Assembly: GCA_903813345.2 (NCBI GenBank) | Contig: CAIIXF020000001.1 | Location: 1,796,001-1,860,000 of the forward strand | Direction: 5' to 3' | Length of the DNA: 64,000 nucleotides | From: Owenia fusiformis | Taxonomy: Eukaryota; Annelida; Polychaeta; Sabellida; Oweniidae | In this document: piece by piece, positions 1 to 64,000 of the stretch | How the letters are laid out: each line of letters starts with the position of its first letter | Numbering within the stretch: the stretch's first letter is position 1 | Program-made: the position numbers and the translations under genes | Notes under the pieces: generated by a model | Seen by the model: the letters and a program-made list of their open reading frames with translations, nothing else | What the model was told of the DNA's origin: nothing | Databases searched by the model: none

Positions 1-285
1 TTCCAACCAAGCCAAGATATGGGGAATATGGCGTCCGAAGTATATATATCATAGAGAGCCTAGGGATTCCAACCAAGCCAAGATACGGGGAATATGGCGT
101 CCAAAGAATATATCATAGAGAGCCTAGGGATTCCAACCAAGCCAAGATATGGGGAATATGGCGTCCAAAGAATATATCATAGAGAGCCTAGGGATTCCAA
201 CCAAGCCAAGATATGGGGAATATGGCGTCCAAAGAATATATCATAGAGAGCCTAGGGATTCCAACCAAGCCAAGATATGGGGAAT
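1..285. repeat. 64-bp tandem repeat array
   Basis: About four and a half copies of a 64-bp unit run from the window edge to about 285. The start TTCCAACC recurs at 1, 67, 131, 195 and 259, so the first unit is 66 bp and the next three are 64 bp. Each unit contains an AvrII-like CCTAGG and the block GGGGAATATGGCGTCC. Copies are almost identical, so the array is young or homogenised. Short open frames on both strands across it are by-products of the repeat. The array continues beyond the left edge. Confidence 0.95.
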
Positions 286-463
286 GCAACACCGTACAAT
301 ACAATTGCAGTTTATTTACATTCGTACGAAAGCAGGCATGAAATCCATTTTTAGGATTGAATACTTGATATGATCGGATCAACTTTCAATGTGACTGACA
401 GTAATGAACAGATAATTAAACAACAGGGTTACATAACTTACACATTCGGCTTGATGTATACTA

Positions 464-658
464 CACTCCCCTCCATAAATTTGGCAACAGGAATATTAAT
501 TGGATGGTGTTTGAATCTTAATTTTTGTTAATTTATTAGCCTACAGTAATGAGAAAATTTATGATTTTGACGGATTTCTTTAAATCGCAAAACAAGAACA
601 GTCTTTGGTAAATGATCCAAAAAAGGACATCCAGTTGCCAATCTTATGAAGGGGAGTG
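464..658. mobile_element. 195-bp MITE with TA target duplication
   Basis: Terminal inverted repeats of about 30 bp (left CACTCCCCTCCATAAA, right end GAAGGGGAGTG) enclose 195 bp without coding capacity. TA dinucleotides flank both ends (462-463 and 659-660), as expected for a Tc1/mariner-type non-autonomous element. Confidence 0.75.
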
Positions 659-799
659 TACATTTAGTCATCTCTAACAGATTTTCATTTTATGAAAAAT
701 CTGATTGACATTTTGTTTTTATAGCATTTAGTCCCCAATATAAACATTCCCAAACGTATTTTGTGAAGGTTACTCAGTTACTTTTTCCTGATATATGTC

Positions 800-931
800 A
801 TTTCCATTTTCACCAGGTGGCCGGCCAAAAGTCTTCAGATTCATAGAGAAATAACAAATTTTTAAATGAAAAAAAGTGTTCACATCGAGATGTTTGGATT
901 GGAGGGGTGTTCAGATATACAGGTTTTACTG
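800..931. repeat. Pogo-like MITE end (copy 1)
   Basis: The sequence ending at 931 reads GGTGTTCAGATATACAGG then TTTTACTG and is followed by TA. Read inward on the minus strand this is CAGTAAAACCTG, the hallmark terminus of pogo/Tigger-type elements. Related ends occur at 12815, 23214 and 36304. The left boundary here is uncertain. Confidence 0.5.
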
Positions 932-933
932 TA

Positions 934-1417
934 TCGTCTACTCATGACTCATTGATCTCTAAGTATATAATATGTTGCCAGTATTAAAGCTGTATATTTC
1001 AATGTGATCCATAAATAATTTAGAGTATTTCTAATATCTCTACCTGCTTATATGATGTCTTTAGCATAGTCCAATCATTATGTTGGCAAATGCATATTGT
1101 ACATAGGTTTTAACAGTTTAAAGCTGTGAATAAAAATTATTTATTTGATATTAATATTATACATTATAGTAAACTCTGCATTAACAATGTTGTTTATTTA
1201 TTTAAAAATCCAAGGTAAAGTTAGTTGTCCCATCAAATAGTTTTGTTAGGGATATACTAGTGAATACATCCATCCATCTATCTGTCTGTCCAGGAAATAA
1301 ATAAAATACTCATGCTACTGGACCAATAACACTTGTTCTGGGGGTTTTAGTTCTTTCATCTAAATCTAGAATGTTTTTATGAAATTTTGAGAGTAGATAA
1401 TTACTAAGATATTATTA
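934..1417. other. AT-rich intergenic DNA, no feature seen
   Basis: No open frame with recognisable content, no inverted repeat and no tandem repeat were seen between the MITE end and the 3' end of the LINE. Confidence 0.6.
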
Positions 1418-1547
1418 TGAGCTTTATTATACTTGTATCCCACATTTGGGCAAAGTGTACAGCTTAAACAGAAAAAAATGAAAAAGCTTAACTAATTATC
1501 TATATAGTATATTAACTAATCAAAGGGTGCTTGATCATTGCAAGATT

Positions 1548-4500
1548 TTATTGGATGCATTTCGTGTTTTTTTCTCTCTCGATAAAAATATTAGATATAT
1601 ATTTTGCTAGTATATTTAATATTATTCCCTCTGAATTAAATAGAAAAATTAATTTATGTTCCACGTTATTCATGTTTTCTAAATTTTGACAGTGTTTTTT
1701 TATTTTATCCATGTAACTTGACCGAACATCTTTTAACTTATTGCATTCTAATAGGTAATGACATTCTGAACCGGTTTTCTTGTTACACATTAAACATTTT
1801 CTTTCTTCAATAGGGGTAATTGGTTTTGTGTAACGACCTGTTTCGATTTCTAATTTATGTGCGCTAATTCTTAGCTTTGTCAAGTTATTTCTGTCTATTT
1901 CATTTTTGATTAAATCCAAGTAGGGTTCCTTGTTCCATTTTGCTTTTATTATCTTATAAAACCTCAATTTACCATTATTTGATTTTATTTTAGTTTCCCA
2001 AAATTGTATGTATCTATTTTCCAGTAATTTCTTAATTTCTCTTGGTTTTAAGTTTAAATAGTTTGGTGAAGTACCATTGTAAATATATTTAAGTACATCA
2101 TTGATGTGCGTGAGCCATGATTGTTTATTCATATCTGTCAGTTGTTTATTTACCTCAAGGGCTTCACGTAGAAGCGAGTCGGTTCCTTTATTGTTAATAT
2201 GATTAAGATATTTCATTTGTTGATAAAACAAAGAAATAAATAGTGGAAACCTACCTAAATCGCCTCGTGTAGCGTCATTACTGGCCTTTCTGTTAACACC
2301 GAGTATCGATTTCATAAATGATATATGAAGAGATTCAAATGTTATTCCATCATATCCCTTTTCTAATGCCCATTGTGGGTCTTTTTTAATTTTACTCGAG
2401 TTTAAGATACCCGTACCCCATATATCAGATCCATAGAGGCATATGGGCTTTATGAGTTGATCAAATAGTTTTAAGCATAATGATGGTTTCATATTACCAT
2501 TAGAAATTAGACTTAATAATTTAAATTTTGCCTTTTCAGCTTTGTCTTTGATATGCTGGGCTGCAGGTCTCATTGACCCACTTATGCTTAATTCCATTCC
2601 CAGGTAAATGTATCGTGAAACAGATTCTATTTTGTAATTTCCTATAAAGAAGTGATTATCAATAAGTCTACCATTTTTATTCATTACCATAATTTTGGTT
2701 TTATCAGTGTTGATATTTAAGTGCCATTCTTCACAGTATTTTTCTAATTTGTCCAATTTGGTTTGCATTTCATCTTTTGAGGATGCGATAATTACTAAGT
2801 CATCAGCAAAAAGGAGGCTTCCAATTCGCTTATTATTTAATAATGGGTCTGTTTTGAGATCTAATGTTTTAATAATGTCATTTATATATATATTAAATAG
2901 AAGAGGACTTAGGGGGTCCCCCTGTTTTATTCCCTTGTTACAGTCAAATTCATTGGTAAATAAACCCTCATTATCTAGTCTGACTCTTGCTTTTGAATGT
3001 GAATATATATGTTTTATCATTTTATAGAATAAACCGTTTACACCCGATTGCAAAAGTTTCAAAAATAATCCATCATGCCATACCGTATCGAAAGCTTTCC
3101 TCAAATCAACAAAACACATATATATATTCCCTTTTTCACTTAGTACGTATTTATCCACGAGGGTTCGTATTATGAACATGTGGTCAGTTGTTCGTGCTTT
3201 CTTTGTGAAACCGGCTTGATTTTCCGATATTATTTTTCTGTCATGTACAAAGGCGTAAAGTCTATTATACAAAATTATTGAAAATAATTTGCCAAAGCAA
3301 TCAGAAATAAAAATACCTCTGTAATTTCCAGGGTCTTTCGTCGTTCCTTTCTTAAATAACGTAACGATTGATGAAATATTCCATTTCTCAGGGAAAACTG
3401 TTTTGCTCAGTAATATGTTAAACATTTTACAGATAACATTATTTAAAACTGAGTATGACGCTTTAATCATTTCATAGCAAATGCCGTTAAAACCCGAACT
3501 CTTGTTGTTCTTTAATTGCTTAACTGCCTTGTTAACCTCGTTTTCTGTTATTCTGAAGCTAAGTTCGTCAAAATGATTGTCGTTTTCTATTGATTTAACA
3601 ATTTCGTTGACTTTTTTGTTGTTTTCGGTATTTTTATCCTTTTCAAATAATTTGGAAAAATGTTCATGCCATTTCTCTGGTGTTATATACGCGGACTTAT
3701 TGTTTCCGTCTTTTTGCCTTAGTTGCTCAAGTAGGGACCAATATTCTTTAGGGTCATTGTCATAAAGTTCTTCTAATTTATTTATCATATTAGTTTTAAA
3801 TTTCCTCTGTTTTATCTTACAGCATTTCCTATATTCCTTTAGCAACTTGAAGTAATTACCTCTAATCATATTATCATTTGGTGATTTTATTAGTTTTGCT
3901 CCAATTGACTTAACCTTTCTTTTCAGTATACTGCAATCATTATCAAACCATTTTTGAGATATCGAGCCCCCTTTCTTTTTACAGGGTAACTTTTTTCGTA
4001 GTGTTCTTTTTGCTGTGTTAATTATAATTTTTTCGAGCTTGTCAATACAATCATCAATATTATAGGTGTCGTTTAGCTCGTAATTGAGTTCATTTACATC
4101 ATTTCGTGTTTTGAAATTATTGGAGAGGTCCGTTTTAAATAGTACCTCGCGACGGGCGTCCCATTTATATTTGATTGGTTTCATTTTGATAGTATGCCCA
4201 TTGTTTTTAGTCCGATTGTTACCGTGGTCGTTTGGTATTCGTACTTGCATTAATAGAGAAATCTTGCAATGATCAGAGAGCACACAAAGGTTATCATGAA
4301 CCTTGAAGTACATAATATCTGGAAGCATATTTTCATGAATAATACAATAGTCAACTACACTGCTTCCATTCCATTTATGACAGGTGAATCTACCGGGCGA
4401 GTCCCCAAGTACTCTGCCATTTATAATTCGTAAATTAGATGACCTGCATAGGTCTAGTAGCTTCTTACCCGAAGCATCAACAACTGAATCCATGCTGGAA

Positions 4501-5111
4501 CGTTCATTGATGGTGACATCATTGGGACAAAGTAGAATGTTTGGGATATGATCATCATAACCGTGATTATTTTCAAAATCGCGTACTTCACCTGTTCTTG
4601 AATTAAGATCTCCCATAATCATAACATCACCTATATTAGAATATTTATTTATTTCTTTTGTCAAAATCTCGTATGGGTCATCCCCTGAGTTGAATTTACC
4701 TTTTGGGTTATAGTTTGCAGGTGAAAAATACGTTATACATAAGTACATGTCATTACTTGTATTAAAGAACTTTTTTGAAAGTTTAACCCACAGGATATCT
4801 GGTGTCTTCGTTTTGATTATTGTCGTTCCTGCTATATATGTATTTCTTATAAGTACAGCTAATCCGCCATGACGTTTCCTGCCAGATTTAGCTCTATTTA
4901 CCGAAAATGATGTGAAGCCCTTAACTCTATCAAAACATATCGGGTCTTTTTCATCACCATGTGTTTCGGTTAGACAGACTATATCATGTGTTATTAATTC
5001 TTTGATAAAATCATTATCGTGCAATTTGTTCCTTACTTTGCTTTCAATTCCCTGAACGTTCCAGCAAGCGATATTTAAATGTGTGGTAATGGTCGTATTT
5101 TTATATATCAT
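1548..5111 (-). CDS. LINE ORF2: APE endonuclease, reverse transcriptase, C-terminal zinc motif
   Basis: 1187 aa, intact. The APE-like endonuclease (about 10-290) shows NVQG with Asn18, TETH with Glu49, GDLNSRTG (Asp168, Asn170), VVDY (Asp254) and LSDH (Asp280, His281), which is the full catalytic set. The reverse transcriptase (about 530-840) shows YRGI, FVDLRKAFD (catalytic Asp669), KQGDPLSPLLFN (729-740) and FADD (768-771, catalytic Asp pair). A C-terminal CX2CX8HX4C motif (Cys1106, Cys1109, His1118, Cys1123) resembles the zinc knuckle of many LINEs. The protein would nick target DNA and copy the element RNA from the nick. No stop or frameshift was seen, so the product could be functional. 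Confidence 0.95.
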   Translation of the reverse strand: MIYKNTTITTHLNIACWNVQGIESKVRNKLHDNDFIKELITHDIVCLTETHGDEKDPICFDRVKGFTSFSVNRAKSGRKRHGGLAVLIRNTYIAGTTIIKTKTPDILWVKLSKKFFNTSNDMYLCITYFSPANYNPKGKFNSGDDPYEILTKEINKYSNIGDVMIMGDLNSRTGEVRDFENNHGYDDHIPNILLCPNDVTINERSSMDSVVDASGKKLLDLCRSSNLRIINGRVLGDSPGRFTCHKWNGSSVVDYCIIHENMLPDIMYFKVHDNLCVLSDHCKISLLMQVRIPNDHGNNRTKNNGHTIKMKPIKYKWDARREVLFKTDLSNNFKTRNDVNELNYELNDTYNIDDCIDKLEKIIINTAKRTLRKKLPCKKKGGSISQKWFDNDCSILKRKVKSIGAKLIKSPNDNMIRGNYFKLLKEYRKCCKIKQRKFKTNMINKLEELYDNDPKEYWSLLEQLRQKDGNNKSAYITPEKWHEHFSKLFEKDKNTENNKKVNEIVKSIENDNHFDELSFRITENEVNKAVKQLKNNKSSGFNGICYEMIKASYSVLNNVICKMFNILLSKTVFPEKWNISSIVTLFKKGTTKDPGNYRGIFISDCFGKLFSIILYNRLYAFVHDRKIISENQAGFTKKARTTDHMFIIRTLVDKYVLSEKGNIYMCFVDLRKAFDTVWHDGLFLKLLQSGVNGLFYKMIKHIYSHSKARVRLDNEGLFTNEFDCNKGIKQGDPLSPLLFNIYINDIIKTLDLKTDPLLNNKRIGSLLFADDLVIIASSKDEMQTKLDKLEKYCEEWHLNINTDKTKIMVMNKNGRLIDNHFFIGNYKIESVSRYIYLGMELSISGSMRPAAQHIKDKAEKAKFKLLSLISNGNMKPSLCLKLFDQLIKPICLYGSDIWGTGILNSSKIKKDPQWALEKGYDGITFESLHISFMKSILGVNRKASNDATRGDLGRFPLFISLFYQQMKYLNHINNKGTDSLLREALEVNKQLTDMNKQSWLTHINDVLKYIYNGTSPNYLNLKPREIKKLLENRYIQFWETKIKSNNGKLRFYKIIKAKWNKEPYLDLIKNEIDRNNLTKLRISAHKLEIETGRYTKPITPIEERKCLMCNKKTGSECHYLLECNKLKDVRSSYMDKIKKHCQNLENMNNVEHKLIFLFNSEGIILNILAKYISNIFIEREKNTKCIQ

Positions 5112-5786
5112 TATAATACGTAAATATGTTAATTAACATTCAACATCTTACATCTTACATCCCGACATACTGAAAATATAATGTAATGATTGCATATAGT
5201 GTACTTCTGCTGATAACGTCTTAAATGCGTAGAAGTATTATACATTCTTACTTGAATTTATAATATAATTAAACGTCTTATATAACTTATTTAGTCGCTG
5301 ATCCGTCTAAATTATACAGTCATTTTATCTGACTGAAGTGTCTTTGAAACTGTGACCTACATGTATATCCTGGCTTTAAACCATATCTGGAGTATATTGA
5401 TAACATATCGAATACATATCGGAAACTACTACTACATTATACTACAATACAATATAGTACAACACAATACAATACTACATTATACTACAATACAATACAA
5501 TAATATCGCTGGTCTTGAGTGAGTAGAAGTTAACAATCCGTTTATGGTCGTAAATTCGCTGACCAGTCTAGAGTACCAACAGTTCCTTTATCGATAGTAT
5601 CTTTGATACTATGCCCTACATGTATGTCTTGACTTAAAACCGTAAACGGAATGAATGAGTAAAATTCTTGATTACATTCTTAGTTACCATAGTTTTACAA
5701 AATAGTGAAACATCTTAACTAAATAACGTTTAATTCGTCTAGTGTAGTCACTGATGATCAGTTTAGATTACCATCAGGCCCCGAAT
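5112..5786 (-). other. Spacer between LINE ORF1 and ORF2
   Basis: 675 bp without a long frame. It contains imperfect internal repeats: a block around TATCTTTGATACT followed by CCTACATGTAT occurs near 5340, 5590 and 5790, and a CAATACAATA-rich simple stretch lies at 5440-5505. Such a long inter-ORF spacer implies that ORF2 is translated by reinitiation, an internal entry site or a separate transcript. Confidence 0.5.
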
Positions 5787-7901
5787 CTAGTATCTTTGAT
5801 ACTGTTGCCTATATCTTGGCCGAGATCCATAAAAGTTATTGTTACTGGTCATGTTATTGTTGTTACGATGTGCTGGTTGGGAGAGATTACAGAACTTTCT
5901 AACCGTGCGAAGTATATTCCCGCAGAGCACTCTAGTTCCTTGTTCGTTAATATGTACGTTATCTCTGTAGAGATGGGGTTTCGGTTGGCCATTCAGTCCT
6001 AGATTGTCATTGGGGCAGCATGTGACGTTGTCGTTATCGTGGAATACTACTTCCAATTGGCTAGCTATAGATTTCTGACGGAGGTTCCATTTTGGGTTGT
6101 CTTTTCTCGGTGGTGGTAAGGACACTATAATCTTCGAGTTCGGAGCCTTTGTTTCGTTGAGTTTGACCAGTTCCTCCATCGATTTGATGATCCTTTCATC
6201 TGATTGTACTGATTTGACATCATTACTTAACACCTGGAACACTGTTATGTCTGGTTTTGAAGTTGAACCATTTACGTAATCTTTAGCCTGTTGAATTGTA
6301 TAGGCCTGTTCAACTGACACGTTAAGTCCGCTCATCCTCTTGCCATCCACATGGGACAAAATGCTTGATCCGATTAGTTTAACAGTTGGTTCCTTCTCGC
6401 TATTCTCATCGTTTGTTATTTCTATTAGATTGTTAGATTTCCTGGTTACCACTGTGTAAGGCGTGTCGTCTTTCTTCTCGTGTGCTAATTTTTTGCACTG
6501 GAGTTTGAGTTCAAAATTTTCCTCTTCCTTATCTTCTAAATACTGGTTTTTATTTTTTATTCTTTGTTGTAGCTCTTCCATTTCATTGTTATTTGATCTG
6601 ATAACTGAATCCTGTTTCTCCACCTTCTTCCTCAGTGTGTTAAGATCGTGAAGTTCATCATCTTGTTTGGATATAACTTGCATCTTTGATTGAATCTTTT
6701 CATTTAGTTCTTCGATTTCTCTGTTTTTTGAACTTATAATTGTTTGTTGGTGATCAATTTCACTTTGATACGCCTTAATTTTTCTGGCTTGGTCTGTAAC
6801 AAAATCAGCTTGTTCTTTTCTTATCTTTCTTACTCTGCGTAATTCTGTATCATGCTCGCAAGTCGATTCTTCTCCTGAGCATCGCGTTTCTTTCTGTGAT
6901 ACGTTGTTCACACTCACTTTGTCTATTAGATCGCAAACTGTATTTTCTAATTTTTCCATCTTTCTAGTTATTTTTGACAGTTCTTGCTGAAGGATGCTGG
7001 TCTCACAACTCTTTGTATTATTGGATTCGGTTTCAGACACGTTATCTGTTGAAGTTACTTTTGTTTTTTTGTCGCCATCCTTATTTTTTACAGTTAGAGT
7101 CTCGTTATTTACAATTGGAGTCTCGTTATTTTTTACAGTTGGAGTCTCGTTATTTACAATTGGAGTCTCGTTATTTACAGTTGGAGTCTCGTTATTTACA
7201 GCTGGATTTTCGTTATCGTGATTATTGTGGTTCATGATGTTATTTTCGTGAACGTTGTTATCTTCCAAATCCTCTATCTCGTTCTCGTCCTGTGCATTTT
7301 CATGGTCTGGTTGAGTACATCTTAGTTTTACATTTGTGACCTCGTTGTCGTGATAATCATTGTTTATGGTATCATTTTCTGTGCTTTTTATCTCATGATC
7401 GTTAATATCGGTTGTAGATGTTATGCTCTTTATCTGTGTATTTGACTGATCTTGAGTATTGTCCTTTTTTTCTGTGTTTGATTGCTTGATCTGATAAGTA
7501 GTGCTTTTCAAGATTGGAAACACCTGGGATTTGAATTCAGTGATGTTATTTCCTTGTATTTGAATGGTTCCAGTTGTTAAGAAAACTGTTACTTTATACT
7601 CTGATGCTTCTACACTGATCTTCTTGAGATCCTCACAGATTTCCATTTGTTTGTTGTTATAGTCTTCATAATATAGGTGTAATGTTATTATCCAGTTTAA
7701 CAACCCATCTTGATTCGTTCTGAACACACAGTATGTATCTGAGCTGCAATGTTCATTGAGAGAGTCCAGCGTTGCTAATTTAGATTTAGATCCGGTTGCT
7801 TTCTTTAGTTTACTCGGAACGTGCTTCCTGTAATGACTACCAATGGTTTGAATACGTTTCACAACTTCCTTGTTGGACATAAAGACTTTAAAATCAGACA
7901 T
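5787..7901 (-). CDS. LINE ORF1 protein: coiled coil plus SGNH-esterase-like domain
   Basis: 704 aa. Residues 1-140 form a compact conserved-looking N-terminal domain, with a strand-rich stretch around VTVFLTTGTIQIQG. Residues 150-235 are polar and Asn/Asp-rich. Residues 236-271 are five or six copies of a seven-residue repeat (NNETPTV/NNETPIV, a 21-bp DNA repeat at about 7085-7205). Residues 300-475 are a long charged coiled coil, probably for trimerisation. Residues 505-675 look like an SGNH/GDSL hydrolase: block I GSSILSH (511-517, with Ser in place of the usual Asp of GDS), block III VLSNDV (557-562) and block V DNVHINEQG (647-655) with Asp and His three residues apart. The C-terminus is Asn/Arg-rich and likely binds nucleic acid. 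Esterase-type ORF1 proteins are known from CR1/L2-like LINEs; their role (membrane or RNP association) is unresolved. It starts at the first ATG of the frame. Confidence 0.85.
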   Translation of the reverse strand: MSDFKVFMSNKEVVKRIQTIGSHYRKHVPSKLKKATGSKSKLATLDSLNEHCSSDTYCVFRTNQDGLLNWIITLHLYYEDYNNKQMEICEDLKKISVEASEYKVTVFLTTGTIQIQGNNITEFKSQVFPILKSTTYQIKQSNTEKKDNTQDQSNTQIKSITSTTDINDHEIKSTENDTINNDYHDNEVTNVKLRCTQPDHENAQDENEIEDLEDNNVHENNIMNHNNHDNENPAVNNETPTVNNETPIVNNETPTVKNNETPIVNNETLTVKNKDGDKKTKVTSTDNVSETESNNTKSCETSILQQELSKITRKMEKLENTVCDLIDKVSVNNVSQKETRCSGEESTCEHDTELRRVRKIRKEQADFVTDQARKIKAYQSEIDHQQTIISSKNREIEELNEKIQSKMQVISKQDDELHDLNTLRKKVEKQDSVIRSNNNEMEELQQRIKNKNQYLEDKEEENFELKLQCKKLAHEKKDDTPYTVVTRKSNNLIEITNDENSEKEPTVKLIGSSILSHVDGKRMSGLNVSVEQAYTIQQAKDYVNGSTSKPDITVFQVLSNDVKSVQSDERIIKSMEELVKLNETKAPNSKIIVSLPPPRKDNPKWNLRQKSIASQLEVVFHDNDNVTCCPNDNLGLNGQPKPHLYRDNVHINEQGTRVLCGNILRTVRKFCNLSQPAHRNNNNMTSNNNFYGSRPRYRQQYQRY

Positions 7902-8746
7902 CGTAGCTACCCGGTTATTTCACTAAATATGATTACTGAACGTTACACTGTATGAAACGAATTTTACACTGCACGAAACGTTGTCTTTTTAACGTAGTCA
8001 AATAGCAACGTTTTTAGAGTTAGTATATGGGGTCTATCGACCGCAGTCGCCGATAATACAATTAAAATGTCAAAACGTGATATAAACTGTTGTCGTAACC
8101 TGTTTTAGCGTTTTGTTCTTCATACAATCCTTGCGTTAAGGTAAGTAAATCCTTTGTACACTCCAATATGTCGGGATATACGATATTTGAGTATTAATTT
8201 GGAGAGCGCATTTTTAGTCTGCTTTCAATAAGACATATTTAACTCCCTTCAATAAGCATAGTCAAGCTTGTTTACCCAGAGAAATACCAATTACCAAGGT
8301 AACAGTAGCCACTGACCAATGTCCCCACCAGATTACTAATGTGGATCGAATAACATGGGAGATAAACATACTAGTAGGAAAGTGTTTATCTAAACTTTAA
8401 TTTTTATTTGTATAAACTAAAACAGTCACATTTCCAAAGAAAACTGAACTTGAACAATTTTCAAAACCACATTTCTAGATGAAAATTTATATGTAGATTT
8501 CAATGTACTTTGATTAAATATTGAAGATGAAATGACAAAAATCAAAATAATTTCTACATTCAGAAAATACTATTCAATGCCTATAACAAGAGAGCAGTGT
8601 TTTGGAGGATTTGTTAAAATCTTTATATTACGTATAATCATCTAGTACTGGCACTTTATGTCTTAAAATTCCAGCATATTAAATGATGTGCCAATATTTT
8701 TCATTAACAAATCAGAAAAAACAAGATACATGTGACAGTGATAATA
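7902..8746. other. LINE 5' region and flank, with a dispersed repeat
   Basis: The first 100-250 bp are presumably the LINE 5' UTR (GC-richer around 8030-8160), but no boundary was identified. Positions 8440-8580 are a diverged direct copy of 42710-42850 (shared blocks TTTCTAGATG, ACATGTAGATTTCAA and ATTATTTCTAC). No gene was seen. Confidence 0.45.
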
Positions 8747-8748
8747 TA

Positions 8749-10293
8749 CAGGGTGGGCCAAAAAAAACCACCCCCCTAGCCAATATTTCTGATAAATATT
8801 CAATTTTTAACATGCACACCAACAATGATATATCATTTTAAAGACAATTTAATTTGAAACAAAATGATATATAATAGAACAGTTTTCAACAACTCTGGCT
8901 CGAGATATAACCATTTATGTGACATGGGGGTCAAAAAACACCTTTTCAATTTTCGTTTATTTTGCGAACAATTGCCTATTTCTACCAAATTCTAGTAAAT
9001 TACAACATTGTCATGAGTCTTTCATAATTGGATATTATATATTGTTTTCATTCAGTTTTGGAACCTTGCATGCTCAATATACATGTGTATGCTTATAAAA
9101 CTAATTCATTTCTTATTCAGTATGTCCGAATATGGCTCAAAAGACTCACCCCCGGACCCAAATTCTGATTTGATTTCTCGCTTAAAACGCGAAAGCCATT
9201 GGTATAATTGATGGACCTCTGCAGAAGTACCATCCAACACCTAATAATTCATTCTTTCTGTTTGTCTACACCCCTAATGGGCTAGGGATCTCCATATGCC
9301 AACTGTTCTAAATGCCCCAAGTACTATTCATGTAATCAAAAGGCTATACTCTATATCAGTAAGCAAGAATAGTGACATTTGCGATAAAAGGCTACTCAAA
9401 TCGAGATGACATTTTTCTGAAAGGTAGGTGGTGTCCACTCGGTGTTTCCCAAAAAGGAAAGACCGTACAGGCCCTGTTTTTTGAACCAGGAGCAAAAATA
9501 TACTCTGAATGTTAATGACATGAGGTGGTAAAAAAGGACTCCTCGAGAATATAAAAAACATGTGAAAGAAATTTCATTTTCTGATAGAACAGTGCTCCAT
9601 CACACAGGTCCAATGCTACCCTGGAGTTTTTGGAGATTCGAAATGTCACCATCTTTAGCCCAGAAAAATGGCTTATTGGCAGTCCAGTTGCCAATAATGT
9701 TGATTACCATACCTGGGGGCATCTAGAACAGTTGGTATTTAAATATACCCAGCCTATCAGGGATGTAGAGGAACTAAAAGAAAGAATAACTAGTAGTTGA
9801 ATGGTACTTCCGCATACATCCATCAATTATGCCATCAACCAATGGCTTCCGCGTCTTAAGCGAATAATCCAATCAGAGGATGGGTCCGGGGGGTGGGTCT
9901 ATTGAGCTATTTTTGGACAGACTGAAGAAGAAATGAATTAGTTTTATGAGCATACACATGTAAATTGAGCATGTGTGGTTCAAAAACTGAATGAAAACAA
10001 TATATAATATCCATTTATGAAAGACTCATGACAATGTTGTAATTTACTAAAATTTGGTAGAAATAGGCAATTGTTCGCAAAATCGACGAAAATTGAAAAG
10101 GTGTTTTTTGACCCCCATGTCACATAAATGGTCATATTTCTATATGGGGTTGTTGAAAATGGTGCTATTATATATCATTTTGTTGCAAATTAAATTATCT
10201 TTAATATGATATATCATTGTTGGTGTGATTGTTAAAAAATAAATATTTATCAGGAATATTGGCTAGGGGGGTGGTTTTTTTTGGCCCACCCTG
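8749..10293. mobile_element. Mariner-like element converted into a giant inverted repeat
   Basis: The ends are CAGGGTGGGCCAAAA and its complement, flanked by TA (8747-8748, 10294-10295). The inverted similarity continues for about 480 bp from each end (8749-9230 against 9817-10293), far longer than normal mariner TIRs. The right arm contains the 3' end of a transposase frame, and the left arm contains the same coding tail in reverse. The element is therefore not a simple deletion derivative but a 3'-half inverted duplication around a 590-bp centre. Confidence 0.85.
9588..9905 (+). pseudogene. Decayed mariner-like (DDE/D) transposase, C-terminal part
   Basis: One frame gives NSAPSHR, FLEIRNVTIFSPEKW, NNVDYHTWGHLEQLV and VEELKERI, the typical end of a mariner-like transposase. 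There is a stop just before NSAPSHR, where QD would normally stand, so the second catalytic Asp is lost, and another in-frame TGA after ERITSS. The reading resumes with INYAINQWLPRLKRII up to TGA at 9903. Non-functional. Confidence 0.75.
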
Positions 10294-10295
10294 TA

Positions 10296-10849
10296 TATGG
10301 CAATTTGACAAGCAAATTGCTGTCTTGTTATATACTCAGTGTACCAAAAACCTTATTTTGGATTTTGATGACAAGAATTATGTGCCGCCGATCACACACA
10401 TCCAGCAGCACCAGAAAATGACAATATAGTTCTTCAGTGTGATAAAAAGGGCTTGTTTGGATACATCAGATATGGTTGAAATAAATAATCAATTCAGTTC
10501 CATATTTGCAATTCATGAATTTGCTACAGTAGCACCAAATGGCAAATTCTCATCAATCGTATCATAAGCCTATTCATATGTACTCTCTCCAAGATTAACT
10601 GACGGGAAACATTTTCACTGTGGCTCTACTTTTACCATGGGCTTAGCCAGGCGTGAGGCAGGCGAGGCAACTGCTTTATTAACATTTTACAGAAATATAT
10701 TTATTTGGACATTATGTAAACTAAAACTATGAAATTGAGTCCAAATGCAGTAATAATATACCACATTTAGCCAATATTTACATTTCCCTCACCTAATCCT
10801 AGTTATGCCTCAGAGAACTTAACACTATACACCTTCTAATGATAACACA
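10296..10849. other. Intergenic DNA, no feature seen
   Basis: AT-rich sequence between the mariner-like element and the inferred 3' end of COX6C. No coding, repeat or RNA-gene signal was recognised. Confidence 0.5.
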
Positions 10850-11046
10850 AAAGTCAATTTTATGATTAAGATTTATTCAAACATGACTTTATACAGGAAA
10901 CCACAAAATGCACAGGTGCTGGTAGAAACTAGAAAACAGAGTCTATTACATGTATTAGAGTCTATTCTATAGTCTTCCATTGTAAACTGTTTGTAGTTAT
11001 TATAAATATTCTGTAGTTCTGTTGAATTGACTGTGCTGTATGTCAC
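10850..11046 (-). other. Probable 3'-UTR exon of COX6C with poly(A) signal
   Basis: On the minus strand a good acceptor (TTTTTTCTTCCAG) precedes 11046, and AATAAA lies at 10877-10872. A strong donor, GTAAGTATT, sits 3' of the COX6C stop (exon edge at 11385). This suggests a 3'-UTR intron from 11384 to 11047. Inferred from splice signals only. Confidence 0.45.
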
Positions 11047-11418
11047 CTGGAAGAAAAAATCAATCATGTAAAACATGTTCAAATATACATTTTTATTGGA
11101 GTCGAAAAGGATGACCTATTTTTCAAAAAGAAACACCCATTTATCACAGTATAATGAAGGTCTAGAATGATTGTGTGCAGTTTAAACATTTGGAAATTGA
11201 AATAAAAACCTATTTGAGCCTATTTACATAAACTGTATATTGAGAATCCACAATAGTGGTTCATAAAAGTAGGAAAAAAGCTTTATATTCAGGGTTTTTC
11301 TGCAACTTTTTTTGTACAGCGACTTTAAACAATCAAGGTATCAAGATTATAACACATTGCTTGCTATAAACCAACAATACTTACAAAAAAAGAAAAAATT
11401 GCCTAATGATGTTTCAAA

Positions 11419-12334
11419 CTACCAAGCTTCCGAGTTGATTTCGCCAGAGGGTAGCACAGATTGAAATACACCTGCCTCTACCATCCGTTGGTAATCCTTT
11501 TCCCAGTCATATGTGCTGAAATACAACGGGAAAATTAAATAAACAAGACACACTGTTGTGATGAATATCACACTTTGAAGAGAAAATTGTTAACATGTAA
11601 TTTAACCGACGTGGCCAAAACCTAATCAGATCTTGGCACTATTATTGCATCTTTAAAAATTTTAAGTGAACATTTAACAAGGGTGGTTTTCCTGGAAATT
11701 TTCATGACAAAACAACAAGAATACAACTCTTTCAAAGTGTGATAACAAACGAGACAGCATATCACAAAGCTCAACATTCACCCAGATGGTCAATGGTAGG
11801 ATAGGGGTTTTCACAATAGGCCTATATATCAGATTTCTGAATGTCTGCAAACTTCAAAATATCGCAGGAATAGCTTTAATGCTTACAATGATGAATTTGA
11901 TATCGAAATTGATGTCATTTATATTTTTGATTGAGAGTGAATGTTCTGGCAGTATTCACATTCTAGCAAAAATTCATCTAGTCTATCTAGCCACCAACCA
12001 GGATTTAACTGCACTTTCTTGTTTCTATTCATGGACAGTTTTTCTAATTTCTGCCTGATTGTTCAATGGGCATATATTGCAGTAGATAAACAGTCACATG
12101 CATAATTGCTGTGTTACTAAATTTATACTAACAATAACATATACTAAGAAAAACATACGTGGATACTTACGCATAGAATTCCCTGTAGCGTGCTTTCCTA
12201 GGTTGATACACACCAAACCAATAACCGAAAAACGCAACAGTTCCAGCAACAGCCCCAACAGCAAAGGATTTCTTAGCATGGGCCTTACACATGCCCCTCA
12301 ACTGAGGTTTGGCTAGTCTTGCTACAGCTGACAT
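11419..12334 (-). CDS. COX6C: Cytochrome c oxidase subunit 6C
   Basis: Two coding exons, 12334-12171 and 11515-11419, join in phase 2 to give 86 aa (human about 75). The protein is a single-pass inner-membrane subunit of respiratory complex IV. It shows a basic N-terminus (KPQLRG), a hydrophobic helix (FAVGAVAGTVAFFGYWFGVY, about residues 23-42), a basic stop-transfer (QPRKARYREFYA), and the family tail YDWEKDYQRM then EAGVFQSVLP. The donor GTAAGT at 12170 and the acceptor TATTTCAG before 11515 are both canonical. The ATG at 12334 lies seven bases after an acceptor (TATTTCAG before 12341), so a 5'-UTR intron exists upstream. An in-frame ATG at 12355 falls in that intron and is rejected as the start. 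Confidence 0.92.
11516..12170 (-). other. COX6C intron 1
   Basis: 655-bp intron between the two coding exons. AT-rich; an open frame on the opposite strand has no recognisable content. Confidence 0.8.
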
Positions 12335-12814
12335 GTTTGCTCTGAAATAGATCAAAATTAATCATATTTGATTACATTGAATTATGTTTATTACAGTCAT
12401 GGCTTAAAGTCTTCAGGAATTTCAGGAGAAAATTGACCAAAATCTGACCCCATTGAGTTCAATACAAATCTGGATTTATTTCTAGGAGGAGTGGGGGGTC
12501 AAGCAAGAGTTTCAAAATTAAGGTCATATTTTTTTTCCTATGAAAATACTTTTTCCTCCAATTTGAAAGTATTTGTAAAAGGTCTACATTACTCAAAAAG
12601 CACTCAATCGAATCTCATTTTTCCAAAATTTCTTGGAGGGAGGACCTGCCAAAACCCACTGCTCATTTGGCCCACGTCTTTCGCCATTCAATTTTCAGGA
12701 AATTTGAAATTTGTTGCTTTAAGCCATGTACAGTATGCCAATGAAATGAATAGTCAAGGGACACAAAATGAAGAAACTGTAGTCATAATTTCATATTTTT
12801 TGTCATTCTACCTA

Positions 12815-12930
12815 CAGTAAAAACCGTCTAATCCGAACGCCATTGGGACCAGATTAGGAGGTGTTCACATTTCAAGATTTTTACATTCGCGATATTCCGG
12901 ATTCTGAAGAAATGTGACATTCTCGGAACA
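12815..12930. repeat. Pogo-like MITE end (copy 2)
   Basis: Starts CAGTAAAAACCGTCTAATCC after TA at 12813-12814, and contains GGTGTTCACATTT further in. It matches the terminal pattern of the copies at 931, 23214 and 36304. The inner boundary is unclear. Confidence 0.5.
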
Positions 12931-13048
12931 TATTTATAGTTCATTTGACCACATAGCCAGAAGTAAATCATTTATCAGAATCAGACAAAACTTATACATT
13001 TTAAATTTTTACAACGATCGAGAGAAATACAAATGTTATTTTAGTTAA

Positions 13049-13649
13049 AGGAACATTCCTTGCCAGACTATTTCTCTCCTGATATGGTAGCTACAATCAT
13101 ATATATACTTTATATATTTAGCAAAACACGGGGAAATGTTTTCATATGGTCAATATTGATCATTTAAAAATGTAGTACTCATTCCCAGTAAGCTGCCATC
13201 TTTTCAGATTTCTTTCAGGAAGTGATGTCATCGACTCTCACCTGTTATAACCTTGTCTATTACAGTATAGGAAAGAATTACAAAATCACTTCTAAACAAG
13301 AAGCCATTATCTTCTGAGTAAAAATATTTTCAGGAGTTGTCAACTTAGAAGTAAAGAAGAGATCATCAAAAGGATTTTAATCATAGACCAAATTGAAAAA
13401 AATATTCAGCTGGTTTAGTAATTCTAATAGCTCCTTACCTAATGTTATATGCAAAGTTGAGAGTTGATGACATCACTTCCTGAGTGAAATTTTAAAAGAT
13501 GGCAGCCTACTGAAATTGAGCACTACATTTTTTAGTGATCAATATTGACCATTTCAAAACATTTTTATGTTTTTTGATAAACTTGCAAAGTATGTATATG
13601 GTTATAGCTACCATATTAAGAGAGAGATGGTCTGGCAAGGAATACCCCT
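13049..13649. mobile_element. 601-bp MITE with TTAA target duplication
   Basis: Inverted arms of about 210 bp (13049-13260 and 13440-13649) start AGGAACATTCCTTGCCAGAC and end GTCTGGCAAGGAATACCCCT. TTAA flanks both sides (13045-13048, 13650-13653). TTAA targets are used by Kolobok and piggyBac superfamilies; the A-GG start fits Kolobok slightly better, but this is an inference. No coding capacity. Confidence 0.8.
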
Positions 13650-13743
13650 TTAAGCTCTTCGACATTTAAAAAGTTACTCGACTTTTTTTGCAAAAAAACT
13701 TCCAAAAAGTAACAGTCGCATGAATTCACATTGTCGTACTTAC

Positions 13744-13870
13744 AAAATGATCCACTGCCTAACTTATACACCATCGAACTTGGTAATATTGTACACGTAA
13801 GTATTAATAACGGTATATTCCCATAGAAAACTGAGCTTGCTTTTCAACATTTCAAGCGAAAATTCTCTAC
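13744..13870 (-). other. Candidate 5' leader exon of COX6C
   Basis: On the minus strand ATTTT is followed by GTAAGTACG (donor at 13743-13742), and promoter-like motifs lie just upstream at 13887-13917. The position suits the non-coding first exon of COX6C; the transcription start is not defined. Confidence 0.35.
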
Positions 13871-13960
13871 GGAGCTTTTGTTTTTCTGACGTAATTCTAA
13901 TAAATCAGTCACGTGACACAGTTCAGTTCATCTTATTTTGAAAGGGTTGTCATCTATTTA
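13870..13960. promoter_or_regulatory. Putative bidirectional promoter (COX6C / orphan plus-strand gene)
   Basis: A perfect palindromic E-box GTCACGTGAC (13908-13917; USF/MiT-type) and a CRE-like TGACGTAA (13887-13894) lie between two divergent transcription units. The COX6C leader donor is about 165 bp to the left and the ATG at 14036 about 120 bp to the right. Assignment as a promoter is inference from motifs and gene layout. Confidence 0.45.
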
Positions 13961-14035
13961 GAATATTTATTTTCATCTTGTCCAGTCCTATATACAACCT
14001 GCCCTTATCTTTTTCGCTCGTAAAACCGCGTAGTA

Positions 14036-14246
14036 ATGTTGAAACTATGGAATAGATTCTCTGAGAGTGGCGATATGTTTTCATGTTTACCATCTTGCAT
14101 TTTACACCACTCATTTTGGATGAGTCCAAGTAAGCCGCACATCCGGGTGATTGGAAAAGGGAAATTCTTAAAAAAATCGAGCGGCAACAAAGATACTTCT
14201 GTTCAAACTGAGTTTATGACGAAACTTATGAAAGAATCAATAAAAG
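14036..14246 (+). CDS. First coding exon of an unrecognised gene, donor hit by a MITE
   Basis: ATG at 14036 opens 70 codons plus one base. The product starts MLKLWNRF, is basic, poor in acidic residues early on, and ends TEFMTKLMKESIK; a mitochondrial-type N-terminus is possible but unproven. A CACGTGAC E-box lies about 120 bp upstream. The exon should end at 14246: with the MITE at 14250-14754 removed, the border reads AAAAG/GTAAGTGG, a perfect donor. With the MITE present the border reads AAAAG/GTACTG, a weak donor, and read-through meets a stop at 14303-14305. No continuing exon in phase 1 was found before TGS1, so the gene may be broken, or may continue in exons I cannot recognise. I do not recognise the family. 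Confidence 0.45.
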
Positions 14247-14249
14247 GTA

Positions 14250-14754
14250 CTGTAGATTGGGTTAATTTGGCGCCCGCTTTAATTTGGCGAATTTGGCGAA
14301 ATTGAAAAATTCGCCAATATAAATCTCCGCCAAAATTTAGAATGAATCCCCGGGAATCATCTAGGGTATTTCGTCCAGTGTATTAAGGTCACTTCCGGTT
14401 TATTTTTTTCCAAAAATATGAAAAAATGTCTCTCATAAATTGGCTCAGAACTGGTCAGTCACTCATTTATACTCAGGGAAAAGTAGCAGCATCGATTGAG
14501 GTGTAAAATGTAAAGGTTGATCTCACAAAAATGTACAAACGTGGTGAATATCGCCAGTGGTCCTCAAAAGAAAAAATGAACATAGCCAAACATGCCCATT
14601 TAGATCTAGATCTACATGGTAATTCGCAAACAGCGCGTTAGTTTAACATTCCATTAACATTTTTTTTGCATATCCGCCAAATTAAATAGCCGCCAATATG
14701 CCAAAAATGGCAAAATCGCCAAATTAAGTAGCGCCAAATTAACCCAATCTACAG
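14250..14754. mobile_element. 505-bp TA-flanked MITE inserted in a splice donor
   Basis: The ends are CTGTAGATTGGGTTAATTTG and its exact complement, with TIR similarity of about 40 bp, including repeated TTTGGCG/CGCCAAA units inside. TA flanks both ends (14248-14249, 14755-14756). It has no coding capacity and is a Tc1/mariner-type non-autonomous element by target and TIR. Confidence 0.88.
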
Positions 14755-14756
14755 TA

Positions 14757-15235
14757 AGTGGTATACATTAGACGGATTCCAAAAATTAAACGTGACGCCA
14801 ATTTGAAAGTTCAGAATGCCTTCTGTGATTCAAAATCACAAAAAAGTCGATTAACTTTTTAAATGTCGAAGAGCTTAGATAACTTCCCTTTTAGCCAATT
14901 TAGCAAGTATTTAGAATGATGCACAATTAATAGATACTACATACATACATTTCGGGTAAATCAAAAATAAAACACACATAAAACTAACCCAGAAAATAAT
15001 GCACGTGAGATTCGACACCACTCGGTTGATAAAAAAACTGATAAAAAGAATTACACAAAATAAGAAACGCGTTGTCATTTTCTAAATCAGGAAAATATCA
15101 ACCTAAATTTATTGAATCGTATAACCCAGCTATATGACAATACTTTACAAGCATCTACGTCTCATTGCTTAACCAATATAAACAGTAAATCATGAAAATT
15201 CTCACCAAAAATATTCCGACCTTCAAAATTCCAAA
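14757..15235. other. Non-coding DNA between the orphan exon and the TGS1 leader
   Basis: Includes the right 38-bp inverted repeat (14840-14877). No convincing plus-strand exon in phase 1 and no other gene signal was seen. Confidence 0.5.
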
Positions 15236-15332
15236 ATGGCCGACTACTTGGGAGTGTTTCGAATCTACTTTTCAAAGCGCAGATATGATGTTGATTTCAT
15301 GATTGGCGACTGTTTTCGTGTTTTAAATCAAG
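15236..15332 (+). promoter_or_regulatory. Candidate TGS1 leader exon with YY1/TISU-like ATG
   Basis: CCAAAATGGCCGAC at 15231-15244 matches a YY1-type core (AAAATGGC) and resembles the TISU initiator element of short 5' leaders. The ATG at 15236 opens 32 codons to a donor CAAG/GTAAATG at 15333. Spliced to the acceptor before 16909 this frame would stop after six more codons, upstream of the TGS1 ATG, so it would be an upstream ORF rather than part of TGS1. Inference from motif and splice signals only. Confidence 0.35.
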
Positions 15333-15800
15333 GTAAATGATATCAAATTGAAAAAAATCTAAATTTAATCTAAATGGTAGATATGATCAAAATTAATCAT
15401 CAATTAAAAATATTACACTGAATGCTCCCTTGGCCTAATTGAAAAGATGTCTCTGAACTGTCGTTTTGTCAAAACGTGCAAAACAAAAGCATCGTAGTTT
15501 ACGCTCATATTTCCCTTGCATGGTGTGACTACATAAACCACGGTAAGCTGTTAAAATGACGTATAATTGTAATATTGATATGCATGTACAACATGTTTAT
15601 TTTAGGTAATTTGATGATTCAAGCATTTGACATAATTTTCCATCAAATAAAAATCATAAAATGACTGTTTGAAAACAACATGAACATGAAAGTAATTATT
15701 ACAAGTCTTATTTCCTACTTCCTTGTCTACTGGTTCATGACAAAATGTAATTTGTTGCGTTCATCGTTATTTCATGTCCGGTCACCTCTTCTGAAGGCTG

Positions 15801-16461
15801 CCTGACTGGTCATATACAGAACAGCCTTTGCTCGCGCTTTACAGGCCGCTAGACTAATTTTAGTGAATGGTGACAGCTGAAACTGAAATACTGAAATCAG
15901 CTGCATATATACTTTATATCTACAAATGTTCATATCGTCCATAAAATTCTGTAAAGTTATCAACTGATTCTGTGTAGATCAGGATTTATTTTTGTACCTG
16001 AATGGATATTTTCTAGCGAGAAATCAAAATGGCATTCTGGGATGCCAGAGTCCCTCTTTTCTGCCATTCCGGCACTTTGGAAGGATAAAAACAAAGGCGT
16101 CGTTATTGCACTTTTGACAAAGATTCATGAAGAAGTGTTTTCAACTCAAAATCTCCAGGGATTTCCAAATGATCTTTAAAAATTGCTGAACTTCCTGATG
16201 GGAATCACCCGAGATTTCGAATGCTACTTCTTAAATTTCCGTCAAAACCACCATTTTGATTTGTCGCTAGAAAATGTCTACTCTGAGATAAAGGCAAGTC
16301 CTGGTCGACACAGATGTAGCTGATAACTTAGACTTTTGCAAACAGAGGGTGTTGAGAGGGAACATTTGGAGATGTTTAAGCTGCTGATTTCAGTATTTCA
16401 GTTTCAGCCATCACAATGCTCTAGTGACCTTCTCCAAACGCTGTTCTGATCATCATCAGTA
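15801..16461. repeat. 660-bp foldback element in the TGS1 5' intron
   Basis: The left half (15801-16030) is repeated in inverted form in the right half (16252-16461). Matching blocks are CAGAACAGC against GCTGTTCTG, GAAACTGAAATACTGAAATC against its complement at 16386-16405, and ATTTTCTAGCGA against TCGCTAGAAAAT. Boundaries are approximate and no target duplication is clear. Short open frames in the centre are not recognisable. Confidence 0.75.
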
Positions 16462-16968
16462 AGCATTTGAAAGAGGTAAATGGCAGGTGTTTATTTTACA
16501 TATTGAACCACCCTCGATAGCAAGTTGCTATTACAGCATTTAGAGTAGCTAGCCACTCTATTTAAGTTTTGGTTGCTTGGTCAACAACCGTCGGATTGGA
16601 CCTGAGGTTGTTGGGTTTGATTTCTCATGTTGACATCAGCACACTTTCTTGGCTTTCTTCCATGTCTGTATCTGGCTTGTAACACTATGCTTGGCGTTCC
16701 AATGATTCCATTGGTTATTCCCCAGAGACATTTGTCTCGTTACTGTTGAAAGAGGGTGGACACCTACAGTTTCATGTTGTGACATATGACCTTGGTATGG
16801 CCTAAGTCTGGCCTCTTTGGAATTTTAGCTCTGTATTTCTTGATGATTCCGATACATACATTCATAAAAATCACCTACCTCTGACTCTCTATACTCTCTC
16901 ATCTTCAGGTGTGCCACTTATTTAGTCTGGCAAAGAGTGACACAAATTGGGAGGTCTGAAAAAGCAAG
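16462..16968 (+). other. Intron tail and TGS1 5' UTR
   Basis: A pyrimidine-rich acceptor (CTCTCATCTTCAG, ending 16908) defines the 3' end of a leader intron; 16909-16968 is then the 5' UTR directly before the TGS1 ATG. Nothing else was seen. Confidence 0.5.
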
Positions 16969-25321
<8,353 letters not shown>

Positions 25322-26310
25322 AACATGAAATTGATGTACTCTGGATGTCCATATACAGTATGTGGATGTCCATATATGTGGTATAGATGTGCAATTTAGA
25401 TTCAATGAAATGTCTATATGGAATATCAGTGGCCTGATGAAGTCATATACACATAGTAATACACCATGTAGTTGCAGACAAGCCTGTGATGCAATCTATG
25501 ACGTAAAGAGAACAATTGAGTGGACTAGGAAGACATCTGTGCACATAATTCAATAGACTTACATTGGAATATGTCATGGAATGTTTTTATTATCAGTAAT
25601 ATAATCTTAATATCCTTTTATAGTAGATGACCATTTACATCTGGGGGTCCTAACCTTTTTACTATCCCTCCCCTCCCCCATGCCATACAGTTGATATTAA
25701 GAAACAGTTATAACAAATATTCATTGGACTTTGATATGACAGAAGATATTATCCGTCCAACTGTTTCGTAACTAATTAACTTCAAACGTTAGTTTCCCTT
25801 AAGATCTAAAAGATTTGTTTCTTAACATAATAGATAAATGCAGTGTTCACCTTCACAGCAACTACAGTTAACATTTAAGTTAACATTTGCTGAATGAAAT
25901 CACAGGTGCAGTAATCTTTAACACTGGAGCTATGATTAACATAAGATAAAGCCAAATTAAGTCAGCCAGTTGGGTTCCTAAGTTTATTTCTTTTTGTAGC
26001 TTTCTTCGTGAAATCCCTTGAGCATTTTTCAGTAATGCTATTGAAAAATACAATGTATCATTGCAGATTATACTTACTCATTGTAAAGATAACATCTGAA
26101 GTTCTGTATCAAGTCCTTCTTTCCCCTTCTATGTATTTGATAAACCGATAGGGGAAGACAGGAGGGACAAGAGAGTTTGATGTAAGACTTTTAGAAGGTG
26201 CTTTATGTGGCTTGCTTTTATGTCCAGGGCTTCCATTTATATACCAGGGTATGAAGAATTCCATATAATACAAGGCTTAAAATGGTGCCTCTTTCTGTGT
26301 TATGTGTATA
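25322..26310 (+). other. TGS1 3' flank
   Basis: Contains the TGS1 3' UTR of unknown length. No canonical AATAAA close to the stop was identified and no further gene was seen. Confidence 0.4.
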
Positions 26311-26660
26311 GACCATACTAGATTCCATTTCACTGCTTCATTTCGTCAGTAGAATGGCAAAAATAAGAAATTGGGAGACCATTGTGCAATAATATATGGA
26401 AAAGTATATTCATAATGTACATGAATGACATTTGTATATTTCAGATTTTTTAGTTTTTGTGCAATAAGCCTGTGCTCGTAATTTGAAGAATTTCAGCCAT
26501 GTTAATCTTATTGAAAATAACATGGCAGAGAAACATCCAAATATAAGAGGCCACACACTTTATAAGCCAAACTAGAAGCAATCCAAGATATACAAATGTC
26601 ATTTCTTATTTTTGCCGTTCTACTGACGAAACAAAGCAGTGAAATGGACTCTACTTTGTA
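26311..26660. repeat. Foldback repeat with about 55-bp arms
   Basis: 26323-26372 recurs inverted at 26597-26646 (shared CCATTTCACTGCTT and CGTCAGTAGAA blocks), with a 225-bp centre. Flanking duplications were not identified. Confidence 0.65.
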
Positions 26661-27289
26661 TTTAAGTCTCTCATTTGTGCATTTATATCGTAGGACGTCA
26701 TCCCAGCCTCTTTCCTACTTGAAGAGTTACCTGGCTAATGATGATATTTGCAGAAAGCTACAGTATGTTTTTAAAATTTTGAATTGGACTGTACATCAAA
26801 TATTTGTTATTTTTATTTATTCTATGATTGTTATTATTAAAACTTTATTGCAGTTGTCTTTACATCTGTACATTATAATGGAAAGAATTTAGCATAATAC
26901 AGTAGTTACTTGTGTTGCATGCACTTAGGCCAGGATATAGCATGGGTTTTGGGAAGTTCAAGGGCCACTTGATAGACATAATGTTTCTGAAAGATGACTT
27001 CATTTAGCATCAATTCATATATGTCTGGGTCTTTTTAGTTTGTGGACGAAGGATTCTGAGCAGTTTTACCCCCCTAGAATAATATTTCAGGGGGGTACTA
27101 TATTATCATTCTATAAAATCAGTTATACATTAACTATAGCACTGATTTATACATATTTTGTTACTAGCACTGTAGTCGAGTGTTTCCCAAAGTTATAGGG
27201 AGATATGTTGATTGGTTTGGGAGAAAATATAATTTATCGAAATAAAAAGCATAGTTTCGTTATCTTTTTATTTTCACCAATCTTATTTT

Positions 27290-27620
27290 TGCAGCTTCAG
27301 AGAAATAATAGTCAGTAATAGTGCTCCAAGTAGTAATCAAAAATCATTTCCAGGCTATGTGTGACATTGTAATATAAGGAATGTAATGATTGAGTACTAT
27401 TTTGTATTTTTAATATGGATTTGTTTACCCCTACCCCTTACCCCTTTTTAGTCTTACCGATTTTATTGTTGCAGCTTCAGAGAAATAATAGGCAGTTATA
27501 GTGCTCCAAGTAGTATTCAAAAATCATTTCCAAGCTATGTGTGACATTGTAATGTAAGTAATGTAATGATAAAGTACTATTTTGTATTTTTGATATGGCT
27601 TTGTTGACCCCTACCCCTTA
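27290..27620. repeat. Duplicated ~180-bp unit in the left TIR
   Basis: Two tandem copies share TTGCAGCTTCAGAGAAATAA, GTGCTCCAAGTAGTA, ATGTGTGACATTGTAAT and ACCCCTACCCCTTA. A single diverged copy is present inverted at about 34793-34985. Confidence 0.85.
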
Positions 27621-28219
27621 GAAATACAAGAACGCGGAGGTGGCACAATTGGATCAGAAATTCTATGATGACTACTTATGTCCTGCCTTGTATATTATTT
27701 TCTTCATGAATATGTTTCTCAAATGTCATAAAACACAAATTTCTTGGGTCAAAAACCTGTTTCAATGTTTATATATAGACCTAGAGGATGGGAATTTATG
27801 GGCTGAAAGATATGGGCCGAAAGAAAATAATGTACATGCTAAGAATGCCTATTAATATAGAGTGCAGGATGTAAAGTTTGACATAATTAGAATTTTCCTA
27901 GTGAACATGAACATTATACGTTCTCAAATATTATGCACCATTCCTGAGAGTAGAGACTTTCAAAAGTATATTGTTAATAATAGGAATTTTCACTATATTT
28001 GACTCTCTATTATTGCTTCCAGGGTGGGGAGGTTGACTCAATAGGTTACTCCCATGATTTGAGTTTGACAGCTCAATCTTTGTTTTGTCAAAACCTCCAC
28101 AACTTCCCATGTGGGGGTCTCACACAAACCTTTGAATTATGCTCAACTGCACATGGGTAAAGGGGATATTTGAAGAAATAATTTTGGAATATGTGAGAAA
28201 AGTCCAGTCCTTCTCCCTT

Positions 28220-30500
28220 ATTAATTGAATGAAATGGGGGGAGGGGGAGTCATTCGGAGTTTCTTCAGAGTCAGAGGTACATGCAAACTTTATCTATTGT
28301 AGAATCATTTTTAGATATAAAAGGAATATTATAAGAAATACTTCTGAACAATCATTTCTGTCTTTCTCCTTTTGCTCATGGATAAAGTGGAGTAGAAGGG
28401 GATTAAGTCATCTTCAAAGGAGTGGTATCGATATGGTGAACTTTTTGAATACACGTTTTTCTTAAACCAGTCATCAAAACATTCTGAAAATTTTACATAT
28501 CGTCAATTTAGTGGTTAGCTTTTGTATGGTAACATTATAATTTGAAATATATTTATATACTTTTCTCTATATTGTTTTAGATAACACATGAGCCACTTCT
28601 TTTGTTCTTGGTATCATATGTTCGGAATGAAATGAAACATCTATCCAAACCTCATTGGAACAAAACGACATAAACACAACGTGTGGTCTCTCAATATTGT
28701 AATCGTACAAAGGAAGGTTTGGTTGATATTAAAAAAGTATCTTGTTAAAGATTCCGATAAATCGGGCTACGTATACCGCTGTATAGGGGATTAGAAGGGT
28801 TTATTTTTTATTTAGGTATGCAAGCTATATAAAATTAGGCCTTCTAGCATGCATGTACTCGTGTGTACAATCAGCATGCCCTTCAATATTATATAAACAC
28901 GCTGTTACTATACCAGGCTATTCAATATGTACTACATAATGTACACTATTTATGTGTGTACTACGATTCTCGGGGAAACAAAATACAAATACTTTTTATA
29001 TGTCCAAAATGAGCCATTTGATTGATACATATACTAAATAGTTTCATAAATAACATCTACAAAGTATATCTAATAGTAATTTTCAATTTCAATGGTGAAA
29101 CTTCCCTGGTTACGATTATACGGGAAATCATCACGAGACGAAGATCGTTCGCCTTCCTGGCTTACCTCTGAATCGTGTACCTGGTAATCTCTTTATATAG
29201 TTTAGCGAGAATGCTGCGCCTGCGCAGTATTAAACTTTGGCGCACACTTGAATGAAATTAAAGGTTGAACTTAATTTTTATCTATTTTGGGGGGTTTTGT
29301 AAAAGTTTTTGCATACTTATTGTAAAATCAACCAAAGTTTCCTTTGTTTAACTATAGCATTGAGAGGTCTAAGAAAATGTTGTATATTCTATTTTGTTCC
29401 AACAAGGTTCGGAGAGGCATTTCATTTCATTCTCAAGAATTGGTAGAAAGGACCAAAAAAACAATTGCACTAAAAAAACAAAAAATGTTAACAAAAACAG
29501 TTATATAGAATATATATATTTTTGCATTAAATTGTTGCCAATCGGTCAAAATTATATTATTTTACAGAATGTTTTCAATAATTGGTTTAAGAGAAAAACA
29601 TTGTTGAATTCAGTTCACTATATCGATACCTATCCTTTTTCTTGGGAGCAAAAACTGTTTACAGTTCCAAACATGACCCTCTGAGGTAGTATATATAAGC
29701 TTTATAAGTCATATTACGATTTCCCTTTGAAGCACAAACTGTAAACAGTTCCACACACCACCCTCAGAGGTACATATGTATATGGGAACTTTATCTACTG
29801 TAGAATCTCTTTATGGCTATGTTATTAGAAATACTTTTGGAATAAGTGACTGCTGTCTATCTCCTTTTGTTATAGTATTTTGTGGATGGTGTTAGAGGGT
29901 TGGCAGTTGGCAGTCAATGGTCGACATCTGTAGCAAATCGCTGGTGGAGACATTTTACATCTCCTTTTGTTAATGAATGAGGTGAGGGAGAGGTTAAGGT
30001 AGATTAAAATTCTCCTTGGGAGCACCATCAGCCATCATGTCCATCAGCCATCCTCTATCGATGAATTGGGGAGGGATAAGTCATAAGAATTTTCCTCCTT
30101 TGTTAATGGATGGGGTGAGGGGAGGTTAAGGTACAACTGTAGATTAAAATTCTCCTTGGGAGCACAAACCACAAACATTATGCAGTTTCTTAACCCTCAG
30201 AGAAATGGGTGAAATGTATCGACTGTAGAATCTTGCCATGGCTTTATGAACAACTTTTGGAGTAAGTGAGTATATACTCATGAATGGAGTGGGACAGGGG
30301 GGTAAACAAATAAAATATATAATCCCTTCATGAATAAATCATATAAGAATTTTCCTCGGAAGCACAAACAGCTTACAGCTCTACAACCCATCCTCAAAGA
30401 TGCAGCTGAACTTCCCGAGTGAGAATTCTTTGTAGGTGTAGTTTAGAGTCACATGTGAATTTAATCAACTGTAGGATTCCTTCAGTGGTAAACAGTGCAT
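28220..30500. repeat. Diverged tandem array, internal to the 8.4-kb element
   Basis: A composite unit of roughly 130-210 bp recurs irregularly: a TTGGGAGCAC-like block, then ACAGTTCC-like sequence, CCCTCAGAG, an ACTGTAGAATC block and a CTCCTTTTGTTA/ATGGATGGGGTGAGG block. Copies can be seen near 28230, 29640, 29730, 30010, 30150 and 30355. Much diverged and without long frames. Confidence 0.65.
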
Positions 30501-30523
30501 TTAGGAGTGCTATGTGAATAATA

Positions 30524-33500
30524 GCGAGATCAATAGTGCAAAAATAGTTTATTCATGGAACGAAGCGTGAAACTTTCCAGATATCATCAGGACACTATTC
30601 CCTTTGATTTAAGAGCCAGAGCCATTTTTGTGGTTCACTAGAATGACCGAAAATTGCAAATACCCCCTCCCATAAAAATCCTGGGGGGAGGAGGAGGGAA
30701 GAATTATTTTTTTGTTGAATTTCTTTTTTGAATATGATTTAACTTCATTTTTAGTATGTTATTTTCAGTGTTTAAAAGCAATTTTCAAGATTGCATCAGT
30801 ATTTCTCATGGATATTCATTGTTAAAGCCTGACCAAGGGCGACGCCCACTTTATCAACATGTTAAATATACAATTTAATGAGTCTTCTATAATGAATACA
30901 ATAATTACTTAATAAGGCTGAATAGAATTGATAAGATTAAGTCAGTTATTTATGTTAAGATGATAGATGCTGTAAGTAAGTCAATTTCACTGTTAAAGGT
31001 TTTTGAAAGGCCACGCCACCTTTTAGATATTAAGATATAATAATATATAATTCACAATTAATGATACATTATTTTGGCTTTTAATGGGAGCACTTTGACT
31101 AATTGATACAAGTTACATGTACCTCATTAAGTATCTTAACTGCAGTTCAAATATCCTATTTTGTGCATTTAAGCACTTCAACACTCTATTATCATTATCA
31201 CTGACTTAGGTGCCATGTCCATTACAATCCCTGTCACACAAACACAGGGCAGTACATGCAAGATTGGCTTTAAAGCACTTGCATCTTTTTTGTTGAGCAT
31301 TGTTGTTTGCAGCTGCATTTTACTAGCATTTGGCATGCATCTGAAGCTTGGGGCAATGTTTTCCACACTGGCACCCAAATCATTTTCCCAGCCTTTGTGG
31401 TAATGGATTCCCAACCCAATTGAAGGGAGGACTGACATAGGTATAATTGGCCCCACAAATAAACTGCCTGGAATAGAACATGTTTGATATGCTGTTGTAA
31501 AGCATGCAACTTATGTTGGTGGTATGCTCTCAATTTGATTTGTTTTCTTGTGAACATTTCTTGTCTTGCAGCATTTACAGTTGTTTCATTGTTGTCTCTA
31601 CTGTATAAAATCACAACAAAATGTTCAATAATTGGCATAACTTTGGCTAACTTATTTGGATCTTCAGCCAAAGTTTTAAGTGCATTTGTCAACTCGGATA
31701 AGTAATCCAATGTTTCCATGCTGTTGTTTTTAATTAACCGTGGAATCCAGATGTAGTGTCTGAACCAGTGTGGGCATGAAATAAGGGGAGACACATAGCC
31801 CTACCATGTCCAAGGGCAGCTGCCAATTCATGGGAAGTGAGATATCTTTAATTTTTCACCTTTTCCAAAGCTATCTATTTTTGAACTTTGAGTTCTGATG
31901 ATATACTGACTGCCAGACAGACAATATCAGTCTACTGTTCTAATCGTCAATGTGTTGTACCTAGACTTTACTGCATGGTGGATGTGCTTATTCATGTGTT
32001 GATGGGGAAATGTTTTGAATGGGCATTGGGGGATATGATAATACATCTTACAATACATTGTTTACATCATCTCTAATAAATTCCAATTTGATGGTAACAT
32101 TGCATCTACCTTTGGGCACTGAACATGATCATATCCTGCAATTTGATTGGACATCGTATAGTGATGATCGTGATTTTTAAATAAATTATGAGTACACGAA
32201 AGAATGATAGTATTATGGGAGCTACTCACTTCTTCTGGACTGATATTGAGGATACAATATCTTTGTTTTCTAATGAGTACATGTCATTTGAAGTCTCCAG
32301 AAAGGATTTCTCATCTATTCTATGGTTTCTTATAATAATTTCACATTATCTTTGAATCTTTGTTGTATGCTTATACTTTGTTCATGATTAGATAGGTCTT
32401 CATCTTGATCATTAGTTATATTGTTCTCAATTCAGTGATCAGCCTGGCCAATTCAGGGCCCCCAACCATCCACTAGAGTTGTCTGGTTGTCAAAGAGCCC
32501 CACCACTTGATTTACATGTATCTAGACTGTTATTCTGCTTGTGAACCTGGTCAGTAGCAATGGCTGAAAAGGTCCATCTTAAATTGGTTACAGTGAAGTA
32601 GTCTTTCGTGAAGGCTTCGTAGACTTCTCGATGTATTTGTTAGAGTTGTAGCATATCCCTTATGTGAACTGGTAATCAGCAACCATATTGACTGGAGATA
32701 AAGAGGGTAATTTCCCTCTCTGATAGCCCACACTTAGTTAAGGCACAGTATTTCGATTAGAATAATAGGAAACCAAAACCTGAAGACTGGTACATTCTGT
32801 TGGTCAGCACACCATTCATCAAACTGTTAAATCCCTTCATATAGATTCTGGACAGCTGTATATTTAGCATAGACTCTCTTGAGAATTTAGATACTGCAGC
32901 CTGTGACTGTGGTGGCCCTTCTGGTTCTGGTTCAATCCATGAAAGAGGTTTAATAGCCTAAATGTTCAGCATATGAAAAGTGGGCGTCGCCCATGATTAG
33001 TCTTTAACAATGATGAAAATCAAAGAGAAACCATCTGGAGATAAAGAGGAAAATTCTCCTGTCCTATAGCCCTCACATAGTCAAGTCTCAGTATTTGAAT
33101 TTGAATAATCAGAAACCAAAGCTTGAAGACTGGTACATTCTGTTGGTCACCACACCATTCATCAAACTGTTTAGGCACTTGGTCAGCACACGATTCATCA
33201 AACTGTTTAGGCACTTCATCAACTAGATTCTGGACAGTTGTATCTATAGCATAGGCTCTCTTGAGGAGAATATAGAGACTTGACATACATGTACATAGAA
33301 TAGTGGATACATGTTGTAGATCTGGGACATCCGTTGCTTGCTTTCTTCTCTCTTCTAAACAGAGGTGTGATATGTTATAAGCCTTTAAGAAGTCAAATTC
33401 TAAGATTAATTATAGCACCTAACATCAAAAAGGTATCTGGTGTTATCCAGAAAGCTGAAGTACATTCATTTGTTCAACTCATGATAAAGATTCAATAACC

Positions 33501-33859
33501 TAAATGTTCAATATATGAAAAGTGGGCGTCGCCCATGACTAGTCTTTAACAATGATGAAAATCGATGATAAATCATCTTGTTATGTTGCAAAACTTCTTT
33601 GTCATGAAAATGGCACACTGAAACTGCAGTATGACCATATTCAAAGAAATTTTTTTATTGAAAAAAATTCCTAACTCTCCCCACCCCCACGGGATTTGGG
33701 GGGAGGGGGTACTTACTATTTTTTGATCATTCTAGTGGACCACAAAAATGGCTCTGGCTCTTAAATCAAAGGGAATGGTATTCTGATGATATGTGGAAAG
33801 TTTCACGCTTCGTTCCATGAATGAACTATTTGCCTGTTTTCTTGCACTATTGATCTCGC
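30524..33859. mobile_element. 3.3-kb long-TIR element nested in the 8.4-kb element
   Basis: The ends GCGAGATCAATAGTGCAA and its complement are flanked by TA (30522-30523, 33860-33861). Arms of about 340 bp (30524-30862, 33510-33859) match in blocks, including TGGAACGAAGCGTGAAACTT and the complement of GTGGGCGTCGCCC. Part of the right arm is also present as a direct copy at about 32945-33035. The centre carries a decayed coding region on the minus strand. Confidence 0.8.
31178..33286 (-). pseudogene. Decayed cysteine-rich gene carried by the 3.3-kb element
   Basis: Minus-strand fragments in order: 33286-33020 (VDEVPKQFDE, DEWCGDQQNVPVFKLWF), a related copy within 32870-32551 (AIREGNYPLYLQSI) and 31794-31178 (PHWFRHYIWIPRLI, MPIIEHFVVILYSRDNNETT, LPQASDACQMLVKCSCKQQC). 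A frameshift at about 31285 moves the cysteine-rich tail (LHVLPCVCV) to another frame. From memory the fragments resemble a large uncharacterised invertebrate protein family that ends in a cysteine-rich cluster. The duplicated N-terminal piece reflects an internal tandem duplication of the element. Not functional as it stands; function unknown. Confidence 0.6.
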
Positions 33860-34559
33860 TATAAGTATGTAACGTCAATTGTCCCTATTGAATGATTATA
33901 GGGGGGGGGGGGGGTATAGAAGATGCTGATATGGCTACTCCCTATTAAACTATATTTGTTAGTTATAAGATTGACAGCATAGACTCAATTACCTGTTCCC
34001 CCTGGAAGGAATCCCTTAGCTGATAAAATGCTCATGTGCCTGCCTGGGTAAGCTATGCTGGACTAGACAGAGCTCATGCTTCAAGGCATCATTGGGATGT
34101 AAATTATTGTACTTTTAAGGATATATTAAATGAAATAATGAGCATACAAATGCAGACTGATGCATCTGACTAAGAATCGTAAGACCTTGACTTATAAAGA
34201 GAAATTCTTGATAAAATTTTAGAAAAAGAAAAATATAAAAACAAGAATTTAACATGAAGAAATGACCCTTTAGACTAACAAAGGCATCCAAAAAATTTTT
34301 TAAAAAAACAGTTGATCATTACAAAATTATAACATTATTCCATAATAGCATGTTTTCCCTGGGAAATAAACAGGGAATAGAATTGATATTCAAAAGATCC
34401 CATATTTTTGCTAGATTCCTATATCAGATCCCGTATTGGATCCTGTATCAGCCTAAATCACATATCAGATCCTATATCAGAACCATTCCCGGGGATTTCT
34501 CTTGATTTTTATGTTTCAGAAAAAAAACAATTTAATAAATAGGTTATTGATGGTGTTGG

Positions 34560-34691
34560 TGGAATATGAATTTTATTTATTTTATTCGCCTCGAGAACTA
34601 TCATATTAACACTTGGGCTATTGCCCTTAGTCAATATGATGTTTTCCTTGGCCAATATCATATTTTCCCTCAGAATAAAATTCATATTCCA
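34560..34691. repeat. 132-bp hairpin MITE
   Basis: Begins TGGAATATGAATTTTATT and ends with its complement, with the palindrome GGGCTATTGCCC and several ATATCATATT blocks inside. A compact foldback within the right part of the 8.4-kb element. Confidence 0.8.
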
Positions 34692-35327
34692 TCCCTCCCA
34701 TTAAATTACCTCTATATATCACACATACATTTTTAAAATGCAACTTTGAGAAGTATTAGTACTCATTATAGAATTTCTGATCTAATTGTGCCACCTTCAC
34801 TTTCTCATATTTCTAAGGGGTAGGGGTCAACAAAGCCATATTTAAAATTCCAAATAGTATTGTATCATTACATTCTTTATATTACAATTCCCCACATAGA
34901 TTGGAAATAATTTTAGATTACTTCTTAAAGCAGTATTGGTGCCAATTATTTCTCTGAAGCTGCAACAATAAAGTTGGCGAGACTAAAAAACGAATGAAAA
35001 TATGCTTATTTATTACTATAAATTGTGTTTTTGTCAAAACCGATCAACATATCTCCCTATAACTTTGGGAAACACTTGACTACAGTGCTAGCAACATAAT
35101 ATGTATAAATCAGTGCTATAGTTAATGCATAACTGATTTTATAGAATGATAATATAGTACCCCCCTGAAATATTATTCTAGGGGGGTAAAACTGCTCAGA
35201 ATCCTTCGTCCACAAACTAAAAAGACCCAGACATATATGAATTGATGCTAAATGAAGTCATCTTTCAGAAACATTATGTCTATCAAGTGGCCCTTGAACT
35301 TCCCAAAACCCATGCTATATCCTGGCC

Positions 35328-36303
35328 TAACTCGATGTCAATTGGTTTGAAAGGAGTCGCATTTTGATTAATTTCCGTTTCAATGAAATCATTTTTCAAC
35401 TGTTTAATCCTTTGTTAGTGTGCGTGTCTTGGAATGTACAAAATCATGTAAGCGTAGATATACAACTGTTTTTGTAAGTGTAAAACTGCAGAATCATGTA
35501 AGTGTATATGTACAAGTGTAAATCATAATGTATATGATCTGTAATTGTAAAACTTCAGAGTCATGAATGTGCATAATCATGAAATTTTAGATGTACTGAA
35601 TCATAAGTGTACATGTACAGGGTTATGTGTAATGTACAGGATCTTGGAGGACATGTAGTAATATATTAATATCTGGTGTGAATACATTACTGGTAAAACA
35701 GGCGCACAATACTTCTGGACAAGAAAACGGAAATTAGGGCAAAAGGATTGAAAAACTGTTTTAGATTTTCTGTATCCATGATAATGATTTAGGCTATACA
35801 ATTTAAATCTGGGATCTTCCTTTTTTCAGGTCTCTAAATCTCTTACTTGAGGCTTCTCATCCCAAACATGTAGTTATTATGTTTAATCCGAGACAAATAA
35901 TTTGATATCTGGCCATGAAATATTTTGGAACAATTGATTTGAAGAGGTGTTTTTTGATTTTCGCTAAATGTCTGATTTTAAGCTCCAGAAATGAAAAAAT
36001 GAAGCTTAAAAATGAGTGTCGTGCAATGAGATATTGAGCCCTGGGTAAAAGTAGGACGTCTTCACTTAATTATGGTGCTTCAGTGATAAAAAACTACAAA
36101 AAATGTAGTGCATCTTTGTGTATATTTACTTAGTAAAACCTGTTGATATTGTTTTGTAACATAGTAAATAAAAATACAATTTGTGTATTGATATTTGTTT
36201 TTGATTTATTTTTTTCTTGTTCCTATAACTTTACAATTATCATCACTCACAAACTCTGCACAGAGATACTCAATCTACATTACAGAGCCTCAAATACATA
36301 TTA
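35328..36303. other. Intergenic DNA with cryptically simple sequence
   Basis: 35400-35650 is built from short degenerate repeats around AAGTGTA, AATCATG and TGTACATGTA. No gene was recognised. Confidence 0.5.
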
Positions 36304-36432
36304 CAGTAAAATCTGTCTAATCGGAATGCCACCTGACTAACCAAAGGTGTTTGAATCGGCATGTGTTCACATTTTGAGGTTTTTAATCACAGGATAGTCA
36401 AAAGGTGCTAAGATATACAGATTTTGATATAC
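36304..36432. mobile_element. Pogo-like MITE (copy 4), about 130 bp
   Basis: Starts CAGTAAAATCTGTCTAATC after TA, carries GTGTTCACATTTTGAGG, and ends with GGTGCTAAGATATACAG and ATTTTGATA, a diverged complement of the start. It shows both ends of the family in one short copy. Confidence 0.6.
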
Positions 36433-36881
36433 TCTACCGATTGACTGAATGTCAAACTGTAAAAAGCAAGTTGTAATTAGAAGGTAGTGCTCTGAGAAAT
36501 GAATTCTGGGTTCAAATGTCGGTTCATAAAAAAATGAAACAATTAGACTCCCCCATCATCCTTGACAGTCTATTGCACAGACATTTGAATTGTTAGAGAC
36601 CAGTGCTCTATTTACATTTAAATGACGATTCCAATATAATGATTTCCTTCTATGTTTCATTGTAAATTTGGCTAAGGCACAATCAAATTTTCTGATTTCT
36701 GACATTTTTGCCTATTTTCAATTTTCAGAATCTGCTTTGTTGATTTCTCAGCAATACAATAGACATGATTCTTAAAACTGTTTACCATAAAATTCTGACA
36801 AACTAATGTGTGTGCCATAAATATGTTATAGTTTATCATTGCACAAATGTCACAATTTTCCCTTTTAATTAGTGTTATAAA

Positions 36882-37280
36882 TAGGGGTGAGACGACAACC
36901 CAAAACCCTGAGGGTTGAGGCTTCATGTTGACCCTAATTGATTCCCGAGCTGATGAATCAAATCATTTCGGGTTGAGTAAAAATTGGAGAAAAAAGAAAT
37001 CAAATAGAATATAAGATCAATAAAATAAACATTCTACTTTGGATTGCCTTGAATATACAATGTAATATTTTTTCCATGAATTTAACATATCTGCATTGAA
37101 TTATATGTTGCCTGTACTTTTAAATGAAAGAATATACATGTAATGTTTGCAATGAAATTGGAATAAACTTGTGAATTTTTTTTTTTTCATTTCATTAGCT
37201 ATTGTTGATTAATGCATGAAAAATCATCTGAATAAATCATCATAGTCATCAAACCTGACCGAATCAGAATCTCAACCCTA
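36882..37280. mobile_element. hAT-like MITE, 399 bp
   Basis: The ends TAGGGGTGAG and CTCAACCCTA form short TIRs. The flanks GTTATAAA (36874-36881) and ATTATAAA (37281-37288) match in 7 of 8 positions, the size expected of hAT target duplications. The repeated CTGAGGGTT/GGGTTGAG motifs are near the left end. No coding capacity. Confidence 0.65.
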
Positions 37281-37288
37281 ATTATAAA

Positions 37289-37720
37289 AGTAAACTACAT
37301 GTAATCAATATGTTGAGAAAACCTATTTTCCTTAACCAAAAATTTCTCAACAGTGCTTCAAGTTTGGGACTCAATATTTTTGTGCACTAAGGCCTTTCAC
37401 AGATCTTAAAATCTGCCCCAAGCTGCAAAAATGGCACCTACCATTCTACAAACTACACATAAATGGTCAGATGGTCAGTTGTGACAAAATCCTCAACATG
37501 ATCAGTTAATCAACAGGGTTAGATTACAGTATTACTGTATTATTACCATATATTAACCAAATAAAATATTTCAAAACAACCAGGAAGTGATCACAAGAGT
37601 TACAACTAGCTATCTTGTATACTCAAGCTACATGCATGAACCTCAACCATTCTTTGGTTGTCCCCTAAAAGTTTCAAACTTACTACTCAAATATCCTGGA
37701 GCATAATATTATTACCAATT
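37289..37720. other. Intergenic DNA, no feature seen
   Basis: No coding, repeat or RNA signal recognised. Confidence 0.45.
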
Positions 37721-38275
37721 CAAACATGACCGTGCTCTATTCGAATTTCTCAACCAATCAGAATGCAGCATAGCCAATATAGAACGTTCTCTAATTCTCC
37801 ATAGATGCACGACCATGCTCTATTCAATCTGCAATTTGCATTGTTTTGAGTGACGTCACATCTCAGCTGCACATCTGGGGCTCTGTCCGGGGATAGCTGT
37901 TCTTTTTTACTCCCTCCGTAACTACTGTAACTATATTTTATCAACACCCCCAGATGTTTGCATACACCGTATAAAATCTAAAACGGGGAGTAAAATAGAA
38001 CAGCCCAAACAAATTCTAAAATTTTTCCGGCCGACTTCAGGATCTTGACAGCATGCGTATTCTTCCTTCATGCCCGTTCCACAGACACGGCTTTTACTAA
38101 TTTTTATGTTTGAATCGGAATAAATAATGATAGGCCATTCAATATGGTGAAATTCAGCACTCGTTGGACAGAATGTTAGTACAAATGCACTCACCTTCGG
38201 TTCGTGCTTTGTACAACATTCTGTCCAACTCGTGCTGAATTTCACCATATTGAATGGCCTACCATTATTTATTCC
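37721..38275. repeat. Composite MITE with a strong terminal hairpin
   Basis: 38118-38275 is a near-perfect hairpin: GGAATAAATAATGATAGGCC at the start pairs with the end, and TTCAATATGGTGAAATTCAG pairs with its complement. 37726-37830 shares GAGCACGGTC/GACCGTGCTC, AACCAATCAGAATGCAGC-like and TCTCCATAGATGCA blocks with the repeats at 50077-50530. CIAO3 transcripts on the minus strand could use its AATAAA (about 38267-38272) for polyadenylation; this is speculative. Confidence 0.7.
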
Positions 38276-38507
38276 TTAATTCAGTCCATGCTAGTCATAT
38301 CGTATCAATAATATTGCATCAGAATACTGGAGCCAATCTCCTTAGGTCCATATGTACCTCTATGTAAGTGACCTAAGTAGCAATTTTCACTAAGACAATT
38401 AGATATATCATTGGAAATCATCTTATTCTCTTGAGAGATTATTTGATCAGAGCAATGTTCTAAGCAGCAACACCCAGAAGGCCAGAACAGCTCCATGAGG
38501 GAGGGAT

Positions 38508-39932
38508 TTACCACTTTATCCCTAGGGCATTAGTTTCTTTCTCGATGGCGTGATACTGCGTATGCAGCATCTTGAGAGCTTTATCAGAATTTCTACCCCC
38601 TAGCCACGTAGCATAGAGCTGATCCAACTCATCGCTACCACACTCCAATGTGGCATCATTTTCATCATATACACCCTCCACTTCAGCTAAAAGCTCCTTC
38701 TGGGTAACACCCTCCTCTGGCCTCAACTGTGCCCCACCATTCAGGCACCCAGAGGGACATGCCATAACTTCAACAAAATGGTAGTTACATTTTCCTCGTT
38801 TAACCTTTTGTACTATGTTTTGTATGTTACGGAAGCCGTAAGCAATGGCAAACTTCAGCTCCACTTTGCCATCAATTTCAAGTGTGACTTCTTTGAAGTC
38901 GTTGTTCCGCATTGTTTTATACTTAAGGTCTCCAGTAGTGTGCCCATAGATCTCTTTAGCTGCATGTTTCATAACATGTTCAAGGTACCCTCCGGAACCA
39001 TTATTGGGGTGGTTCATGGCGCTACCCTGTCGACCATATATGGAATCAAGAGGCGCCGGGATGACATCACCCAGTTGTATTCCTTCTCTTTTAAACATTT
39101 CATCCACCTCTAGTGTAGATAACACACAATCCACATCTCTTGTACTGTACAAGTCGTCATAGAAATCCTGACGCGATGCTTCTAGCTTTTTGTCATAACA
39201 AGGCATGACAGTCACATGATACACCTGGTCTGGTTTTCTCCCTCCTCCCAAGTGGTCCTTTGTTAGCGATCCCATTATCTGTTGCGGGGATTTTGTAGAG
39301 CTTATATAAGGCAATATATAAGAGCCATGTGTCTTTTCTGCATAGCACACCCAACCAGGGCAAGCTGATGCTAACATGGGCAGGGCAGTTTTGTCAGTTT
39401 CCTTATCTTGGTACCTCCTTATGAACTCATGTCCACTTTCAACCAGGCTTAAATCCCTAGCTTGGGCTACATCATACACAGCACTGGCACCAAGCTGCTT
39501 GAAAAAACCTGATATTTTCTCTATTGCTTCATTTGCATTTAGCTTATATTTCACTGCAAGTGAGGCTTTAGACTGAGGAGATATCGAAATAACGACATAT
39601 TTGCATTCGTCTGATTTTCCCTGTTCAAGTAAGATTTTGTTCGAGTTCAAAATCTTGTACAACTCTTCTTGGCTTTGTTGCGTGATAAGGACGCTCTCGG
39701 CAGAAGTGATACATCCGCTACAAGCTAAACAGTCATTGAGCGTAATCGTTGCTTTTTCAAGCTTCACCTCCCCGCCATCTATACCAATCTGGCTATATTC
39801 ACCATCATCCCCGATTTTAATGGCAGCTGTTTTACCAGACTTCTTAGTCACTTTAACAGGTTTTATACACTCTTGAGATGGAGTGATGAAATCATCGAGG
39901 TCTGTGAGCTGAAGAGCTCCGCTAAATGCCAT
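38508..39932 (-). CDS. CIAO3: Cytosolic Fe-S cluster assembly factor CIAO3 (NARFL/Nar1)
   Basis: 474 aa in one uninterrupted exon (human about 476 from memory). Iron-only-hydrogenase-like protein of the cytosolic iron-sulfur assembly (CIA) targeting complex; it carries two [4Fe-4S] clusters and works with CIAO1, CIAO2B and MMS19 to load clusters on cytosolic and nuclear proteins. Seen: [14 protein letters not shown] near the start, Cys22 with NDCLACSGC (Cys68, Cys71, Cys74) for the N-terminal cluster, ACPGW (Cys191), [12 protein letters not shown] (Cys245) and [11 protein letters not shown] (Cys392, Cys396) for the C-terminal cluster, and the conserved end GIKW. All cluster ligands are present. 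The neighbouring genes are split by many introns, so an intronless CDS is notable, but it is intact and looks functional. Confidence 0.96.
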
Positions 39933-40493
39933 CTTAATGCTGCAGTCAAAACGAACAATTTTTTATAAAATGGAGTCTGTAATTACAGTCAATTGCTGAG
40001 TGTCTCAGAAATACTGATTATGTTCCTATTAATCCTCTACTGTTTATTTTCTACTGCTGAAGGTTTCAAGATCAGTTACTGAAAAATATGCAAGAAAGTG
40101 TTATGATTAGAGTATGTTTATAATCAAATCTACAAATGGATTGTACCACTGACTTCTAACGAATTTTGATTTATGGTACACAAAGTCCATGTAAACAAAG
40201 TTAGATGAAGCAGAATTGTTATGTTATTACAATGTACTAAAGGTCATCGTGTTCTAAGAACAGAGCAAGGGATCTTCATTCTTCAATGTCAAAACAATTA
40301 ACTTAAAGGCCTCATGGGTAGCATAAGGACTTGATAAGTGCAGAAGCAACTGACAATGAGCAAAATGAACCATTAGTGGGAAGAATAAGAATTGCACTCA
40401 AGTTTCATTTTCATTTTTCCTAAGAACGTCTTAAAAGCACAATAATGTACAATACCATTATGTATGTACTAATAAATTGATTAAAATTCTCAC
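39933..40493 (-). other. CIAO3 5' flank and probable last exon of the SAM gene
   Basis: Only about 0.5 kb separates CIAO3 from the SAM-domain exon. If the donor at 40493 is used, the SAM gene must have a short terminal exon here or beyond. If not, the frame reads on to a TAG at 40422-40420. CIAO3's promoter must lie in this stretch or within the SAM gene. Confidence 0.4.
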
Positions 40494-43400
40494 TTTTCTT
40501 GTTGAGCTCCTTCAATTCTTGCATTTCACTCTTCAGCTTTAACCTCAGCACGTGTCTTAATAATTCCTCCCTTAAAGCAAAAGAATCAAGAATTAAGGGG
40601 TGGTGTCAAAATCTTTACAGTTGTGGAAGAACAAATTGAATTAAAGTCATTATCCCTAACAATACAGGTTCTATGGCAGCTATATTATAAATGTCATCTG
40701 TATAATTTATCAGTAAAATAGAATTCTCATTATCTAAAATTCTCAAACAAAAATTTTATTTTGATTCAAAAATCTGTGAAATCAAAAATGGCCACTGATA
40801 GAGTTACTGTTACTGTTTTTAAATCCAAGAGCCCACGACACCGAACAAGAAATAATTGGAGCAACTTCATGAATTTTGGCAGTAATTGAAAGATCTAAAA
40901 TATCATTTCGATCTAAATTATTTCTGGATCAGATATTTACCTATGTGATGGATCTGTTATTCCCATACGCTGGAGTTTATTATCGTTTAACCTGATTAGC
41001 ACCCGACCTGTAAAATGGATAAAAATAATTTGAAACTGAATAACTGTTATATCTCATATGTGTTCATTACAATTATAACAAATTGACAGGAATAGGATTG
41101 TTTTTAAACTGTTTCACTGGACAAAACAAAGTTGTTTTCATGTTTCTTGTCCAAATAAAATCGTCATTGATAGATAAAAATTGGGCCAAACCAATTTTTC
41201 TGAAAAAAATATAAGTTTTTTGTCATTTACCTGTTATACCGTTGTCCAAAAATAAGTTGCCGTAAAGCTCGTGATATGGTCCAGTATGTTTTTTCATCCA
41301 CTTATTGACATCTGCCGCTAACCAGAAATATAGTGGCTTGAACTTTCCCTTGGCTCGCTTGCCAGATCCCGAACTCGTGCTGTCTTTTGATTTTGACTGG
41401 AAGCAAACAAAGCATGAGGATATTATATACAGGGTGACACAATAATGGAAACCATGTACAAGGCATTAACATGCAAAATGTCACCACCTGCCACTTGCTA
41501 CAGATGTCAAATGCTAACTGCCACCCAACCAAACACCATCCACAAAAAAGTTGGAGACTATAACAATATGTGATATAATAAAAATGTTCATATAGCCTTT
41601 GAGAGCTACATGAAGAGTTTCATCATCAACATTGCCTTATTAGAGGCATCTGCCGATCACAGGCATCCAGAACTCGTACCTCCTTCTTCCAAAAGAAGAA
41701 GGAAGGAACTTAGTGGATGACGTCTGGAACCCTGCGTTCGGAGAATGCATTAGAGGAAGCTCTGGAATAATATAAAAATCATAGGTGCATGGAACATCAG
41801 TGTTTCCTGCGATGAACACTGTCTCAACATATGCAAATTCAAACAGTTCCTTCCTTAAAGACAGTATCATTCTAAAATATAGGGTTGCATTTTTTGTATC
41901 ACCTTGTATAATATCAACATTATAAAGATTATTTCATAATTACATGAACAATTCTGAACACAACTTTCCAAGTCACGCAAGTTTAAATATTATGAAACTC
42001 AAACCCTTTGTTAGTCATTTGACCAAAACACCCATTGTAAACTGAAGAGCATATTTTTCTGGTAAAGGCAAGCAACTTCACAACTGTAATACTTAGAAGA
42101 TTAGATGTAACTTATTATGAAGATTAAGATTAAGTGAGAGACTTTGTTGCAGATTATTAGAGAGGAACTATTTTAGTACTCCCAAATTGCTGAGCAAAAT
42201 GGGAAAATTTGTGTCATCTGAGATGTATAATGTAACCATTATATATGAATGGGATGAAAGTAGACCCCATGGCTTTTATTCTAATGTTGCTAAAACATGA
42301 CTTGTTGTATGATAAGGGCTATATATTAAATAAAACAACTTTCATTAGTTTCAAGTTGTGCCAATTTCCTGATCCTTCATGTTCCTTGCGGCTACACGTA
42401 TTCACTGCATGTATTATAGACACTGGGTCAAGTATGCGACCAATTACTGATTCAAGTATATTAGTATTAGTAGTAAAGTATGTCCAGGATGGTGATAAAC
42501 AATAACTCAGATGCGAGTAGATAGTTTCCAGTTTCACCACCAGGTGGCTCATTCGGGTCAGATAGCATGGCAGGTATTGTAGAAAGTTCCCTTTAACTTA
42601 AATATTTATTAGTTTTAGTGGTTCAAATTTCATATCACCCTTATGTATCTAATATCTAATGCAAATTAAAATATGTCCAGGAAAAGAAAATATTATCTGT
42701 CCAATACAAGAAAAGATATTTCGAAACCATACTTCTAGATGTACTTTTACATGTAGATTTCAAATATGACATCACTTTGAATTTTGAATATTTAATGATG
42801 TAAATCAAGATTATTTCTACTCTCATCTAGTGATCTAGTCTATTCAATTTTGACCAACATGTTTTGAATTATCAACACTGTTAGCACGAAACATCCTTCT
42901 CGTTCACTGTTCTAAATTATCCCACTTCACCCTTGTTCACGTGTGCAAAATTGATTGAATAATACATCAACAGCCATGACAGAGTGAGCTTATCAACATA
43001 TTGATTTAATGCCCAAATATGGAAATGTAATGTTCCAAAATTTACTCCAGAGATGAAAAAACAATCATAGACAAGAAGCAATCTCAAGCAATCTCATTAT
43101 TTAGACATTACTTTACACCCCAACTGTGCCATAATCGATCAAACTTTCTATAATATTGTTACATTTTATGATCAACTCAGAAGATAGAATTTGATACAAG
43201 GTGCTGATCTACTACAATGGATATATTCTCATATAATATATTGGGCAATAAACTAAAGCGAATTGATCCACCTAGCAAGTCATTAGATTTAACCTTTAAG
43301 AAAAAGGATCAAATAAGCTTCAGGGGAAACATGTTTTTGTGACACATATCAACTTGTTGTAATAATACAATCTGTAAAGCAAAGCATGTGTCTCATCCTC

Positions 43401-46400
43401 AAGTTATTTGTTTGAACAACTTTGGATAAAATCATGAATTTATTTCATTTATAGAAACAATAATACAAAGCTGAATAATGTTCATAAATTCTTTTTATCA
43501 ACTCAATGTCTTATAGTTCATGGTCTTTACACTAAATAAAAAATAATGAATTTCGACATTTTCCTTATTTTGAAGGACAACTAGTCCTATAAACTGTAAA
43601 AGAATGAATGTTGTTTTCACATGGAAAATACAGACATTCTTCAGCTTATGTAAGCAATTCTTTTTGGCACCTTTTGGTGAAAAATTACCATATTTCAAAC
43701 CCGGATTTCAAAATTAAATTAAGGATTACACCAGGATGTTCAACAGTTTAATGGTGAACCATATTTTTTGAAAGTTTAATGATCTCTATTTGAGTGAAAG
43801 GGAAGAGTTGTGAGCAAATCTAAGTGAGGAACATCATCTTCAACTAAAGTGTAAATACTCTGAAGATTATTCGTCACATTATTTTCCAATAATAACAGAA
43901 ATCATCATCTAGTAGGCAGTAATATTCAGTCGTCACATGGTATATGCTGCACCGTAAAATTCACAAGTCAACAGACTTGCACTTGCGACAAACCTTTGAA
44001 AAAGTCGGCATTGATTTACTTGGAAGACATTGCTGGAAGGTATAAATATTGCAATCCGGATATTGCAGGATCTAAATTCAAAGCTATCATTAGAAATAAG
44101 ATATAATTCGCTTAAAGGGTGTTATTGTTATTTGAATGTAATCAATGTTTATTATGACAAAAATGAAGCCAAGATATTGTTATGATACACTCCATTATGA
44201 CATCATTAGCATTATTACTTCAAATATAATTATTCAAAAACATTTCTCCATTTGTTCATAATGTAGGATCTTTCAACTCTGACAAGTCGCCTGGTTGGTT
44301 GGTTGGTTGGTTGGTTGGTTGAGGTGACTCCATGTGATGCCTCAATCAAACAGCCAAATCAACTATATACCCATCATGGTAAGCCACATCATCTCTATCT
44401 CTATCCTTCTGGATGCAACAGAGAGAGATGCTATGAGTATCAGAATGCTATATACCCTCAATCCGCACTCTGAAATCACGATACCGTATCATATCGTAGC
44501 CAGAACAGTATCATATGGTACTCTTGGAGATTGGCTGTGTATCCAATTGTCTCCCAAAGGTCTTCATCAAGTACGTAAGGTGTAGCCCTTGCACCCTTTT
44601 ATGATCATTCTTTCATCTTATTTTCTTTCGAAAGTAATTTCCTCTTTTTCAGACCACCAAATGTGATAGCTTTTAATGAAGAATGATTATATTTCGAATT
44701 GAACTGTTGAGTGAGAACTCATATTATTAAGATCAATTTAGCAATTTATGGTATCAGTTAAAGAATGTCTTTCTGTCTTTTACAGATTTCGGCCAAAATA
44801 AAATCATCCATGCAAGATAGCAGTATGTAAATACCAAACTTGAGGTAGGACCTGATCCATTGGCCAAACTGTTGATTTGTTTGAAAATTGTACAGTATAT
44901 AATATTAATATATCTACACGATGCACACATTTTAGAGCAAGAAGAACAATTGCATTGTTTTTCTAGAGTTTAATATCTCGAATAGGACTACTTATGTAGG
45001 ATTTGACATTTACGACATTAAAAAGGATCAACCTTCTGGGAAAAGATCAACACCCCCGACAAGATCAATAGCAATCAACAATCAGAATGCAATTTTTACA
45101 ACTAAATAATTCATATTACATACCTTTCATTTCATATCAAGTTTCAGCAGTTATAGTTTAATATGCAGCAATTAGATAATTCATCATTGATCAATCCAAT
45201 AGAAAAAAAAACAAATAAAAATTCCTTCCATAATTATACAAATATACAAATATAGAACACTCATAAAGAGCCCCTTTATTGTTCTGATCCTTACAATAAT
45301 ATTTCTTAGGAACAATGTTTCAGAATAAACTACAAAATTACATAGGCTCAAAACCATTATTTTTACACAATACACTGTAGATGTATATAGTTTTGGAAGG
45401 ATAAAGCGCTAGGTCTTAGCCTTTATCAAATGTTCAATCATCTAAATTAATCATAACTTCATTATAGAATGTGGTTGTTAAATGTCAGTAGTAGGATTTT
45501 GAAAATGGTACCAATGAGTTGGCCCATTTGGTGAAAAGGAAAATGTCATAATTTGGAAAATATTTGGTTACGTCACCCTGAGATAGGACTTAATTTAGCA
45601 AAAATGCCAGATACCAGCAAAAATGATAAAACCTGGGAATTTGACACTGATATTTTTCAACATCATCAGTTGCAATATTTATTATATGATCTGGAAACAC
45701 TTTGAATGATATAGTGTCATCTCTTATGAAATATGATATGTTAATGATAAAATGTGAGCCCCTTAACATGGAGATGAGCATTAGTTAAGACAAATGGAAG
45801 TTCCCATTTGTCCAAAATCTCTCAATATATACAGCTTTGTGTACTTTTGAGTTCGAGTAATAAAACCATACTGTGACATCTAACCACAAAGATCAATCAA
45901 AATAACATTTTTTAAAATTAATCTTGTTACACTTCATTTTCATTTTCATTAATGTGTTCCCCTTCTTAATGGCCTTAATATTCAAGTCATGGTAGGTAGG
46001 TGTAAAATCTATTTTTGATAAAAAAAAGTGGTTTCCAGAGGCTCATCGTGTGAGCAAAAAATGACTGGATAATAAAACATATTCAAAATCACCCTGGCAA
46101 TGAAATACTATATGTGAATGTCAATTGGATAAATGACAAATCATCACAAAAAACTTTTAAATGCTTTTAAAAGCCATTATTGGTTGCATCCGCAGTCTGC
46201 GGTGCTATCTCAAGTGTGATATAAAGAACGACCCCATAAATCAGAATATGATAATTTGGGTCTCTGTTGGCAATTTCTGCTTCATCATATGCTTAAAGTC
46301 CAATTATAAACAGTTAAATATGCCTCATGAGTAAATTTGGATGATGAAATAGGTGAGATAATACTTATAATATTCTGTGCGGAATCGTCGATTGATTAAA

Positions 46401-49400
46401 TTAAGTCAGTAATTCATGACATTGGGTTAGTTAGTCATGGATAGTTGGTGTTAAGAATAGTACATTTAGTTATAAAGTGCAGATTAGATAATCCCAGATT
46501 TTGGACATAACTAGCTTCACAGGTAATATTGACTATGTCTCCTGTGCCCCTTGGTATCAGCATATTAATTTTGAACCAAATTCATCCACTGGTACTTGAA
46601 TTATCAAAGATGATGTTTTTACAAAAAATGGCAAGCATTTTGAAGGAAGGAATCAGCACATAAAATTTGAACCAAATCCATCAACTAGTATTTGAGTTAT
46701 CAAACATTAAATTTTTTACGAAAAATGACCATTTTGAATTGAGCGGCCAGATTGAAAATTACTTCTCGAGCACAGGTCCTACACCCATAAGGTATAAGCC
46801 TATAAAATTTGAACTAAATTTGTCATTTGTATTTGAGTTATCACCCGGACAGATGGACAAACGGACAAACAAATGGATGGATGGACAGATGGCTTTCCTA
46901 TATCCCTCTCGAACTTCGTTCAGTGGAATAATAACTTTAAAAGATCCCTCACCCTGACCATAATAAGTACTTACTCTAAAAGCCCCCTCCTCCTCATCGC
47001 AGTGAGTAATTTCTATATGTATAGCAGCAAGTGCTTGAGCATTCATAGGCACCTCAACACCAAGAGGTTCTGCGTTCAACTCCATTATATAATGATTCTG
47101 GCCCAAATCATCAAGACCAGGCGAGTCTAAATCATTTGTGTCATTTTGATTTTGAGCACAATCGTTTGTGTTAATATCAGCATCATGCACAACAAGTTGC
47201 CTTGTTCGAATTTCACCATTTTCGTAAAATGTACTTGCAAGGGATGCGGATAGTTTCCTTGTTACACTTGCTTTCCTTGGTATAACCTCCTCTACAATTT
47301 CCTCCTCTTCTTCTGCATTCTCCTCATTTTCCTCACTCCCCTCCTCTGAATCCTCTTCAATCCTCTCCATTGGGAGACTCTGTGAGCGAATATAATGGCT
47401 ACGGAGGACACTTATTCGATGCATTATATATATATATATCTAGCTTGCTCAATATATGATGTTGCTAATTTTACATATAGAACTTTTCTCTATGTGCTAA
47501 TTAGTCTCTTAAGATTTTGTCTAATAACCTTTTTACATAAATCAGAAAAATTACCATCCTAAACTAGTCATATATCATGTATAATGTTGCTTTGTTCCAT
47601 CAGCAGATTTACTTCAATCATTGTAACTTCAGATGTAGTTGTGGTTCAGATGTCATCCATCATTTAGAGTTCATATTTAAGAATGCAACAAGTACTTCCA
47701 TCAATGGCACCAACAATGCAACAAGTACTTCCATCAATGGCACCATTCATACTTTATTTTACATCCCCGTTTGTAACAATTATTCACAAATAATCCAGTA
47801 TTGTTCTGAACAAAAACTTTATCACATTCCACTTTCTCGCTCTATAATAGTGCTAAAGGTTTAGTCAATTTTCCAATTGTTCAATAAAAGTCCTCAAGCT
47901 TTATATACTAGTACACCAGTTGTGTTGTCTCTGAGTATAATTTACTAATTGGAAGATATCCTTTGATGCTTGTCAGGCCGGATAATATTATTAGATATTC
48001 ATCATCATACTTATTTCAAATGTCAAATACACAAATGGAGTTTATTTCCAAGGAAGGAAGGCTACCTACATATTTTCATATGTTGCCTTGTCACCCCAAG
48101 CAACATTAAATGCCATCTTGAAGCCTATAGTAAGATAAATGTGTCATTTACCAACTATTAGCGAGCCAAGTAGCTGAGTGTCAAGATCCAAGGTCTTCTT
48201 GACACTTCAAGCAACAATAAATGCTGACATCAGAGTTGTAGTCATGTCAGTGTCACATCTGAGTTATAGTATCACTGAGTTATAAATGTCGCGTCAAAAT
48301 CATTGTCTCACAATTCAATTGATATGTCAAACCAGGATTACAGCATCACATTAGAGCTATAATGTCACATTAGAGTTATCACTAGTGTCACGTTAGAGTT
48401 ATAATGTCACATTAGAGTTATAGTGTCACATTAGAGTTATAATGTCACATTAGAGTTATAGTGTCACGTTAGAGTTATAATGTCACATCCGAGTTATAAT
48501 GTCACATTAGGGTTAATAAGTAATAGTTACACAAAGTTATAGCCCTGTTATATCAGAGTCACATCAGAGTTATAGCATCACATCAGAATTATAATGTCAC
48601 ATTAGAGTTATAGTGTCACATTAAAGTTATAATATCACATCAGAGTTATAATGTCACATTAGAGTTATAACATCACATCAGAGTTATAATGTCACATTAG
48701 AGTTATAGTTACACAAAGTTATAGCCTGGTTATATCAGAGTCACATTAGAGTTATAGCATCACATCAGATGTCACATTAGAGTTATATTGTCACATTAGA
48801 TTTTAGCATCATCACATTAGATTTTAGCATCATGTGAAAGTTAACCTTACATCAGAGTTATGGCATCACATTAAAACAAAATGTCACATCAGAGTTGAAG
48901 TGCCGCATGACAGTTACAATGTCATGTCAAAGTTATTATGTTATACTAGACTTGCAGATAACATTGTTTTATAAGTCATCACTTGTAGTTGATTAACCAT
49001 CTTAATTTCATCGCTAATTATTACTATCTCGCTATACCTGACTGCATATATCAAACATCTGCAGTTGATGTAACATCCAAATATTTTTGCACGTTCAAAT
49101 ATTAATAGCAACTTCTGCAACGAAGCGGTAAATTTATTGTAAAGTTAGTCTCTAGTTTGAGATTAAACTGCTGTTATCGCATCCCTATCTTCTAACAAGA
49201 AGCAGTTGCAGCCTGTCAAAAAAACTTCCGTAAAGGTCATCTTATTTCAATTTTTCAATTGATTAAAATGCTTTGCACATTTTGTTCACTCAAATGTGAT
49301 ACATTTATCTGCTAAACTCCTTTGTTAATATATCCATTTTCCTTTGGGGTACATATACAAATGTAAATCTATGGCCACTATGCAATTATCTTTCCTGGTA

Positions 49401-52400
49401 ACATAACTCGTCTTCTGATAAGAAACAATGATATCCAGTTTTAAGTCTTATTTTGTTAATGTTCCATCCAATGCAAGATATCATTACAGTGAATTAGCAA
49501 ATATTGAATAACAAATGTGAAGAAATAATAACTTAGTTAAGAAAGGTTAATAAACAAAATGGATAAGTATGATGACTTTCCTTCCCTTGCGATAATATTT
49601 TCTCACATTGTAATTAAAACCAAAATGAGGAGGAAGAGAACAATTTTCAAAACTGTGGTGATCATCAATACTTATAGCAGCATTAATTGGAGTGTATATT
49701 GTTTCTCATAATATTTCATTCAACTTTTATTGCTGATCTTACAAACCAAGTTAAAATTTGTAAGATATGTAATATGTAAGAATTTGTAAGAGTACTGGAT
49801 CATCATGACAACTTGTACCAGAGATAAACAAGTGGAGACAATGCTTAATAACAAGCATATGCCATCTCACAATCATCTCAGGCATGTACATGAATTTAGT
49901 TTATTTAGTACAAATATTTAGTTTATTCCATACTTGTAACACTGTAACATATCCATAAGAATAATAAATCAGGTAAATAGGATCCTATGACCCCTCTAAG
50001 TTGAACTCCAAACCCCTGTCTACCCCTTAAGGTTGCTCTACATGATGAGAAGTTTTACATAATTTTCATGATTGGAATTTTTCTTCCAATCAGATTGCAG
50101 CATAGCAATAGGAATAATTAATGATAGGCCATTCAATATGGTGAAATTCAGCACGAGTTTGACAGAATGTCGCACAAAGAATAGAATTTCAACATATTGA
50201 ATGGCCTAATTTACTCCAATTCAAACATGAAAAATGAAAACATTGTTCAGAGAATCGGTGATTGGGGCTCCATAAAATAACCAAACTTGCTGTTATTTTC
50301 GCCATTCCTTGGTGTGACCTCACAACACAACACAATACATAGATAACCATTCTGATACTCATAGCATCTTTCTCAGGGCTGAGAAGATTTGAGATGGCAT
50401 GGTTTATCATGATGATAGATACCCGGATGAGCACGGAATAGAGCACGGTCATGCATCTATGGAGAATTAGAGAATGTTGTATATTAAATATTGCAGTCTG
50501 ATTGGTTGAGAAATACAATTAGAGCATGGTCATGTTTGAATTCTCAATAGATGTTCATTATGCAAACTGCACCCATGAATCTACACTCATTAGACAGACT
50601 GTCGTCAGTGCAAATGCACTTACCTTCAGCCAAGCTTTGTACGACGTTCTGTCTTATCCCAGTTGAATTTCAACATTTTAAATGGCTTTTCATTTTTCAT
50701 TCCTTAATATATTTCTCATTTCTATTTGAATATTCACATATTAGGGTAGAATTAGCCTTGCCCAAGTCGGTATTTTTTACTTATCTGATCTTGAATTATT
50801 ACCGCCTTGTACAATCCAATACACCTGCGCTGATATTATGCAGAGTTATTCAACGGTTTCGAGATTTCCATAATACCTACGCTATCAGGGGTATCGCGAA
50901 ACCTTATTGATTAACAGATATACGCGTGGACACGACGTGTGACTTCAGGCTGATTGACCAATCAAAACGTTATCAGGTTGGCCTGCATAAGCAAAGCAAT
51001 CTTCCCGATTTGAAATTCAATGATCTGATCGATCGTTTCTTTAGAGTTACAATATATTATGTAATTAAATGTACATAGGGAATGTAAGAGTCATTAATAT
51101 AAATTAAATCATGCAATAGATTTAAAACTGATTTCGCGATGAAAATGCAAGACCGAGTCCAATGTAGCGGGTCATGTAGATCAGTGATTGAATCTCAGCC
51201 TACATGTTCATTTGAATTCAGCGATCGTTTTAACGTTTATTGTTGAAATCTTCTCACCTCCGGTTACCGATCGATGCTCCGGCATCCACTAAACTCTAAT
51301 TGATATTTATCTGATAAAATATTTGTATTTTCATGATGAATTCATGCAAGATTTGTTCGTGAAAAGTCCCGGCGAAAAGTAAAAAGTGTACTTGTTTTTG
51401 ACCGTGCATAATAATGAGCTAACGCTGCGGGGCCGTCGTTGATTGGTCAAATTTTACCGACATAAACATTGAGTCGGTAAAGCACGTGGCTTTCTCTTTG
51501 GTACAAGGCGGTCATAATAGAAATCAAGATAGTAAAAGAGACCGACTTGGGCAAGGCTAGGGTAGAATTAGATCAAAAATATCTTGATAAAAATGGTGAA
51601 ATAAAAATTTCCAATCCATCAAACTTTTGTTTAAGTGATGAACTGCCTTAAGACAGTATACATGATGGGGTAAATTGATCTAAGTATTTCATAGAAATGA
51701 AATGACAGTAATTTCTGGAAAAGTGTCATTGAACTCTCGATTCATACTTAATCATCCAAGCAGTCACCTACACATTATCTCAAGTTGATGTGACAGGTTA
51801 AGTTGATGTGACAGGTTAATTTGATGTGACTGAATGTGATGTAAGATTGAATTGACTGAATATATTACACATGCATGACTTAATACAATAGAATAATAAT
51901 TATTTTTTATCATAGAGCTAAAGTTGAATATCACGATCCCCAGAAAGACACACAAGTGAGTTATTCCAGAGGATTACCACTAAACATTTACAGAAGACCA
52001 GTTTTGTACTGATAGAGCTACCCAGAATAAATATAGTTTTCAAATAATTGTTGAACCATTGCTTAAGTGACAGTATACATGTTCATGTGAAATGACTTTC
52101 AAAAAGTAATTAATGAATGTCCTTTTTAATTTAAGTGTAGTATTTGTTGTATTGTATTTTGTTTACCACCAATTAAGGTGAGCAATACCTCTTAAGTATA
52201 ACTATACAGTCGTAATTTACGTAATTAACTTTGAACATAGACCCAGAAACCCCTCCTTGAAGGAACTCTGTATTCTTTTATGTGGTCTTATACATAGACA
52301 TACAAGTACACTCCACAGCCTGTTGTACGAGTTGTGGACCACTCAGTCAAACACCCTGAAGTACTTTATGCGAATAAGCAAATTAAGTATTGACTGAACC

Positions 52401-55400
52401 AGGGATTGAATCCGGGACCTATTGCGTAAGAGGTACATGCGCTTAACCGCTGAGCTATATGGGTGGACTAGTATTAATATCGGGAAGTGTTTGATAATAG
52501 AGGCAGGTTTCAGGTGAATTACTATGTACAAAAAATAATAGCTAGGATAAGGTATATCCTGTTTCTCTATTGTGTTATGTTTAGAAGTCAATTCGTGTAT
52601 TCCCATAAAATGTGGCATTTCATTTTTTCAGCAATAAATATATTTAGTAGTAGAGGTTTTTATTATAACTTCACGGACAAGATATTTACCCAATAAATGT
52701 ATTTTGTAGTTTGATAATAATACAATAGAAAGTGAATCCTGGGATAAAAATAAATCCAGATTGAAGATATAAAACATAATCCTAAAATTCCGACAAGTCC
52801 CTTGGGGCTATTTACACCTGCCATATATGGTCATTTTAATCAGCGTATTTCAATCAATGACTTGTTTTTCATTATCTAGCCAATATTCTAGTAACTTTTT
52901 AATACTTGGCAATATACATACATGCATATGGCATTTTGACAGTACCATATATATTTTGGCAGAGGTAGAGAGGAATATCTAGGACTTGTTGTTTCTGAGA
53001 ACATGCTTTGACAAAAATGACAAAGTTTGACAATTAATCAATCTTATCATTTATTATTGGAGTCAAAAAGACTGACAATTGCAATTGCATTTTTTAGAAA
53101 GACATGAATCTTTGAGAATTGGCCTTCAGATAGTCTCAGCTCGAGTTAGATAAATAAATAAGATTTTTAACCCTACTTGCTTAGGACAAAGGTGAGACAA
53201 ATAAAAAACAAACAAAAAACAAATAAATAAAAAGCAATAGTAGTTGTATAAAGGGTAATTGTAATTCAGAAGAACAACTTAAAATAAGAACTATTTGTGA
53301 ACTGTATTGATCTCTATACTCCGAACCATAATATTTTAGTTAACCTAATATAATAGATTGATTCTTCATTTCATCATTGAGGCAATTTGAGACCTGGGAA
53401 CCCTCAGAATTACATTAGAAAACCATCATATTCACTTGAAATATCGAGCTCACTTGATCAATCGAGGCACAAGAACCATCATGACAAGACACAGACTAAT
53501 TGCCTAAGAGAGCTCTAAGACAAGTCACATCATTTTTAAATTATCTGTCATTACAAAAATGGAAAATATTACATCAATTTTGAAGCAGTTTTTAAAAAAA
53601 TAAAGAATTGAAGCGTGAACCAAATGCTGGTTCAAAATTTATATTATATTGCACATCATGCTGCAAAGGAGGATAACAAAGACAAGTGGTAAGGTGCTAT
53701 GGCAGAAAACAGAGTGTATCTGAGTTGTTTACTCCAACTTCCCAGGCACCATGTCCATGAGTCTCATTGATTTAATTGTCCATGCATGATTACATTCATC
53801 AACTGCTAACCATATCCTGTTATGTAAATGAATATAATAATTATTATTATTTGCTTGAAATTAGTATTTGAACTATTGGTCATGTATCACAAGTTGCAGT
53901 TATAATTCCAGATACATATTGTATTTTTTAATAAGGGGTAAATATAGGTGGCAGCAGTGTTTCTATTCAGGCAACAAAATATGACAGGATATACAAAAAT
54001 TGAATCGAATTCTTATTTTATCAAATATTTGCAGTTGGATTGATGTAAATTAAACTCCAGAAAATAATTGAATGTGTTTACATTGTAAATGTTCAACTTT
54101 AGATCATAGAGATAGTTGGCAAAAGGATTATGTATTTACCATATTCTTGCTCATAACATTTCTTGTGATACCTATTTTCTTAGAATTCAGACCTTAAGAG
54201 AAAATATCATTAGACTTATTGAATACTGTATCGATAGGAATTTAACCATGAACCCTTTCAGAATTTATTTTGTCTGTCCTTTGTGATTAATTCTCCTAAA
54301 ACTCCTAAAATCTTAAATAGAGTGCAACCTGCAGAGTAAAAAAGTTAATAAATCTATAAACAGAGTGCAATTACCTTTTACCCAATGCTCGGGAGACTAC
54401 ATATATGTCTCAGTTGATTTTGCACAAGAGAAACCTGTGAAATGAGAACAAAACAAACTCAAAGCCATTTTAAAATTACCAAGTTTTTAGGCAAATGTAT
54501 CCCCAGAGAACATACTGATTGATGCATATTACATTTTAACCGCAATAACATGTAGAGTGTAAAATATGCCTTATCATTATTAATTTTGTCTTGTGAATAT
54601 CTGAATATCTGAATCTGTTTTATGTGACAGCGTGGGAGGATGCTATTCTATTGCGAAGAATATTGAGTTCTGGCAGGTTTGTTTACAGCCTGGTATGTAC
54701 TTGCAAAAAACAAATCGTTTTATTGATTTGCACTGGTGGGAAATATCACACTCCAGTTATTGACTTCATTTGTATATAAAATTGATCGAACAAAAATTCA
54801 TTATTCCAATAAAGCTAGCAGATAACTATTTTCTATTAGAATTACACCTCTGCTTACACGATAATTCTTCAAAATCCTAATCCTAGGTTGGAACAATTTT
54901 CACCCTTTAACTCCAAACACTAAAGATTGAAAGAGTTCTCGGTCTTTATGATGAATTGCTCATAAAAAGTTCACTATACCTTTTTTTACCCAGCCCCATC
55001 TCTTCCCGAGATACTCACTGTCCCCTGATCTCTGTAAATTGGTCATCATCATTTCAGGCAAAACTATATTAGGCAAAATCGGAAATAATCTTGAACTAAG
55101 TCACAGCCTTCTAGAAAAGAACGGATAGAAGCCTGTGATCTCTCATGATGTACCCCCTCACAACCGACTAGCTCCTATTTCTTGTTTGATTTTGATGTAA
55201 GAAGTTGATTTTGAGATGAGAGAATCGGCGAACTTAGTCTTATGTGACAATTCTAAGAGTGTAAATAACATAGTGCATGATGTATAGAAGTAGCTAATGG
55301 GACAAACATTTTATGAAACAAGGACTGAAATATGACGATGATGAGATATGAGATACCACTGCCATCTTTTATTCATAGTAAAGTTTCTTAAATGCAATAT

Positions 55401-55981
55401 CAAAGAGATCAATGAACAGTTCAACCTGTATGAATGGAAACGCTCCCAAATGTGGAGACTTTTCTGTTTCAAACTTTTGTCCCCATTATGCGAACAAATT
55501 TCAATGTGAATTTACTTAATATGGTAGGATTCATTTGGATTCATTTATGGCAGGTTTTACTACACTAAGATACAAATATATGAAAGTAATATGTGGTCAA
55601 AATGTAGGCTATAAATATCAATATTCATTAGCTCATTTGTCCATTTAGCTGATTACCCATTGTGACATTGGTAAGGCCAATTTTCATCACAAACTTTCTT
55701 TGTAAAATTAATTTCCCCCTCTGACAAACATGAATATTCCCATTACCAAATAAATGAGTTAAGACACAATAGCTTCGTTAAACCATGAACCGCAGTAATG
55801 CATGAAAATCACTTTTATATTTACCTTGGTAAATGGTGGATTGTGTGAGGATGCACCTTCTTTAGGACTTCCACTGCCTAGTACGTATCTCCTTGTTGGA
55901 GTGGACTTGCTGCTGCTACCTGACCTTGGACTTGTGGGGGTCAATGGAGACGTGGGTGTTAACCTATCCATAACATTAATA
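40420..55981 (-). CDS. SAM-domain protein, Aveugle/SAMD10/SAMD12-like (partial model)
   Basis: Exons seen, 5' to 3': 55981-55825, 47379-46975, 41396-41231, 41007-40941 and 40570-40494 (or on to the stop at 40420). Phases agree across all joins. The first exon encodes Ser/Thr/Pro repeats (LTPTSPLTPTSPRSG). The second is acidic (EENAEEEEEIVEEV), followed by basic RKASVTRKLSAS, a possible kinase target. The last three make one SAM domain: PLYFWLAADVNKWMKKH, FLDNGITGRVLIRLND, NKLQRMGITDPSHREELL and HVLRLKLKSEMQELKEL. The GITGR, LRMGI-like and LKLK features fit the Aveugle/SAMD12 subgroup, whose fly member scaffolds CNK-KSR in RAS/MAPK signalling. Joining the first two exons to the SAM exons is inferred from phase and order; further exons may exist in the 8.4-kb intron and 5' of 55981. 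Confidence 0.65.
41430..41906. mobile_element. Internally deleted mariner-like element close to a splice acceptor
   Basis: The ends CAGGGTGACACAATAATGG and the complement CAAGGTGATACAAAAAATG are flanked by TA (41428-41429, 41907-41908). The 477 bp keep a minus-strand open frame of 76 codons (41870-41640) with weak similarity to a mariner N-terminal helix-turn-helix region (MILSLRKELFEFAYVE). It lies only 33 bp upstream of the SAM-exon acceptor at 41396. Confidence 0.75.
41909..44290 (-). other. Intron of the SAM gene, repeat remnants
   Basis: 42710-42850 is a diverged direct copy of 8440-8580. No exon-like frame with good splice signals and no RNA gene was recognised. Confidence 0.5.
44291..44321. 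repeat. (GGTT)n microsatellite
   Basis: About seven uninterrupted GGTT units. Confidence 0.95.
44322..46560 (-). other. Intron of the SAM gene
   Basis: 44380-44480 and 50330-50400 share an inverted block (ATAGCATTCTGATACTCATAG-like), suggesting another low-copy repeat. Nothing else was recognised. Confidence 0.4.
46561..46930. repeat. Direct ~110-bp repeats ending in a GGAC-type simple run
   Basis: Three diverged copies share AAATTTGAACCAAAT and TATTTGAGTTATCA (near 46570, 46662 and 46798). They are followed by GGACAGATGGACAAACGGAC-type sequence. The array ends about 45 bp from the exon at 46975, on the intron side of its donor. Confidence 0.7.
47682..47747. repeat. 33-bp tandem duplication
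   Basis: Two perfect copies of AATGCAACAAGTACTTCCAT plus 13 bp. Lies in the large SAM-gene intron. Confidence 0.9.
48230..48950. repeat. 19-bp minisatellite with ~180-bp higher-order repeat
   Basis: Roughly 35 units of about 18-19 bp with consensus GTCACATTAGAGTTATAAT. A distinctive interruption (GTTACACAAAGTTATAGCC then GGTTATATCAGAGTCACAT-like) occurs at about 48527 and again at about 48705, marking a ~180-bp higher-order unit. Edges are more diverged than the centre. Located in an intron of the SAM gene. Confidence 0.92.
48951..50076 (-). other. Intron of the SAM gene, no feature seen
   Basis: AT-rich, without recognisable frames, repeats or RNA genes. Confidence 0.5.
50077..50700. repeat. 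Cluster of MITEs related to 37.7-38.3 kb
   Basis: 50125-50205 carries GATAGGCCATTCAATATGG and ends with CATATTGAATGGCC. 50430-50530 is an inverted relative of 37726-37830 (GAGCACGGTCATGCATCTAT and TCTGATTGGTTGAGAAAT). 50590-50695 is a diverged third piece (GTGCAAATGCACTTACCTTC, TTGTACGACGTTCTGTC). At least three partial copies in 620 bp. Confidence 0.7.
50756..51556. mobile_element. 801-bp element between 14-bp direct repeats
   Basis: TIRs begin CCTTGCCCAAGTCGGT and show matching sequence for about 60 bp (to CCGCCTTGTAC), with mismatches. The identical 14-mer TAGGGTAGAATTAG lies directly before (50742-50755) and after (51558-51571, one base past the right TIR). The centre is non-coding and richer in CpG than the surroundings. 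Superfamily unknown: a 14-bp duplication is longer than usual for the common animal DNA transposons. Confidence 0.8.
51572..52390 (-). other. Intron of the SAM gene
   Basis: Contains a short tandem run of TTGATGTGACAGGTTAA units (51783-51835). No gene seen. Confidence 0.5.
52392..52467 (-). other. tRNA-like sequence (tRNA pseudogene or SINE head)
   Basis: Read on the minus strand it has an A-box-like TAGCTCAGCGGTTAAGCGCA and a B-box-like GGTCCCGGATTCAATCCC, spaced as in a tRNA gene. The D stem, T stem and acceptor stem do not pair well, so it is more likely a pseudo-tRNA or the head of a tRNA-derived SINE than a working tRNA. Confidence 0.55.
52470..55824 (-). other. Intron of the SAM gene, no feature seen
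   Basis: More than 3 kb of AT-rich sequence without recognisable exons, RNA genes or strong repeats. Confidence 0.45.
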
Positions 55982-57652
55982 CTGCATAGAATGAGAGCTG
56001 GTAAAGCTGGTCATGTTGTAGTTCAACTATCTGCAAAAGAAATTTTGAAAATGTAAATTTCAGTTAAAAATGAGCAATGGTACATCAATCAATTAGAAGG
56101 TGAACTCCAATCAATACTATATTGAATTGCCCAATAAGAAGATAAAGATCCTTTTCAAAATACTTGCTGAAGACATAGTTAGAGACCCATGCCTCTCTAT
56201 CGTTTCAAAAAATGTACCCAACGTATCGGTCTCTGTTAATTTATGGCATCCATACTTTTCTGAAAGGTAACATATTGAGGTTCAATTTTCTGCCGGATGC
56301 CCTTGCAAACTCTCATTGGTTGCTCTGTATTGTAGCATTCCGTTACCATGGTTACGCATCTATAGACATCTTACCTTGGAATCTTAAATCATTTGTAGCT
56401 TTGTCATTATTTTGTCTATAGATATGATATTGGTATCAAATTAAACCTAAATAAATTTCCCATATAATTACAATATTCAATTATGCAAATTAGCTCATTT
56501 GCATAAATTGTGACGTCATAAATCTATTTTTCGTTCAGAATTTTCAAGTATAGCAATGTATCTTTAAGAACTGAAGCCGTACGGTAGAATTTCTTCAATG
56601 TTATGACTTTTATTCTATGAGCAGAAGGTTTAAGCAACATAAAAGTGAAAACAGATTCAAAATTGGATTAGAACTAACAAAGTTATTAAGCTTTCTGGGC
56701 AGCTACCATGAACGTTATCATTGAACAATTAACTTTAAACATCTTACCTTAGAATTGAAATGTTTGGTAGCTTTGTCATTATTTGGTCTATAGAGGAGAT
56801 CTTGGTATCGAATGGTTTTCTAATTGAATAAACGGTATGGTAACGATATTCAATTATGCAAATTAGCTAATTTGCATAAATTATGATGTCATCAATCTAT
56901 TTTGGGTTCAGAACTTCCAAGTATAGCAACAAATTTATTAGATCCGAGGTTGGATGGTGTAGTTTCTGCATAGTTTGTCATTTATTCTATGAGTGGAAGA
57001 GGTATGAGCAACAAAAAAAAATATTCAAAATTGAATGAGTATTAGTAAAGTAATTCAGCTTTTGAGTCAGCTGCTATGAACGTTACTATTTGACAATCAT
57101 AAATAAAACACTGAAATAACAAAAATGAAACAAAGCTGATTCAAGCTTATTGAGTGAAAAATATATATTTTACATGTCACTGAATTTGTTGGTGTATAGA
57201 AATGATATGGGTATTCATAATTTTGACTGTCATTGACAGGGGTCAAAACAGTTTTTTTGATTTTGTAACATGATTTATTGTTTTTGAGAAAGTCATGGAT
57301 TAATCAGTTAGAGAATGGGTAAATGGTATGGTGAAATCTGTTGTAATCTATAAATCTTTGAAATGATTTGCTTCATAGGCATCAATCTATTTAAAAATGC
57401 GAAGCATCGTGACTGGTCAAACATCAATATTTGTGCTGCAATTCAAGCAGTGAACATCTACATGAATTTTTAAACTGATTTGCTTCATAGGCGTCAATCT
57501 ATTTAAAAGGACGAAAACCTAACCGATTTTACCATACTATATGCTTTTTGAAGAAAGAAACCTTATTTGTTGAATTTTCTAGCAGAAATCGACTCACTTC
57601 ACTCATTTTGTCAGATTACTGGCAGTGACATTAAAGAAACAATTTTTATTAT

Positions 57653-58615
57653 CTAGAGTGTCTCAAAAAATGAACCAAAGGTATATCAACAGCAAAGATA
57701 AATCAATCAATATTTTCAGATAATTTTGCATGGTCATTTAGGAAAAGCATGTAAGTTTTCTCTCCAATACTAATTTTTTAGCTCAGTCTTGCCTTTTTGA
57801 TGCTTTAACCCTTTTTATACCATGTGTTTAATTTAACCTCCTTACATTTCGATAAAAGCCTGCATCCTTACTGCTACATTGTTTATCATATATGACAATG
57901 TTTCTGGTGGAATGTTTTGAATTTCCTTTCACATGTTGACCTCAAATTGTTCTATGTCTCTTGGCTTTGGGATAAACATAAACATGGTTCTTGAAGTCAT
58001 TCCAGAGAAAATGTTTGGGGTGTCAAATCTGTTGAATAGGGAGGCCTTCACACTGTCTTTATATAGAAAGAAGAAACTGCTTTTATGGGAATTTTTGTTT
58101 GGCCCTTGCTGTACATGGAGGGGCTCAAACTGTCTGGAACCACAGTGTTCTCATTTAGATATCATTCAGTCTCTGTAACTCTGGCAGATGGAACTCCATT
58201 ATCAATTAACCGCTAAATCATTTGACGATAATTGAGCTGGTTCTCTGTGATTGTTATGCCATCTTCAACCTTGGAACTTTTTTCTCTGGGGCTATTTGAA
58301 GGAGCATGTTAAGCTAATCCCAAGCCAAAAGACCTAGAACAACATAAAGCCAACACCCAAAGAGAAATTAAAAACGTTCCACCTGAAATATTATCAAATG
58401 TGATGAACAATGTAGCACAAGGATACAGGCTGTCATCGAAGTATGAAGTAAAAAGTAAAGGGTTAAATCATCAAAATGCAAGACTTAACTGAAAACTTTG
58501 TATTGGGAAGGAAACTTACATGCTTTAGCAACATGACCATGCAAAAATATCTGAAAATATTGATTGGTTTAACCGTGGTGTTAATATACTTTTGGGTACA
58601 TTTTTGAGACACCTT
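57653..58615. mobile_element. Foldback mariner-like element (second giant inverted repeat)
   Basis: The ends GTGTCTCAAAAAATG (left) and CATTTTTGAGACACCTTG (right) belong to the mariner/IS630-like type, and TA follows the right end (58616-58617). Inverted similarity runs about 300 bp from each end, and a transposase tail is present in both arms in opposite directions. It lies inside the 7.1-kb element. Confidence 0.75.
58355..58492 (+). pseudogene. Mariner/Tc1-like transposase C-terminal remnant
   Basis: The frame reads TQREIKNVPPEILSNVMNNV then AQGYRLSSKYE and stops at 58490-58492. The PPEILSNVMNN pattern is the typical tail of Tc1/mariner-like transposases (from memory, IPPEVLRRVMDN-type). 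A mirror copy is decayed in the left arm. No catalytic residues remain. Confidence 0.6.
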
Positions 58616-58679
58616 GTACTATTTATCATACCAAGCTATTATAGTTCATAAATAGCATTGCATTTTTATATTAAGTCTT

Positions 58680-59120
58680 GATGAAGCGAGGACTTTAACC
58701 CAAGAGTTCCTACATCCATGTGACATTTATTTCCATGTGACTAACATCACCTAAATAGTGTAACTTTGAACAAATTAACGTTTTATCACCATGTCATCCA
58801 TGTGACATAAGTATCCGTGTTAACATCACCTCTATGGCATTCATTCATGTTATAGCCATCTACATGTACGTATATGTAACATCAATATTCATGTAGCATT
58901 ACCCATGTCAAGGACCCATATGGCAGTGGTTGAATTTTTCTTTTGTTAATCTATTTCAGTGGTGACTTTCATGACAGGGATGCTTTTTATTCTTAATGTT
59001 TCCATTATCTTTGTCACATCTCCATGTTCACCTCACCAGTGTGATTTGACACCCAAATATCATCTGTGTGACATTAATCTCCTTGTTAACATCATCTGGA
59101 GCTGTGACATTGATTCAGCT
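58680..59120. repeat. Irregular CATGTGACAT / AACATCACC repeats
   Basis: Degenerate tandem stretch in which CCATGTGACAT and TAACATCACCT recur every 60-80 bp, with a TACATGTACGTATATGTA run near 58861. No coding content. Confidence 0.6.
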
Positions 59121-59178
59121 CCTCTCAGCACATCTTATTGTGATGACTTTTGCCCCAGCATCCAGGCCTACATAAAAT

Positions 59179-60062
59179 CACAAAACTAGTGATGACTACA
59201 TCAATTTCATTCAATGTACCATAAAGCAACGTCTCTCCTCTTTGCGATGATATGTCTTCATTCACATGTGGTAACGGTTGGGTGAGAAATCCTTCCATTT
59301 GCACAGTGGGTCAAAATCAGCTCTGGACCAAGTTTTAGATATTGCAAAAATCATTGCAAGGGCTAAGTGCCAATGGAAGTTCCCCTGACTTGAAATGCTG
59401 TGACTTTTTCTTTTGAGCTATCTCAGGAGCATCTGTGCTCACAATTCCTTACCAGATATTGTGAAACCTCGAGAAAGAATTGCCCATAGGCTGCTTTTCT
59501 CTGCTTTAACCCAAAGATGACTCAGGGCTGAACCATGCATGATGTGGACAAATGAGCGCATCTTTATGTGCAAGGAAGTGGTGGCAATTTGGAGAGGTAT
59601 AGGATGTATTCTTGCAAGAGTATGAGTATGAACACACCTGTCACACCTTCTTCCAATAGCCACTATGTCCCTTGTACTGACTTTTGCAATGTTTGAAACT
59701 TGAGTCGGAACTGAATTTTGCCATACTTTGCAAAATAAATGATTATTCAGCCAGCTATGACTCCCTGTGAATGAATGATATTCCATTGCAAAGAGGAGTA
59801 ATTTGGCTTTTCGGTACATTGAATGAAAGGATACAGTCAGAATTGGTTTTATGTATTCTTCCAATATTGCATCGGGCTCCGTACGCTGACTTTTGCGATG
59901 TTTATAACTTGGCCCCAAGCTAATTTTGGCCCACTTTGCAAATGGAATGATAACCCGCCCAACCATGACCAAATATCAATGAATGATATATCATTGTAAA
60001 GAGGAGACACATGGCTTCATGGTGTATTGAATGAAATCAATGCTGTAATCACTGGTTTTGTG
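59179..60062. repeat. Foldback with an extra internal copy
   Basis: The ends CACAAAACTAGTGATGAC and its diverged complement (GTAATCACTGGTTTTGTG) define arms of about 170 bp (59179-59355 and 59880-60062). A third copy in the right-arm orientation lies at about 59660-59830 (shared GCAAAGAGGAG, GGTACATTGAATGAA, CACTTTGCAAA-like blocks). A 177-codon open frame on the minus strand (59972-59439) spans these copies and is judged repeat-derived. Confidence 0.7.
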
Positions 60063-61089
60063 CTTTTCAAGGATAACAATCTGTTTAGATCTTGATTAGA
60101 TCTTCATTAGATTAGATCATCTAAACTATAAAAAGTGTAAATTACAATAGTTAAGATTCAACCTCTGTAAATCATACCACGTGATTAACTCCTTTATTTT
60201 GCACTTAAATCTCCTGTTGTTACAGTTCTCAGTTTTGAATGGTATCCATAGTCTATGGGGATATACCTGAAATCCATCCATTTGAGACTCATATTTTTCA
60301 TAGATTTTTGGTATTTCATATTTTGGAAACCTTTTAAAACAAGTTCAGATTATAAGTCCTATACCACAAATACTTTGTGACATAAGAGATAGATGTAGGA
60401 AACCTATATGTAGATGAAGGAAGGGTTAGTTAAAGTTCTACAAAAATCAGTTCTTTCAAAGATATTTTAAAGGGCATTTTTTTCTTCGTGGCTATTTTGA
60501 TCAATATACTTTAATTTCAGGATTACTAGTACTACTGAGCTCTTGTATGGATTTTGTCATCATTTTTCATTGCATATCTAAGAGGTTATACATGTATTCT
60601 GTAAAATTATATAAAAACTACTTTTCATTTTGCTTCCCTAAGTACCTACTTTATGCTTATAGTCCATTTTCAGAAAAGCTATAACATAAATCATTCTAAG
60701 GTTGAATCACCAAGGATTTTGAAGGTTAAAAAATTCCCCTAAAGTAGTTGTCACATTAGCTGTGTGGGCTCGCCATTTGCCACCGATTGACTTATTTTTG
60801 GCATTGATTTTTGGAAATGTTTACATCTAAGTTCTAAAGTTGACACTCTTAAATATAAAATGGTAATTAAGATTTATTTAGTTTATGTCCAAATATCAAC
60901 AAAATTTTGTTTTCAGCTTTTTCACATGTTAGAAATCAAATGAAACCAGGAATACTCTTCCATTTAAATTTTGTAAATACTGATATGTATATTAGTCAAC
61001 ATATGTCAAAATAGCATAATTAAAGCATTACTATGTATTCATATGGATCTTTGACAGTGTATGGTAAATTATAAAATTAGATTTTAAAA
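60063..61089. other. Interior of the 7.1-kb element
   Basis: Non-coding AT-rich sequence. No transposase or other frame recognised. Confidence 0.45.
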
Positions 61090-61448
61090 TACAAGATAAA
61101 GATCTCATGATTTTGACCCCTGTGAATGATAGTCAAAATACATGTAACATTTCCACATACTTTCATGTACAGTTCAATGGAAAAATATGAACAAGTCATG
61201 CACATTTTTACTCAATAAGATTGAAACAACTATGTTTGTTTCTTTTTTTGTTATTGTAATATTTTTATAATTGTGATAATGATAAACAATGACGTTCACA
61301 GTAGCTGCCCCAAAAGCTGAATAACTTTGCTAATTCTAACCCAATCTTGAATCTGTTGTCTCTCGAATGTTGCCTCTATCTTCCACTCATCAAATAAAGG
61401 TCAAAACTATGCACACATTCTGTCATTCGGCCTAAGTTCTAATATATA

Positions 61449-62497
61449 CAGGGTGATCAATAAATAAGGTAAAAGTATCTGGCATTTTGTAAATATTGGT
61501 CCAAACATCCTGAAATTTGGTCAGAATATACCTTGTACATTTCTAAATTAAAACATATAAATATATAACTTCTGCCATATGATTGGTTAATGTTATAGTT
61601 ACCATGGCAACTGGTGTCGGGGATACCCGGGGCAATTTCATTGCGTCAAATTTGAACAAAAAGTGATAAAAAGCACATCTTTTTCAAACTAAAAAGAAAT
61701 AAACGTGGGTGCCAGCATTTATTGAATTAATACTTTGTTTCCACTGTTACATATTTTCTTGCAAATTTGATGTTTGATGTCACAGAAAAGATTAATATAT
61801 AATGAAAACTGATGTGATCATAGAAAGTCTATGACACAGGTCAATGATGAAAAACAATACCCACAAAAGAGATTTGATGAGAGAAAAGAGGAAGAAGCTA
61901 AGACGCCTGCAAAACGTTTCACATTGCACTGGGATGATGCTCCGTTTCACAATGCTATTCATGCGATGCAAACCATTGAAGCACTGGGTTTCCCACTGTT
62001 AGGTCTTGTACTATACTGTCTTGACTTGTCCCCTTATGATTTTACTTTCATGGTGAGCTGAAGAGGGAGTTGAGGAAGTTTCTAATGGGAAGACTTGAAG
62101 TCAGCTATCTTGAAAATTTGCAGGCTATGGGAAAATGGATTTAAAAAGGTGTTCAAAGACTGAAGTAGAAGACATGAACTATATGTAAAAAACAGATGAT
62201 ATTAAGTAGAGTAGTGATGAAGTATAAAATAAGAATACGCTATGCCATTTCAATTGTGATTTGAAATATATTATCAAAAGTGCTTCAACTGAAAATTTAG
62301 TTTTTTGATAGTTGCCCCGGGTCTTCATGCTTTCTGTTGCTATAGCAACCATAACTTCAACCAATCACATCACTTTGATCTGTAACTTAATATATCAATT
62401 CAATAATGTTTGAACATTATTCTGTGCAAATTTCATTAGGATTGGGTAAAATCTGAAGAAATGCCAGATACTTTTACCTTATTTATTGATCACCCTG
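61449..62497 (+). mobile_element. Mariner-like element inserted in the right arm of the 7.1-kb element
   Basis: TIRs of about 40 bp (CAGGGTGATCAATAAATAAG and its complement) are flanked by TA (61447-61448, 62498-62499). Removing the element restores the right arm of the surrounding inverted repeat, so it arrived later. The interior carries a broken transposase frame on the plus strand. Confidence 0.88.
61831..62190 (+). pseudogene. Decayed mariner-like transposase
   Basis: The frame contains KRFTLHWDDAPFHNAIHAM and LDLSPYDFTF, matching the WDNAPxH and SPDLxPxDF signatures of mariner-like DDE/D transposases. Asp of WDDAPFH is kept and the third acidic position (DLSPYDF) is visible. A stop at 62059-62061 ends the frame where ELKRELRG would follow, and further stops occur in the tail (remnants DLKSAILKI then RRHELYVKN). 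The N-terminal DNA-binding domain is missing. Confidence 0.75.
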
Positions 62498-63255
62498 TAT
62501 GTTGCTAAACTGGGATATTCTGAACAAAAATAGATTGATGACATCACAATTTATGCAAATTAGCTAATTTGCATAATTGAATATTGTAATCGTACAGGAA
62601 ATTTTATAAGGTTTAATTCGATACCAATATCATTTCTATAGACCAAATAATGACAAAGCTACAAACACTTTAAACGTCCATGGTAAGATGTCTGAATATA
62701 ATTGTCAAATAATGACATTCACAGTAGCTGCCTCGAAAGTTTAATAACTTTGGCAATACTGATCCAATTTTGAATCTGTTTTCACTTTTATGTTGCTTAA
62801 ACCTTTTGCTCATAGAATAAAAAGTCATAACATTGAAGAAATTCTACCGTACGGCTTCAGTTCTTAAAGATACATTGCTATACTTGAAAATTCTGAACGA
62901 AAAATAGATTTATGACGTCACAATTTATGCAAATGAGCTAATTTGCATAATTGAATATTGTTATTATATGGGAAATTTATTTAGGTTTAATTTGATACCA
63001 ATATCATATCTATAGACAAAATAATGACAAAGCTACAAATGATTTAAGATTCCAAGGTAAGATGTCTATAGATGCGTAACCATGGTAACGGAATGCTACA
63101 ATACAGAGCAACCAATGAGAGTTTGCAAGGGCATCCAGCAGAAGATTGAACCTCAATATGTTACCTTTCAGAAAAGTATGGATGCCATAAATTAACAGAG
63201 ACCGATACGTTGGGTACATTTTTTGAAACGATAGAGAGGCATGGGTCTCTAACTA

Positions 63256-64000
63256 ATATACCAATCAGTAATATAACAGATTTTAATAATAAAAAGTGAG
63301 ATTTGTAAAATTAAATAAGATACGAAAAAATTGTCAGTTCCTTCCAGCATGTGGCATTATGAGAAAAACTATATGTGTATGTATATAAAAACTAACTGTT
63401 TATAAAAGGTCTGGTAGTCTTCCTAAACATGCTAAAATTCGATAAAAACGTGAAAAACTTGAGATGAGGCACATTGTATATAAAAGTCCTACAATCATAC
63501 ACCAGCAAAAAATCCAGTATTTTACAAAAGTCCATGTAAAAGTATAGGCACTAACTTCAGGTCAAAAAAAAAACAGACATAGACCACTACTGACATCTTT
63601 CTGTCAACATAGTCCCTTAAGTGTAAAAGGTTGTTATAGTTGTTTTTATCATTCTGATATTCATCACATTTTTCTGTTTTCAAGTTATAAATCCTATTCA
63701 GACTAACAAAAGGATATGATCTATTACTATCTATCCCTAAACTCTACCCTTAGCAAAAACTCCATAAGTGGGCAAATGTTGAGAAAATAGTATGGAAGAG
63801 GATATTATAATATAACACTTCTAGTTACAATCATGTAATTATAGAAACTCTTGATCACTATATAGCCTACTGATACTTTCCATATATTGCGACTTTGGGG
63901 TCTGATGGTTAACCAGAACTGGGAGCTCTGTCATTCAAACAGGAAATTTTTTTGTATTTCATATCACAGCAGAATAAAATAGTGTGAAAAGAACCAAGAA
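63256..64000. other. Right end of the window, no feature seen
   Basis: AT-rich sequence without recognisable coding, RNA or repeat structure. The 5' exons of the SAM gene might lie here or beyond. Confidence 0.45.

Follow-up and report, generated by a model that had tools for sequence, protein, structure and literature searches.

The window, the whole stretch of 64,000 nucleotides of Owenia fusiformis DNA that was analysed, carries on its plus strand a TGS1-like gene with acidic N-terminal exons (about 17532-22975), recognised from its open reading frames and from a match to Methyltransf_15 (PF09445) at 22721-22972, in the 3' part covered by the Pfam scan (22646-22975). The name TGS1-like is taken from this domain together with features of the N-terminus. 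An acceptor at 17531 precedes the first recognised exon, and a motif scan for the first exon of the gene gave nothing convincing. Two further features lie on the minus strand: a pair of long uninterrupted frames at 1548-5111 and 5787-7901 that by eye are LINE-like (a 1187-aa reverse-transcriptase-like frame with a 704-aa frame upstream of it), and, at 38508-39932, a single 474-aa frame that Pfam matches to an iron-only hydrogenase-like protein, presumably of the NARF/CIAO3 type.

A nest of three repeats ends some 2.7 kb before the first exon recognised in the TGS1-like gene, which is on the same strand, and may be either intergenic or 5'-intronic relative to that gene. The host element, of about 720 bp when an inserted 505-bp MITE is discounted, lies on the plus strand as a left part that starts with its terminal inverted repeat (TIR; 13651-14249) and a right part that includes the other TIR (14755-14877); the TIRs themselves, 13651-13688 and 14840-14877, are 38 nt long and 97% complementary. 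The host is adjoined directly on its left by a foldback element of 609 bp (13045-13653, unstranded), with TTAA at both ends and 199-nt inverted arms (13045-13243 and 13455-13653) that match at 82%. For the foldback element, 40 of 1186 candidates were scored: the window matches itself at 100%, and identity in the others is 97-99%.

The host element is likewise dispersed: with 14100-14240 as query, a DNA search gave 87 candidates, and the 40 that were scored comprise the window locus (100%) and 39 relatives of 86-92% identity. Nine of 20 relatives align as a single piece of at least 720 bp to 13651-14877 minus the MITE, and the remaining 11 align in pieces or partially. The TIR ends were paired by script in 11 of the 20 copies; the paired ends enclose 670-1739 bp, and in six cases 721-728 bp. 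TA is present at both host borders; a TA target duplication is likely rather than proven, because the pairing pattern itself demanded TA, and the TA may instead be the end of the TIR. The host is a nonautonomous TIR element with at least 40 dispersed copies, and the longest copy opened (L024) has no long transposase frame.

The MITE insertion and its empty site

The third member of the nest is the MITE, which occupies 14250-14754 (unstranded), has the ends CTGTAG...CTACAG and is flanked by a TA target-site copy on the left (14248-14249) and on the right (14755-14756), as is evident from the sequence and from the empty site in relatives of the host. The layout is GG-TA[CTGTAG...CTACAG]TA-AGT, and this presents two donor-like sites on the plus strand: GTACTG at 14247-14252, at the near border (AAAAG/GTACTG), and GTAAGT at 14754-14759, at the far end (CTACAG/TAAGT), where the last G of the MITE is followed by TA and AGT. 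The letters and coordinates given for these features in an earlier note on this DNA, namely the 505-bp length, the TA duplication, the GTACTG border and the distal GTAAGT, are all correct. The TIRs, the TA duplication and a high copy number identify the element as a TA-type MITE: the search of the 498 Mb assembly scored 40 of 997 candidates, and the best relatives are 99% identical. It resembles Tc1/mariner-type MITEs in being short and high-copy, with TIRs, a TA duplication and some near-identical copies, and its TA and its ends would place it in the Tc1/mariner superfamily. The divergence of the host relatives (86-92% identity), set against the 99% of the best MITE relatives, suggests that the host element inserted before the MITE.

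None of the 20 fetched host relatives has a match to the MITE, and the empty site is readable in 18 of them (in L005 there is a deletion at this position, and L021 has diverged). GTAAGT is present in 16 of the 20, AGGTAAGT in 14 and the exact string AAAAGGTAAGTGG in 12; L013 and L017 have point changes at the site. The empty site is thus confirmed as real, being attested by natural relatives as well as by reconstruction. The intact donor-like string that the earlier note had obtained by removing the MITE does exist in nature, the insertion is real, and the geometry described for it, with GTAAGT split and then rebuilt at the far end of the MITE, is correct.

The relative strengths that had been ascribed to the two sites, weak for the proximal and strong for the distal, are not borne out. 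Pairing with the U1 5' end was computed at -11.7 kcal/mol when the window site is intact; the near site gives -6.5 kcal/mol and the far one, which, as ACA/GTAAGT, is without the G at position -1, gives -6.7 kcal/mol. The near and far sites are about equal in their pairing to U1, and both are well under the intact site, so the contrast between them is not shown.

This arrangement very probably arose when the 505-bp MITE entered a TIR element of about 720 bp, from a family carrying AAAAGGTAAGTGG, at the TA within this string, in an order of insertions that we infer from divergence. Any MITE with a CAG end and a TA duplication always leaves ...CAG/TA behind it; where the target TA is followed by AGT, GTAAGT then appears at the far end, and where it is also preceded by G, GTACTG appears at the near end.

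The string itself extends beyond the host family. Twenty orphan TIR loci away from the known copies were sampled from 100 listed of 153 TIR sites, and 18 of these belong to a nonautonomous sister subfamily, some 530 bp long (L030-L034, L036-L044 and L046-L049), which shares the host TIRs and differs in its internal sequence. The other two are a host-type copy (L045) and a TIR only, beside a retrotransposon-like frame (L035). The exact AAAAGGTAAGTGG is also found in 10 recovered sister-subfamily copies, within a common 3' stretch of about 80% identity. Frames of at least 120 aa are present in seven of the 20 loci; Pfam detected no transposase among ten longer frames from six of them. The longest frame, of 698 aa in L035, is outside these ten and appears by eye to be retrotransposon pol-like. 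A sulfotransferase frame was observed in L046.

The presence of AAAAGGTAAGTGG in both subfamilies could reflect an ancestral functional site, for example a splice site of a transposase gene or a motif for recognition of the ends. In its specific form, this would make AAAAG/GTAAGTGG a relic of the transposase-gene donor of a parent transposon, retained in two nonautonomous subfamilies, and the proposed exon a dead transposase exon. That the exact string is common to 12 of 20 host copies and to 10 recovered sister copies with a different interior speaks for such a relic; however, homology between the two subfamilies ends some 12 nt before the site is reached, the upstream frames of the sister copies are full of stops, and neither a transposase nor an autonomous parent of the host element was found in the 20 orphan TIR loci, all of which makes a relic donor unlikely.

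Target sites of the MITE family and the UQCRC1 insertion

Across the genome, there are 750 exact MITE ends with TA, and the TA is followed by AGT in 20 of them (2.7%), compared with 12.1 expected. The empty site reads GTAAGT at nine of these 20 loci, the window included; two of the 20, L058 and L060, have no clean left end. Nine GTAAGT targets among 750 oriented ends compare with 3.1 expected (P of about 0.005, post hoc), the expectation being derived from a background of 160,396 bases of this genome (the window and L024-L049), and raised by the host and sister copies with GTAAGTGG that this background includes. G-preceded ends number 109, compared with 132 expected, which counts against a target preference. 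As the test was chosen post hoc, the excess of GTAAGT targets is suggestive only. Nor is the rebuilt GTAAGT at the end of the MITE special, since the G and T of GTA are always supplied by the element: it always leaves CAG/TA, and any target TA before AGT will, therefore, show GTAAGT at the far end. The nine targets include the host element of the window, a retrotransposon coding stretch (L070, identified by reading) and a simple-repeat stretch; in L071-L076 no more than 40 codons are open ahead of the site, and the only shown gene donor among the nine is that of UQCRC1.

At this last locus, a MITE copy of 488 bp (C5:7383958-7384445; L077 and L069) lies exactly inside the GTAAGT donor of an exon of UQCRC1 or MPP-beta (C5:7384450-7384635). 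The intact donor is GGAG/GTAAGT, with the exon ending ...HYKGPRTVLAAAG/G, and in the presence of the MITE the string becomes GGAG/GTACTG...CTACAG/TAAGTG. In comparisons with solved structures, this exon and two downstream exons match core protein 1 of cytochrome bc1 (best E 1.1e-70) and MPP-beta (4e-56), and Pfam finds Peptidase_M16_C at the locus. The next exon begins after CTCCATTGCAG, and joining it to the original donor gives AAAGGVDHAEL, which aligns with AAAGGVEHRQL; the position of the donor is confirmed by this gapless alignment across the join. Animals are expected to carry both a UQCRC1 and an MPP-beta gene. Two exon searches of the genome each found the C5 locus only; because both genes are expected, the searches may have missed a paralogue, and the exon is likely, rather than proven, to be single-copy. 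The C5 copy of the MITE shares 85-94% identity with the other copies compared, over alignments of unequal length, and is, therefore, not shown to be young.

Three products are predicted for this gene. Use of the near GTACTG donor would give the normal protein, and is the only outcome that would keep it. The far donor would lead to a stop inside the MITE, and nested splicing, in which GTACTG...CTACAG is removed first and the rebuilt GTAAGT is then used, would lose one base and run into an early stop. A functional gene would require use of the near donor; hence, we infer that either the GTACTG donor is used at UQCRC1 or the assembled allele is defective. The allele at C5 may be defective, or heterozygous. 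A broader reading, in which the family has a preference for GTAAGT-like targets and would thereby create tandem split donors with the geometry of [D1,2] stwintrons again and again, the UQCRC1 insertion being tolerated through the GTACTG that the MITE makes, is in our view unlikely.

A further sample of 40 other G-preceded copies was drawn from 100 listed (109 were counted), with the nine GTAAGT targets and second ends excluded. Both ends were recovered in 33 of the 40, and a single one of these has a spanning frame longer than 150 aa, which by eye is LINE-like. No clean gene intron was seen, a minority of the flanks having been compared with protein families. At L094 (C2:29215948-29217158), one of the seven copies whose far end was unrecovered, a MITE end preceded by G is found 15 nt inside the intron that follows a conserved MGAT4 exon; this exon has a Pfam match and ends GATGCT/GTAAGTGG, the donor being our own reading.

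These observations bear on a possible kinship with introners, which the part of PMC9860276 consulted describes as nonautonomous DNA elements that carry a 3' splice site and co-opt a 5' site from the target-site duplication. By analogy, the MITE family would bring a 3' site, CTACAG, and co-opt a 5' site from the target G and TA, so that genic copies would be spliced out or would behave like [D1,2] stwintrons, in which, as defined in the portion of PMC12403724 consulted, an internal GT...AG unit separates nucleotide 1 from nucleotide 2 of the outer donor. G/GTACTG...CTACAG/TAAGT fits that definition, in the window as well as at UQCRC1, where a genuine donor has been hit; the MITE end and the duplicated target can supply splice sites, as in the introners of the PMC9860276 excerpt. 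However, many genic copies in the role of introns are not seen among the MITE copies examined: a spanning frame of over 150 aa occurs in just the one LINE-like case, and the L094 copy sits within an intron. Moreover, splicing from the target G takes one extra base, so that excision is not length-neutral, and at UQCRC1 the predicted product of two-step excision is frameshifted and stopped rather than intact. Stwintrons, for their part, are nested introns of fungi, for which the portions of PMC12403724 and PMC8469720 consulted report no target duplication, whereas the MITE has a TA duplication and, at UQCRC1, would break the frame by the nested route. We consider it very unlikely, on balance, that the family is introner-like. 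A narrow search of open papers, in the parts of them consulted, found no report of a TA-type MITE in a donor with a stwintron layout.

The open frame at 14036-14246

The frame that had been put forward as an exon, 14036-14246 on the plus strand, is a frame of the host element. From the ATG at 14036, it is open to 14302, and the in-frame TGA at 14303-14305, inside the MITE, was seen just as the earlier note describes. At 14102-14104, the window has TTA, where 19 of the 20 relatives have TGA and the remaining one a gap. In a further seven loci, TGA is found in L025, L028 and L029, and L024 has TGG, although its frame shifts later on; in L027 and L045 the disruption comes ahead of this codon, and L026 was unmatched by the script. 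Additionally, several host copies are frameshifted in an A/T run, and the reading frame is, accordingly, not kept in the relatives. Differences from the majority are even over the three codon positions (43, 41 and 36, in 18 copies, with the partial or divergent L015 and L018 left out).

The peptide of 14036-14246 has no match in Pfam. A genome-wide protein search with it returned 135 matched stretches, a minority of which, mostly short, are stop-free; one match of 29 codons, at C9:35850296, is stop-free across codon 14102-14104, and among the 135 only the window copy is free of stops over all 70 codons. The openness of the frame is thus very probably an accident of the window copy. The empty site, whose reconstruction had been counted in favour of the exon, supports the repeat instead, as the same string is carried by the repeat copies.

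A real exon whose donor was split by the MITE, with the MITE partly exonised, would suit the frame open to 14302 and an empty site that resembles a consensus donor, but it is rejected as extremely improbable, given a sequence repeated genome-wide, the TGA and frameshifts in relatives, the lack of a protein family match and of any coding bias.

We hold it very probable, instead, that nonautonomous DNA transposons are nested at this locus, either upstream of the TGS1-like gene or in a 5' intron of it, and that the donor-like motif is a property of a transposon family rather than part of a gene exon. Such a nest would have no consequence for splicing at the window locus, apart from rare cryptic splicing that may occur from 14247 or 14754. 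A transposon that inserts in a splice donor moves this donor away from its intron and supplies another in its place. The window MITE splits and rebuilds a donor-like site in the same manner, but no gene is involved. The mechanism proposed in the earlier note, a MITE in a donor, is sound and was placed at the wrong locus: that a MITE has hit the donor of a real exon is not supported at the window locus and stands for the same MITE family at UQCRC1/MPP-beta.

The window locus carries a warning, in that a perfect donor reconstructed at an empty site can come from a repeat, and relatives need to be checked first. The locus at C5 matters more: there a MITE sits in the donor of a respiratory-chain gene, and the three predicted ways of splicing would each give a different protein. 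This case bears on whether a TA-type MITE can be tolerated by means of a donor of its own making and, hence, on how insertions may become nested introns.
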